In this document: piece by piece, positions 1 through 64,000 of the stretch | Position numbering within the stretch: position 1 is the stretch's first letter | How the letters are laid out: each line of letters starts with the position of its first letter | Source: Candidula unifasciata | Lineage: Eukaryota; Mollusca; Gastropoda; Stylommatophora; Geomitridae | Direction of reading: 5' to 3' | Assembly: GCA_905116865.2 (NCBI GenBank) | Contig: CAJHNH020002046.1 | Span: forward strand, 317,501 to 381,500 | Length of the DNA stretch: 64,000 nt | The notes under the pieces: model-generated | What the model was told of the DNA's origin: nothing | Database searches by the model: none | What the model saw: only the letters and a program-made list of their open reading frames with translations | Position numbers and translations under genes: made by a program

Positions 1-262
1 ATAATTGTAAAGGAGTTTTTAATAAACTTCGTCACCTAGAATACTGAAAACTAATACAGTAGAACCTCGCTTAACGAGCACCTCTCATAACGAGTAATTC
101 GCATAACGAGCAAAACAAATTGTTTAAAAAAATGACTCGCTTAACGAGCGACGTTTCGCATAACGAGTAGCGAGGAGACGGGAAGTCCCGGATTGTGCGC
201 ATGTTACATCAGTCTGTGTTTAGCACTCGTTCCAGTAGTGTCGCTTGTGATCACACATTTTC

Positions 263-992
263 TCAAACTTGTGTTATATTGTGATATATGTACATGAATC
301 CTCCAGGCCTGCAAGATGACCTCTCTGAAGAATTTAAGTTCATCAAGATCCAGTTTCTGCCTCCCATCACCACGCCGTTACTCCAGCCCACGGACCAGTA
401 GTTATTTCTAACTTTAAGAAGCTCTACACTAAAGCACTCTTCGAGCATTGTTTTCAGGTGACTGAAGGGACCAACCTCACTCTCAAAGAGTTTTGGAAAA
501 ACCATTTCCACATCGTTGCCTGCCTCAAGATGATCGACAAGGCGGGAAAGGAGGGGGGGGGGGGAGGGGGTTACCAAGAGAACCCTAACTTCTGCTTGGA
601 AGAAGCTTTGGCCGGAGATCGTTGTCGATTTGTGACTTTGAGGGGTTCGAGACAGTACATGTGGAACCTGTAGTCAACGATATTGTGTCTTTGGCCACTA
701 TCATGGGATTGGAGGTGGATAACAGTGATATCGAAGAGCACAGCCAAGTTTTGGGGGAAAGTTTTGTCAGAGGAGGAGAAGGAGGTAACAGAAAAGCAAC
801 AATCTTCTGGCGAAATAAGAGAAATGCTGAAAGCATGGCAAACTGTTGCATTATACATTGAGAAGCATCACCCTAATAAGGAAGTGGCTATGCGCGTAGC
901 AAATTTATTTAATGATAATGCTGTGTAGCATTTTCGCCAAATTTTGAAGCGTGTGCAAAAACAAATGACTCTGGATATCTTTTTAGTTAAAA
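263..992 (+). pseudogene. Tigger/pogo-type transposase, C-terminal remnant
   Basis: The plus strand reads as the C-terminal half of a Tigger/TIGD1-like DDE transposase, the nuclear enzyme that excises and inserts the element. Recognisable blocks, spread over two frames, are LLQPTDQ near 380, the FKKLYTKALFEHCF-type stretch near 410-450, NLTLKEFWKNHFHIVACLK from 472, and a KHHPNKEVAMR block near 860-890 followed by NLFNDNA. A frameshift falls at the poly-G tract around 553-570 and another near 760. A TAG stop at 926-928 replaces one codon of the conserved tail, after which QMTLDIFLVK can still be read up to the retroelement junction. The N-terminal CENP-B-type DNA-binding region is absent. It is non-functional. 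Confidence 0.85.
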
Positions 993-2783
993 TGTATATC
1001 TCTTGGAGATATATTCAGGGAGTTATTTGAGGTTTCTTGGAAACCGATTTACTCCTTGCCCAAGTATACAAGGGACTTCTTTTGTACCAACGCCTGAAGT
1101 GTCTAAGTGACGCTATTCTCCTTGCCAGCTTCTCAAGCGTCCAGATGTGTTAATCTGTGCCTGTATAAATTTCACTTTTCAAGGCAATCTGGAATGTCTC
1201 AGTTTTTACATATGCTTGGGTAAGTTAATTATAGTTTACGAGTACCTAGAATGATGTCTGTAAAGTAGTCACTGCTGTAGAGAAATCAGTATCGGCTGTG
1301 TTATCTCACTTAGTTCGACCGTTCTTGATCGCTAGAGTAGCGGATTCGAACGTAGATCTTCCACTGTACAGACTAAATAGCTTATGCCCTCAATAAACCA
1401 CCCATACTGATAAAATTTAATACCCTTACAAAGATGTACGTTTGAAACTACTAGAGAATCTGTACATACGAAATGGGGACAGAATTGGGTCAGGGCTGTG
1501 TTAATCAAAGTATGTGTGTGTTTGACCCAGATCAATGAGTGCTGGGGCGGTTGGGAAAGCTAGTGAATGCAGGTACTGACAGTAAATATTGGTGTCTGTG
1601 TGCAGAGTGAGGGGGAGAGGGAGAGTGATATATGTGTTAGACCACTTTATCTATCTCCACTGTATATCTGACTTGCCTTCTCTTGCACTAAACAGACAGA
1701 TAAATATAGGAGACTTATGTCTTTTGGTCTGGAGAGGCAATCTGAGGAATGAAACAGGAGAGCAGGGAGGAGTCAGCAGATGGGGGTTGATGACTGATGC
1801 TTGCTCTGTCTTTCCTGTCAAGATGTTACCCTCTTGGTGATGACTAATGTTGAGTTATTTTCTTGACAGGATGTATATTTTCTGAAGAGCTGGCAGAAGA
1901 TTCACAGTCCAACCAACATCCACCAACCATCAAACCACCAGAAACAACTTGTTACCCACCAGCTAACACCTGTGAAGGTTCCTGACATCTCCAACATGTG
2001 GGAGATGGTACCTCAAACAGCTACCAGTGCTAGAGCTTAATGTGGCTCAAAGACATTGTGTGTCCTTACTGGTGATAGAGACTTGCTAAATACCGGTACA
2101 GTTGCTGTGTCCTATATAGTGAAGTACTCTTACTACTTGATCCAGTGGAGCAGAATTCCCAGAGTCAAAGACAGTCGAATCATCCGGAGCTGAGGGAGGC
2201 ATCATAGACAGAAAGAAGAGAAGATAAGTCTGATGCTTCGCATGATGTTGTGTTCCTCACAGCTCCTAGATTGTCCAGTGATGACAAGATGTCATCTCCA
2301 AGACCTTCTGTCTGTGTAGTATCTTTGTGATTTGGACATGATATCCTGAGATCTGGCATTTGTCTCACTTTTATATATCTAATTTATATTGATTACATAC
2401 ATTCATTTTCATGGCTGACTTAGGTGTCTCTATTTCACCTTTTTAAGTGTTTAGCAGTTGTGTATGTATGTGTATCTTCATTATATGTGTTAACATGGTT
2501 ATGATAATGAACTATCATAACCTGGGGGCTTTCTTTAGTAAGTAGTGGGGGTGTCCAGCCAAGTGTGCCTAGAAATATTATATATATATATATATATACT
2601 GACATATTTTGTAGTGCCAATACTTGAGTTGCCCTACTCCAGAGATAAGTTGATCGTATATTGGCCACGGGGAATCCCTTAGACCAATACGAGCCAAACG
2701 ACTCAACATAATTATCTCTGAGTGCTGTTGGTTCTGAAGGAGAAATCCTTACATTAGGCACGCGACAGGAGTGATATGTGACA
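993..2783 (+). repeat. 5' LTR of gypsy-type element, truncated at its 5' end
   Basis: This block is repeated almost exactly at 7072-8726, with about ten substitutions and a few 1-bp indels by eye. It lacks the first 192 bp present in the 3' copy (6880-7071), which include the TATA-like stretch, so its promoter is probably lost. It keeps about 134 bp (near 2492-2625) missing from the 3' copy, including a (TA)n run at 2580-2597. It ends TATGTGACA. An 83-codon open frame at 1589-1840 recurs at 7668-7919 because it lies inside the LTR; it resembles nothing known to me. Confidence 0.9.
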
Positions 2784-2807
2784 GAACAACATATCCCCAA
2801 AAATCTG

Positions 2808-2825
2808 TGGTCTCGTCGTGGGATT
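2808..2825 (+). other. candidate primer binding site of the gypsy element
   Basis: The 18 bases starting TGGTCTCGTCGTGGGATT would pair with a tRNA 3' end in CCA preceded by a plausible T-arm/acceptor sequence. It lies 24 nt after the LTR end, farther than is common, and I could not name the tRNA. Tentative. Confidence 0.35.
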
Positions 2826-3100
2826 GTTTTGTACACTGTTCAATCTTTAAATTTGCTGGTGATCTTGGCCAGGAGTTGTTCAGTGTTTGTTTTTTGTTAA
2901 CACAGTTGTGACCATTCTGGGTCAGTTCTTAGAGTATACTCCTAGGAGTGATTTGTAATCATTGTGGTGTTTTGTGGTGTTCAAGTACATTGGGTTAGGT
3001 ACAACCTTGGTTGGTGGTGATAATTTAATCTATTGTTGATTATATTTACATTGTTGGTGACAATATATTTTGTTGTGGACTGTTAGATTGACAAGACAGC

Positions 3101-4411
3101 ATGTCGCAGTCAAAAATTTCCATACAGGAATTGAAGGACATGGCTGTCCAGATGGGATTGGAGGGTAAAGAAATGACCGAGTGGATTAAAACCACGGAAC
3201 GTGAGATGAGGATGGAAGCCCGTGAGGCTGAGAGACTCAGAATTGAGGCAGAGAGAGAAAGCGAAAAGAAAGACTCCGAATTGAATCTGAGAGGATTCAA
3301 GAAACTGAACGACTCAGAATTGAATCTGAGAGGATTCAGAGTCTGAAAGACTCCGATTGAGTCTGAGAGGGAGTCAGAAAGAATGAAGTTGGAACAGGAG
3401 GTGAGGTTAAGAGAATTGGAACTTCAGGCTCAGAGAGAGGGTAATAGACCCAGATCTCCAACACCTGATATTGATGGTGCATCAACGCACAGTAGCTCAG
3501 CTCAAGCGATGAACTTTCCTATGCCAGTCTTCGACCCGAAGGCTGAAAATATTGAACAGTACCTAGACCGATTTGGCAAATTGGCATCTTTGTACAACTT
3601 GGAAAGGAACATGTACACGCTGAAGTTGGCTCAAGGTTTGAGGGGTGAGGCATACGAGATTTATCAACGGATGCCCACCGGTACTGAGACTGATTATGAT
3701 GCATTGTGTCAGGCTTTGCTGAAACGTTTCGAACTTAATGCTGCGACATACAGACAGAAGTTCAGAAATGAGAGAAAGATGACAGGGGAGAACTATCCTC
3801 AGTTCGCCAGTCGCCTTCAGGGATATTTGACCAGGTGGAGGGAAATGTCTGGATACTCCTCTTCTTTTGAAGATTTACAGGAGATGATCCTAACGGAACA
3901 ACTCCGAGAGACATTACCTCGCCCTATGCAAACCTTCCTGACGGAGAATGGTGCTGACAGACTGAGTGAGATGTTGATGTATGCTGAGAGGTATGAGATG
4001 GCACATAAAGAAGTGTGTATAGGTGGGAAACCCAAGGCCCAGGGCCAAGGGAAAAATAATGGTAATGGTCATAAAACCCATCCAAATGAATCCCCTAAAA
4101 AGAATTCATCCCAAGCACAACCCCAGAACCCCTCAAAAGTTCAGGGAACACAACATAGACAACCCTTTAATGGCCCTAAAAAGCCTTACTGCCATATTTG
4201 TAAGAATAATAACCACTGGACTAAGGAATGTAAATCCAAACAGTCAGGGAATTTACAAGTATCAGCTTTGTTGTCTACTGTAGTACCTTCTACCCAGGAA
4301 CAATTGTACAATGGTTCCAATAGGCCTCCTGTGGTAGAGAGGGTCTGGGCTAATGGATATTCTCTAAATTGTCTGTATGATAGTGGTTTGTCATATACGG
4401 CTGTGTGGTGA
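3101..4411 (+). pseudogene. gag: gypsy-type gag with zinc knuckle and start of protease
   Basis: This is the structural gene of the LTR element, which packages its RNA in cytoplasmic particles. From ATG 3101 the frame opens with a charged coiled-coil-like segment rich in E and R, meets one in-frame TGA at 3344-3346, and continues in the same frame through 4411. Around 3270-3345 the coiled-coil pattern is better in the +1 frame, suggesting two compensating indels. The middle has the helical retrotransposon gag pattern (VFDPKAENIEQYLDRF, then YRQKFRNERK). A CCHC zinc knuckle is encoded at 4190-4231 (CHICKNNNHWTKEC). The frame ends just after YDSGLS, which fits the active-site DSG of the retroviral-type aspartic protease. 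Confidence 0.85.
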
Positions 4412-6549
4412 GGCCAGAGTTTGTAAAACCTGATCAGTATACTGGCAGATTCATAGAGCTCCAATGTGCCACATTGGATGCTAAACCTTTAAACTTGCCT
4501 ATTGCTAAGATTAAGGTCCGTTCAAAGTATGTCTCGGGGGTAATTGAGGCTGCAGTGCTCGAACACTGTACCTTTGATTTAATTCTTGGCGCTACTTATG
4601 TATTTTTAGCAGAGCCGAAGAAACCTTCAGAGCATCTTGCTGCGGTGACCACCCGAGCACAACATAAAAGTGCCTTAGAGGATTCTCCTCATGTAAATCC
4701 TCTTCCTGAGGAAATTAAGGTGGCCCAAAGTAGTGACCCAACCCTTAAGGCATGTTTTAAAAAGTTAACTGCAAGTCACAATCCCCCTTTGAAGAAAGAA
4801 TTCTTCATGAAAGGTAAGTTGCTTTACAGATGGGCAAGTGACAAGTATACAGAGCACAGTCAACTTGTAGTACCCAAAACATATAGACAGCAGATTCTCC
4901 AGATGGGGCACACTATAGCCTATAGTGCCCATATGGGAATACATGCAACGACACAACGCATTGCCTGTCATTACTTTTGGCCAGGTATGTCAGCAGATAT
5001 CATGCGTTATGTCAAATCCTGTCCGGAGTGCCAGAAGGTAGCTCCCAAAGGCAGGAATGCACCAGTCGGACTGGGGGAAACCCCTGTCACCTCCACACCT
5101 TTTGAAAGGGTGGCGGTCGATTTGGTTGGACCACTTCCTCTCACAAAGAAGAAGAATGCTTACATATTGACCTTGGTCGACTGTTGTTCAGGGTATCCGG
5201 AGGCTGTTGCACTTCGGAGGATTGACAGTAAGACTGTGGCAGAGGCATTGATGAGCATTTTCACCAGAGTGGGATTCCCTTCGCAGATATTGACAGACAA
5301 TGGATCTCAGTTTAAAGGGAAACTAATGGAGGAAGTGTTTCAGATAATCAAGTCTCAACACATTTGCACCAGTCCATACCGACCCCAAGCGAACGGCCAG
5401 AATGAGCGGTTCAATGGAACGTTGGTATCGCTTCTGAGAAGATTAACCCAGGAAAAGCCAGAGAGGTGGGACGAGTATCTGTCTGCAGCACTATTCGCCT
5501 ACCGGGAAGTACCCAATGCCTCTACTGGATTTCCACCTGCGACCTTGGTGTTCGGAAGACCCATTTCTGGACCCTTGGCCATTCTCAGGAAGACATGGAC
5601 AGACGAGGGGGCAGATGATTCCTTGAAAACCATATCACAGTATGTGCAGGAACTCAAGGAAAGGTTAAAGCTAGGGTGGGACCTGGCTAAAGAGAACTTG
5701 ATTCGTGCACGTAAGAGGTACGCTGCACATTTCAACCGGAAGACGAAGGAACGATGTCTTGAGGTTGGAGATAGGGTGCTTTTGCTGCTACCATCAGGGA
5801 AGTCTAAGTTAGAGTTAGCTTGGGGAGGCCCTTATACGGTGGTAGAGAAGATATCCAGGATCCATTATAAGATCAACATTAAAGGTAAGTCAAAGGTCTA
5901 TCACATTAATCTCCTCCGGAAATACAACGAGAGAGAGGTAAGTGACACACCGACCCTCTTGACACTTTCTGTAGCTATGGAGGTGGAAGGTGGAGAAGCC
6001 ACAGCTGTGGAATATCCTCTTCACCCCAGGGAGACCTATAAAGATGTAGAGGTTAACCCAACTCTCTCTGTCTCTCAGAAACAAGCTATAGAGCAACTCT
6101 TGTCAGAGTATAACTCTGTCCTGAGAGTTAAGCCAGGGCAAACTTCATTATTGGAGTATGATACGACATTGGTTCCTGTTGAGCCTTTCAGTCAATGCCC
6201 TGTGCAAGCTCCTCTTTTTAAAGAGGAATGGAGTAAACCTCCAGACCATCAGGAGGACCAGAAGGTGAAGAATTTTCAATTCACACCAGGGTTCCTACCT
6301 GTGTTTGTTGGAGCACATAGTGACGAGGGGAGGATTATCCTTCCGAACCTCGCGAAGGATCAGACGGGAGGGATTATATCCCACATGCCTCGACGACCTT
6401 CCTGTGTGACTACTGATGTAGGAGACACACCGGTATATTTCCTGAATATGACAGGAGTACCAGGATGGTGTGTAGGTTTATTCAGCCAACCCGATCGGGG
6501 GGTTCGGTCTGAACCTACATCTTTGCATGTACCTGGCAGGGATCAGTGA
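4405..6549 (+). pseudogene. pol: gypsy-type pol: protease end, integrase, then linker; no RT/RNase H
   Basis: The frame overlaps gag by 7 bp in another phase, which splits the protease: DSG is in gag, while the ILG-type end is near residues 60-62 here. Next comes a complete-looking integrase: zinc-binding H176, H180, C206, C209; catalytic D239, D298 and E334 (35 residues between the last two, the DD35E spacing); and a C-terminal GPY motif at 475-477. Residues 545-590 (YKDVEV, LSEYNSVLRVKPGQT, LLEYDTTL) resemble the linker that precedes reverse transcriptase in gypsy elements. Integrase-before-RT order is known from the Gmr1 group of Ty3/gypsy elements. No RT or RNase H motif follows; the last ~125 residues are unrecognised. 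The copy cannot be autonomous. Confidence 0.85.
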
Positions 6550-6859
6550 TACATGGATGGAGTCATCAGTCTTAGGTCTTCAGGGCCATCGACTGATTCT
6601 ATATAGATTCCTTGTTGAGTAGTATTGTATAGTGGTCATAGGTTTCTCTATTTTCACATGAATTGTCATTATTGTATATATTTCATCTGTCTCTGAGAGG
6701 TTGGTTTGGTCAACCCTTTGATTCAGAGCAGATTTCTTGAGCCGCCATCCCTTGTCTGATAATTCACAGACTGAAGGTGATGAGCAAGCTGAAAGTAGTG
6801 AGTCCATAGATGTGTAGATGGCTGATCATTTTTCATTCGCGTAGTACGCTCTTCCCTTT

Positions 6860-6876
6860 GGGGGGGGGGGGGGGGG
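6860..6876 (+). other. polypurine tract (17 G) before the 3' LTR
   Basis: A run of 17 G lies 3 nt before the TGTCGTG that starts the 3' LTR. Position and composition suit the plus-strand primer of reverse transcription, although an all-G tract is unusual and may have expanded. Confidence 0.6.
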
Positions 6877-6879
6877 TAC

Positions 6880-8726
6880 TGTCGTGAAATGATAGCCATT
6901 ACGCATCGGTCTGTAAGGCTGATAACCTGTCTTACCTGTAATCTGCACAAAATTCAAACTTGGACTCGCCCAGAAATATATAGTCCCTTATATCTATATA
7001 TATAGGCCTGTATTGGACAACATTATTATGTCTGCCTTTTCTGGTTACTTTAACTAAACTCCACTTTTAAATGTATATCTCTTGGAGATATATTTAGGGA
7101 GTTATTTGAGGTTTCTTGGAAACCGATTTACTCCTTGCCCCAGTATACAAGGGACTTCTTTTGTACCAACGCCTGAAGTGTCTAAGTGACGCTTTCTCCT
7201 TGCCAGCTTCTCAAGCGTCCAGATGTGTTAATCTGTGCCTGTATAAATTTCACTTTTCAAGGCAATTTGGAATGTCTCAGTTTTTACATATGCTTGGGTA
7301 AGTTAATTATAGTTTACGAGTACCTAGAATGATGTCTGTAAAGTAGTCACTGCTGTAGAGAAATCAGTATCGGCTGTGTGATCTCACTTAGTTCGACCGT
7401 TCTTGATCGCTAGAGTAGCGGATTCGAACGTAGATCTCCACTGTACAGACTAAATAGCTTATGCCCTCAATAAACCACCCATACTGATAAAAATTTAATA
7501 CCCTTACAAAGATGTACGTTTTAAACTAACTAGAGAATCTGTACATACGAAATGGGGACAGAATTGGGTCAGGGCTTTGTTAATCAAAGTATGTGTGTGC
7601 TTGACCCAGATCAATGAGTGCTGGGGCGGTTGGGAAAGCTAGTGAATGCAGGTACTGACAGTAAATATTGGTGTCTGTGTGCAGAGTGAGGGGGAGAGGG
7701 AGAGTGATATATGTGTTAGACCACTTTATCTATCTCCACTGTATATCTGACTTGCCTTCTCTTGCACTAAACAGACAGATAAATATAGGAGACTTATGTC
7801 TTTTGGTCTGGAGAGGCAATCTGAGGAATGAAACAGGAGAGCAGGGAGGAGTCAGCAGATGGGGGTTGATGACTGATGCTTGCTCTGTCTTTCCTGTCAA
7901 GATGTTACCCTCTTGGTGATGACTAATGTTGAGTTATTTTCTTGACAGGATGTATATTTTCTGAAGAGCTGGCAGAAGATTCACAGTCCAACCAACATCC
8001 ACCAACCATCAAACCACCAGAAACAACTTGTTACCCACCAGCTAACACCTGTGAAGGTTCCTGACATCTCCAACATGTGGGAGATGGTACCTCAAACAGC
8101 TACCAGTGCTAGAGCTTAATGTGGATCAAAGACATTGTGTGTCCTTACTGGTGATAGAGACTTGCTAAATACCGGTACAGTTGCTGTGTCCTATATAGTG
8201 AAGTACTCTTACTACTTGATCCAGTGGAGCAGAATTCCCAGAGTCAAAGACAGTCGAATCATCCGGAGCTGAGGGAGGCATCATAGACAGAAAGAAGAGA
8301 AGAGAAGTCTGATGCTTCGCATGATGTTGTGTTCCTCACAGCTCCTTTTGTCCAGTGATGACAAGATGTCATCTCCAAGACCTTCTGTCTGTGTAGTATC
8401 TTTGTGATTTGGACATGATATCCTGAGATCTGGCATTTGTCTCACTTTTATATATCTAATTTATATTGATTACATACATTCATTTTCATGGCTGACTTAG
8501 GTGTCTCTATTTCACCTTTTTAAGTGTTTAGCAGTTGTGTATGTATGTGTATCTTCATTATATGTGTTGAGTTGCCCTACTCCAGAGATAAGTTGATCGT
8601 ATATTGGCCACGGGGAATCCCTTAGACCAATACGAGCCAAACGACTCAACATAATTATCTCTGAGTGCTGTTGGTTCTGAAGGAGAAATCCTTACATTAG
8701 GCACGCGACAGGAGTGATATGTGACA
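6880..8726 (+). repeat. 3' LTR of gypsy-type element
   Basis: It begins TGTCGTG and ends GTGACA, giving short inverted ends with the usual TG...CA. Its first 192 bp have no counterpart in the 5' copy and include a TATA-like stretch at 6990-7007. It lacks about 134 bp found in the 5' LTR (junction near 8568). Tigger sequence resumes at 8727. Because the outer end of the 5' LTR is gone, no target duplication can be read. Confidence 0.85.
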
Positions 8727-8912
8727 TTCACTCTCCTTAACAATATGTATATAATTTTCTTTGACTAAACGTTATACATAGCATTTTGTGAGTATTTTTT
8801 TCGACATGGAACGCATTATCGTATTTTACAATAATTTATATGAGAAAAATTGTTTCGCATAACGAGTGTTTCGCTTAACGAGTATGATTCTGGAACGCGA
8901 GGTTCCACTGTA

Positions 8913-9039
8913 CTAAACTCGCTTTGTTTATACATCATTTTTGTCAAATAGATAGCGTATTAATTATTTTTTTTTTGTTTTTGCTAGTGCTGCTACAGTT
9001 ACTGTTGTTGTCGATGCTGCTGATGGACTGTTATTATTA

Positions 9040-9070
<31 letters not shown>

Positions 9071-9074
9071 AGTA
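8913..9074. repeat. AT-rich sequence with (TTA)n microsatellite
   Basis: No gene is visible. A T run at 8968-8976 is followed by an imperfect TTA/TTG repeat at about 9029-9070. A related ATT/GAT repeat lies at 9321-9384. Confidence 0.7.
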
Positions 9075-9330
9075 ATTAACAACGATTGCTTGAAAGAAGC
9101 TAATGAAAGTAGATATCTGTATACAACAATAAGAAAGAGACAAACACTGTTCTTTTGCCACATAATGAGAATGGAAAAGGGGTAGAGGAAGACCAAGAGA
9201 GATGATGCTGGATGGGCTGAAACGATGGCATGGAGGGATATCATCAAGAGAGCTGTTCCAGGCAACCAAGGATTGTGATCTGTGGAGACGCATGAGCGCC
9301 TACGCCAGTTGGTAAGAAACATGATGATGA
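9075..9330 (+). mobile_element. LINE 3' end fragment (tail type alpha)
   Basis: The plus strand encodes the typical end of a non-LTR retrotransposon polyprotein: FCHIMRMEKG, then RGRPRERMMLDGLKRWHG and a final DLWRRM before a short 3' end. Diverged copies of the same tail lie at 21385-21540, 22780-23120, 55835-56065 and 63330-63600. Only this fragment of the element remains. Confidence 0.6.
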
Positions 9331-9487
9331 TGATGATAATGATGATGATAATGATTAATATTTTTATTATTATTATTATTATTATGTTGACTGCATCGCC
9401 CATTGATGACTGTAAACACGTGAGTCTAGCATAATATGTCCATACACTCTACAATTATTATAATGTTTACATAAATAATGGGTAGGC

Positions 9488-9720
9488 GTCTGTGGCTCAG
9501 GCGTTGCGAACGCACTTCGTAATGCCGGGGTGCCGGTTTGGACCCCCAGCTGCGGGTCTTGCGCCTTGCGTTGGTTTTGACAGTAGAATCGAGAAGCTGA
9601 CCGTCCAGAAAGCAAAGGGCAAACTACTGGACGTAAACTTGCCTAGAAAAACCACAACAGCCAAAAAAAACTGCTGGGGTTGGTTCTGCAACGTCCTGTA
9701 AAGGATTCGCAACAAACTAA
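9488..9720 (+). mobile_element. tRNA-derived SINE-3 copy
   Basis: A tRNA-like head has A-box TGGCTCAGGCGTTGCGA and a B-box near GGTTTGGACCC. The body contains TGCGTTGGTTTTGACAG and ends GTCCTGTAAAGGATTCGCAA. The same structure recurs at 35352-35572 and, shortened, at 62834-62990. Confidence 0.65.
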
Positions 9721-9728
9721 GGAAATAG

Positions 9729-9988
9729 GAGCCGCCCTAGTGTAGCGGCTAGATGCTGGCTTGAGAATACGAAGGTCGTGGGTTCAGGTCGTGACGGAGC
9801 CGGACTTTAGGAGAAAAAAAATGATCATGGCTCTCAGGTCCACCCATTCTTAAATAGCTAATAGGTAACTTCCGGGGAAGTAAAGGTGGCCGGTGTGGTG
9901 CTAACCACATCACCCACTGAGTACCGGTTGGTCAATAAAATATACGTCTAGCCCTTAAACCCGTTATGCTTGAAGGTGTGGAAAAGGG
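9729..9988 (+). mobile_element. tRNA-derived SINE-1 copy with expanded tail
   Basis: It has the SINE-1 order: tRNA-like head (GTAGCGGCTAGATGC, GGTCGTGGGTTCAGGTC), a conserved AAGTAAAGGTGGCCGGTGTG core, and a GGAAAAGGGTCC tail. The tail runs into the 38-bp array at 9989-10482, and the usual SINE end (TCCTTTACATTACTT) only appears at 10483-10497. Confidence 0.8.
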
Positions 9989-10482
9989 TCCTATATATCC
10001 AATACGCCTAAAGGCGCGGAAAAGGGTCCTACATATCCAATACGCCTAAAGGTGGGGAAAGGGGTCCTATATATCCAATACGCCTAAAGGCGCGGAAAGG
10101 GGTCCTATATATCCAATACGCCTAAAGGCGCGGAAAGGGGTCCTATATATCCAATACGCCTAAAGGTGGGGAAAGGGGTCCTATATATCCAATACGCCTA
10201 AAGGCGCGGAAAGGGGTCCTATATATCCAATACGCCTAAAGGCGCGGAAAGGGGTCCTATATATCCAATACGCCTAAAGGTGGGGAAAGGGGTCCTATAT
10301 ATCCAATACGCCTAAAGGTGGGGAAAGGGGTCCTATATATCCAATACACCTAAAGGCGCGGAAAGGGGTCCTATATATCCAATACGACTAAAGGCGCGGA
10401 AAGGGGTCCTATATATCCAATACGCCTAAAGGTGGGGAAAAGGGTCCTATATATCCAATACGCCTGAAGGTATGGTAAAGGT
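9989..10482. repeat. 38-bp minisatellite, 13 copies, made from a SINE-1 tail
   Basis: The unit starts TCCTATATATCCAATACGCC and continues with TAAAGG, a variable CGCGG or TGGGG, and AAAGGGG. The 494 bp equal 13 units. The unit corresponds to the 3' tail of SINE-1, so the array arose by tandem duplication inside this SINE copy. Confidence 0.9.
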
Positions 10483-10527
10483 CCTTTACATTACTTAACA
10501 TAGATATTCGACGAATTAAAGTTACAG

Positions 10528-10967
10528 AAAGCAAATGTAACGCTTTCATACCGATGTATGTAGTTCTCATTACCATGTTGCCTGTCTCAAAGCAAATGTA
10601 ACGCTTTCATGGCGATGTATGTAGTTCTGCTTACAATGTTGCCAGTGTCAAAGAAAATGTAACGCTTTCATGGCGATGTATGTAGTTCTCCTTACAATGT
10701 TGCCAGTGTCAAAGAAAATGTAACGCTTTCATGGTGATGTATACAGTTCTCATTACAATTTTGCCTTTCCTAAAGCAAATGTAACGCTTTCATGGTGATG
10801 TATATATTTCTCATTACAATTTTGCCTGTCTCAAAGCTAATGTAACGCTTTCATTCCGGTGTATATAGTTCTTATTATAATGTTGCCAGTGTTAAAGCAA
10901 ATGTAACGCTTTTCATGCGATGAATATTGTTCTCATTACAATGTTGCCAGACTCAAAGCAAATGTGG
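10528..10967. repeat. 61-bp minisatellite, about 7 copies
   Basis: The unit begins AAAGCAAATGTAACGCTTTC and continues with a variable GATGTATGTAGTTCT and a TTACAATGTTGCC segment. Units differ by several substitutions, so the array is older than the adjacent 38-bp one. It shares no obvious motif with the SINE. Confidence 0.9.
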
Positions 10968-11574
10968 TTTCAACGGGGTAATTACTGGGTGACCCGTTTG
11001 TAAAAAAGATGGAAGTCTAGCTTCTAAGACTAACCTATAAACATACATTACGCTGCGTGCCTCTAGAATAGTTAAAATGTAAATATTTGATCATATTTTA
11101 TAAAGCAGAGCGACCCCTTAGTTATATCATATTTAAATGTCTGCAATCTTCACAGTTGAGGCTGGCTGTAGTCCATCACTAACTATGGTGATGTAGAGTT
11201 GGAAGACCCCAATCTATTCCACGGTGCGACTCTCGTACCACGGGAATCGAACCTTGGGAAATTTTGATGTTTGAATTGTGAAACCAATTCACTAACCTCT
11301 AAGCCATGGAGATGCTTGACATAACAGAGTGAGACTGAGACATTAGTTGTATAACATCGCACAAACCACGGCCAGCTCCAGCAATAAGGCCAAACAGGTC
11401 TACTGAAATTCCCGTTTTGTTAGGCCGGTCCACGGCCGATCTTTGCTCACCATTGTTATCGAGTAAATTTATACACAGATTAAACTATTCTATTTTCTAA
11501 TGACTCACCTAATTATCTTTATAATGATAATTCATTTAATAAAATATGTTGCAACTTAATGAAACTGTAATAAA
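10968..11574. other. intergenic, with a tRNA-like SINE head on the minus strand
   Basis: No coding region was seen. On the minus strand at about 11150-11330 a tRNA-like block has TGGCTTAGAGGTTAGTGAA and, after a long insert, B-box GGTTCGATTCC. The inter-box distance is too long for a tRNA gene, so it is probably a SINE fragment. The rest is AT-rich and featureless. Confidence 0.45.
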
Positions 11575-11800
11575 ATTCCACCTGGTCTCTGGGTAGTGAA
11601 ATCGTATGCCCGTGTGCATTGTTGAGCACGTAAAAAATCCCTTGGCAGTTGAAAATCGAAAAGAGTAGCATAACAGCGCTGCCAGGGCAAAAATGTGGAG
11701 TTAAAAATCTATCTAAAGTATTTCATGTTCCTGGCCAGTGCTACAGAGCCTATGCACTGTGTGAGCTTCTTCGGACTCGGACTTGAGTCAGAAGAAATAA
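11575..11800 (+). mobile_element. SINE-4 copy without its tRNA-like head
   Basis: It matches the body of the better copy at 51935-52215: CCTGGTCTCTGGGTAGTGA, CTTGGCAGTTGAAAATCG, AAGAGTAGC and GGCCAGTGCTACAGAGCC. The head is missing. Confidence 0.65.
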
Positions 11801-12640
11801 CGGAGCACTTTTGGATTACCAACCGTGTCCTATGATGTTTATCCGTTGTTCAAAAATTAAACCTAATGGGACTTAGACCATGCGCTCTTAAGAGTTTCTT
11901 TTCCCCGCTTTCGTGCATATTTTTTACAGACCAGTCGGCAATTGGTGGTGATAAACAGGATTGCGCGGAGACTGGGTGACGAACTCCTTGTGGTCCGGGT
12001 TAAATCCTGGGGGTAGGCAGGAAAGCCACATTTTCTCCCAGTTTTTACGGTATTTACAATGGAATCAAGGCCGAAAGGTTGCGATATCTATAATACCGAG
12101 CCTAAGGGTTAACAACTCATGGCTTCTGGATACTAAAACAAACAAACAAACCTGTCGCCCATTTAAGGCTGAGTCGACGTGGGAGCCAAGATGATTTTTG
12201 AAGAACACAAAAGTCTATCTACTTCTGAACCTGAACCCACAAGCCTCCGATCCGCAGACGCGCGTCTAGCTACTACACCCCAGCGGTTCCCCCATACGCA
12301 CTTACGAACACAAATAATGCAGACATGAAAATTGTAAAGAAAGAAAGATAACTGCCCTGTTAGGGTCAAAAAGTTCCTGGAACTGATGCAACAGAGTTCA
12401 CATTATGTAGATCTCGCTTTATTACAATAATTGCACACATAGATCACATTTTGTGAATGATTTAATTTTTTTTAACAACGTAAATAAGCTGTTTGAATAA
12501 AAATAGAGGTGACAAATATATACTCGACTTACGACCAATTCTACTTGCGACCTGTTAGTCGGAACGGAACTGTGGAGATCACGGAGATCTTATATTTTCT
12601 TTACCGTATTTAATGTCCGATGCCTACTGTGGAACCTTTA
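11801..12640. other. intergenic, with a minus-strand SINE-1 fragment
   Basis: No gene is visible. About 12145-12290 matches part of SINE-1 in reverse (GCTGAGTCGACGTGGGAGCC, then a degenerate B-box and head). The rest is single-copy-looking within this window. Confidence 0.5.
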
Positions 12641-12644
12641 CTAA

Positions 12645-12739
12645 TTTTCTTCTTCTTCTTCTTCTTCTTCTTCTTCTTCTTCTTCTTCTTCTTCTTCTTC
12701 TTCTTCTTCTTCTTCTTCTTCTTCTTCTTCTTCTTCTTC
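12645..12739. repeat. (TTC)n microsatellite
   Basis: About 30 uninterrupted TTC units. It abuts the minus-strand LINE tail at 12740-13000, whose plus-strand end is an (AAG)n run, so the microsatellite is probably the expanded 3' tail of that LINE. Confidence 0.9.
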
Positions 12740-13000
12740 CTCAGCATTCCGAGCACTTGAGGTCCATTGCTGTAGATATCACCCGCCTCTTCATGTCTCT
12801 GATTGGCCTTCTCTTTCCAGTTGGTAACACCAAGTGTTTGCAGGTCTGCCTGGACATCATCTCTTCATGTTCTTCTCGGTCTGCATCGTGGTCTACGACT
12901 ATTCATCCCACTTGTGAATACATTTTCAACTTCTGTCATCTGACATTCTTTCAATATGCCCCAACCATTTCAGTCATTTACTTACTTTACCGACTGTAAA
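12740..13000 (-). mobile_element. LINE 3' end fragment (tail type beta)
   Basis: The minus strand encodes a LINE C-terminus with LQTL, NWKE, RR and a final LKCSEC-like end. The better-preserved relatives at 50877-51420 and 60700-60915 read NWKEKA and a KGSEC-type end. Confidence 0.6.
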
Positions 13001-13834
13001 TGGAAGCTATCGTCGACATCGTCGTTATTTTAGAAAGTGCGCCGTTATCTGCTCCAATATTACATATATATCACGTGACCTGACGTCATTGTCTGCGTCC
13101 TAAACGGGAAGATCTTTAGAATGGACCGGTTTCGTTCTTCCTTTGAAGCCTCTCTGTCAAAGTCGAGACCAAGCTTTAAAATTTATTAAGAGCTCTTCAG
13201 CGAGTAGAGGAAGTGAATAATTGGGGACCGGAAGGGCCTCAGAGTGGTCTACATTTGTTCCAGAGCAGAAGATAGATTAAGGCAATCGCTTTTTCGGTAA
13301 AAAGTACCCTAGCCCGTTAAAAGTACTCTCCGGTGGCGTCCAGACAAATATGTGTGAGTAAAGGATTGCTATTGTGTGTGAGTGAGTGAGAGTGAAATAG
13401 GTTGTGAGTCAGAAATGTGTGGACAAATTGATGGGCATTTAAAGAGCTGGTACTTTTTTGCGTCTAGCTGGCTTCTTGTGTTTTGTGATGTGACGGAAAT
13501 ACGTTTTTTGTTTAATGTTAATTTTTGCGCAAGCCTGTGTGTCTCCGGATTTCTTAACTTTTTTTTTAAGCCGAGATGAGAAGATAAAATAAATGAAAGG
13601 TTGTTGGTGAAATAAAACGTCTTGATTTTGATAACGTTAGTATTATTATTACTGCGCAATTAAACAAGACTTATGCAGTCAGGGGCCACTTACATTGTTA
13701 AGAAAATTAGTAAAGAGGTTGAGCGACCCCCTCTTCCCTACTTATCTAAGCCCCCCCCCCCTCCCCGCATGTGATTTGTGTGTGTGTGCCAGTGTCGTCA
13801 CCCTTTCCGTGCATAGTGAAAGAGTGTTTTATAT
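13001..13834. other. intergenic, no recognised feature
   Basis: No convincing exon or element. A poly-C run is at 13750-13759 and a short GT-rich stretch at 13370-13390. Confidence 0.5.
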
Positions 13835-15390
13835 ACGGGCAACTGACGAGTGTTGGGTGCATGGGCGACTGACGAGTGTTGGAGTGTTGAATGTACCGGC
13901 AACTGACAGAGTGTTGGGTGTATGAGCAACTGACAGAGTGTTGGGCGTATAGGCAACTGACAGAGTGTTGGGTGTATGGGCAACTGACAGAGTGTTGGGT
14001 GTATAGGCAACTGACAGAGTGTTGGGTGTATGAGCAACTGACAGAGTGTTGGGTGTATAGGCAACTGACAGAGTGTTGGGTGTATAGGCAACTGACAGAG
14101 TGTTGGGTGTATGAGCAACTGACAGAGTGTTGGGTGTATGGGCAACTGACAGAGTGTTGGGTGTATGAGCAACTGACAGAGTGTTGGGTGTATGAGCAAC
14201 TGACAGAGTGTTGGGTGTATGGGCAACTGACAGAGTGTTGGGTGTATGAGCAACTGACAGAGTGTTGAGTGTATGGGCAACTGACAGAGTGTGGGGTGTA
14301 TGGGCAACTGACAGAGTGTTGGGTGTATGAGCAACTGACAGAGTGTTGGGTGTATAGGCAACTGACAGAGTGTTGGGTGTATGAGCAACTGACAGAGTGT
14401 TGAGTGTATGGGCAACTGACAGAGTGTTGAGTGTATGAGCAACTGACAGAGTGTTGAGTGTATGGGCAACTGATAGAGTGTTGGGCGTATAGGCAACTGA
14501 CAGAGTGTTGGGTGTATAGGCAACTGACAGAGTGTTGGGCGTATAGGCAACTGACAGAGTGTTGGGTGTATGGGCAACTGACAGAGTGTTGGGTGTATAG
14601 GCAACTGACAGAGTGTTGGGTGTATGAGCAACTGACAGAGTGTTGGGTGTATGAGCAACTGACAGAGTGTTGGGTGTATAGGCAACTGACAGAGTGTTGG
14701 GTGTATAGGCAACTGACAGAGTGTTGGGTGTATGAGCAACTGACAGAGTGTTGGGTGTATGGGCAACTGACAGAGTGTTGGGTGTATGAGCAACTGACAG
14801 AGTGTTGAGTGTATGGGCAACTGACAGAGTGTGGGGTGTATGGGCAACTGACAGAGTGTTGGGTGTATGAGCAACTGACAGAGTGTTGGGTGTATGAGCA
14901 ACTGACAGAGTGTTGGGTGTATGGGCAACTGACAGAGTGTTGAGTGTATGGGCAACTGACAGAGTGTGGGGTGTATGGGCAACTGACAGAGTGTTGGGTG
15001 TATGGACAACTGACAGAGTGTTGGGAGTATGGGCAACTGACAGAGTGTTGGGTGTATGAGCAACTGAAAGAGTGTTTCGTATATGGGTAATTGGCAGAAT
15101 GTTGGATACACGCTTAGCCGACAGTGTTGTAGAGTTGGGTGTATGGCGAACTGTCAGAGTGTTGGATATGCGGGTATCTGACAAGAGTGTTGGGTGTATG
15201 GGCAACTGACAGAGTGTTGGATATACCGGTAACTGACAGAGTTCAAGTGTTGGATGCATGGGCATCCGACTGAGTGTTTGAGTGTTGAACATACTGGAGA
15301 CTGACAGTGCTGGATACACGGTTAACCGAGAGAATGTAAAATAGACATACACAGTGCTGGAGTGTTGGCTATGCATGCTTCTGTCCCAGT
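13835..15390. repeat. 27-bp minisatellite, about 45 core copies plus degenerate edges
   Basis: The unit is GTGTTGGGTGTATGGGCAAC followed by TGACAGA. The main variants change ATGGGC to ATGAGC or ATAGGC, TTGGG to TTGAG or TGGGG, and GTGTAT to GCGTAT. Because 27 is a multiple of three, several frames on both strands stay open, including 437- and 515-codon minus-strand frames. Variant order repeats at offsets of 594 and 540 bp (22 and 20 units). Degenerate units continue to about 15390. Confidence 0.95.
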
Positions 15391-16189
15391 GTCAAACAGG
15401 CAAATAATCAGACGGATTATCCTTATCATCAAGTGCCTTGCCGGCTGGCGTGCGCAATAAAGATGATGATGATGGTTGGACGGACATAGACTGCAGTTCT
15501 AGAGGGAACTCATTTAACTCAGGGATCAGTGTGCAGACGATGAAAGAAGAATTGATGATTCATCACAAAAGATCAACTGTACTGGGTTCAGCTGTCGCCA
15601 TTATTGTCATGTTATATTCTTGTGTGGGTACGTGTGTTGTGTGTATGCGGGCGTGTGTGTGTGTGCGTGTGTGTGTGTGTTAAAGCGACAATAGTGTTCT
15701 AAATCATTATGGAGCTAAATAATAGCCGGAAAGTTAATCATCAGACGAAATAAACAGCTACAGACAAGCACCCGTGCATCAACAAAAGCCATTTTCCTTG
15801 GGGACGTACTCAAATTAATGACCCATACACAAAAGCAAGCCAATATTTAAAAGAGGACGGGTAGCATGGGGGACACAAAGAATGCTAACAAGAATACACT
15901 ACGAATATTACAACAAAAGGAAACAACAACAGGGTAGAAATCGAAAAATAAACGAAGTATTCAAAAAACAAGGACGGGAAAATGAGGGTGTGGCTGGCGT
16001 AACTGTGTGGACAGGGCATCCACAGGCATTGGTAGACCACTGTAGATGTCCTTTGTTACTGGTAAATATGTGGGAGGGTGCAGGAGGAGGAGGGCAAAAG
16101 GGGAAGAAGAAGAATGAAGAAAAGGAAGGATTATGTGGGTGTAATAGTGGTAGTAGTAGTATTGGTAGTTGTAATATTATAAGTAGTTG
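15391..16189. other. intergenic, no recognised feature
   Basis: It contains a GT-rich microsatellite at 15650-15680. The minus strand can be read with V and L runs only because of the next microsatellite. No gene is supported. Confidence 0.5.
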
Positions 16190-16495
<306 letters not shown>

Positions 16496-16599
16496 ACTAA
16501 CTGGGAGGAGGGAGGAAACAATTATACAGCAATACCTCTTTGAGGCTGAGTGGGTTAAAGTTCTGGAACACTCCAGTGCCTTCATTCGTTCCTGAGTGC

Positions 16600-16790
16600 T
16601 AGCCAGGTGTTTCTATAGGCCAGTTGGCACGTATGTGCTGCAGTCAATATAAGCCGACCGCCTTTATCTCCAAGAGCATTTACTGGTATACATGTTAATT
16701 TGAATCGACCTGGCAGAATTAGGTCATATGTAAAAAATCCGCCCCGATGTGGAATCGAACTCAAAACCTTGGGGACGGCTGAAAGGCATC
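16600..16790 (-). mobile_element. diverged SINE-1 copy
   Basis: On the minus strand it keeps a B-box-like GAGTTCGATTCCACATCGG and the core AAAGGCGGTCGGCTTA. Both are recognisable but altered compared with the copy at 57724-57983. Confidence 0.5.
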
Positions 16791-16795
16791 AAGTC

Positions 16796-17085
16796 ACCCT
16801 TCTTTTTCTTCGTCGCCTTTAAAGGCTGTAAACTCCGGTAGAAAGTTATGGTTGTTCGTTCACATCTGGAGTTTGGTCTTTTTCTAGAACTTAAGTTTCA
16901 CGTACACATTCGGTTTACAGTTCTACCTTATCTGTAAGCAAACTTGATTTGTCGCCTTTTAGGCAGATGCGCTCCGACTTTGAATGGAAGGCCCCTTACT
17001 GGTCGCCACCTACGACATACTTGCTTTAGGGGCCGTGATCTATTCTGTTTTCTCTAGAATGGAGCTCTGAACCCAGAAGGGGACA
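16796..17085 (-). mobile_element. SINE-2 copy (old)
   Basis: It begins with CTTCTTTTTCTTCG, the complement of the (AAG)n tail, and continues with GGCTGTAAACTCCGGTAGAAAG and GCAGATGCGCTCCGACTT. Same family as the TSD-flanked copies at 26437, 36376 and 51054, but more diverged. Confidence 0.65.
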
Positions 17086-17179
17086 CATAAGTATTTGATC
17101 TGAACAAAAATAACTAAAACAAAAATTATGTTGGGGAAAAAAGGTAAGTCATAGCCAGCATAAACACGTATGAGATAGA

Positions 17180-17700
17180 AGTCGTGTGCGGAAGGAAAAT
17201 GCTGTCACTTACCAGTAAGCTCCACTTCGTAGACACCAAAATGTCTCCCTTTCAACTGTATAAGGTCACTAACAACACAAGAAGAGACAGGGTAACGGAT
17301 ACCAGCATTAGAGAAAAAGTTAGAATAAAACAATGTCTGGATTATATTGAAAGACAAAGAATGAAATGGTTCAGCGATCTAGTGAGAATGCAGGGGAAGA
17401 AGTTGCATTAGGAGACTTTTTACAGCAGAACATCTGGGAGTAAGGCGAGAGGAAGACCACAATAGATATGCATAAATGGTTTAGCGGAAACCTGCAAAAC
17501 GATGAACAAATCAATCGCCCAAGCCACGCAAGAAGCGAAACACAAATACGGAAAACGACGACACTGGGCTTCAACATGGTCTCGTGAGACAAGAAAAGAA
17601 GATAAACGTGTATACATACCTAACAAGGACACCAGGCTGCTTGAACAAGGATCACAGACCATACAAATTACATATCCCACTTGTGAATAAATGAAGAAAT
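17180..17700 (+). mobile_element. LINE 3' end fragment
   Basis: The plus strand encodes REKVRIKQCLDYIERQRMKW, then ARGRPQ and a basic region. This is the endonuclease-distal end of a non-LTR retrotransposon polyprotein, broken by a TAG at 17409-17411 and further stops. The clade cannot be assigned. Confidence 0.5.
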
Positions 17701-19230
17701 GTCCTTGGTTAAGCCGTCTTCTAAACAAACATGAAAATAAGTTGTGAAATAACGTTCTTTTATCCGATAACGCTGGCTGTTAGCATAGTGTGTGTCCAGT
17801 CAACGGAAGCCATCACGACGCTTCGAAACTACAAGAGCTACACCTGGAGACTACATCATTAGAATCATGAAAACTTAAAGCGTCACGTTAAACTGACATA
17901 GCAAACGCTGCTCACGGAACTAGTGTGTTGTTAATAATTGTATTCGGGGTGTTGTTTTTCATCCGTGTGTGTGTATATTCTTTTAACAGATTTAGGCATG
18001 ACGCTGAAGACAGCTAAGTGCTATATTGTTGTTTTAAAAAGTAAATATACTTAGAACACATTCCACCGTTTGTAACTCAGACTTAGATGTTGATGAAGAG
18101 GATGATTATTATCTGATAAAGTGAGGTATGGGTACTATTCACGTTTCCCAGCCGGTCTACACAATGGTTGATCTTTGTTTCATACTTTCTTTTCTACTTC
18201 AGAGGGGCTGTTACATTGTCTTGCCTTCAGTTACATCAGCGCCGATGTCGCGTGTTTTATACTACACGACATTGGGGGTATCTGGGGGGGGGGGAGGGGT
18301 CTAGGGTATTAGTAGTACCTCTGGCAAGGTGACCGTCATGTCTTTCTTAGGGCAGCTCACCACCACTGGGTTAGGTCTGGCACTTAGCTCTCTCCTGTGG
18401 CTCCCAGCAGATGTCAGCATGCGACAGCGGCCACCCCCTCCCCACCCCCCCACCCCCCCCCCGGCAACAGTTTTGACGAGCTAGCTAAACCAGGAGGGAG
18501 TTTTAAACCACTCTGTGATTGGGATATGCCTACCCATCATGCAAAGACTGGACTTGGCTGATTGTGCAGATAAAAACTCTTTATGGTTCAACGGACAAGA
18601 AGGCGATTACCAGCAGGCTCTGTGGAGAGCTTCGGGCAAGGCTTGGCACTTGAGACGCCTTGGTCATCTACTGCGCCTAGGTCCATTTCCGATTGTCTCA
18701 ACATTGTCCTGCCTTTGAATCAAGATGGACACAGGCGAGAGAGTGAGGTCGACAAATTGCGCAACTCTTCCTCGCTTAAATCAAAGTCCTTGCGCAAGTC
18801 ACTTTCATCCAGCTACTAGGAAAAATCGTACTGCTGATCCAACATTTACTGCGGCTTCACTCTGTTGTCCGCACTGAAAAAGAACTTTCCAGGCTCATGT
18901 GTGACTAATCAGCCGCTTTGGTACTCATAATCATTGATCATTACAACTTTAGATAAAAGTGGTCTTCATCACGCATGATGGACGAACAGCAACACGACGA
19001 CACAGCTTCAACGACCCCAGAACATCTAGAACTGGCCCAACCCCCCCCCCCCCCCCCACCCCCCCTCTCCCACTGACAGCCTGAGCATAGGTCCCACAAC
19101 AGACTTTTTCGAAGAAAACAGTACAACGTGACACCCCTCTGATCTAGACCAGACTGAGAAAGTGTAGATGGGCCGGCAGCCGTGAATAGGGCAAAGTTAT
19201 GAATTGAATAATGCATGCACGGCCCTGTGT
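17701..19230. other. intergenic with G/C homopolymers
   Basis: No exon or element was recognised. Homopolymer-rich points are at about 18286-18298 (G), 18443-18463 (C) and 19040-19066 (C). Confidence 0.45.
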
Positions 19231-19242
19231 ACCTAAGTCTTA

Positions 19243-19518
19243 AAAAAAGAAGTAAAGGACCCTTTTCCACGCCTTTAGGCGTATAGGGTATATAGGGCTA
19301 GACCTATATTTTTATAGACCAATCAGCACAAGATGGGTGATGTGGTCAGCATCACGCCAGCCGCCTTTACTTTCCCGGGACTGCACCCGGTACCCAATAA
19401 AGACTGGGTCGACTTGGGAGCCAATCATTTTTTGACAAAAGCCCGGCTCCGCCAGGGAGCGAACCCACGACCTTCCAATCCGCGACGAGCGTCTAGCCGC
19501 TCGGCCACGGCGACTCCC
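19243..19518 (-). mobile_element. SINE-1 copy with 12-bp target duplication
   Basis: A full-length minus-strand copy. ACCTAAGTCTTA lies on both sides (19231-19242 and 19519-19530). On the minus strand the head has CCGAGCGGCTAGACGC and GGTCGTGGGTTCGCTCCC, and the tail ends CCTTTAC. Confidence 0.9.
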
Positions 19519-19714
19519 ACCTAAGTCTTAACCCTTTGAAAATAAAGATCGTTCGTTTCTTAATTCGTTCCCTGTTTCAAGAAAATGGTGTTTCAACATT
19601 TTACTTTGACATGGAGGCAAATGCAAAATGGTTAGTTAATACTTCATTACGATCTTTTAGGACTATGACTTTGGACGTGTGTCTTTGGCATATTGTAAAG
19701 TAGCAAAAAAGCAG

Positions 19715-19945
19715 CCCTGACATGTATGTACTCCGTGAGAGGTGGTTGTGTAGTGGCCAGGCGCTGTTTGTATAAAAACCCACCCACCAGTAAATGGGTA
19801 CCAGACAAAGTCCTTGGAAGTAAACGTGGACGGCGTGATGTTGACCACATTACCCACCAAGTGCCGACTGGTCTATGAAATATGGGTCTAGCCCTATATG
19901 CCCAATAGGCCTGATTGCATGGATAAGGGTCCTTTACATTAACAT
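19715..19945 (+). mobile_element. SINE-1 copy, head degenerate
   Basis: It carries the SINE-1 core (GAAGTAAACGTGGACGGCGT, ATGTTGACCACATTACCCAC, GACTGGTCTATGAAAT) and tail (GATAAGGGTCCTTTACATT). The tRNA-like head is only partly kept. Confidence 0.75.
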
Positions 19946-20062
19946 GCACCTAGGTGAAAATCACCAAAAGTGAACTCAGGGGACTCCAAAAGAGAAAACC
20001 TCAAAAACCATGCTCAACCGTAAAAAACAGTTACATAGACGTACCTTAGAGTGATGAAGCCT

Positions 20063-20390
20063 TCTTCTTTGTCTTCTTCTCGTTCACCAGCTGTAAACTC
20101 TGGTGAAAGGCTCTGTCTGTTCGTCCACTTCTGGATGTTACTCTTGTTCCAAAAATGTGGTTTTTGCGTGCATTTTCGTTTTACAAGTCTGGGTTATTTG
20201 TATACAGACTGTTGATTCCTCGCCACTCGGGCAGATACACCCCGACTTCAAAGTAAATACACATAATTAGTCGCCTTTTATGGCATGCTTGTTAAGAGAA
20301 AAGTAACGGACCTTTTCCACACCTTCGAGTGTATTGGGCAAATAGGGCTAGACCTAGGGTTTTTATAACAACATGTACTCGGTGGGTGAT
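20063..20390 (-). mobile_element. SINE-2 fragment followed by SINE-1 fragment
   Basis: 20063-20285 matches reverse SINE-2 (CACCAGCTGTAAACTCTGGT, ...GACTGTTGATTCCTCGCC). 20290-20390 matches the tail half of reverse SINE-1 (GTAACGGACCTTTTCCACAC, TAGGGCTAGACC). Both are truncated. Confidence 0.65.
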
Positions 20391-20444
20391 GCAGATCTAT
20401 GTGTGTCCTCTGTCTCTATAACTTATATAATGTAAATGTCCTGT

Positions 20445-21255
20445 ACTCTTGTATAATGTTGATGACATAAGTCCCTATGTAATCTGTTTAATGTTGATGA
20501 CATAAGTCCCTATGTAATCTGTTTAATGTTGATAATATAAGTCCCTATGTAATCTGTTTAATGTTGATGATATAAGTCCCTATGTAATATGTTTAATGTT
20601 GATGACATAAGTCCCTATGTAATCTGTTTAATGTTGATGATATAAGTCCCTATGTAATCTGTTTAATGTTGATGATATAAGTCCCTATGTAATCTGTTTA
20701 ATGTTGATGATATAAGTCCCTATGTAATCTGTTTAATGTTGATGATATAAGTCCCTATGTAATCTGTTTAATGTTGATGATATAAGTCCCTATGTAATAT
20801 GTTTAATGTTGATGACATAAGTCCCTATGTAATCTGTTTAATGTTGATGATATAAGTCCCTATGTAATCTGTTTAATGTTGATGATATAAGTCCCTATGT
20901 AATATGTTTAATGTTGATGACATAAGTCCCTATGTAATCTGTTTAATGTTGATGATATAAGTCCCTATGTAATCTGTTTAATGTTGATGATATAAGTCCC
21001 TATGTAATCTGTTTAATGTTGATGATATAAGTCCCTATGTAATATGTTTAATGTTGATGACATAAGTCCCTATGTAATCTGTTTAATGTTGATGATATAA
21101 GTCCCTATGTAATCTGTTTAATGTTGATGATATAAGTCCCTATGTAATCTGTTTAATGTTGATGATATAAGTCCCTATGTAATCTGTTTAATGTTGATGA
21201 CATAAGTCCCTATGTAATCTGTTTAATGTTGATGACAGTAGTCCCTATGTAACTT
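20445..21255. repeat. 35-bp minisatellite, about 22 copies
   Basis: The unit starts TTTAATGTTGATGATATAAG and ends TCCCTATGTAATCTG. Variants are GACATA for GATATA and ATATG for ATCTG. The ATATG variant sits near 20587, 20797, 20902 and 21042, i.e. spacings of 6, 3 and 4 units, which suggests duplication of multi-unit blocks. Repeats are contiguous without unique spacers, so it is not a CRISPR array. Confidence 0.95.
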
Positions 21256-21360
21256 ATTTAATAGTCCTGAGAAGTAAAGGCGGCCGGCGTGATGCTGACC
21301 ACATCACCCATCAAGTGCCAGATACATAATACGCATGAACGCGTGGAAAAGGGTCCTTAA
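21256..21360 (+). mobile_element. SINE-1 fragment inside the 35-bp array
   Basis: It matches the SINE-1 core and tail (GAAGTAAAGGCGGCCGGCGT, GTGGAAAAGGGTCCTT). A further piece of the 35-bp unit (TTTAATGTTGATGACG) follows at about 21363-21378, so the SINE piece interrupts the array. A TATTTAAT-like match occurs on both sides. Confidence 0.7.
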
Positions 21361-21384
21361 ACTATTTAATGTTGATGACGTTTC

Positions 21385-21540
21385 GGTCTTCCTCTGCCTC
21401 CTTTTTCTGCCCCTCCAGCTTTCCTACCGTCACGATGTATTCCAGTTTTTTTCCTTTTCATCACATAGCCAAAGAATTAGCCAGTTTCTTCCAAGACATC
21501 TTCCTTACTCTTTTAATCTGGGCAGGTGACAATAGAGAAC
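21385..21540 (-). mobile_element. LINE tail fragment (type alpha)
   Basis: It matches 63470-63600 closely (CTCCAGCTTTCCTACCGTCA then CGATGTA). It is the complement of the LINE C-terminal region seen at 9075-9330. Confidence 0.5.
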
Positions 21541-22285
21541 AATTTAGAAAACTAAAAAACGAACAATATACAATAATATAAAGAATACAAATGTCATCAA
21601 AATACGAAAGAATAGGAAGATCTGAACAGTCCTGGTCGCGATTTCTGCTCCAAACGTGAGGAGAAGAACAGGAAAAAAAAAAGAAACAACAACAATACCA
21701 CACAAAACCAAAACATAACTGTCACAAAATTGTCCTGGGAGACAATTTTAGCTTTTCCACAACTTCAGCTTTTCCACGTCGTCCCTTCCGCTTCCTGCCC
21801 CCGTTCCTTTCAAACCTTGAGGCGCCCGTAAGTGCTTTCTAAATCAGCCATGCTTCCAGCTTTTCACTGTCTCTATCGATCCGGCGGACAAGTCCTCGAA
21901 TTATGGCACGATCCATCCATAAGACGCTCCCACCTGAAACCACTGTTAAGTGGCTACCTAATGGATGGTCAATTAAAATAAAACGTTTGGGAATCAACGT
22001 ATGTGGCACTGGGCTGTGAAATATTCGGCCTTCAACTGCCTGGTTTGTCGCGTGAGGTGGACAATGGGCTGCGTGTTATCTTTGTTATGTGAGGTTTTTT
22101 TTTTTTTAAATGTCTGCACATTTTATTTTATTCTCTCAAGGAGGGAGTTGGGGCAAGGGGGAAAGGGGAACCAATAAGAGCGGTTTTTTATGATTTGTTT
22201 TAAGTTCGCTAGTTGGTGTGGGTAGGGGGAAAGACACCTTTTCACGGCACTGATATCAGACATTTAATGCTACATTTAGTACTTT
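21541..22285. other. intergenic, no recognised feature
   Basis: No coding region or element identified. T run at 22087-22098. Confidence 0.45.
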
Positions 22286-22286
22286 T

Positions 22287-22541
22287 CGGAAGTCGGCTAG
22301 ACGCTCGCGTGCGGATAGGAAGGTCGTGGGTTCGCTCCCTGGCGGAGTCGAAATTTATTAAAAAATGACCATGGCTCCCAGGTCGACCCAGTCTTTATTG
22401 GGTACCAGGTGCAGTCCCTGGAAATAAAGGGGGCCGGTGTGATGCTGACCACATCACCCAGCTTGAGCCGATTGGTCTATAAAAATATAGGTCTAGCCCT
22501 ATATGCCTACAGGCGTGGAAAAGGGACCTTTACTTTACTTA
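22287..22541 (+). mobile_element. SINE-1 copy
   Basis: It begins within the tRNA-like head (GGCTAGACGCTCGCG, GGTCGTGGGTTCGCTCCC) and is otherwise complete to GGACCTTTACTTTACTT. A short AGTACTTT match on both sides may be the target duplication. Confidence 0.8.
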
Positions 22542-22779
22542 AGTACTTTATGACAGTACTGAGTATCTACGCCTTTTACGGCATCTTGTTTTCAGCACTA
22601 TTATAATAGACACGTTGTGATGAATACCGTCACATTTTTTTTAAACACTTTGTGCTATTCCCGGCACTTTTTTTTTCTTTCAAGAAAATTAAAGCCCTGA
22701 CTACAATTCCTATATTTTTAAATAGACCCCTGGGCACTTAATGGGAGATGAAGTCAAAAAAAAAGTAGCCCGGTGTTCG

Positions 22780-23120
22780 CCATCATCAAGTGTCCAGTCA
22801 GCTGGCGTAGGCGTTCACGCATCTCCACAGATCCATGTCTTTGGTTTTTCTGGATCAAATTCCACTGACGATATTCCTCCATGCCACTGTCTTAAGCCAT
22901 CCACCATCATTTCTCTTGGTCTGCCTCTGCCTCTTCTACCTGTCATGATATTATCCAGTGCCCTTTTCTCATCACATGACCAGAAAACTTTGTCTCCTCA
23001 TTGTTGTATATCATATTCTACTTTCATTGGCTATTCCAGGCAATCATTGTTATTTATTCTGACAGCCCAAGGATTTCGCAACATTATTCTCATATCTCAG
23101 TTGCCTCCAAACTCTTCCTA
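22780..23120 (-). mobile_element. LINE tail fragment (type alpha)
   Basis: The minus strand matches the 9075-9330 tail: the block complementary to CATCTCCACAGATCCATG, then the GRPRE-type segment and the CFWSCDE-like start. Several stops. Confidence 0.55.
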
Positions 23121-23149
23121 ATTTGAGAGACGAAGCCCAGTGTTAAAAG

Positions 23150-23425
23150 TAAAGTATAGGACCCTTTTCCGCGCATTTTAGGCGTATTGGGTTTATAGCG
23201 CTAGACCTATATTTTATAGACCAAACCGCACTTGGTTGGCGATGTGGTCCGCATTACGCCGGCCGCCTTTACTTCCCAGGACTACACCTGATACCCACTT
23301 AAGACTGGATCAACCTGGAAGCCAAGGTAATTTTGAAGAGAAAAAAATCCTGCCCCTTCAGGAACCGAACCCACGACCTTTTGATTCACAGGTGAGCATC
23401 TATCCGTTAGACTACGGCGGTTGCC
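23150..23425 (-). mobile_element. SINE-1 copy
   Basis: A full-length, moderately diverged reverse copy: tail TAGGACCCTTTTCCGCGC, core TTACGCCGGCCGCCTTTACT, and B-box complement GAACCGAACCCACGACC. Confidence 0.8.
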
Positions 23426-24049
23426 ATGTTCTGTGTCACCTCCCGTAAAATGACGGGGTTTTTTTTTCCGACAAAAGTTTGGAAGCAGAGAAGAAGAAAA
23501 CATCGGAAAATCGCTGCCTGGTTGGGTCCGCTGAGAAAGATCGTCACCAAGGCAAAAGGATTAAAACACTGGGCGAAGGGAGACCTTTTTCTGATGATCA
23601 CAAGTTTCCAGTTGTGCTCGCTGTTCCGAGCTCTTTCTTTCCAAAGGAGGTCTACTGGTATCCAGTGCAGCTATTGTTTGTGTTGGCACTTCAGACGACT
23701 GCCTTAAAGTGGCATGGGTACATCAGGAAGGGATTGAGAATGCAGGAAGAAATGATTGTAGAAAGAATGAGGGCTGAGCGCCTGAAAAAAAACAGAGTAA
23801 ACACAAATTTTACAAAAGTGGTCCTGAAATCCTATGCTGTAATTGTGAAAGACTGTTATTAACGCGATCGGGTCTTGCTAGTCACAATGATCATCGCCAT
23901 GGTCTGTGAGTCGTAGGCCTCCTTATAGCGCAATTTAACCCTATCGTTTGAAAAAGTGGAAATGTGCCAATCACTTCTTCCATCTAAGACCGGCTCCAGC
24001 TGACGGACCGTGCTGCTGACGTCACCAGGTCGGGCAAACAATGCGTTAG
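23426..24049. other. intergenic with LINE-like remnant
   Basis: The plus strand near 23710-23800 can be read as KWHGYIRKGLRMQEE followed by a basic stretch, which resembles the end of a LINE polyprotein but is too decayed to place. Nothing else is recognised. Confidence 0.35.
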
Positions 24050-24215
24050 CCGGTGCTACAGAGCCTGTGCCCTGTGCTGAGCTTTTTCGGCCTCAACTGC
24101 CAAGGGATTTTTTGTTAACTTCGAAACAATACACAAGGCGTCCGATCTTACTACAGAGACCAGGCGAAATTCCTAGATGTGCACGTGAAAAAAATCCTAG
24201 CTTTCTTTGCATCAC
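24050..24215 (-). mobile_element. SINE-4 fragment
   Basis: Reverse of the SINE-4 body: GGTGCTACAGAGCC, AACTGCCAAGGGATT, CAGAGACCAGG. The head is absent. Confidence 0.55.
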
Positions 24216-24384
24216 CTCTCCTGGTCACCATTTAAGGCTGCGCTGATTTCGGTGCCAAGGTTCACATAAACATCGACCCAAAGACCTTCTAGTAAGCGTC
24301 TATCTAGCCGCTGTGATAAGGTAGATAACTCGTAAAATAAACAATATAAAATCTCATAATTATCTCCCATATTATTGTCGTCCT

Positions 24385-24610
24385 CATGTGGGATGCAATT
24401 TTTTGTCATTTAAAACTCCACCCTGGCTTTTGCCGGAGACCCTGAATATAGCCGTGCCATATGATTATAAGGCCTCACGGCTGAAAGGGGTTTCTGTGAC
24501 CTCTCCGCGGGTGATCCTCATCCGCATGTTGGCACTTTGTGTCAGCGTGCGTTTATCGCTTGTTGAAGTCCTGGTGGGGTACAACTACCTACCTACCTTA
24601 TCTCCCATTG
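24385..24610 (-). repeat. dispersed repeat with CCTA tail
   Basis: The reverse complement matches 49320-49520 and 54020-54200, including ATATTCAGGGCC..., GGATGAGGATCACC, AGGACATCACACAAG-like and a (TAGG)n end. It is an unnamed interspersed family, SINE-sized. Confidence 0.6.
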
Positions 24611-24727
24611 TTAGAGTTAATTTGAGCACTATGATTTGTCTTCTGTTTGCTCTTTTTCCATCAGCCTTGCCAGTCGTCGCCTATTTCTTGAGCTTATTCC
24701 TTTGAATAACTCCTAGTCTGAAATACA

Positions 24728-26142
24728 TCAACAGAACTGCTACATAGATTATTCAGTAAAGTCTGGGAGACCGAAGAAATACTAGCAGACTGGAGAGAAG
24801 GATATCTTGTGAAACTGCCTAAAAAAGGTGATCTACAGGAGTAGGAAAACTATAGAGGAATTATGTTGCTGTCAGTTCCTGGAAAAATATTAAGTAGAAT
24901 TATTTTGGAAAGATTAAAAGATGCTATTGATAAAATGCTAAGAGATGAGCAGGCAGGTTTTTGGTCAAACAGATCCTGTACTGATCAGATAGCCACATTA
25001 CGTATTATAATAGGACAAAGCATTGAACTGAACTCACCACTTTACATTGGATTTATAGACTATGAAAAAGCATTTGACAGCATTGATAGGGAATCTCTCT
25101 GGAAATTGATGGGGCACTATGGAATCCCACAGAAAATTATCAACTTAGTAAAGGCAACATGTAAAGACATGAAATGTCGAGTTCTTCATGAGGGAAAGCT
25201 AACAGATGCATTTGAAATAAAAACAGGTGTGCGATAGGGATGTCTTTTGTCGCCTCTCTTATTTTTACTGGCTATAGACTGGACTATGAAAACAGTAACT
25301 GCTATCACCAAGAATGGAATTCAGTGGGCCCCTACAAAACAACTTGATGATCTGGACTTCGCTGATGATATTGCTCTTCTGTCCCATTCACGGAATCAGA
25401 TGCAAGATAAATTAAATATACTTAATGCGAGATCACAGCAGCTTGGTCTGAAAATCCTTAAAGGAAAGACAAAGATAATGAGAATAAATCAAGCAAATAG
25501 TAATGTGGTTTCTCTTAATGGCACCCCACTACAAGACGCGGAGTCGTACACCTATTTGGGCAGTAATGTAGATAAAGATGGAGGAACTGATAGAGATATT
25601 AAAATAAGAATACAAAAGGCAAGAGGGGCTTTCATAGCACTAGGGAATTTGTAGAGGTCAAAAGAAATTAAAAGAAATACTAAACTAAAAATGTTTAATT
25701 CTAATGTCAAATCAGTACTATTGTATGGGGCGGAAACATGGAGAACAACCAAGGCAATTACTAATAAATTACAGACATTCATTAACTGGTGCCTGCACAG
25801 AATAGAGGGAATAAAATGGTATGATAGAATAACTAATGTAGAACTTTGGGAGAGAACTAAACAGGCTCCAGTGGATCAGGAGGTGAGGAAAAGACGCTGG
25901 CGTTGGATAGGGCACACACTGAGAAAACAAGAGAACAGCATAACTAGAATGTCTTTGCATTGGAACCCACAGGGGCATAAGAATAAAGGAAGGCCAAAAA
26001 ACACATGGAGAAGAGAGCTGGAGAATGAGGTTAGAAAGATTGGGAGGACATGGGGAGAAGGATAGCGAAGGATAGAACGAATAGGCGTAAGTTGGTTGAG
26101 GGCTTATGCTCCATTGGGGGATAGAAAGGCAGAAGAAGAAGA
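24728..26142 (+). mobile_element. 5'-truncated LINE with 13-bp target duplication
   Basis: AGTCTGAAATACA occurs immediately on both sides (24715-24727 and 26143-26155). The insert is 1415 bp and ends in a GAAGAAGAAG tail. This is the hallmark of target-primed reverse transcription with an incomplete 5' end. Confidence 0.95.
24770..26060 (+). pseudogene. LINE reverse transcriptase, C-terminal part
   Basis: The plus strand encodes the palm, fingers and downstream part of a non-LTR reverse transcriptase: NYRGIMLLSVPGKILSRII, DEQAGF, YEKAFDSIDR (motif A), GCLLSPLLF (motif B), then LDFADDIALL with the catalytic DD (motif C), AESYTYLGS, YGAETWR and GRPKNTWRRELENEVRKIGR. In-frame stops occur at about 24842, 25235 and 25652. 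The N-terminal endonuclease is missing because the copy is 5'-truncated. The clade was not assigned. A tail of the same family lies at 45590-45760 and a piece at 50790-50873. Confidence 0.9.
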
Positions 26143-26225
26143 AGTCTGAAATACACCTTCTAGTGATTAGCAAGTATTATCATCACAGCACTCCGGAAAG
26201 ATCTATAGGTGCTCTGATCTCCTCC

Positions 26226-27130
26226 TCAAAATCTCCACAAGTGTAAAACGACTGATGACGCCTGTTCTGTGTTGTTTAATAAAAACGTCCCCTTAGTGAA
26301 ATGTTCATTTCTTGCAGCTCCAGGCTGCACCCTCATGTCTATCCGTCTAGACTGGGATATGGAGTCATGTCCTCTGGCATGCTCCTTGGTACAGTAAGTG
26401 CAGCGCATGGCATTGATAACATCCCTTCTGTCCAGTCCCCCGTGTGGGTTCCGGGGCCCCATTGTGGGGAAAACAAGAATAGACCCACTGCCTCCCCAAA
26501 AGCATGTCGTAAGAGTCGACTAATTGGGGAGCTTCCTTTGAAGTCGGAGTGCATCTGCCGGAGAGGCAAGGAACCAACAGTCTGTATTCAAGAGAATGAG
26601 ATCTGTAAAACTGATGCACACGCAACACTCAGGTTCTGGAGCAGGACTGCAGTTCAGTAGTGGACGAGCAACCAGAACCTTCCGCCAGAGTTTACAGCTG
26701 GTGAACGCGAAGAAGAAGAAGAAGACTTCTGTCCAGTACTGGGTCAGCCATAGCACCCAGTGTCAGCAAGATAGTCTGCACGCTCATTCCCTCGAACACC
26801 CACATTACCTGGCACAAAGACAAAGGTTACGGCGGATATTCGTGTAGTGTTTAGTGTTGCAATCCATACTTGCCTGATAAATTAGGCTTGGATTTTTTTA
26901 AGCATATTCATCGAGTCACTAAGAATGCATACGTCTGTGAACTTTTGAGTACCAAGCCATGTTAAAGCCCTTGTTACAGCCACAGTTTCCATTGTAAGGC
27001 TACTAGTTGTAACAGTAAAGGCGCCTATCATCTCCTTTATGCTTTTCTCCCTTGAGCTTACTGTAAATGCCCATGCACTTTGCTTGCCCTTAATACATCT
27101 ACTGTTCATGTCTAATTTTTCTAATTAGTT
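26226..27130 (-). pseudogene. LINE RNase H region, interrupted by SINE-2
   Basis: On the minus strand from 27109 the reading shows an RNase H pattern: GAFTVTTSSLTMETVAVTRA with the conserved E, then ILSDSMNML with the second acidic residue, and near 26830-26790 FVPGNVGV, which matches the WxPGHxGVxGNE motif. The C-terminal continuation (LDRRDVINAMRC, then RVQPGAARNEHF) lies at about 26430-26290, beyond the SINE-2 insertion. A related plus-strand copy is at 55160-55500. RNase H domains are found in some LINE clades (I, R1-like). Degenerate. Confidence 0.75.
26437..26725 (+). mobile_element. SINE-2 copy with 12-bp target duplication
   Basis: CTTCTGTCCAGT flanks it at 26425-26436 and 26726-26737. 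The 289-bp insert starts CCCCGTGTGGGTTCCGG and ends GAACGCGAAGAAGAAGAAG. It is about 98% like the copy at 51054-51339 by eye, so both are young. I could not identify a clear tRNA, 5S or 7SL head. Confidence 0.95.
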
Positions 27131-27561
27131 TAACGTATTTATCTGTCTCAAGAAGGGCCTCATTTGGGTTTTCAATTATTCCATAATACTCTTTGTGTTC
27201 TCATAAATCACACAACTTCGTTGTGGGTAAATGGTTTATTGATTTCTTCTGTGGGCATTGAGCACAGCTTCTTCATCTAAGTGCCCCACGGCTGTAAACT
27301 CGAGCAAAAAGTTCTGATTGTTCACGCACTTCTGAACTTTATTCTTGTTCTAGAACTCCCCCCCCCCCCCCCCCCGAAACCACATGGGGAGCATTGGGCA
27401 CATACAAACACAGATTCTTATAGACCAATCTGTACTTTATTTATTCACTGTAAACAAAGAGAATCCTGGAGCTTTCGTGACAGTCCAATATTCTAGGGGT
27501 GGTATGGGTTGTTCATATCACCAGAGCTTTTCAGGTTAATTTTTTTTATTGGATTTTATTT

Positions 27562-27594
<33 letters not shown>

Positions 27595-28370
27595 TTTTTT
27601 TTTACATAAAATATCTCTAACCTTACTAAGATTCACACCCTGGTCGACCTCATAAGAGCCCTGGGTCCCTAACCATTCTGCCAGCTGATCCTCACACATA
27701 CAACAACAGAAGAAAGAACCCAAAAAAAGACCCCAAAAAACAAAGAAGGGGACACATATTTTGTTATGTTTGCCTGATAGAGAGACATGCAGACAAACTG
27801 TCAAAACTAATAAACTATGACACTGAGCTTGTAACATTCAATTTATTCAATAAACCACATGGGCAGGTTAGAAACATTCACATTTTCTCACATAGATCAA
27901 CACAAGATACACACTGGATCACTTCTAGCTCAGTGATTCATGCATACACACACACACGAATCTCACTCTTTAATAAGCTATGTGCTGTTGTTTTTTGTTT
28001 AGTTTTAGTTGTTTTTTTCTTCACAATTTTACATCCAGTAGTTTGCCATTACTTTATAAACTACACTTTCAAGAACAAAACCTTTTGGACTGGAAGCAAC
28101 ATCAATGAGGATTGAAGACAAGCAGAGTCATTTTGTTAGCAGACTCAGAAATTCAAATAAAAAGAATGACCAGAGCATGAAAAACTTAAAAATAAATTTA
28201 GATTATTTCATGAGCACATTCAAATCACAAACAAATCTTTGGTGCCTACCTTCACATACTATAGGGCTATTCAGCTAAGTTTATTCAGGAGCCAAAAATG
28301 TTGAAAATGAGGATAGTTGCAGGCAACAGGACCGAGCCCCACCATAGAAATATCAGTTGAGTTCAGTTAA
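27131..28370. other. intergenic with SINE-2 fragment and poly-C runs
   Basis: 27262-27445 is a reverse SINE-2 fragment (CTGTAAACTCGAGCAAAAAG, ACTTCTGAACTTTATTCTTG). Poly-C runs lie at 27359-27375 and 27566-27592. The rest is AT-rich with no recognised exon. TTTATT at 27843-27848 would be an AATAAA signal on the minus strand, but no link to GTF2H5 can be shown. Confidence 0.45.
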
Positions 28371-28800
28371 GAATTGACATCAGAGCACTCGGGGAATTTC
28401 CATACATGCTCCATCCCCATCCTTAGCAGCCAGCACAGAGTTCCAATACTAATGGTGCCAGTCGTCGTCTGGTTGTATGTCTGTCTTGCCTTTCCTCTAA
28501 GAGTAGTGTGCCAGCCGAAGTCTCTGGTCACACCCAGGTGCAGCATAGTAGCCAGATGCTTTCCTGACAGCTTGGAGGTCTTCGATTCAAAACCATACTG
28601 AGTTGGATTCTGTCATAACTGACCTTGGATTCAGGTCAATCCAGCCTTAAAAGGGGTTGCAGGTAATATCATGGGTAAAGATTACAGGTGTGATGCTCAT
28701 AATAACACCCCGACTGCCGACTGGTCTACATAAACATAAATCTAGCACCATTTGCCTAATGCGCCAACAGTCTTAATAAAGAGCCCTTTACTTTTGAAAA
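28371..28800 (+). mobile_element. dispersed repeat followed by diverged SINE-1
   Basis: 28371-28460 (AAGAATTGACATCAGAGCAC, CATGCTCCATCCCCATC) recurs near 43680, 55000 and 58560. 28535-28795 follows the SINE-1 order in degenerate form (GGTCTTCGATTCAAAACC, GTGTGATGCTC, GACTGGTCTACATAAAC, TCTAGCACC). Confidence 0.5.
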
Positions 28801-28904
28801 AACAAACTGGGAAAAAAAGTGGCCAGGAAGAGAACTTATTATCTCAACTCTCATACGATGACACAGGATATGTGAAGATCAGGGATTTTTTTCTTCCAGA
28901 AGCA

Positions 28905-29030
28905 AAGGTGCCAGTAGTACCACAAGGTGTCTAAAAAGGTGCCAGTACTCACCACAAAGTGTCTAAAAAGGTGCCAGTACTCACCACAAAGTGTCCAAAA
29001 AGGTGCCAGTACTCACCACAAAGTGTCTAC
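28905..29030. repeat. 32-bp tandem repeat, about 4 copies
   Basis: The unit is AAAAAGGTGCCAGTACTCAC followed by CACAAAGTGTCT. The first unit is altered; the last three are nearly identical. Confidence 0.9.
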
Positions 29031-29154
29031 TACAATAGGTCATGTAAGAGTCTACTATTTATGGAAGTCTCCTTCAAAGTCTGAGTGCATCTGCTGCATC
29101 TGCCTGACAGACATTCAGCAAAACCATAACTATTTACCTTTTATGACATGCTTG

Positions 29155-30221
29155 TTAACTCTCTGAGTCCCAAGGTGTTTAGCCTCAGAGGCTCAAGGGT
29201 TGGTAATGCAATTTTGAAATGTCACAAGTGTTACACATTAAAACAGACCATACTAATTCAACTGCCGCGCAACATACACATATACATCAAAGTGATCAGT
29301 GATTGTTGACGAATAATATTAGAATATTGTTATCAAAATAAATTGTATTTAACTATAAGTAATTAAACAGATGGTACGTTTAGAGAAATCAGTAAAAAGA
29401 AATAATTTTTCCACTAACCAACATGGCATTCAAGGAAAACTCGATAACATTTATCCAAAATGAATCACAAAATTAACAAGAACCACTTAGTAATGTATAA
29501 ATAAAATAGAAACACAATCTATCCATTAGATCTATTTCCATATAAATTTTTAGAATACCAAAACAGAACCCTTTTATTGGTAAAGAAAAAATGACCTCCG
29601 AAAACAATTAGTAATTTTCACACAAAAACTAACTTTATAAAACACTCAACTTGCCGGTAATTTTCAAGCTTATGTTCCAAAATAATAAGTTAATCACACT
29701 AGACCTAACCGACACTGAATAATATTGTTTTTTATACTTAACATGTATTCTCTTTGTGCCAGCTGACTCTGTTACCATTGTAGACTTTGAGTGAGATGTA
29801 TATCAAAGCTATTCCTCGTCAAATTTTGACTCTATCAATGACTGAAACAAGCCTCCTTCATAATTTTTCTTTGTCTGGCTTCAGATAAATCTGATAAACA
29901 TGTGTTTTATTTGAATATGAGGCTTCTAAAGTCATAAATCTTGTTGGTATGGATGAATCAATCTGCTCGAAGGTCATATTGTTTTCACACAGACAGTGAC
30001 TCGGTAACAAAGATGCTACATTTTATGCCTTACAACGTTTTCAAATATCCCAAATAATCAACACAACAAACACAAAGAACTGGAAATACCATTAAAAACT
30101 ACCAGTTTTCATTGTTATACTGGCATGCTGTAAATCAAAAATCTTTACTGGTCACGCATTATTAAGCCGCTGGTTTATAACCGATAAGCGTGTGATGTGT
30201 TTCTTTGAACTCAAGAGTTAA
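29155..30221. mobile_element. candidate piggyBac-type element flanked by TTAA
   Basis: The left end reads TTAACTCTCTGAGTCC (29155) and the right end, on the opposite strand, TTAACTCTTGAGTTCA (30221). TTAA targets with CTCTYTGAGTYC-like ends suit the piggyBac superfamily. The flanks join into a SINE-2-like sequence (ATGACATGCTTG + TTAA + GGACC), as expected of an insertion. The 1.07-kb AT-rich inside has only short frames, such as a minus-strand MTFEQIDSSIPTRF, and no recognisable transposase. Confidence 0.55.
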
Positions 30222-30238
30222 GGACCTGTAGGTCTTTT

Positions 30239-30261
30239 CACCCCCCCCCCCCCCCCCCCCC
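30239..30261. repeat. poly-C tract
   Basis: About 21 C followed by TCC; one of the long G/C homopolymers of this window. Confidence 0.9.
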
Positions 30262-30366
30262 TCCAAAAATGGACCAAGTATGTTGAGTATTGTAAACCTT
30301 ATTCCCTAACCTCTGCACCACAACAGTGTAAACATTTCAGTTAAAAGAAAGCAGAAGACTTACCCA

Positions 30367-30474
30367 TTATTTTTCAGAAACATAAAATGACATCTGATCC
30401 ATGAGTTCGTCAATCTTTTCTTGCAGAGTCTCAATTATGTCGGACGACACAAATAAATGAGTGTCATCTAAATC
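30367..30474 (-). CDS. GTF2H5: GTF2H5 coding exon 2
   Basis: 35 codons plus TAA (30367-30369). Acceptor AG at 30476-30475, phase 0. Confidence 0.93.
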   Translation of the reverse strand, partial: DLDDTHLFVSSDIIETLQEKIDELMDQMSFYVSEK

Positions 30475-30844
30475 CTGAAAATAAAGCAAAAATGGATGCA
30501 ACATACCTCTTCATTTGTGAAAATCAGGAATAAAATACCTGACAAAGTCAGTGTTATCTTTGGAGAGAATGGTAATGGAGAGTATGGTTTCTATAAAACA
30601 TCTGGACTTAAGTCTTGTTCCAGAACCTGAATTTTGCGTGCACATCCGATATAGTACATTTATTATTAATTTAATTTTTTCAACTACTGAATTACCACTT
30701 CAAATCAAATGCACTTATTACTAGGCTACTTATTACCTGCAACACGAATTTTCTGCCAAATTCATTTCTTTCGTCTAAATGTAAAAGAAACTGTTTCATG
30801 GCAGGATCGCATTCGACGAGAACTCCTTTAGTAACATTCACCAT
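30367..30844 (-). CDS. GTF2H5: GTF2H5: general transcription factor IIH subunit 5 (TTDA/p8)
   Basis: GTF2H5 is the smallest subunit of TFIIH, the nuclear complex for promoter opening and nucleotide excision repair; it binds and stabilises p52. Two coding exons join to 71 codons, the same length as the human protein. Exon 1 (30844-30737) begins [20 protein letters not shown] and ends KFVLQ at a GTAATA donor. Exon 2 (30474-30367), after a TTTTCAG acceptor, begins [20 protein letters not shown] and ends YVSEK before TAA. The motifs GVL(V/I)[15 protein letters not shown] and ELMDQ match the human protein. The intron is 262 bp, phase 0, and holds a SINE-2 fragment. A strong GTAAGT follows the stop codon by 4 nt, so a 3'-UTR intron is possible. 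Frame intact. Confidence 0.95.
30737..30844 (-). CDS. GTF2H5: GTF2H5 coding exon 1
   Basis: 36 codons from ATG at 30844. The donor GTAATA follows at 30736. Ends in phase 0. Confidence 0.93.
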
Positions 30845-31240
30845 GTTTTGTGTTCGTGATAAGTATCTTCCTGTCGAAAAGAACGCGAGGAGTCTACACA
30901 GATATGCTCAACCTATTTGATTCTTCTTCGGTTTTCAGTCGTAAATGAAGTTTTGCAGTTTGTTTCCGTTCTGGCGTAATAATTTATCGGTATTTTTATA
31001 CTGGGTTTATCGATTACTACAGCATTTTGCTGCTCTAAAAATGTAAAGAATGTAAGATTTTAGAAAACAAATGTATTTTTTGCTAATTTATAATTTAGAG
31101 TTTTAGTCTTTTTCTTCCTTTTCTCCAGCCTCCGCCTTTCAAAGGCCATTTTTTTTTTACATTATATTGTAGTTTACAGACAGGCTTCGATATACTGCAC
31201 TTTGATCCAACATATCTTTAATCACCAACAAACAGCGGTT
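30845..31240. other. upstream region of GTF2H5
   Basis: This should hold the GTF2H5 promoter and 5' UTR on the minus strand. No TATA box or other defined element was recognised. The far part is AT-rich. Confidence 0.4.
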
Positions 31241-31244
31241 TGAA

Positions 31245-32307
31245 TAGATTGCGAGACAGACTACTGGTTTGACATCAAGCAAGGAGTCCGTCAGGGCTGT
31301 GTGCTGTCATATTATTTGTTTAATATGTACGCCGAAAATATAATAAGAAATGTAAGAGATAATATAACCAGAGAGCAATATGATGCCCTAAATATTGGTG
31401 ATCATGAAATGCCAGAGATCCGATATGCCGATATTGTTGTTATCGACATCACAGACTGGTAAAGAAAACGTAATAACCTCAACCCAAAGAAATAGTGAAA
31501 ACCATAATTTTTATCCTAACATAGCAAAAACAAAAATAATGCATACAGATAAAACTAATACGGAGAAAGAAATATATGTTAATGAGGAAAGATCGGTCAG
31601 CCCTTTGAAGGTTGTAGAAAATTGCGAATATCTTGGGTCATTGATTTCAAACAATGGTGATACATTTTTTTTTAACTGAGATTTTTTGTTCATCCTGACC
31701 CTTACTAAATTCCACGATAATCTGGATTTTAAAAATGACTGCCACTCGAGCAAATCGAGATGAAAGAATGCAAGACATTAAACTACGACTATCAATTGCT
31801 CTTCAAAGACTAAAACAACTGAATAAATTATGGAGTGAAACAGGCAAAACTATAAAAATTAGATTTCTAAGAGCATGCGTCTTTTCCATTGCAACATACG
31901 CATGTGAGACCTGGACACTTACTAAACAAGCTGAACAGCTCATAAATGTCTTTGAATATAATTGTTATAGACGGGTTCTACGAATATCATGGGTGAAGAA
32001 AAGAACAAATGCATCCATACTTCAAGAACTGAATATCGTTGAAGACTGGCTTTAAAAGACGATAAAAGCTAGAAAATTGAAATATTTTGGTCACTTGAAA
32101 CGTCACGAAAGTTTAGAGAGAACAATAATAGAGGGGTGTATGCCTGGGAAGAGAGGAAAAGGAAGGTCAAAGAGAAGATGGGTGCAGGATGTGGCGAATG
32201 ATCTCCAGATGGGTGTATCGGATGCGGGACATCCTGCTTGTGATCGAGAAGTTTTCCGGAGACTTGTTTTGGGAGCAAGGTTCCGCAAAGGATATTCTAC
32301 TGACTGA
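31245..32307 (+). pseudogene. LINE reverse transcriptase fragment with insertion
   Basis: The plus strand encodes a non-LTR RT from motif B to the C-terminus: FDIKQGVRQGCVLSYYLFNM, then EIRYADIVV (motif C with the second D lost), ENCEYLGSLISNNGDT, ATYACETWTLTKQAEQLINV, YFGHLKR, KGRSKRRWVQDV and the end LVLGARFRKGYSTD. About 80 bp near 31660-31740 separate GDT from QDIKLRL, an insertion relative to other LINEs here. Stops at 31466, 31677 and 32054 show it is dead. It is a different family from 24728-26142. Confidence 0.8.
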
Positions 32308-33062
32308 CTGACCTTTTATGTTAAGGTCAAGTGAGGTTTTTATTCTTTTTGTCCCTCAAAATAGGTTACTGGAAGCCAGACGAGAATGTTGTTTTTATTT
32401 CGGTCTTTTTCGCGTTTCGGCGGAAAGTTCTGGTAGTTCATCCACCTCTGGACTTAAATCTTGGTCCAGAACCTGAATGTTGCGTGCACAACCGATTAAC
32501 AGATCTGACTTAATTGCATGTAGATAGAAGCGGCATCAAGGTACTAGCGACAATCTTAAGCCGTTGTAATCTTCAGCATACAACGTTGAATCCCAACACT
32601 AGTACTTTGAGGCATGTGAATTACCGTCCGTGGCGATGGCGAGTTAGACTAGCAAGACTGGCTCGCATTAAGTAGTTTTTTTTTTTTTTTTACAGTTGGT
32701 GCACGGGGTTACAGGACGATTGTTGTCAGCACATGTAATTGACATTCTTCTGCTCAGCTCTCAACCTATCCGCAGTCATTTTCTCTTTTATCCATATTTC
32801 CTCCCTGACCCCCCCCCCACACACACACACACACACACTTTTGCGTGATATCTCCCTCCTTGTACTGCTCTCTACCCTTGCTCAACTACATTTACCGTGT
32901 ATTATTTTAAAAAGTTACCAATTAAAAAGCTAAATAGAGGACAGCAAGATGGGCATATAAGCAGATGTTTACTTAAATACAGAAAAGTTTCAAGCAGACG
33001 AGCAAGGGGTAGGTATCAGAACAGATGGTGAAGTACGAAGAACCGGCGAGTAGTAGTCTAAA
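32308..33062. other. intergenic with SINE-2 fragment
   Basis: 32398-32515 is a reverse SINE-2 piece (GCGTTTCGGCGGAAAGTTCTG, AATGTTGCGTGCAC). There is a T run at 32678-32691 and a CA repeat at 32818-32838. No gene. Confidence 0.5.
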
Positions 33063-33063
33063 A

Positions 33064-33205
33064 GAGGGGGGAAACAAGAATAGACCCACTGTATACCTAA
33101 AAAAAAATTCCTAAGAGTAGACTAATTGGGAGCTTCCTGTGAAGTCGGAGAGTATCTGCCTGAGAGGCAAGGAACCAATAGTGGGGCCACAGAACCCACA
33201 TGGAG
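33064..33205 (+). mobile_element. SINE-2 fragment
   Basis: It matches the front half of SINE-2 (AACAAGAATAGACCCACTG, GACTAATTGGGAGCTTCCTG, AGAGGCAAGGAACCAA). Confidence 0.6.
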
Positions 33206-33262
33206 TAGAACTGAAAGGACTGTCACAAAAGCCTAGCGAGAAAGTTTTCCCACATTTCCGTT

Positions 33263-33589
33263 TTAATGGCTTCTCGGCGTCACTTCTCTGTTTGCTGCCT
33301 GTAGGTTTGGGATTCTTCTTCTTGCTGTACTCGTGGGTAAAGACTGGTCGAAACGCTCAATCGACTCTGGGGTCGCTACTTGGTGTGCCTTACTCGGTCG
33401 TGAGCAGTCTCCCACAGAAGTCACGCCGTCTAGAAACTCACTACTCCACTCATATACTTGTTGAACTGACAGGCATACATCACCATACTGGTGATAAATG
33501 TGCCGATAAATTTCTATAGGTTTAATTTGTTCAGTTATTAATTTTTTTTTAACCGAAACGGAATGCTGCTTGTCTCTGGTGCATGTCAA
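33263..33589 (-). pseudogene. mariner-like (GVQW3-type) N-terminal helix-turn-helix fragment
   Basis: The minus-strand frame contains IKPIEIYRHIYHQYGDVCLS, VQQVYEWSSEFLDG and a DCSRPS...ATPESIERFDQ stretch. This matches the pattern (PxEIYRRMxxxYGDxCLSxxxVYEW, GRPS, T.E.IE) of the Mos1-type DNA-binding helix-turn-helix of mariner transposases and their GVQW3 relatives. Only this N-terminal ~80-residue domain is present; the catalytic domain is absent. The start is not conserved. It is a transposon remnant. Confidence 0.7.
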
Positions 33590-33599
33590 ATGTGGGTGG

Positions 33600-34045
33600 C
33601 CATCTTTAAACTGGCATTATGACGTCACCTTGTTCGTCTGCACTTTCTTGTCATGTGCTTAACACTCTTGGCATCCTTAACAGTATTGACATGTTACAAA
33701 ACAACGCTTATTGTAATTTCCATCAAAATTTTAAGGTTTTCATTTAAAGCCCGTCACATCTTTTTATAGACCAATAAATAAACACATTCATCTGTGTTTA
33801 CAAATTGTTCATTTTAAAAAAAATCCTTTTGTATCAGTGGAATTTTCCCCCCCCCCCCCCCCTCGTCAATCTTCCTAAAGTTTGTGTTAAGTGAATTCAT
33901 TTCTTTAGATATACCAGTGGTAAAAGAACAAGCGAACAGATGTGCTAATTCTGCACCCGTTAGTGGTAAACCGATGCCTGACAATTTAAATGTTATCAAG
34001 GCTCTTTGTGAGCTAGAACAAAAATAATTTATCACTAATTTTACA
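33600..34045. other. intergenic, no recognised feature
   Basis: A poly-C run of about 16 at 33847-33862. Nothing else was identified. Confidence 0.45.
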
Positions 34046-34049
34046 AGCA

Positions 34050-34910
34050 GTATACTGTATACGAAGACAGAGACAATGATGACAGGAAGACATAAAGACA
34101 ATTTAGAAATTAAATTAAAAAACAACACACTGAGACAAACAGAGGAATTTAAGTATTTGGGAGCAATTTTTACATCAAACGGAAAACTTGACAGAGAAAT
34201 TAGCTCCAGATGTGCCAAAGCTAATCAAGTAATGGGTCAATTATCTCCCCTGTTAACACACAAGCAGATACCTCGGAGTACTAAAGTGAATCTTATCAGA
34301 ACTATTTTTTGGCCAACACTATGCTATCAATGCCAAACGTGGACACTTCCATCCTCCAATGAACGTACAATTGTGACAACAGAGATGAAATGCCTTAGAA
34401 GAGCTGCAGGAGTTTCAAGGAAAGACAGAATACAAAATCATGAAATCAGACGAATGCTGGGAATAAAGCCAGTCTTACAGGTCATCTAATAACAAAGAAT
34501 GAAGTGGTTTGGACACCTAACAAGAATGCCCTGGTACTATCCGCCACAGCGAGCCACACTAAAACGTTACAACGGGTATAGAGCGAGTGGAAGACCTCGG
34601 AAAATATGGAGTGATGACATTAAGAACAGCCTTACAGAAATGAACATCAGTCTTAATAGTGCTCTTGACAGAGCTCATCAACGAACGTTACATCTCCCCC
34701 CGACACTTCGATGAGGTACAAGGTGGAAGGGAAGAAGAAGCAGAAGAAGTATACCGTATAGAACCGCAGCTCTCGGCAGTACCCTATCAACGGCCCCAAT
34801 GGAACACTGGGAGATGTGCAGCGCACCACAGACTGTACAGAGACCCGTGGCCTTCTCATCTGAAAATAAATGGCAGGCAGAAGGAAGAGCAGAAGAAGTA
34901 CATAACCTCT
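34050..34910 (+). pseudogene. LINE C-terminal fragment
   Basis: The plus strand encodes EEFKYLGAIFTSNGKLDREI, YQCQTWTL, EMKCLRRAAGVSRKDRIQN, KWFGHLTRM and SGRPRKIWSDDIKNSL, the post-palm region of a non-LTR RT. Stops at 34487 and 34712. Related pieces are at 44560-44770 and 45050-45185. Confidence 0.7.
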
Positions 34911-35029
34911 TAGATTTAGTTAGCTGTCAGGTACAAATCATGAACACGGGCTAAGAAAGAGACTTCCCTTGCCATTCATCCCTGGTCGTATTGTAGGGCC
35001 TGTCCTATGTTGCCGGGGTGTCACGCTTA

Positions 35030-35345
35030 GTGAGCGTCAACCCAGCCTTAGAGGGATACTAGGAAACACCCTGGAAGGTAAAAGAAGCTAGCATGATGTT
35101 GACCACATTGCCCAATTAAAGCCCACGGTCTACAAAAATGTGAGCCTATCACTGTATCCTTGATGCGCTAATGGCAAGAAAAGCAGTTCTTTACATTTCA
35201 TTTATAACTTATTGTCTACGTCTTCCTTTCTCAGCTTTCCAAGCTTTTGAAGTTCACTGCTCAGATATCACACACCTTAATTTCTTTCTTTGACCGGTTC
35301 TCTTTTTCCAGTGGATAACTTCTAGTGTTTATATGTCTGCCTTTA
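35030..35345. mobile_element. diverged SINE-1 (+) then LINE tail beta (-)
   Basis: 35030-35205 keeps the SINE-1 order (CAACCCAGCCTTAGAGGG, AGCATGATGTTGACCACATT, CGGTCTACAAAAAT). 35215-35345 is a reverse LINE beta tail (GAAGTTCACTGCTCAGATATC). Confidence 0.5.
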
Positions 35346-35351
35346 TATATA

Positions 35352-35572
35352 CCTCAGCGTCTCTGGCCTAGGCGTTGCAAACATGCTTCATAATGCTGGG
35401 GTGCCAGGTGCGATCCCTGCTGCTGACGATTAGTCTTGCGCTGGTTTCGACAGGGGTACCGACAGCAATGGTATACTACTGAATGTAAAATTTGCCTAGA
35501 AAAACTACAACAGGCAATAAATGCTGGGGTTGGTTCTGCCAACGTCCTGTAAAGGATACGCAACTAACTACA
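35352..35572 (+). mobile_element. SINE-3 copy
   Basis: Same family as 9488-9720: TCTGGCCTAGGCGTTGCAAA, CTTGCGCTGGTTTCGACAG, GGTTGGTTCTGCCAACG and TCCTGTAAAGGATACGCAA. Confidence 0.65.
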
Positions 35573-35845
35573 TATTCTTTCCACAGTCTTCATGGTCTGC
35601 CTTGTTGTGTAATCATTCAACTCTGATAGTCTTTTTGTGAAACAAATTAATTAGCATAATCAGAGGTAATCTGCCAATTGAAAAATTGATTTTAATGTAA
35701 CTTGTTACCAATACGGATAATAAATTCTAGGTTTAGATATAGCTGACGGATCAACATCATGGCACAAGAGTAGTAACCACAAAGAGCTTTGTTCTACTTC
35801 TGACTCAAGCCTTCGTCCGAAACATCTCAGTGTATTGCACAATCT

Positions 35846-36112
35846 CTGTAGCACTGGCGAGGATCCTGAAATACTTCGGGTATATTTTTTTAAATTTAGA
35901 AATGTTGCCAGGCAGCGCCGTTAGGCTATTCTTTTCAATTTCTAACTGCCAAGGGATTCTTTACATGCGTAAGAATACACACCGGTGTCCAATCCTACTG
36001 CCCAGAGACCAGGGGAAATTACTAGAAGTGCATGTAAAAAAATCTCAGCCTTCAGCAGAGCTTGAATCCGGGACCTCCAGCACTCGAGGCGGACGCCCCC
36101 TGCTGCTGATAA
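35846..36112 (-). mobile_element. SINE-4 copy with tRNA-like head
   Basis: The reverse complement starts with a head-like block (GTCCGCCTCGAGTGCTGGAG, then a degenerate B-box) and continues with the shared body to CGCCAGTGCTACAG. It is the second most complete copy after 51935-52215. Confidence 0.65.
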
Positions 36113-36195
36113 TAAGTACCTTCATTAAGCATTAAATAATAATTATATTTACATGATTATATATGTCCCGCTGACTTATACTCATGCTGGAAACA

Positions 36196-36678
36196 TCCCC
36201 ACTAAAGGACCCTTTTTTAAGCCAGTGGCCAATCACGCATATCCAGCTAGACATATTTTGTACAGGCCTTTCGGCGCTGACTGGGTGATGCGATCTACAT
36301 CACAACGCCACCTTTACTTCCCAGAATATTCCTTTTTACCCATTTTAAGCTGCAACAACCTTGGAGCCAAAGATTCTTCTTCTTCTTCTTCGCGTTCACC
36401 AGCTGTACACTCTGGCGGAAAGTTCTGGTTGTTTGTCCACTTCGGAACTGCAGTCTTGCTCCAGAACCTGAGTGTTGCGTGTGCATCAGTTTTACAGATC
36501 TGATTCATCTGAATGCAGACTGTTGGTTCCTTGCCTCTCAGGCAGATGCACTCCGACTTCAAAGGAAGCTCCCCAGTTAGTCGACTCTTACGACATGCTT
36601 TTGGGGAGGCAGTGGGTCTATTCTTGTTTTCCCCCACAATAGGGCACCGGAACCCACACAGGGGAGGAGCCAAAGATT
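36196..36678 (-). mobile_element. SINE-1 fragment interrupted by a SINE-2 insertion
   Basis: SINE-1 sequence (AAAGGACCCTTTTTTAAG, GGGTGATGCGATCTACATCA, CTTTACTTCCCAGAA) runs to GGAGCCAAAGATT at 36363-36375, which is repeated at 36666-36678. This duplication brackets the younger SINE-2. Confidence 0.85.
36376..36665 (-). mobile_element. SINE-2 copy with 13-bp target duplication
   Basis: 290 bp inserted on the minus strand, (AAG)n tail at the low-coordinate end, flanked by GGAGCCAAAGATT on each side. It is close in sequence to the copies at 26437 and 51054. Confidence 0.95.
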
Positions 36679-38440
36679 AATAATGAACTTTTCGAGTCCC
36701 AAGGAATGCATCATACGCTCATAGGCTACTGCCTAGAAGCTCAATGAACACAAGATGCGCCGATTTTACATCTCTCTTTACGACCCTTTGGGCCTGGGAT
36801 GCTAAACAATCTGGGACTCAACGAGTTAATAGTACATTCCAAACAACAACAAAATTCTTGAAACAATGTTTTGTTTATTATTAATTCATTAAAATATGTA
36901 CTAACAAACAAACAAACAAATTGAAATTAAACATTGCTATACAATTGCAACATTAACTTTATTATAAATGTGTCACATGCAACTGTCAAATAAAGTAAAT
37001 GGGAAAAACAATTGTCAGAGAAGTAGAACAAAATAAAATAAAATGTCAGAGAAGGAAACACAATTGTAGGGGAAAAACAAAAGATAAAATGTACAAAATA
37101 AAATAATTAAAAGTAATACAGTAAAAGATATTGCCAGTAGGGATACAAAATGGAGACACAATGTAATACAAACTAAGTGTTGTGTACACTTGAAGTTCTG
37201 ATTAAATTCTATAAAATTTTCAGGAGATGTATATAATGTGAGAGAGAAAGTAAGAGAGAGCAAAAGAGGGAGAATGAGAAAAAGTTGAGAAAAAAAGACA
37301 CACAGAGAGTCTGTAGGATGGTGTGTCTGTACAAAAAAAGAAGAAAGGGGGGGGGGGGGGTGGAGCGGGTGCTGAAACAAAGCGGAGAGAGAGAGACAGT
37401 CAGACAGAAAAGTGTATGTGAAAGAAAGGAGACAGGTAGATAGAATGTGTGAGAAAGAGCATTAGAGTGAAAAAGGTAATGAGAGAGAGAGAGAAGGCGG
37501 AGGGAGCTCCCCAAAAAAGGAGACAAAATAAGAGAAACAGGCGGAAAGGGGAAGAGGGGTAAGAGAATGCAATGCGCGCAAATCAGAACAAATCATGAGC
37601 TGGTTTTTGAACACGATGATCATGTCACAAAATCAAAGGGACCCAGCTATTAGAAACAATCAGATCATTGTGTTCCTTAAAGCTAGTCAGATCTATATAT
37701 TCTTTAACTCTTACAATCTCAGGCATGTTTTTTGTTCTCAACTTCTATCCTAAGCATCATTTAAAAGTAGTAACTATTAGGGCCTGAAGGAATAAAAATA
37801 ATACCAATTCAGACAAAAGAAGCTAAAGTAACACCTGGGATACAATGGTTAATGTTACAGGCAAGCGGAACACAATGAGTTAACATAAACAGTGTGTAAG
37901 AGAACCTGAATAATGCATGGTGCACTGCTTGGCACCGAATGAGTTAAAGCATTTTGATAGATACATGGCCATAAATCCTCAGGTTAAAGATGACACCCCT
38001 GCCCTAATCAGGCACTGAAATATGAAACAAATGGACTGATATATTTTATTTTTTATGTGGCATTAAATCCTCAGGCTAAAGATGATGCCCCTATCCTAAA
38101 CAGGTCACAACCTTCACATCCAGGATATCGGAATGGAAAATGATCCTAGGGTGTGTTTTTTTTTTTTTATGAAAGAGTTAACAATGCTGGGCTCCTATTT
38201 GAGAGACCCATTTCAAATCCGCGGTAGGCTGTTGGATTTTTTTGGAGTAAACAATGAAATCCTAACCTGCACATGTCGTGCTGACTGCACCAGCCATGAA
38301 GTCCTAAATCCTCAGGCTCGCGTCACCCTGTCCTACACGGCACTAAAAAGCAGTTAATATAAGCAACAAAAACAGTTTTTTTTTAAAATGACAACATACA
38401 GGCAGGACCTCACATGTGAATGCAGATTGATTTTAACAGA
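36679..38440. other. intergenic, AT-rich, then purine-rich
   Basis: Near 36827 and 37935, GAGTTAA endings (CTGGGACTCAACGAGTTAA; GGCACCGAATGAGTTAA) resemble right ends of TTAA-target elements. 37220-37560 is strongly purine-biased with a G run at 37347-37361. 37980-38345 contains a repeat (CCTCAGGCTAAAGATGA) that recurs in form near 58800. No gene. Confidence 0.45.
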
Positions 38441-38444
38441 GTCT

Positions 38445-38675
38445 AGACAATGATCACTCCCTGGCGCAACCAGACTTTTTTTGTTTTCAAATACCTTGAC
38501 TCCCAGGTCGAGCCAGCCTTTACCGGGTACTGGGTGCAGCCTGGGAAAGTAAAGTAAAGGCCACTGGCAAGATGCTGGCCACATCAGCCATCTTGTGCCG
38601 ATTGGTCTATAACAATATAGTTCTAGCACTATAGGCCTAAAGGCGTGGAAAAGGGACCTTTACTTTACTTACTTA
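38445..38675 (+). mobile_element. SINE-1 copy
   Basis: The tRNA-like head is partly lost; the rest is good: CTCCCAGGTCGAGCCAGCC, CCGATTGGTCTATAACAATA, GGCGTGGAAAAGGGACC, TTTACTTTACTT. Confidence 0.8.
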
Positions 38676-38939
38676 TTTTTAGACAATGTACAAATATGTA
38701 TATACATCTTCTCCTTGACTATGACTTACCTGACTCATGACTATCTGCATTTCCGACCATATATCACAAAGAATTTGCAACCAAATAAAGAAAGATTACA
38801 TCGGTGCAGTCAAAACATTCCCAAAATTGATGCAATACAGTAGATTATATGTATTGTTCATATTATGTATGATAATTATTTGTATACAGATTGACTTTTT
38901 GTCTATGTACTCGCATGTCCTTCATGGTTACCCATGGCT

Positions 38940-39420
38940 TGCTCAGCACACTTTGCTTTGAGGCCAGGTGTCTTTTCGAAGTTGTATGTAGAGTGGACAG
39001 GTCTGCAGAATGTGCTCAGGTGTTTGTGGTCCTATTTGACAGACACACCGTGGGGACTTTACAATCTTTATTTTATGCATGTGGTAGCTGAGCCTGCAGT
39101 GTCCTGTTCGTAGATGGAAAATTGTTGTATATTGTTTTCTGTTGAGTTTGCTGATGGGGTCTTGTGAATGTTTATTGTTAGTTTTTTCTCTCCCCAATTC
39201 CTTGTATTTTCCCTTGATAAGCATACTGATTTCTGGTAACGACAATGGATGGATGTTTTGTTTCTCCTTTGTTTCATTTTTAGTAAGTCTGTCTGCTAAC
39301 TCATTCCCTGGTATGCCGGAGTGAGCCGGGATCCACTGGAGAACGATCTGATTGTTTTCTGAAAAAACCTGGCCAGACAGAAATGGGATTTCTATTGCTG
39401 TTAGGTCAGTTCAGTAATTC
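38940..39420 (-). pseudogene. LINE fragment with RNase H end and cysteine motif
   Basis: On the minus strand near 39360-39270: LQWIPAHSGIPGNELADRL, the RNase H signature around the last catalytic residues. It continues to TTIFHLRTGHCRLSYHMHKI and CVCQIGPQTPEHILQTCPLY, the Cys/His motif that typically ends such polyproteins. Frameshifts separate the parts. It is a separate family from the other LINEs here. Confidence 0.8.
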
Positions 39421-40371
39421 TGAGTATTTTTTTTTTCTTCGTATCCATGGTATCGTAAATTAATGTGATATGCTGATTAAGGATCTCTAGTAACGTTCAC
39501 TTGTCACTTGTGTTTGCGAGACTGTAAAACTGACTGGTTCCACTTTTCGTCTGGTCTAATATTTGTTTTTATCAAACTTAGGTCCCCTGAATGCATGCAG
39601 CCTAGGTCCCATGATCAAACACCCCCCCCTCCCCCCCCCCCCCCCCCCCCACCAAAATATTTTGGAAAGCATCACTGAAATATAAATCTAGCTTTGCAGT
39701 TGCTAAGAAATGTATTCTTGACAAGCTTATGTTGTGGCTTCCCCTTCTCTCCCACTTAGGCATTAAGCAGCTCATATGAATTATTGCATAAGGAGTTAAC
39801 CATCATGTAAGAGCACCTGCCCTCTCATAAAGCTTTCTGAGAATCTATTCAGGGTTTTATACAAATAGTTACCCCTTTCTTTTAGCCATGTTATCAGAAG
39901 AGGGAAACACGTTCCCACTGGAAAAATTTGGGGGAAGAGGAACAAAGGCAGACAACAACACACAAAAAGCATTTTTTTTTTTAAACCCCAGATTCTGGAG
40001 AGTTTTTTGTGTCATGACATAGAGCGGTTTCAGCCCAGGAATTAACATATGATGCTGGAGATTGCATGTTGTGGAGAGGCATGATCACCCATGCCAGTCG
40101 ACAAGGCACTTGATAAATAAATTAACCTAAACAACTGCATCCCCCACAAAAATAGAAAAGCGTGATAATAAACAAAAAACATCAGATCAATCCCTCCCAA
40201 AAAACAGTCTCTACACTCAGACACAGCATTAATACATTTCTTCTGTTTCTTCAGCATCTGCTGTTAAAAATAAACAAAAACAAAAAAACTGCATGACCCA
40301 TTGTGTTGTGGTATAAGACAGGCTATGATACCTGCATATCTTAGCCCCAACACACTGACCGCAGCAAACTC
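39421..40371. other. intergenic with long poly-C
   Basis: Poly-C stretches at 39622-39650. No gene was recognised. The last part (about 40330-40377) may be the start of an old SINE-2 copy that continues after 43591. Confidence 0.4.
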
Positions 40372-40479
40372 CTTACTCAGGGTTCATAGCCAAATTTACC
40401 AATCAATTTCAAGGCTTTTCAAGGTCTCCTTAGTTTTTTTCAAGGTTGTCTCGGTGTAATACTGAAACAAGATTTTTGA

Positions 40480-40740
40480 CTTGTTCAAGGGTGTACTGAC
40501 AGACAAGGTACTTCATTTGTGCCACATGTGTTGGTATACCAGCACAGATATCATCATCATGTAGCATTTCCTTTGTCCTGACAAAAAAACCTCGGTCTCT
40601 CACCAGCTCTCCCGTCTCATGTACTTTTTTTATACTCAAGGAGTCACTTATATCCTGTGCCCATCTTCGTGCTGGTCGGCCCCTGAGCTTGATATAGTGT
40701 TTGAAATTTTTTTTAGGGCTTGGTGGTAGAGGGCAGCAAA
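40480..40740 (-). mobile_element. LINE 3' end fragment inside the hAT-like element
   Basis: The minus strand encodes KLRGRPARRWAQDISDSL followed by a VRDRGFF segment, matching the GRPxxRWxDD and RDRxxW pattern at LINE polyprotein ends. A related piece is at 47400-47560. Confidence 0.55.
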
Positions 40741-40779
40741 CTGAAGTCCTGTCTGTTCTGGACCTGGTACCTGAGAGGG

Positions 40780-42386
40780 TTAGGGGAGAGAGAGAGAGAG
40801 AGTCATGAAGAGAGAGGAAGACACATGCTGAGGTAGGCTGGGAGAGACAGTGTAAAGATGGACAGATGAAGGTAGAGAAAAGAAGGAAAAGAAGTCTGGG
40901 GAAGGAGGAAAAAATGAGAGGGAGGGATGGAGACATGATGAGGAAAAGTGGGGAAGGAACAGCGAAAGACAGAGAGGGAAAAAAATACAGAAAGAGGGAA
41001 TGCAGATACAGAGATGGGCAGATGAAAAGAGAAGGAAAAAGGGAACGAAATAGAGATATGGAAGGAGGAAAATATGACAAAGAGTTGAAAGAAGGGAGAC
41101 AGAGGGAGAGAGAACGGACAGGGTGAGAAGCAGATGCAAGCAGAGAGAGATGTAGACATAAAGGAGAGAGAGACAAAGGGACAGCACAGAGAGGCAAGCA
41201 GACAGAGGGAGAGAACCAAAGAAAGAGAAAAAAGGCAGAGCAGGAGAATGGGAGGGAGGTATACAAAGAGGAAGTGATGAAGGGAGGCAAACAGACATAA
41301 AGCAAGAGAGAGAGAGAGAGAGAGGTGGGTAAGGAAGGCAGTGACAAACACAGATTAAGAGAGAGGGGCAGGAAGGGAGACAAGATACATCAAAGAAAAA
41401 AAACAGCCACCTACTCCCCCCCCCCCCCCCCACACACACACACAATTTCAAGTGTAGTGGACACAACCACTAGGAAAAGATAGTTATGGGGCAAAAAAAT
41501 ACGTAGATGAACCAGTAAAAAAAAATGATGATGGGGGGGGGGGGGGAAGAATGAAAGAGGGGAGCGGGTAAGGAAATCTAGAGAAAATGAAAAGACAGGA
41601 TGGAGAGGAGACAAAGAAGAGATGGGACAGGAGAGAGGGCAAGGAAAGGAAGAGAGGAAGAATGGAGAGAGAAAGGAGAATAGAAGAAGATCAAAGGAAA
41701 GAGAAGGGGTGAGAGAAGAAAGGTAAGACACGGTTGTGGGGGTGGGTGGGGGGGGGGGGGGTGTAAGAACAATGAGTGTACCCTCTCTCAATGTGAATGT
41801 GGCCGTGGTCCAAAAACAACAGTGCTAACCCCTACTGCCCCTTGCTTGTCCTATCTGTGTGTGACAACAATAATTCAATTTCTTACACTTAAGGCTGGTG
41901 ACCTGAGAGCCAAGGTCATTTTATGAAGAAAATAAAAGTCCAGGGGATCCCAACCCACCACTGGTGGAAAATAGAGAAGTTTACCCACACACATAAATAG
42001 GTCAGGGCAGCAGTGGACTTCGTTTTATTTCTGGTTTTCCAATTACAGAAAGGAGGGGAGAGAGGAGGTGGTGGAAAGTGGTGTAGAAGGCTGAGGTGGT
42101 AAGGGTGAGACAGAGGAGGTGAGAGAATAAAGTTTAAGAAAATAAAGTGGGAATGAGACAGGGAGTAAGAAATAAGATATAGAGGGAAGAAGGTAGCAGG
42201 AAGGGGTGCACTCCCTCCCCTAGGTGTCATCAATGTGGGAGAGAAAAAAAAGGGGGGGGGGGGGGGTGACGGCAAATGTGTTTTTAAAAGTACACATATA
42301 TTTAATGTGTGGGAGGGGGAATGGTGGACATGAAATGTTCTGCACTAGGCAACACATAACCTTCTACACCAACTGAAGGTATGGAG

Positions 42387-42464
<78 letters not shown>

Positions 42465-42985
42465 GGTGAGGGAGAGTGGCAAATACAAAGAGAAAGAAGA
42501 AAGCAGTGACACAGACAGGCAGAGAGTGAGGAACAGGTAGGACAAAATGTGAGGGGGCGGGAAGGGAGATGGACAGAGATTAAGGCCGCTAGGAAAACAA
42601 ACACATCAAAAAAAAATATCCACCATGTTCACACAGAATGCCCCCCCCCCCCCCCCAATACAACTTCCTGTGTACTTGAGTTGCTAGGAAGAGTTATGGA
42701 GCCGCACATTTACTAAACATTTAAACAAGAAATAAAATAGGAAAAAGGGGGAGGGGGACAGGAAATGGGAGAGTAAAAGGAAAGATAGAGAGAAAGAGAA
42801 GAAGATGAAGATCAGAAGGGAGGGTTAGAGACAATGCAGGAGACGGGAAGGAAGGAGCAATAGGTAGAAGAGTGAAAGAGGGAGGGAAGAGAGAGAGAGA
42901 GGAGTGAGACAACAGAAGAGGGAATCTCGGGGAATTACAATACTGATCGCCAAACACACTGTAAAGATAAATCCAGGCCAAAAAT
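40780..42985. repeat. purine-rich (GA-rich) low-complexity tract
   Basis: Most of 2.2 kb is A/G on the plus strand, with a (GA)n run at 42390-42458 and several G runs (41534-41546, 41747-41761, 42252-42266). The minus strand therefore gives long frames full of S, L, F and P with no domain. Poly-C runs at 41416-41430 and 42641-42656 interrupt it. Confidence 0.85.
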
Positions 42986-43591
42986 AGAACTGGGAAATCC
43001 AGCTGCAGTCACTTTTCTTAGCCCCAATGCCATCTCTAATTAATAGAGAAGGCCGTGCTTAGCCTCACCACGGCGACTCTATTTATAAATACAACTGAAC
43101 CAAGCCCCACCATCTCCCAATGTAATCCTTTCTAGAAACCACGGCCATAAACGATTTAAACTGTTCATTCTGCCCGACTTGCTAGAAACAAAGGCACACA
43201 CACACACACGCGAGAAGGAAGCTGCTCCTTCCCGCCCCATGCCACACTGCTGCTGTCTGCATGTATTCATGATCTGTAACAAAGCCCGCCCTCCCCTGGC
43301 CTTTAACAAGCCATTTCGGCTGAAAATAGCCAATAATCAGCTGCCCTCACACCTGAAACGACCATACAATGAAAGTAGCCAAAAACTAGCCAAATGGCCA
43401 AAAAAGCCAAATGGCTCCCCCAAAATTGCCTGTGCTTGAAAAACACAGGATTTCTGACAATTTCATTGCCGCGGTCAAAATTCACGGCTTTTCAAGGTCG
43501 GAATATCTTTTATAAGCTAAAAATCCCGGTTTTAAGGTCAACGAAAAAAATCCCGGTAATTTCCCGATTTCCCGGTCAGCTACGAACCCTG

Positions 43592-45060
43592 CTTACTGGT
43601 CATCTTTTACAACATGCTCATTGTCGGGGGGGGGGGGGGGGGGGGGGGTGTGTGTCAGTGAGTCTATTCTATGTTGAATTAAGAATTGACATCACAGCAC
43701 TCGGAACACTCCCATAAGTGCTCCATCCCCATCTTCAGAAGCAAAGTCTTTTCTCCCCCCCCCCCCCAAAAAAAAATGGGGGGAAATTAAACCCACATGG
43801 GGCTGTGAGATTTACATGCGATCAGTAATTCATTAAAATACAAGGGATTTCACCTGATAACATCACAAAATCTCGCTTATCAGTTTTTTTTAAAGGTGGG
43901 GGGGGGGGGAGGGGGTGTTGTGTAGTGGCAAGATGCTTACTGCTAGCTCAAGGGCTAGAGTTTATATCCACATCTAACTATGTGGTTCTGGGGCCACGCT
44001 TGGAGGAGGAGGAGGGGTGATTAGACCCACTGACTCCCCTAACAAGCCTGTTGTTGTAGGAGGCAAATGACTAAGGGTGTTTCCGTACTTACAAATGAAA
44101 TGCAGAATTCTCGTTCAACATAAAATGTGATCAATCACTTTCAAATTTATAATCTATGCTCTATACAATATCATAACATTTGACCAGTCACTCACAAATC
44201 AGTAGTGATTCCTAATACAATATCAGAAAATATTATTATTCAGTTACAAAACTGTCAATGACACCCTATACACAGATCATAACATTTGACCAGTCACTCA
44301 CAAAACAGTGGTGATTCCTAATACAACATCAGAAAATGTGATTATTCAGTTACAAAACTGTCGCTGACATCCTATACACAGATCATAACATTTGATCAGC
44401 TACTCATAAAACAGGCGAACCTCTACAAACATCATAAGATGTAATCAACTCACAAAACTATTATTGGCACCGTATATACAAATCATGACATATGATCAAC
44501 TGCTATAAAAGCAGACAGTGAATCTCTATAGAGCATCATAAATGTTACCACATGTCCAACATGGGCCCACACTAAAAGTAATGAGTGCAGTATCATAACA
44601 ATACAGATAAAATGACTTAGAAGTGATGCCGGAGTAACAAGAAAAGATAAAAAAAATGAAGATATTAGAAAAAGACTAGGACTGAAATCATTCATACAGT
44701 TTATTAAATTCAGATGAGGTAGTCTGACCATCTGACAAGAATGCCCTGATACCAACTGCCACAGATGACTGGCACCTTTCCATCCTTCCAGACGATAGTG
44801 CTATACTGCACTATGAGGAGATACGGGACTCACAGTCTATGATGATGGCGAGTGTGACTAGCAAGACCGGCCCACATTGAGAAAAGTCTTCAATGGTTAT
44901 AGTATAGGATTTCAGGACCGTTGCTGTCAACATTTGTGTTTAGTCTGTCTCTTTTCAGATGCTCAGCTCTCAACCTTTCTGCAATCATTTCTTCCTTCAT
45001 TCTCACTCCCTTCCTATCAATTGCCACAGAGAGTCATGCTAAAAAAATACAATTAATTCA
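43592..45060. other. intergenic with SINE-2 pieces and 106-bp tandem repeat
   Basis: 43592-43672 continues a reverse SINE-2 fragment split by a G run (43625-43648). 43680-43745 belongs to the dispersed repeat also at 28371. 43975-44080 is a plus SINE-2 piece. 44560-44770 (RCLRSDAGVTRKDKKNEDIR-like reading) is a LINE fragment. Confidence 0.5.
44140..44510. repeat. degenerate 106-bp tandem repeat, about 3 copies
   Basis: CATAACATTTGACCAGTCAC recurs at 44172 and 44278, with a variant at 44383, i.e. spacings of 106 and 105 bp. The whole block, including TTATTCAGTTACAAAACTGT, repeats. Confidence 0.85.
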
Positions 45061-45185
45061 CAACAAGGGAAAGACCATGTAGAATATGGAATGACAGCAT
45101 CAAGAATGGCTTTCAAGAAATGCAACAGAACTTATATAACACATTGAAAAGACCACAAAGAAGATCCTTGCGTCTTCCTTAACTA
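45050..45185 (+). mobile_element. LINE fragment
   Basis: It can be read as GRPCRIWNDSIKNGFQEM, corresponding to GRPRKIWSDDIKNSLTEM at about 34595. Confidence 0.5.
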
Positions 45186-45224
45186 ATTCAATGAGCAACT
45201 GTAGGAAGTGAAGAATACTTTCTA

Positions 45225-45540
45225 TATATTCTTCTTTTTCGCAGTCACCAGTTGTAAACTCTGGTAGAAACTTCAGGTTGTTTGTCCACTTCTAGACTTT
45301 GGTCTGGTTTCAGAATTTGAGTCGAGCATGCACATCCCTTTTAAAGATCTGACGTATCAGTACGCAGACTGTTGGTTCCTCGTCATTCAAGCTGAGGCAC
45401 TCTAACTTCGAAGAAAAAACCTTTAATTAGTCTACTGTGACGTCACGTTTTTTTTGTTGGGGGGGGGGGGGGGGCAGTAAGTCTAATAACCCTTCCCCCT
45501 CCCCTTACTAAATGGAGCCAGGAACCCACACAAGGACTTG
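45225..45540 (-). mobile_element. SINE-2 copy
   Basis: Full-length but diverged reverse copy, with a G run of about 16 (45460-45475) inserted near its 5' end. Confidence 0.7.
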
Positions 45541-45589
45541 TTATAAAAAGTTGACAACCTTTGATCAGGCAATTATAAAACAGCCAGTT

Positions 45590-45760
45590 GATCTGCACAT
45601 ATTGAGAAGCGAGCTAGAGAGGGAAGTTGAAATGACAAGCAGGACATGGGGTGAGCTGTATGCAATAGCAAATGGCAAAGAATAGGATGACTGGGTGTGA
45701 GTTGGCTGAGAACCTATGCTCCACTGGGGGAGAATAAACAGCAGAAGAAGGAGAATCTCT
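45590..45760 (+). mobile_element. LINE 3' tail, same family as 24728-26142
   Basis: It encodes LRSELEREVEMTSRTWGEL and then SWLRTYAPLGE-like end sequence, matching the end of the LINE at 26010-26130, and finishes AGCAGAAGAAGGAG. Confidence 0.65.
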
Positions 45761-46050
45761 AAACATCATCATTACATGGCAGCACCCACAAATTCACACA
45801 AAATGTAATCATTCACAGATTCATAAATGAAACATAAAACATCACAGATTCGACTGCTCATCACTCCCCCAATCAACCACTGAACCCGACCATAGCTATA
45901 ACATCACACGTTCATCAGTCACAAATTCACATGAATTGTAATCATTCACAAATTTAACATAAAACATCATAGAATCTGATAACTGATCACTCAAAAAACA
46001 ACCCCTGAACCCCCCCCCCCCCCCCCAATAACATCACAAGCTCATCATCA

Positions 46051-46207
46051 TCACTGAATTGGTCCATTTTGCCTTAGACTCTTTAACCTGTTGACCTCAT
46101 CTGTCAGTGTCAGATTTCTCCTGGCCAGCATCTCAGTGTGTTGTTGTAAATACCGGATCATGTCTGCTTGTTTCTCCATAACTTCGTAGCAGTAACCACT
46201 AGCATTT
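46051..46207 (-). CDS. TMEM192: TMEM192 coding exon 6
   Basis: After GTTTTCAG the first base completes AGA, then 51 codons and TGA at 46051-46053. It carries the coiled-coil segment. Confidence 0.93.
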
Positions 46208-49200
46208 CTGAAAACGAGAGCAGAAACATATCTCAATACATTAAATTACAATTGATAACATGCTGTAAAGGAGCTCTGAACATTATAAATGGCAATCCCA
46301 ACCCAAGGGTTGAACATGGTATTATTTTATGTGAAAATAACTACTTTAAGCAACTGCAACAGCCAAGTGGCTATAAGACAGATGCTACAGTCGAATGGCT
46401 GTAAGGAAGATGTGACAGCCAAATGACTATATAGGGGCTGCAATAGCTACATGACTGTAAGGAAGATGCAACAGTCAAGTTGCTGTCAGACAGCCACCAC
46501 TGGCATCCAGGCAGCAAAACATTGCGTGGCCTTGAGTCACGCCCGTTTGTCACAGCGTACTGAGATGAACTTTCGACAACATGGAACACCGCTACCAATG
46601 CTGCCTGGACGCAAATGGTGGCCATTTCCATATGTTATGATGTCACCCAACATTGCATGAATGAAGGTAGGTCCACTACAAATTGTTTTGCCAAATCTTT
46701 ATTAGTGCTCGAGTTATGAACGAACTACCGTGTTTCACCCCGAGTGAAATACTGATATTTTTTTAAAAAATATAATTTTTTTAAAGATGACAAGATTAAA
46801 TTTTTTCTTCTTCTGCCATCACTGTTGCTGGACTGTAGCCCAGTGTCATGGCTAACTGTTTGTGTTGTGTGCTTCTTGGGTGGCGAGTGATGGTTACAGT
46901 CACACCATATCCCCATGTGGGATCTGGGATGGGAGAAGATACATTCCTCTTTAATAAGTGTGTAGCAAAAGACAGTTAACTATGGATTAGCTGTAATCAA
47001 ATATACTGATCTGATAGGCACACATATCACAGAACAGCTCCCTCCCTTGTGGGTTCTGGGTCCCATTGTAGGGAAAACAAGAACAGACCCACTGCCTCCT
47101 AAACAAGCATGTCATAAGTCGACTAACTGGGGGCTTCCTTCAAAATCGGAGTGTGTCTGCCTGAGAAGCAACTAACCAGCGGTCTGCATACAAATAAGCA
47201 AGATCTGTAAAATAAATTCACACAAAAACTCAGGTCCTGGAATATAGCCAAAGTCCATATTCTTCCCCCCCCCCCCCCAACAGGACTCCTCCAACAGGGA
47301 GGACAGAGTCTGAAAGTAAACTCACAACCACCAGAGCAAAAATGGCTTAACCATTTCAACCAGGAGACCTCCAACTCAACATGTAATATGTCCTTTGCAG
47401 AAAGAGGCTCTCATCGCAGTTTGCCTGAAAGAAACTTGGGTCGCTGGCCAGCTCTCCCACCTCATGCACTTTCCTACTCAAGGTGTCCTACATCCCATGT
47501 CCATCTCTGTGCTGGTTGACCCCTGCCCCTCTTTCTTGGAACCATTCCCACCCCTACTATTCCGCTGTTTACCGGCCAATCTTCCTTGATATTTAGATCT
47601 TTTAGGATGTCAATAATTCTTTTCTTCTTGGTCCATGGTATTCAGAGAATCTTTCCACAGCATTGCAGCTCATGACTCACATCCGTATTTAGCCACATGA
47701 AAAATGTATGACCTCTGAATTTTAACCTTGATTTCCTTGCTGGTGCTCAACCGGAGACTTTAAATGCTGTTTAATCTTTGCACTGCCCAGAACTTTTTTT
47801 TCAAAGCATCCAGATAAAAAGACTTACATTTTGAAATTAAATATCTGTTATTCTTACAGTCCATTCTATGTGGCACTGGTAAGTCTGTAAGGCAAATGGC
47901 TTAACAACTTTGCCATGGAGATTTCAGTGAACAATTAAGAGCAGACAGAAAGAGTACTAGAAAAAAGAAAAAGTAAAGATCCTTTTTGCGCCTTTAGTTG
48001 CATAGGGCATATGGAAAGAGCACCCATATTTGTACAGACCAATCGGCACCAGGTGGGTAATGTGATCAGCATTACGCCAGCCGTCTTTACTTCCCCAGGA
48101 AGTAGCATCCTGGTACGGAAATTGGGCTGGGTCGACCTGCGACGCCCCATACCACGATAAAAATCCACAAGATTACTACGACAGTGACTAAAATATAACA
48201 ACACACAGTAGCTACCTGAGACCAACATCCGAGGATAAATACAAGCTCTCATAACTTGCAGTGAGTCCAGTCAGTGTAATGTCTGGCAAAGCTTTCTTGA
48301 AGTTGAACTTCATAACGTGGACTAAAGAAACAAAAGATAATTTCATATGGTTTCATATTAAAGAAACAAAAGATAATTTCATATGGTTTCATATTAAAGA
48401 AACAAAAGATAATTTCATATGGTTTCATATTAAAGAAACAAAAGATAATTTCATGTGGTTTCATATTAAAGAAACAAAAGATAATTTCATGTGGTTTCAT
48501 ATTAAAGAAACAAAAGATAATTTTATATGGTTCCATATTAAAGAAACAAAAGATAATTTCATATGGTTTCATATTAAAGAAACAAAAGATAATTTCATAT
48601 GATTTCATATTAAAGAAACAAAAGATAATTTCATATGGTTTCATATTAAAGAAACAAAAGATAATTTCATATGGTTTCATATTAAAGAAACAAAAGATAA
48701 TTTCATATGGTTTCATATTAAAGAAACAAAAGATAATTTCATATGGTTTCATATTAAAGAAACAAAAGATAATTTCATATGGTTTCATATTAAAGAAACA
48801 AAAGATAATTTCATATGGTTTCATATTAAAGAAACAAAAGATAATTTCCATATTAAAGAAACAAAAGATAATTTCATATGGTTTCATATTAAAGAAACAA
48901 AAGATAATTTCATATGGTTTCATATTAAAGAAACAAAAGATAATTTCATATGGTTTCATATTTTAGCAGAGACAACATTAATAACAATAAAACCTCAGTT
49001 TTTAAAAAACACAGACATTGGAAATATACTGCGTACATCATGAGGAAAAAGAATCGCCAAGCAGGCACTGAAATGGGAAACAAACCGACTGAGGATATGA
49101 GGATGTCCTTAAGAAACCCTAACAGAAACACTGTTGAGAGGTCAAAGATGCTGGGCTGGGTTCCATTCATGATAGCGAAGGACTGCACAAGAAAGAATAC

Positions 49201-52200
49201 AAGACTAGGATGCGGGCCCTATGTGACGTACAAGAGACAATAGGCTGAGGACAATATTAACTATGTGAACAGTAGCCTGCTGGTGTCAAGTGACCCTCCA
49301 TCTCCCTGTTGTGTAGAGTGGTTGGTAGGTAGGTAGTTGCACCCCACCAGGACATCACACAAGTGATAAACACCCAGTGACACAAGGTGCCACCATGAGG
49401 ATGAGGATCACCTGTGAAGAGGTCCTAGAAACCTCTTTCAGTCGTTAGGCCATATCTATGCCCCGGCTATATTCAGGGCCCCTGCCAAAGCCGGAGTAGG
49501 GCTTCCAAATAGCAATAAATTGCATGCCACGAGGAAACAACTTCTAAGTAGACTGGTAGCTCTGTCTCTGAAGATATAGCCCATTGAGGAAATTCACATA
49601 TGGAAAAGATTGGGCTCCACCAGGTTTGAAATACTACCTGAGACACACCATGTTTAATCAGATTATTCTATGGTAGGAGTATTCAACTAAGTTTTCACAG
49701 GGGCAAAAACAATGAAATTGGGATCATCACAGGGTAGAGGCTAGCACCAATGTAGAAAGATCACTAGGTGCATTGTTAATATCCTACCCCACACAGGGGA
49801 AATCCACAGGTCAGGGGACCGTCTAATATTTTAGGGGGTGGTAGATAGACTGCATGCAGTCGTGGGACCCAGGCTGCATGCAGTCGTGGGACCTAGGCTG
49901 CATTCTCTCATAGGACATAGGTGGGTTGGGGTTAGGGCCAGTTCTATATGTTTTGGGATCGCTGAAAGCATCAGAAAGCAGTGAAACACAGTCTTACCAC
50001 TCTCTATAATGTTGGACTGTTCTGTGACGTCATCTGGGGTAAGATATTGATATAGAAACGGTCATTAATGCAATACAATCTGCAATGACCCGCAGGCCAC
50101 TTACTAGGCCTCTGTGGGCTGGACTCGGTCCTCCAGCTGAAGAGCCCTGTTCTACAGTGACTCCGTCTTCCTCCTGGTTACCATGTACCATGTCGTCTGT
50201 TTCAGATCAAGTAAAAGTGAAGGACCCCTTTCCCATGCCTTCAGGGCATATGGGGCTAGACCTATATTTTATAGAACAATCGACATTTGGTGTGTGATGT
50301 GGTCAACGTCAAGCCGACCGTCTTCACTTCCCAGGACTGCACCTGGTACCCACTCAAGGTTGGGTCAACCTGGAAGCTAAGGTCATTTTTTTTAAGAAAG
50401 GCAGGTTTCATCAGGATCCGAACCCATGGCCTTCCAATCTGCAGGCGACTAGCCGCTACACCACAGTGACTCCCTCTCAGATCAAGGCCCATGCAAAAAA
50501 TTACCTAGAAAAAACAAAAGGTATGGATATGTAATAATATCTACCAGGATATTCAAAACAATACGACTTGGCTCAATACATGGGAGAAGAAATCCAGAAT
50601 GTGGCTGACTGGATGAGCCTCAAATATGAAAACGTTAAGTCCAGTGACACTGACAGTCAGTGGTAGAGGGAACTGATAGACCATTATTAGCAAATGAAGA
50701 CCCACAGACACTCTGTGCTATGGAACTATGATGTTGATATCAACAATACAAAAGACAAGAAGAGTTTTCACAGCAATAGGAAAGCAGTAATACCAAAACT
50801 GATACCAAACTTAAAAATAATTAGCTCTAATGTCAAACCAGTACTGCTGAATGAAGCTGAAACATGCAGAACTTCTTCTTCTTCAGCATTCTGAGCCCTT
50901 GATGTTCATTGCTGCAAATATCACCCGCCTCCACTCATCTCTCTGGCTGGCCTTCTCTTTCCAGTTGGTAAGTGTTTGCAGACCTGTCTGGACATTATCT
51001 CTCAATCGTCTTCTTGGTCTGCCTTGTGGCCTACGACCATTCAGCTCCCTTGTCCCCCGTGTGGGTTCCGGGGTCCCTTTGTGGGGAAAACAAGAATAGA
51101 CCCACTGCCTCCCCAAAAGCATGTCGTAAGAGTCGACTAATTGGGGAGCTTCCTTTGAAGTCGGAGTGCATCTGCCGGAGAGGCAAGGAACCAACAGTGT
51201 GTATTCAAGAGAATGAGATCTGTAAAACTGATGCACACGCAACACTCAGCTTCTGGAGCAGGACTGCAGTTCAGTAGTGGATGAGCAACCAGAACCTTCC
51301 ACCAGAGTTTACAGCTGGTGAACGCGAAGAAGAAGAAGAAGCTCCCTTGTGTATACATATAGTATTTACTTCTCTGTCATTTCACATTCTGTCAATATGC
51401 CCCCAGTCATTTCAGTCTATTTGCTCTCATGATGCCAGTAATCAATGGTGATTTAAACAGATTATGAATTTTCCTGTTTGCCTCTGTGATAGGTCCAAAG
51501 ATTCATCATAAGACTGTTTTTGAAAATTTGTAATAAACATGCAGAACACCTACAAATAATTACTTGTAAACTGCAAACATTTGAGTCCACACAGTGAAAA
51601 AGACCTTACCTAAAACCACAAAATAAAACACAAGAGTAAATAAAAACAAATAAGACATACCTAGATACACTAACAGTATAACAAGAGCTAGCATGCACTC
51701 AAAACTGATCAAGATCTGGATGTAGTGGGTTTTGTTGAGAAATTTGCAGTTTCCCTTGGAATCGCAATGACTGTCCAAGACTCTCATCACTATCACTAGC
51801 AAAGCATTGGCTGAAACAAAGAAAGTCAGCAGCACTCACATTTAAAATCAATTAAAGAAACACTCGGATAAAGGTAACAATGAAAACGTCTGACAAAATA
51901 AAGCAAAATATGCTCGGAAATAAAGTGTGCAATAAAGGGCTGCGTGGTCTGGAGGCATGGTGTCCGCCTCAAGTGCTAGAGGTTCCGGGTTCAATCCCCA
52001 GTAAGGGTTGGGATTTTTTCACACGGACTTGGACTTCAAGTAATTATCCCTGGTCTCTGGGTAGTGAGATCGGACACCTGTGTGCACTGCTGCGCACATA
52101 AAAAAAATCTCTTGGCAGTTGGAAATCGAAAAGAGTAGCCTAACGGCGCAGCCCGGGCAAAATTTGGAGTTAAAAATCAACTTAAAGTATTTCAGGATCC

Positions 52201-55200
52201 TCGCCGGTGCTACAGAGTTCAATTTATTCAGAGCTGAATAAAAGCACAGACAATAATGCATTTAGGCATCAGCTATTACACTGGATGAACCAGCATGTTA
52301 GTTGTGAAACCTTTGAGAGAATGTACAGGGTCCCCTTAACCTTCAACCGAGTCCTGTTCCCATTAACAGGTCATTAGTCGCATTTATATTTTTCAAAACT
52401 ATTTCCATTCACACTGCAGTTGTGGACAGTCTGTCATACGTAGTAGGGTCAAATAGACTGTGTCCAGACCCTGCTGCTCGCTAGGCATCAGTTGTGGGAA
52501 CTTTTTTGCCCTACCAGTGTTGTTACCTCTCTTTATTCACCATTTAATAATAACTCTGGCCACATAAAAATTGATAATATGAAACCCAAACAAATAGAAA
52601 CATATAAGTACTTGGGTGCAAAATTCGACTGCTCCAAACATATGAAGAGAAGAAATACAATCTAGAATACATTTTGCAAATAAAGTATATTATGCCCTGC
52701 AAATCTGCTAAAATGAAAGTTTCTGCCTTCTTCTTGCATGCATTCATCCAAAGTCTCTGTCTTGTAACACCAAGATTAGACCAGTTGTTTCATACAACGT
52801 GGAGCACAGCTAAAAGAGATGAATGAAGCCTTATTACAATTTTTTTCAAAACAGAGTATGAAAATGAATCTTTGGACCTACTAAGAGTGAGAAGCAACAA
52901 CGAAATTCATAATGTGTTTAATTTGGCATCAAGAGGACTAATAGACAGAAATGACTGAGGCATACTGAGATAACGTCAGATGACAGAGAGGCACACAGGG
53001 GAGTTGGATGGATCTAAAAGACAATAGAGAAATAATATCCGGACCTACAAACATTTGGTGTCCCCAACTGGAAAGAAAAGTCCTATCAGAAAGATGAAGG
53101 AAGGTGTGTGACATCTGCAGCAGTGAACATCAAGGGCTCAGAATGCTGAAGAAGAAAAGGTGCAGATGGTCATTAATTTGCACAGGTTATATAAAGAAGA
53201 ATGTGTAATTCTTTAAACTAAAGCACTGAGGTTCAGGTTGCCTGAGAAGCCTATTGAAAAATCATTCAGGGACTGACAGGAAGTCAGCAGCGACGGGGTC
53301 GCCAATTGGCTGGATGGTAGGCGACTTTGTTGCTGGTCAGGACAGTATTTGGGTCTGTCTCCTGTGATGGCATGACTACTGCAAGAGTTCTTTTCAGAGC
53401 TACTTGGTGGCATGGAATGTTAAGCTATTTTACACAACACACATAACCATAACCTACAGCTCCCCCCTTGGGGATGCTGGTTGAAAGTGACCATAATTCT
53501 TGTTTTGTAAGCAAAGAAACGTACAAACTGGCAACAACAAAGCCTTAGTTGGCAATGCTTCTAACACAGACTGCGGGTATTTCATTGTCAACAGACTCCA
53601 ATCCAATACCCACAGGGATGCAATATAAAAATATATCAGCTGCATAAAGAACTTTTTCATGTGTGAGCACTTTATCTTTCAACGGAGCATAGGCCTCTGA
53701 ACAATCTGTGCCATCATCCTATCCTTTACTATTGTAAGCAGCTGCTTCTCCATGTCCATCTTCTCTTTTTCACCTCATTCTGTAATTCTCTTCTTCAATC
53801 CTGGAGATTTTTCAGAGGTGAAAGGAGGGAAGTAAGCCATCTGGACTCCTTTCAGCTTTCTCAGTTCTTCTTTTTCTCTTCCACCTTGTACCTCATCGAA
53901 GTGTCAGGAAGCTTTCTCAGTGACCTGTCATAATTATACTGTCATTCTTCTAGAAGAAGTCTCTTCACATTGTGTTTGGCTCGTTATTTAGTTCTTTATA
54001 AGAAACATTCTATCTCGCATTGTACCTCACCAGGACATCACACAAGCGATAAACACACAGTGACACAAAGTGCCACCATGCAGATGAGGATCACCCATGG
54101 AGAGGTCCCAGAAACCCCTTTTAGTCGTTAGGTCAGAGTTATGACCCGGCTATATTCAGGGCCCCCGGCAAAAGTCAGGGTAAGGCTTCAAATAACGAAA
54201 AATTGCATCCCTCATGGGGACGATATAAGAAACATTCACAGATGGTTGCCCTTCATGGTCGTAATGAAGTAGCCACCCTGAAACACCTAGGCCACAGATA
54301 CTGACTACTAACTCTAAAACCTACCACAAGAATTTATAAACAGCGGCATTCGGCGCAGGTTTCTGGTCTGCCTGTAGAAGTCCAGATAACCATAAAGGCG
54401 ACTTTGATCATGCTTGTGTTGAAGATATCTGTCAACAGCAAACAGAATGAACCACATCCCACCATGAATGTACATAGTTAATGACAAGGGATCTTCACCG
54501 CATGCTCCGTCTGTATCATCACACTGAACTGGGATTAGGTAAGCAGATATTACAAGTCCAACCTAGAAATGGAAACACATATCTAAATCATTTCATTATA
54601 ACAACTAAAAAAATATGAGGCAAACAATGGAACATTCACGTAAATGGGAACAAATATTACAAAGGAATATAAACTAAATAGAAACAATCTTAAACAGGAC
54701 AAATATTAAAACCACCTGAGAACAACTATAACACTGATATCTTGTGAATCCCCGTGTGGGCTCCGGGGTCCTATTATAGGGAAAACAAGAATAGACCCAC
54801 TGCCTCCCAAAAGCATGTCGTCGGATTCCACTAATTTTGAGCTTCTTTTGAAGTCAGAGGGCATCTGCCTGAGAGGCAAGCAACTAGCAGTCTGCATACA
54901 AATGAGTGAGATCTGTAAAACGGATGCATAGGTAACACTCAGGTTCTGGATCAGGACTGCAGTCCAGAAGTAGATAACAGGCCCATAAGTGCTCAGTCCC
55001 CATCTTCAGCAGCAAGCAAAGAGTTCCGATTGTACCAGTAACCGCCTGATACTCCCTTGAGTGTTGAGCGTCTGCCAGATCCCCTGGTAACTCCTCACAG
55101 CCCCATTCTCCTCAGACCGAAATGATCTATCTGTGCCTCCTCACTGTTTACCCATTCACAAAGGCCATCATAAAAGAATGGATTGCAACATTAGGTACTT

Positions 55201-58200
55201 TGTGAATGGCTGGCCTAACCTTCATCTTCGTGCCAGGTAATGATGGTGTTCAAGGCAATGAGTGTGCAGTCTTGCTGATACTGCAGTTACTATGGCTGCT
55301 CTGGTACTGGACAGAAGAGATGATATAAATGCCACGCTAGCACTTCACGCAAAGACGAATGCGACAACAGGCATGACTCTGGATCCCTGTCCATGCTGAT
55401 GGACATGGGTGTGCAACCTGGAGCTGCAAGAAATGAATATTTCACCAAGGAAACAAGATATATCATTAATCGACACAGAACTAGCGACATCAGTCACTTG
55501 CACAGGTAGAGCTTTTGAGGAGGAGATCGGAAGCACCTATGGATCTGTCCGGAGTGTTGTGATAATCCTCACTCTCCACTTATCATTAAAAGGTTAGTTA
55601 TCAAATGAAGATAGAACACATAATTTTAAAATTCTATGTAGAAACTATACATTATATGTAGACTTAAGAACCATACAAGCTGAGAAACATCTGATACAAG
55701 CAGAAATATAGTAACTGAGGGGAAAATTATAACATCATAATCACATGCAGGGCCACCTAAACAATGCACAAGTGCAAACAGGGCCAATGATGCTAACTAG
55801 GCTACTGGGGAACAATTATAATAATACTATAAGGTAAAGGCAAGCTCTGTTCTTTGGTCATGTGATGAGGGAGGCTTTGAAGAATATTGTGAGGACTGGA
55901 AAGAATAACGGTAAAACAGGGAGAGGCAGACCAAGAAAGATGATGATGGAGGGATTGTGACGGTGATACAGAGGGATACAATCAGTGGAAATGATCCAGA
56001 GGACAAGGGACTGAGATCTGTGGAGATGCACGAACACCTAAGCGAGTCGGCAGGGCACATGAAGATGATGATGACGATGCTGAGGTGTAAATGCGAACAA
56101 AACTGTGAATGGATAAAAGAAACAAAATCTTCTTAGCATTCACGGTTAGTAAACTCTTGACAGAAAGTTCTGGTTTTTGGCCATTTAACAGATTAGCCTT
56201 TTTGTATATGCAGACAGCTGGCTCTTGTGCGACATGCTTCTTATTTTCCCTGTGGAAACACAGGGAGAAAAATAAATGAGGCTGCCCTTAAAAAAAAAAG
56301 GTATATACAAGCAAAGTAAAGGACTCCCTTCCCCCCTCTTAAACAAATTAAGTACATGGTGCTAGTCGTGTATTCGTAGACAGGTCAACATTCGGTGAGT
56401 GATGCGGTCAACATCATGCCAGCGGCCTTTACTTCCAACAATTCCAACAAAGTCATTTTGAAAAAAAAAAAAAAAAAATCCTGTTCCATGCAGATCTAAA
56501 ACCATGACCCTTGGATCCGCAGGTAAGTACATGGCCACTACACTAAAGTTCCCCCCTTAAAGAAGTAGACAAAACCATAAATTAGTTATAAGACTTTGAT
56601 GTAGAAAGTCACAATTATTTTGCACATGATAACTTTTTCAGGTAATCCACACAGAGAAAGAAATGGAGATGCGTTCAGGAACAGTAAAAGGTGTTGAAAA
56701 ATTTAACAGAAACAAGGTAAGGAAAGACACACACACATATACAAGCAAAGGCTTTGACCACACTTTTTTATCAAAGAGTAAAAAAAAATTTTTAATCCTG
56801 CAAATAAAAATTTAAAAATTATATTTCAAAAACACTGGCGGTTATTTCACATAATAAAAGAAATGAACATGTGAAAAAAAAATATAATAATAAAGGCTAA
56901 GAACTTGACACACACAAAGGACAGGGGAAAAAAACAAGTTATGGTGTCCATATTAGATTAGAGAGGACTGAGCACTGACCAATGCTGGACAGAGAACGCA
57001 TAACCATTTCCCTCAGAGAGGCCACAAACCTGGCGCATTTTCCCATTGCCAATGCTTATAAATGCTTAACTGGCACAGCTGCAGTGACCTGTTTCCGAGT
57101 GGCCTAGTTAATGGTTCTGTTTGTGCTTGCAATGTTTAGAAGGCCTGGATATGATTATATTTACTAAATATAGAGTCAAAATATTTTTTACAGCGATTAT
57201 GATGTTGTAATTTGCCTTGTTAACTTTAGAATTCTGACAAGGTTACGGGGTCACAGTGTGAGTCACCCAAAACATTTTCTGAAGGTCTTAGGGGCAGTGA
57301 TCAATATAAATCTTCACACCGTTTATGTTTCCTGATTAATCCTTTCATATTTTCTGGAAATATAAATGTTTTAATGTATATAAACAAATATTTGTTTTTG
57401 AATGTTTAGCGACTTGTGTAAAATTGTTGTTCTTTCTTTTAAGGATGTTTGTTAGGGCTATAAAGTGGCAGGGAGGTTAGACAATTAAGGGTTTTGAGAA
57501 AGGTTTTCAAAAGGTTTGTAAGGTAAAAGACAAACTATGGGTGCTGTTATTTTCTAAAGAAAGACATGTGGTGTTGTTGCCGAAGTAAGATTGTATGGCA
57601 GTGACAGATGTGTCAGTGTCACCTAGGCAGCATAGGCTTTCAAACTGAAAGACAGTCTGGTTTGGGAGCCTCCAGATGAATGTCAATAAGATACCGACTT
57701 ATAGTGACTTACATAAATAATATGGGGAGCCGCCATGGCCGAGCGGCTAGACGCTCGTCGCAAATCAGAAGGTCGTGGGTTCGCTCCCTGACAGAGCCAA
57801 ACTTTTAAAAAAATGACCTTGGCTCTCGAGTCGACCCAGCCTTGAGTGGGTACCGGGTGCAGTCCCGGGAAGTAAAGGCGGTCGGCGTGATGCTGACCAT
57901 ATCATCCATCAGTGCCGATTGGTCTATAAAAATATAGGTCTAGCCCTATATGCCCAAAGGCGTGGAAAAGGGTCCTTTACTTTACTTACATAAATAATAT
58001 CTGTCAATATGATTGCCCAGGAAATGTTCATTGGTCGGTGGGTGATTTCTGGCCCTGACACAAGCTCTATGTGATCCACAATAAGATCATCATCGGAGTT
58101 GGCTGCGTGATCATCTGAAAATCCAAAGTAACCCTGTGAACAGATGACAAAGACACTGACTGTTATAAAGAAAGGTGGACAAAGACACTGACTGTATTAA

Positions 58201-61154
58201 AGAAAGGTGGACAAAGACACTGACTGTTATGAAGAAAGGTGCTCAATTCTTCTTCTGTGATCGCCCTCACTGAGAAAATAAAAAGATGTTTGGCAAGCTG
58301 CATTGGGGTTTACAGATAGGTTGTAATATCTGCGCCTTTCGATCCAACACTTTCGATTTCAACATACCCCTAATTAGTAGCCTTTTAGGACATACTTTAT
58401 TGGGGGAGAGGGGCAGTGGGTCTACTCTTTTTACCTGCAAAATGGGTTCCTGAACCCACATGGGGAAGATATGCTCAATCATTTATGACAATTGCTGTCA
58501 CTTTCTGCCCTTTAACCTCCATGGAACTGCCAATTAATGAATTGATGAAAGAATGAATGAATCAAGAACTGACACCACTGCACTGGGAACATTCCCATAC
58601 ATGCTCCATCTCCCTTTCTCAGTAGCTAACGAAGAGGCGGCATGCTAATAATGGAGCAGACACTTTCAACCAACTTCTACCTAACATTACCCATAGTTGC
58701 CTCTAAGGATACCCAGGTTTGAATCTTCTGTACAGTTTTGAAGTGTAATTTTTTTCTTTTGGGGGAACAAATAAAATCCTAACCTGCGACAGCACTAGCC
58801 ATGCGGCCCTTAATCTTCAGACTCAAAGATCTCCCTGCCTTAATGGCAAAAGTGGTAAACACTAGTAATTGGCAGTGTTTTGGGCCTCTTATGACACGCT
58901 TAGTATAATGCACCATTTCAATGTTTTGCTTCTCCTCTAGGCTCTAGTAACATATGGCACATCAATCACTGTACTTATTATAAACACCAGGTAATATTCC
59001 CAAAGACAACAGTGAGTATACTTCAACCAACCTTCATTGTGGATGCTGTACACCAAAAAAAAAAAAAAAAGAACCACTATTATTCGTTTACTCAGTCTTC
59101 ATTCTTCTTTCATAACCTATTCTTGTAATCTATAATCTGCATGTTAACACTATAATCTGTAGCAGTGTATTCAATTTTAGACTGCCAGACCTATTTGACA
59201 AAAATAAGTATCCTTTATCTGAAACAACTCTTTATCCCAATTATAATCCTAAACGGTTGAACAGGATAACTGTGACATAAATACTACTATAGCTGATGAG
59301 AAAAAGTAGTATGTGATCAGCAATATGAATAGAATATATCGGCACTGGGAAGGACAACTGAGCTGTAAGCAACTACAAAGGGGGTGGGGTGTGGGGGTAA
59401 TCACAAATTATCAGTGCTGGAGAAGTGGGGGTGGGGGGGGGGGGGAAAGGGGGGTCAAGGCATCAATGCCTGGTTAAATTGTGTAGTAATAATGATAAAA
59501 GCAGCCATAAGGATTGGCAATCAAGTTGGGAACTTTTTAAAACATTTTAAAGAAGGAGATATACTATTGCCTGATTAATTCAATTTATACAGTGAAATAA
59601 TAATAAGATCCATACACTGTATGCGAGAAATCACCGTTGGTGGGCATATTGTTAACAACCGGCGATATGCTGACGATATAGGTTTGATCGCTGAAAATTA
59701 AACACAACTGCAAGAAGAGATGGAAAGTGAAAACAAGGGTCTTAGTCTGAACAGCAGAAAAATAGAAGTAATGGTAATTACAAATAAAACTGACCCTCTA
59801 AAATGCAACATCAAAGTAAATAGGACAAACCTCAAGCAAGTTAGTGTCTTTTAGTACTTGGGTACTATATCATACTATATGCCCTAAATGGCTAAAGGCG
59901 TGTAGGTGGAAAATCTTATCACTATCACGTCTGGCAGGTATACTAGTACTACATACTAGTATAATTTTTTCTGTATCAAGTGCCACAAACGATAAATATT
60001 AAATAAGAATGTGAAACCTCAAACTGAAAATAATAAGTGAAGCTAAAATGGGAATGGAGAGAGAAGCAACAACAAAATTTGGCTCTCCTTTCAACTATGG
60101 CCTGTAGACAACAGTAGACGGCCGGTTAGTCTGAGTTCTGTCCCATGGCTGCAGTGCAATTACGGACTGGAAAAGGCACAAATCAGACAACACAGTGAGG
60201 TCGACATGCCTGTGAGACCCCGCGCTGCAACTTAAATTAGCGACCGCGTTCATTTACCGCTTCTTGCCACGCAGAACGGAAAGGACTAGGGGGAACGAAA
60301 CAAAGTGACAAATTTACTGTGTGTTGGCGATAGACAGCGCACAGTGGCCTACTGTCATCATACGATTAGGGTTTGGGTTAGGGTTAGGAGTAGGGTTAGG
60401 GTTGCTACTATGAGTTTGTGCGAAGACGAGATGCGGCGACACTAACTGTAACCCTAACCCACACCCCTGACCGTATGATTATAGCAGAGAAGTGCATGCT
60501 GTCTATCGCCAACACACAGTAATTAATCATGTCATTTGTTTCGTTCCGTCCTTTCCACTCCGTAATTGCACTGCAGCAAGGGGACAGAACTCCGACTAAA
60601 CGGCCGTCTACTGTAGTCTCCCGGCAGTAGTTGAAAGGAGAGCCCAAAATTCATACCATTTAATCGCTGGCATCATGAGAGCTAACAGAATGTCAAAGTC
60701 AAATGATAGAGGTAAAAACTGTATACACAAGGGAGTTGAACTGGTCGTAGACCACGAGGCAGACCAAGGAGAGATAGATAACGGATAACGTCCAGACAGA
60801 CCTGCAAACACTTGCTGTCACCAACTGGAAAGAGAAGCAACTAGAGAGATGAATGGAGGCTTGTGATATCTGCAGCAGTGAACCTCAAGGGCTCAGAACG
60901 CTGAAGAAGAAGCAGAAAACTTACTAAAAACTTACTACTGACTTGACTGGACTCACGGCGGCACTGTTTGCTAAGCTAAAACAAAACTAAACCTAAAACT
61001 ACTAACTTAATTAAGCGTTAACAACTACTAACCACCAAGAAGTTAATAAATTATTAAAATTTAAATACATAAGTGCTTCAAATTTCCAAACACGAATAAA
61101 TATATATAAGAAACTTACCCCCGAATGAAGTCTATCGTTGGATAAACTAACCAT
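46051..61154 (-). CDS. TMEM192: TMEM192: lysosomal transmembrane protein 192
   Basis: TMEM192 is a four-pass protein of late endosomes and lysosomes that forms dimers; its precise activity is unsettled. Six coding exons join with consistent phases into 276 codons (human protein 271): 61154-61119, 58133-57990, 54562-54325, 51810-51661, 48321-48216 and 46207-46051. Likely membrane spans are WAIILTDIIYVGLVISAYL (across exons 2/3), IHGGMWFILFAV, NALLVIVMRVL and ILISFECMLALVILLVYL. DRYLQHKHDQSRLYGY and YRQTRNLRRM match the human loop ECYIQYHHSKIRNRGY/YRSTRHLKRL. The C-terminal EVMEKQADMIRYLQQHTEML matches the human [20 protein letters not shown] coiled coil. No broken frame. Introns are full of repeats; intron 4 ends in a minisatellite and a SINE sits at the exon 2 donor. 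Confidence 0.95.
47043..47265 (+). mobile_element. SINE-2 copy in TMEM192 intron 5
   Basis: TTGTGGGTTCTGGGTCCCAT, AACAAGAACAGACCCACTGC and AAAATCGGAGTGTGTCTGCC mark a diverged plus copy, truncated before the AAG tail. Confidence 0.75.
47972..48160 (-). mobile_element. SINE-1 fragment in TMEM192 intron 5
   Basis: Tail and core are kept (GTAAAGATCCTTTTTGCGCC, CAGCATTACGCCAGCCGTC); it stops before the tRNA-like head. Confidence 0.75.
48216..48321 (-). CDS. TMEM192: TMEM192 coding exon 5
   Basis: 106 bp: completes V, then HVMKFNFKKALPDITLTGLT and ASYESLYLSSDVGL, then AG of an Arg codon. The acceptor TTTCTTTAG is the edge of the 36-bp array; the donor is GTAGCT. The pattern matches human VKIRRFNKAKPEPDI. 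Confidence 0.9.
48322..48966. repeat. 36-bp minisatellite at the TMEM192 exon 5 acceptor
   Basis: About 17-18 copies of AAAGAAACAAAAGATAATTT + CATATGGTTTCATATT, with one shortened unit near 48845. In the gene's direction each unit ends TTATCTTTTGTTTCTTT, a polypyrimidine tract; the last is followed by the AG acceptor of exon 5. No AG dinucleotide occurs on the minus strand inside the array. A 236-codon frame through the array is not in the TMEM192 frame. Confidence 0.95.
49320..49520 (+). repeat. dispersed repeat with TAGG start
   Basis: GGTAGGTAGGTAGTTGCACC, then ACCAGGACATCACACAAGTG, GGATGAGGATCACC and CCCGGCTATATTCAGGGCCC. The same order is at 54020-54200 and, reversed, at 24385-24610. 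It lies in TMEM192 intron 4. Confidence 0.65.
49855..49925. repeat. short tandem repeat, 3 degenerate copies
   Basis: CTGCATGCAGTCGTGGGACC occurs twice, followed by a decayed third unit. Confidence 0.75.
50212..50476 (-). mobile_element. SINE-1 copy with 10-bp target duplication
   Basis: TCAGATCAAG flanks it (50202-50211 and 50477-50486). Full-length reverse copy of 265 bp in TMEM192 intron 4, with a tRNA-like head at the high-coordinate end. Confidence 0.9.
50690..50875 (+). mobile_element. LINE fragment (family of 24728-26142)
   Basis: It reads SSNVKPVLLNEAETCRT, matching NSNVKSVLLYGAETWRT at 25700, then stops at the next repeat. Confidence 0.6.
50877..51420 (-). mobile_element. LINE tail beta interrupted by SINE-2
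   Basis: The minus strand encodes GRRPQGRPRRRLRDNVQTGL, NWKEKASQRDEWRR and MNIKGSEC. SINE-2 at 51054-51339 lies between two parts of this tail. Confidence 0.75.
51054..51339 (+). mobile_element. SINE-2 copy with 11-bp target duplication
   Basis: AGCTCCCTTGT flanks it (51043-51053 and 51340-51350). It differs from the copy at 26437 at only about six positions by eye. It lies in TMEM192 intron 4 in antisense to the gene. Confidence 0.95.
51661..51810 (-). CDS. TMEM192: TMEM192 coding exon 4
   Basis: 150 bp after TTTCAG, donor GTATGT. It encodes the last two membrane spans. The phase matches exons 3 and 5. Confidence 0.93.
51935..52215 (+). mobile_element. SINE-4 copy with tRNA-like head
   Basis: The head reads GGGCTGCGTGGTCTGGAGGC with B-box GGGTTCAATCCCC; the body has CCTGGTCTCTGGGTAGTGAG and CGCCGGTGCTACAGAG. 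It is the reference copy for SINE-4 here, in TMEM192 intron 3. Confidence 0.7.
52560..53155 (+). mobile_element. LINE remnants and beta-type tail
   Basis: 52580-52640 reads KQIETYKYLGAKFDCSKHM, an RT thumb-like YLG block. 53040-53155 ends in a beta tail (CAGCAGTGAACATCAAGGGC, TCAGAATGCTGAAGAAG). Heavily decayed. Confidence 0.5.
53370..53525 (+). repeat. dispersed repeat shared with 62590-62750
   Basis: Both read GCAAGAGTTCTTTTCAGAGC-like, GGTGGCATGGAATGTTAAGC, a CACATAACC block, a TTGGGGA/TCGGGAA block and TTGTAAGCAAA. Family unknown. Confidence 0.55.
54020..54200 (+). repeat. dispersed repeat (family of 49320)
   Basis: CTCACCAGGACATCACACAA, GATGAGGATCACCC and GCTATATTCAGGGCCCCC align with 49345-49490. 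It lies just 3' of exon 3 in intron 3. Confidence 0.65.
54325..54562 (-). CDS. TMEM192: TMEM192 coding exon 3
   Basis: 238 bp, entering in phase 0 after TTTCTAG and leaving in phase 1 at GTAGGT. It encodes VGLVISAYLIPV through PLFINSC, the best-conserved part. Confidence 0.93.
54750..54976 (+). mobile_element. SINE-2 copy in TMEM192 intron 2
   Basis: CCCCGTGTGGGCTCCGGGGT, AACAAGAATAGACCCACTGC, CAGGTTCTGGATCAGGACTG; truncated before the tail. Confidence 0.75.
55160..55560 (+). pseudogene. LINE RNase H end fragment
   Basis: It reads LTFIFVPGNDGVQGNECAV (RNase H signature), then WYWTEEM and CATWSCKK/QPGAARNEYF-like end sequence, matching the minus-strand copy at 26226-27130 without its SINE-2. 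It lies in TMEM192 intron 2. Confidence 0.65.
55835..56065 (+). mobile_element. LINE tail fragment (type alpha)
   Basis: GGTCATGTGATGAGGGAGGC, then a GRGRPRKMMME reading and CTGTGGAGATGCACGAACAC, as in 9165-9300. Confidence 0.6.
56318..56560 (-). mobile_element. SINE-1 copy
   Basis: Reverse copy with GTAAAGGACTCCCTTCCC, TCAACATCATGCCAGCGGCC and a degenerate head; an A run at 56459-56476 is expanded. A SINE-2 fragment (reverse) lies just before it at 56130-56250. Confidence 0.7.
56561..57706 (-). other. TMEM192 intron 2, no recognised element
   Basis: AT-rich, single-copy-looking in this window. No additional exon was found. Confidence 0.5.
57707..57723 (-). other. duplicated TMEM192 exon 2 donor (target duplication copy)
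   Basis: On the minus strand it reads ATATTATTTAT followed by GTAAGT, identical to the real exon/intron boundary at 58000-57984. Splicing here instead would add 277 nt of antisense SINE, not a multiple of three. Confidence 0.85.
57724..57983 (+). mobile_element. SINE-1 copy inserted at the TMEM192 exon 2 splice donor
   Basis: The best SINE-1 copy: head GGGGAGCCGCCATGGCCGAG, A-box TGGCCGAGCGGCTAGACGC, B-box GGTTCGCTCCC, tail GGAAAAGGGTCCTTTACTTT. ACTTACATAAATAATAT (17 bp) flanks it at 57707-57723 and 57984-58000. That target is the complement of ATATTATTTAT|GTAAGT, the exon 2/intron 2 boundary. The SINE is antisense to the gene. Confidence 0.95.
57990..58133 (-). CDS. TMEM192: TMEM192 coding exon 2
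   Basis: 48 codons after a TTCACAG acceptor. It carries the acidic N-terminal region (DDHAANSDDDLIVD) and the first half of span 1. It ends TTTAT, then donor GTAAGT at 57989-57984, the last bases before an inserted SINE. Confidence 0.88.
58146..58241. repeat. 32-bp tandem repeat, 3 copies
   Basis: The unit is GACAAAGACACTGACTGTTA + TAAAGAAAGGTG. It starts 13 bp upstream of the TMEM192 exon 2 acceptor, inside intron 1. Confidence 0.95.
58248..58468 (-). mobile_element. SINE-2 copy
   Basis: Reverse copy: CAATTCTTCTTCTGTGATCG, TAGTAGCCTTTTAGGACAT, GGGGCAGTGGGTCTACTC. In TMEM192 intron 1. Confidence 0.7.
58469..59559 (-). other. TMEM192 intron 1, dispersed repeat and AT-rich sequence
   Basis: 58555-58640 belongs to the repeat seen at 28371 and 43680. 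58770-58860 resembles 38260-38345. There are an A run at 59056-59070 and a G run at 59437-59447. No exon. Confidence 0.5.
59560..59900 (+). mobile_element. LINE RT fragment
   Basis: It reads EITVGGHIVNNRRYADDIGL (motif C with YADD), then LQEEMESENKGLSLNSRKIE and a KQVSVF*YLGT block. Stops at 59698 and 59853. In TMEM192 intron 1. Confidence 0.7.
60081..60644. mobile_element. palindromic fold-back element with 7-bp target duplication
   Basis: The left arm from GGCTCTCCTTTCAACTA and the right arm ending TAGTTGAAAGGAGAGCC are inverted copies. Further inverted blocks follow inward: TGTGTGTTGGCGATAGACAG left against CTGTCTATCGCCAACACACA right, and CATACGATTAGGGTTTGGG against the CTAACCC...CGTATGAT block. 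CAAAATT flanks both ends (60073-60079 and 60645-60651). About 100 bp of the left arm (near 60171-60280) has no partner. There is no coding capacity. It lies in TMEM192 intron 1. Confidence 0.85.
60364..60470. repeat. telomere-like TTAGGG repeats in both orientations
   Basis: 60366-60402 has five TTAGGG-type units (with GGGTTT and GGAG variants). 60448-60458 reads CCCTAACCC-type on the opposite strand. They lie at the centre of the palindrome. Confidence 0.85.
60700..60915 (+). mobile_element. LINE tail beta
   Basis: GACCACGAGGCAGACCAAGG, CCTGCAAACACTTGCTGTCA, CCAACTGGAAAGAG and AACCTCAAGGGCTCAGAACG: the end encoding NWKE and NLKGSE. In TMEM192 intron 1. Confidence 0.65.
61119..61154 (-). CDS. 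TMEM192: TMEM192 coding exon 1
   Basis: ATG at 61154, 12 codons (MVSLSNDRLHSG), donor GTAAGT at 61118-61113, phase 0. It is short, so this start rests on phase agreement and the strong donor; the human N-terminus is not alike. Confidence 0.7.
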
Positions 61155-61699
61155 TTTGATTTTCAGTTATACCGGGATGTGGTAACCCCGTCACATGACA
61201 AGCCGTGTAAACAAGACCGTAAAAAAAAAACAACACACGGTCACTTTTAGAGAGAAATTAGCTATAAAACCGCAGAAGTCGGTATTAGTAGTAGTATTTA
61301 CATAAACAATATCCTGTTTAACCTTTACGGTTATAATTAGGATATACAGTGTCCATTAATTATAGTTAAACGTGTAAGTATATTCCTTTGGAGTTCTGTT
61401 GAAGCCAGCAGCTGATCGCAACTGCAGGATGCCAGGAGGGAAAAGCATAAGTGACTATTGAGACGTCGCCGTTACTGGAATCTAGAAATGGGAACTTCCA
61501 GGAAACCAGTAATGTAATTACTAATTGGATATCGTGTATGCTGGAGTCTGTAACCTTCAGAGATTTACAGGGAAAGATTATGCTGTTTATTTACACCACT
61601 AATTACAAGCATCATGAGGTCGCAAAGGCTGTAATCTTTTGGCGGGGGAGAGAGAGAGCATGACACAACAAAGACACGCTGCGAACTCAAAGGCGTTGA
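61155..61699. other. upstream region of TMEM192
   Basis: Contains the TMEM192 5' UTR and promoter on the minus strand. No TATA box or named motif was recognised. The low-complexity A run at 61220-61230 is the only simple feature. Confidence 0.4.
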
Positions 61700-61870
61700 A
61701 TGGGAGTGGTTAGACTAAAAGGCTGGCAAAGAAGGTGGCAAAATAAGGTACATTCAGACCTGCAAACACTTGGAGTCACTAGCTAGAAACAAAAAGATAA
61801 CCACACAAACGAATGGAGGTGGGTAATTCTGCAGCAATGAACCTCAAGGGCTCTGAATGCTGAAGAGGAA
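61700..61870 (+). mobile_element. LINE tail beta
   Basis: CAGACCTGCAAACACTTGGA, a TAGAAACAAA block and TGAACCTCAAGGGCTCTGAA; more decayed than the copy at 60700. It ends at a G run (61874-61884). Confidence 0.6.
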
Positions 61871-62087
61871 TTGGGGGGGGGGGGGATATACTTAAAATAT
61901 ATTAAGCTTAATTAACAATCTAAACTGTTGCAATCTGATACAACTGAAATATAATTTAGGCAAGATTAAGTTAACCATAAGGAGATGAGCATAAATATCC
62001 AGTATCGAAATAGAAGCAATTATATCCCATTTAAGCCTGGTCTGGTAGTCTTAGTTTCAGCTTCAAAGCAAACGGGTCGCCCCATCT

Positions 62088-62339
62088 TTGCTCCGCTCCT
62101 GTGCCAACGAAAAACACACAGAATGTTTATCACAGTATAAGAATTGCAGTTCATCATTAATGGTAGCAGAAGTCGCCAACAGATCAGCAGTTGCCCACGC
62201 GATCAATTTTAATCACATATTTAAGCCAGATGAGTTGAAAAGGATATTTCAATACAAATGTTTATTTGATTCGATTAGTGGAAATAAAAATGTCAAACCT
62301 GCTCCTCGCTCAAATGACTTGATGCCTTTGTTATGCTGA
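62088..62339 (+). CDS. unrecognised 83-codon open frame
   Basis: It begins MLRSCANEKHTECLSQ and ends SNDLMPLLC before TGA. I recognise no family, signal peptide or membrane span. It lies between the divergent TMEM192 and UFC1 starts and could be chance, part of an exon or an old transposon. It is listed because its composition is not low-complexity; coding is doubtful. Confidence 0.12.
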   Translation: MLRSCANEKHTECLSQYKNCSSSLMVAEVANRSAVAHAINFNHIFKPDELKRIFQYKCLFDSISGNKNVKPAPRSNDLMPLLC

Positions 62340-62463
62340 GGAGGGTTTTCTTTGCTGTTTTTTTTTAAATTTCTAATCTTTGTGGTATAAATGTCTACTA
62401 CTACTACCTAGCTCTTATATACCCCGGTTAAAGGAACCCTTTCAACGCCCTTAGGCGTACTGG

Positions 62464-62595
62464 CGAGTCACCGTGGCGTAGCGGCTAGACGCTGGCTTGC
62501 GGATCAGGAGGTCGTAACTTCGCTACCTTGCGGAGCCGGACGTTTTTTTTTTTTTAAATGACCTTGACTCTCAGGTCGACCCAGCCTTAATCGTC
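62464..62595 (+). mobile_element. SINE-1 5' fragment
   Basis: GAGTCACCGTGGCGTAGCGG, CTAGACGCTGGCTTGCGGAT and a CTCAGGTCGACCCAGCC end; the rest is replaced by the repeat at 62590-62750. A reversed tail piece (CCCTTTCAACGCCCTTAGGC) lies just before it. Confidence 0.75.
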
Positions 62596-62750
62596 TCAAC
62601 ACTGCAGGAGTCCTTTTCGGGGCTCCTGGTAGCGTGCAATGCTAAGCCATTTTAGCTGGAGCACATAACCTAGTCACACTTATAACCTGAAGCTTCCCAT
62701 TCGGGAAGAGGTTCGTAGGCCATAAATCTTGGTAAGCAAACAATTATAAC
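62590..62750 (+). repeat. dispersed repeat shared with 53370-53525
   Basis: AGTCCTTTTCGGGGCTCC, GTAGCGTGCAATGCTAAGCC, GAGCACATAACC and TTGGTAAGCAAAC line up with the other copy. Confidence 0.55.
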
Positions 62751-62833
62751 CGAAGCTGTTCTCGGCAGGGTTGCGTGTGAATGACCCTTTTCCAGGCTTT
62801 CAGTCATATTTGGCATGTATATAACCAACTTGT

Positions 62834-62990
62834 CGGCTCTGTGGCTAAGTCGATTCGAACGCTTCGTGATGCCGGGATGCCGGGGTCAATCCCAGCTGCC
62901 GGCCATGCACCTTGCGTTGGTTTCGACAGTGGTATCAAGAAAGCCGACTTTGAATCTCTTTTTAAAACCACGCGCTGTGTATTTTTATAT
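62834..62990 (+). mobile_element. SINE-3 copy, shortened
   Basis: GGCTCTGTGGCTAAGTCG, GATGCCGGGATGCCGGGGTC and TTGCGTTGGTTTCGACAG. It ends about 85 bp before the UFC1 start codon, so it lies in or next to the UFC1 promoter. Confidence 0.65.
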
Positions 62991-63073
62991 TTTGATGACA
63001 ATTAGTTCACATTGTGCTCACTGAAACTCCGGTGACAGTTTTGAAATAGTTGGCAAGACTAGAAAGTGTCATC

Positions 63074-63196
63074 ATGGTGGACGAAGCCACGAAAAGCACG
63101 CTAGCCAAAATACCGCTGCTCAAAACTAAAGCTGGACCTCGAGATGGGGAATTGTGGATACCCAGGCTTAAGGAGGAGTATCAGGCGCTAATCCAG
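63074..63196 (+). CDS. UFC1: UFC1 coding exon 1 (UFM1-conjugating enzyme)
   Basis: UFC1 is the E2-type enzyme that receives the ubiquitin-like UFM1 from UBA5 and passes it on with UFL1, mainly at the endoplasmic reticulum. The exon runs 41 codons from ATG 63074 to a GTTATC donor at 63197, phase 0. It begins [20 protein letters not shown] and continues [20 protein letters not shown]; the human protein begins MADEATRRVVSEIPVLKTNA and has GPRDRELWVQRLKEEYQSLI. The match covers the N-terminal helix and the conserved GPRD-LW-RLKEEY stretch. The catalytic Cys lies in later exons, not found before the window end. The gene is transcribed away from TMEM192. Confidence 0.93.
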
Positions 63197-63329
63197 GTTA
63201 TCATCCTTTGGAATTTTTGTTGTTGATACTCAGTAAACTCAAAAATACTTGATACGACTGTGATAGTACTAGAGCACTTGAGTCAGACTGAGTAGAGACG
63301 TTTTGTTTTGGTTTTGGTTTTTTCTTTTT

Positions 63330-63600
63330 CTTAGAGTTCGTGGCGTTGGTAGTCATGTGTTTCCACAACCCTTTGTCTCGTGTACTTTCAGTCAACTCTG
63401 ATGACACAGATGATCCTCCATGCCATGATGTCAAATTATCTAACATGAGCATCTGTTCTCTCGGTCTCTCTCTGCCTCTCCTCCCCTCCAGCTTTCCTAC
63501 CGTCACGATGTACTGACTCCAGTTTTCTCTTTCTCTTCTCATTACAGGACCAAAGACTGTCTCTTTCTAATGTGTGCAGTTCTCTTCGTGAGCCAGTTTC
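63330..63600 (-). mobile_element. LINE tail alpha in UFC1 intron 1
   Basis: The minus strand has the RGRERPREQMLMLDNLTSWH block, then a DKGLWKH end, like the 9075-9330 tail. Confidence 0.6.
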
Positions 63601-64000
63601 ATTTAAGACATCTTCATTGCTCTTTTTATCTGTCCAGGGTATTTTGTCGTCTATAAAACCACAGTTTCCAAATTAGATTCACACCCGTATTATTGGTTAA
63701 GTTAATTATTACAATTTAAATTTTCCGGTTTACATATCAACTTGATTAATGTTTAGGTCAGTTTTGTTTCACAAAGTGGGCGATTCCCCCCCCCCCTTCC
63801 CCCCCCCCCCGGGAATTGTGGTGGTCAAAGGGGCGGTAGCGGCCTCGATCAAATTGGGGGGGGGGGGGATAAGCTGGAAAGATAAGACACCGATAGAGAG
63901 AGAGTTCAGAGAGCGAGCAGTTTGATAACATGTTCTCACCTTCTTATTAATAATCATCAGGTTAATATAGTGTAGTGAAATTCTGAAATTGCAATGACTT
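63601..64000 (+). other. UFC1 intron 1, no further exon seen
   Basis: AT-rich, with C and G runs at 63786-63811 and 63857-63868. No sequence matching later UFC1 parts was found. Confidence 0.5.

Follow-up and report, generated by a model that had tools for sequence, protein, structure and literature searches.

Introduction

The insertion of a SINE on a splice border, with the splice site embedded in the target duplication, has been described in the dog, where, according to PMC7349775, the merle element is a tRNA-derived SINE lying in reverse orientation at the PMEL intron 10/exon 11 border, with a 15-bp target duplication that holds the original acceptor. The same source credits the antisense Alu with seven potential donors and 12 acceptors. 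Here, a SINE located at a donor site is described, i.e., at the exon 2/intron 2 border of the TMEM192 gene of the land snail Candidula unifasciata, in a stretch of 64,000 nucleotides (contig CAJHNH020002046.1, positions 317,501 to 381,500) referred to as the window.

Results

The TMEM192 gene

The gene lies on the minus strand of the window and consists of six coding exons (Table 1), whose joined translation is identical in 276/276 residues to P0002, the annotated TMEM192 of C. unifasciata, which rules out a broken gene. The product of exons 2-4 belongs to the Pfam family TMEM192 (PF14802), with an E value of 6.9e-31 and a score of 107.6 bits (cut-off 25). On this map, introns 1 and 2 are 2,985 and 3,427 nt long, respectively. 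In the alignment with P0002, the exon 2/3 junction is ungapped in 14 of the 15 other proteins, the remaining one (P0016) beginning past it, and P0017 carries a 10-residue insertion upstream of the junction. A scan of viral contigs for relatives of the exon 2 peptide returned none.

Some other observations can be mentioned. In P0016, a relative retrieved in the protein search, the exon-3-like sequence continues into a tail that does not resemble exon 4, which gives the impression of a read-through of intron 3. A 36-bp tandem array (48323-48962; 18 copies, 95% matches) is located in intron 4 and leaves a single base (48322) between itself and exon 5, each of its units containing TTTTGTTTCTTTA, the pyrimidine tract present in the exon 5 acceptor, minus the AG. 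Three copies of a 32-bp tandem repeat (58146-58241) end 12 bases before the start of exon 2 (58133), the unit reading CACCTTTCTTTATAACAGTCAG... in the direction of the gene, an acceptor-like stretch. Lastly, a SINE fragment in the gene's own orientation (47970-48136) is located about 80 bases beyond the exon 5 donor (exon end 48216).

Table 1. Features of the TMEM192 locus (positions in the window; a slash marks the exon end).
Feature	Position	Strand	Basis
Repeat, intron-side copy; holds the second donor TAT/GTAAGT (minus strand; exon end would be 57713)	57707..57723		sequence
Second, exon-distal donor GTAAGT	57707..57712	-	sequence
SINE, head at 57724; tail would extend to 57988 with a 12-bp duplication	57724..57983	+	SINE-copy comparison
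Stop TAG, reached after 21 codons if the SINE is exonised	57924..57926	-	counted from translation
SINE 3' end and tail GGGTCCTTTACTTTACTTA (antisense TAAGTAAAGTAAAGGACCC); final five bases shared ambiguously with the repeat	57970..57988	+	sequence, tail comparison
Repeat, exon-side copy: end of exon 2 and first donor	57984..58000		sequence
Exon-proximal donor GTAAGT, needed for the annotated protein	57984..57989	-	sequence, exon map
TMEM192 exon 1, coding part	61119..61154	-	exon map
TMEM192 exon 2, 144 nt	57990..58133	-	exon map
TMEM192 exon 3	54325..54562	-	exon map
TMEM192 exon 4	51661..51810	-	exon map
TMEM192 exon 5	48216..48321	-	exon map
TMEM192 exon 6, including the stop	46051..46207	-	exon map

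The insertion at the exon 2/intron 2 border

The border is occupied by a direct repeat, ACTTACATAAATAATAT, whose two copies are identical at 17/17 bases, with 277 bases from start to start, and bound a 260-bp SINE that is antisense to TMEM192, the intron-side copy being flush with the head of the element. The initial annotation had read this arrangement, from the letters alone, as an antisense SINE enclosed by a 17-bp repeat of the exon/intron boundary; the identity of the two copies and the exon map, which reproduces the whole protein, bear out the position of the repeat as well as the gene and the exon named there, and the element is one copy of an abundant family (see below). An exact 17-bp repeat abutting the head of a SINE is judged to be far beyond chance, and a chance repeat was thus ruled out on the basis of both the identity and the flush position. 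No SINE-free haplotype was found in the assembly, where the flank 57984-58500 gave one full-length match, the others being partial repeats of at most 84% identity (best 40 of 885 candidates).

The SINE family and the age of the insertion

A BLAST search with the SINE as query gave 17 HSPs in the window (one of them the focal copy) and 29 across 200 kb of its contig. The family is abundant, with 5,713 first-look candidates genome-wide; among the best 40, which were scored, the other full-length matches are 85-90% identical. Joining the window, the 200 kb of the contig, and 39 loci, 51 copies of full length were collected, with 72-100% identity to the focal SINE; these are dispersed and short, with a common head and a common 3' end, as is seen in SINEs. 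Target duplications of variable length flank 42/51 copies at a score of at least 8; the eight copies scoring below this value (loci L022, L027, and L031, three in the contig stretch, and two in the window) were excluded, as was L006, which sits in a local repeat. An A-box-like motif is present in 45/51 copies and a B-box-like one in 40/51; no tRNA was detected in the head, either as an Rfam match in 57600-58100 or by ARAGORN in the 51 copies. The tail of the family is made of CTTTA and CTTA units and T runs (CCTTTACTTTACTTAC is one of its forms); it supplies ACTTA(C), and its antisense reads GTAAGTAAAG.

In comparison with the consensus of its subfamily, i.e., 14 other copies sharing a nine-base deletion, the focal SINE differs at 14 of 217 non-CpG sites (6.5%). 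Against a consensus built from 42 younger copies, 14 differences were counted, two of them private, and none of the 14 is private across all 51 copies, although this sharing is inflated, the copies having been chosen for their likeness to the focal SINE. Given this bias, 0-0.9% was taken as the low bound of divergence and 6.5% as the high one. At 1e-8 per site and a generation of one year, the insertion would be at most about 6.5 million years old, an age that is poorly bounded because nearly all the focal differences recur in other copies; this rate is described in PMC8059500 as not empirically derived, and in the models presented there the split between sister species is placed at about 1 Ma.

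The two donors

On the minus strand, both repeats read ATATTATTTAT/GTAAGT, i.e., TAT/GTAAGT twice, in agreement with the claim that the same donor is present in both copies; in the sense of the gene, the end of exon 2, ...ATATTATTTAT/GTAAGTAAAG at 57990, recurs as ...ATATTATTTAT/GTAAGTCACT at 57713. The two donors are identical across nine bases, the far one being unmutated, and each scores 3.47 versus 8.63 for the consensus on a weight table, with a poor exon side (TAT) and a perfect intron side.

When exon 2 is ended at 57990 and joined to exon 3 (54562), the annotated protein is obtained, whereas the extension to 57713 adds 277 nt, shifts the frame, and meets a stop after 21 codons; the added 277 nt and the frame shift had been foreseen in the initial annotation. 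Since only splicing from the first donor leaves the annotated 276-aa protein contiguous, exon 2 can be placed as ending at 57990, and the removal of intron 2 apparently takes the SINE along, as judged from the annotated protein and the exon map. The source annotation of P0002 combined homology and RNA-seq, as reported in PMC8496239, so that its exon 2/3 junction may be homology-driven.

The origin of the exon-side donor

In the 41 other copies, 35 of which are top matches of a query that included the focal tail and thus form a skewed set, the aligned duplication has a median of 12 bp (range 8-19, mismatches allowed; 8-14 in 38/41), and the exact run has a median of 10. In L016, L017, L020, and L040, ACTTAC spans the junction between tail and target, and the left flanks disclose AC or C as the opening of the target; hence, GTAAGT can be built half from the target and half from the tail. 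Antisense GTAAGT was found within the tail, the duplication, and the next ten bases in 14/43 copies (the focal one and L006 counted), most of which come from the query with the focal tail, the proportion among the six others being 2/6. Duplications open with tail-like 2-mers in 26/41 copies and with 3-mers in 15/41, a figure partly built in, because chance agreement with the tail is included whenever a repeat is extended to its maximum; tail-like 4-mers open 4/41 (p 0.04), and the offset control also gave four. None of these counts was taken as evidence of a pull by the tail.

At the focal locus, the native intron also reads TAAGT at this point, which makes the possible origins indistinguishable by sequence, and the first five or six bases of the exon-side repeat may be duplicated target, SINE tail, or a share of each. 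The exon-side donor may be a hybrid, with the exon end and the first G coming from the target and TAAGT from the SINE tail or from the pairing between target and tail. If the duplication is 12 bp long (57712-57723 and 57989-58000), the nick would have separated the G of the donor from its T. The initial annotation had proposed a splice site repaired by its own duplication: this would hold for the exon end and at least the first G, but not securely for all 17 bp as target, in view of the median of 12 in the other copies and of the ACTTA(C) that the tail supplies.

A second locus on the same contig

An older copy of the SINE, 79% identical (L058; C2045:178929-179231, i.e., L058:8929-9231), might represent a further case. 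Its duplication is TTTCACTTACC(T/C)TA, in register TTTCACTTACCTTTA and TTTCACTTACCTCTA; the two antisense sides read GAG/GTAAGT and AAG/GTAAGT, with a strong donor-like AG/GTAAGTGAAA on both. No open frame longer than a few codons leads up to the donor-like site in the three frames inspected, and the site may therefore be the border of an untranslated exon, or may not be a donor.

Discussion

Proposed explanation and its alternatives

The body of data presented here (the sequence, the exon map, the identity of the protein, and the SINE copies with their tails) can be explained by assuming that a tRNA-like SINE whose tail consists of CTTTA/CTTA units was inserted antisense at the TMEM192 exon 2/intron 2 border, most likely by target-primed reverse transcription. 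The duplicated target would span the border, from the exon end to at least the first intronic G; the remaining TAAGT of the exon-side donor would be provided, with identical letters, by the target copy or by the SINE tail, so as to leave a full GTAAGT on both sides. Splicing from the proximal donor would then remove the SINE together with intron 2, the far donor being silent or of minor use, since its use would lead to a truncated frame. Taken as a whole, from the insertion to the hybrid or copied donor and proximal splicing, this explanation appears very probable.

It might be argued that all 17 bp are duplicated target and that the likeness between donor and tail is a coincidence without any role. 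The focal sequence alone is compatible with this idea, mismatch-tolerant duplications of 15, 17, and 19 bp do occur in three of the 41 other copies, and in L029 a 12-bp target, itself opening with ACTTA, follows an ACTT tail; however, the focal exact run of 17 exceeds that of any of the other 41 copies, the longest of which is 14, and the surplus corresponds to the tail-like ACTTA. On balance, this is a serious competitor, to which we would give somewhat less than an even chance. The opposite extreme, in which the antisense tail acts as a ready-made 5' splice site, donor-like target ends pair with the tail at priming, and the family is drawn to donors and yet harmless there, is unlikely; were it true, a retroelement would bring along the cure for the splice sites that it hits.

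As for the far donor, it might be in real use, a long and early-ending exon 2 lowering the output of TMEM192. The equality of the two sites would permit it, and the far one is nearer to the acceptor, a position that the proximity rule credited to Reed and Maniatis in PMC9225289 would favour under intron definition; moreover, it carries no mutation. According to the same source, however, exon definition takes over from an intron length of roughly 250 nt, and in exon-defined minigenes with two donors of identical strength the upstream one is preferred; both introns being long here, this preference and the annotated protein point to the donor at 57990. Furthermore, one protein search with limited candidate lengths gave no candidate for the 81-aa truncated product (weak evidence), and the second donor is expected to have stayed intact by chance with a probability of 0.32-0.86 at divergences of 6.5-0.9%, so that its integrity is no evidence for its use. 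A regulatory role of this kind is thus improbable. Even less credible, to the point of being almost negligible, is an artefact of assembly or annotation, or a true end of exon 2 located elsewhere: the assembly is a draft (1.345 Gb in 7,176 contigs versus the 1.286 Gb and 8,586 scaffolds given in PMC8496239), but the structure of SINE, tail, and repeat is like that of dozens of other copies, and the exon map yields the full annotated protein.

If the proposed explanation is correct, an element inserted where a gene is among the most sensitive to damage would have had a way of being tolerated, and would have left a spare donor behind. This might suggest a rule, according to which a SINE family with a tail similar to the complement of GTAAGT survives in antisense orientation at donors more often than other families, every such insertion leaving a spare donor.

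Comparison with known systems

The closest parallel is the PMEL SINE of merle dogs (PMC7349775), since in both cases a SINE lies antisense at a splice border, with the splice site within the duplication; in the dog, however, the site is an acceptor and mis-splicing is forced by longer tails, whereas in the snail it is a donor and the annotated protein is normal. Antisense Alu exonisation, as treated in the same source, also relies on splice-like sites in an antisense SINE, but in the snail element it is the tail that resembles a donor, where it meets the target. In introners, according to PMC9860276, a splice site likewise derives wholly or partly from the duplicated target; these, however, create new introns, and most of them bear signs of DNA transposons, whereas the snail SINE has enlarged an existing intron. 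The possibility that it is itself an introner was considered and fails, as the element occupies the beginning of a 3.4-kb intron, and the acceptor of this intron (before 54562) has no relation to it. With a duplication of 12 bp, the locus would resemble the fungal [D1,2] spliceosomal twin introns in having extra sequence between the first and second bases of the donor; those, described in PMC12403724, are nested introns without target duplications and without a SINE. The two-donor minigenes of PMC9225289 share with the snail gene the competition of equal 5' splice sites for one acceptor in the context of long introns, but they were artificially built and placed in transfected cells. The insertion of a SINE on a splice site that lies within the duplication is a known kind of event, as in the dog merle allele (PMC7349775), of which the snail locus is a new example, at a donor and apparently harmless; what it adds is a SINE tail that may itself have formed part of the donor.
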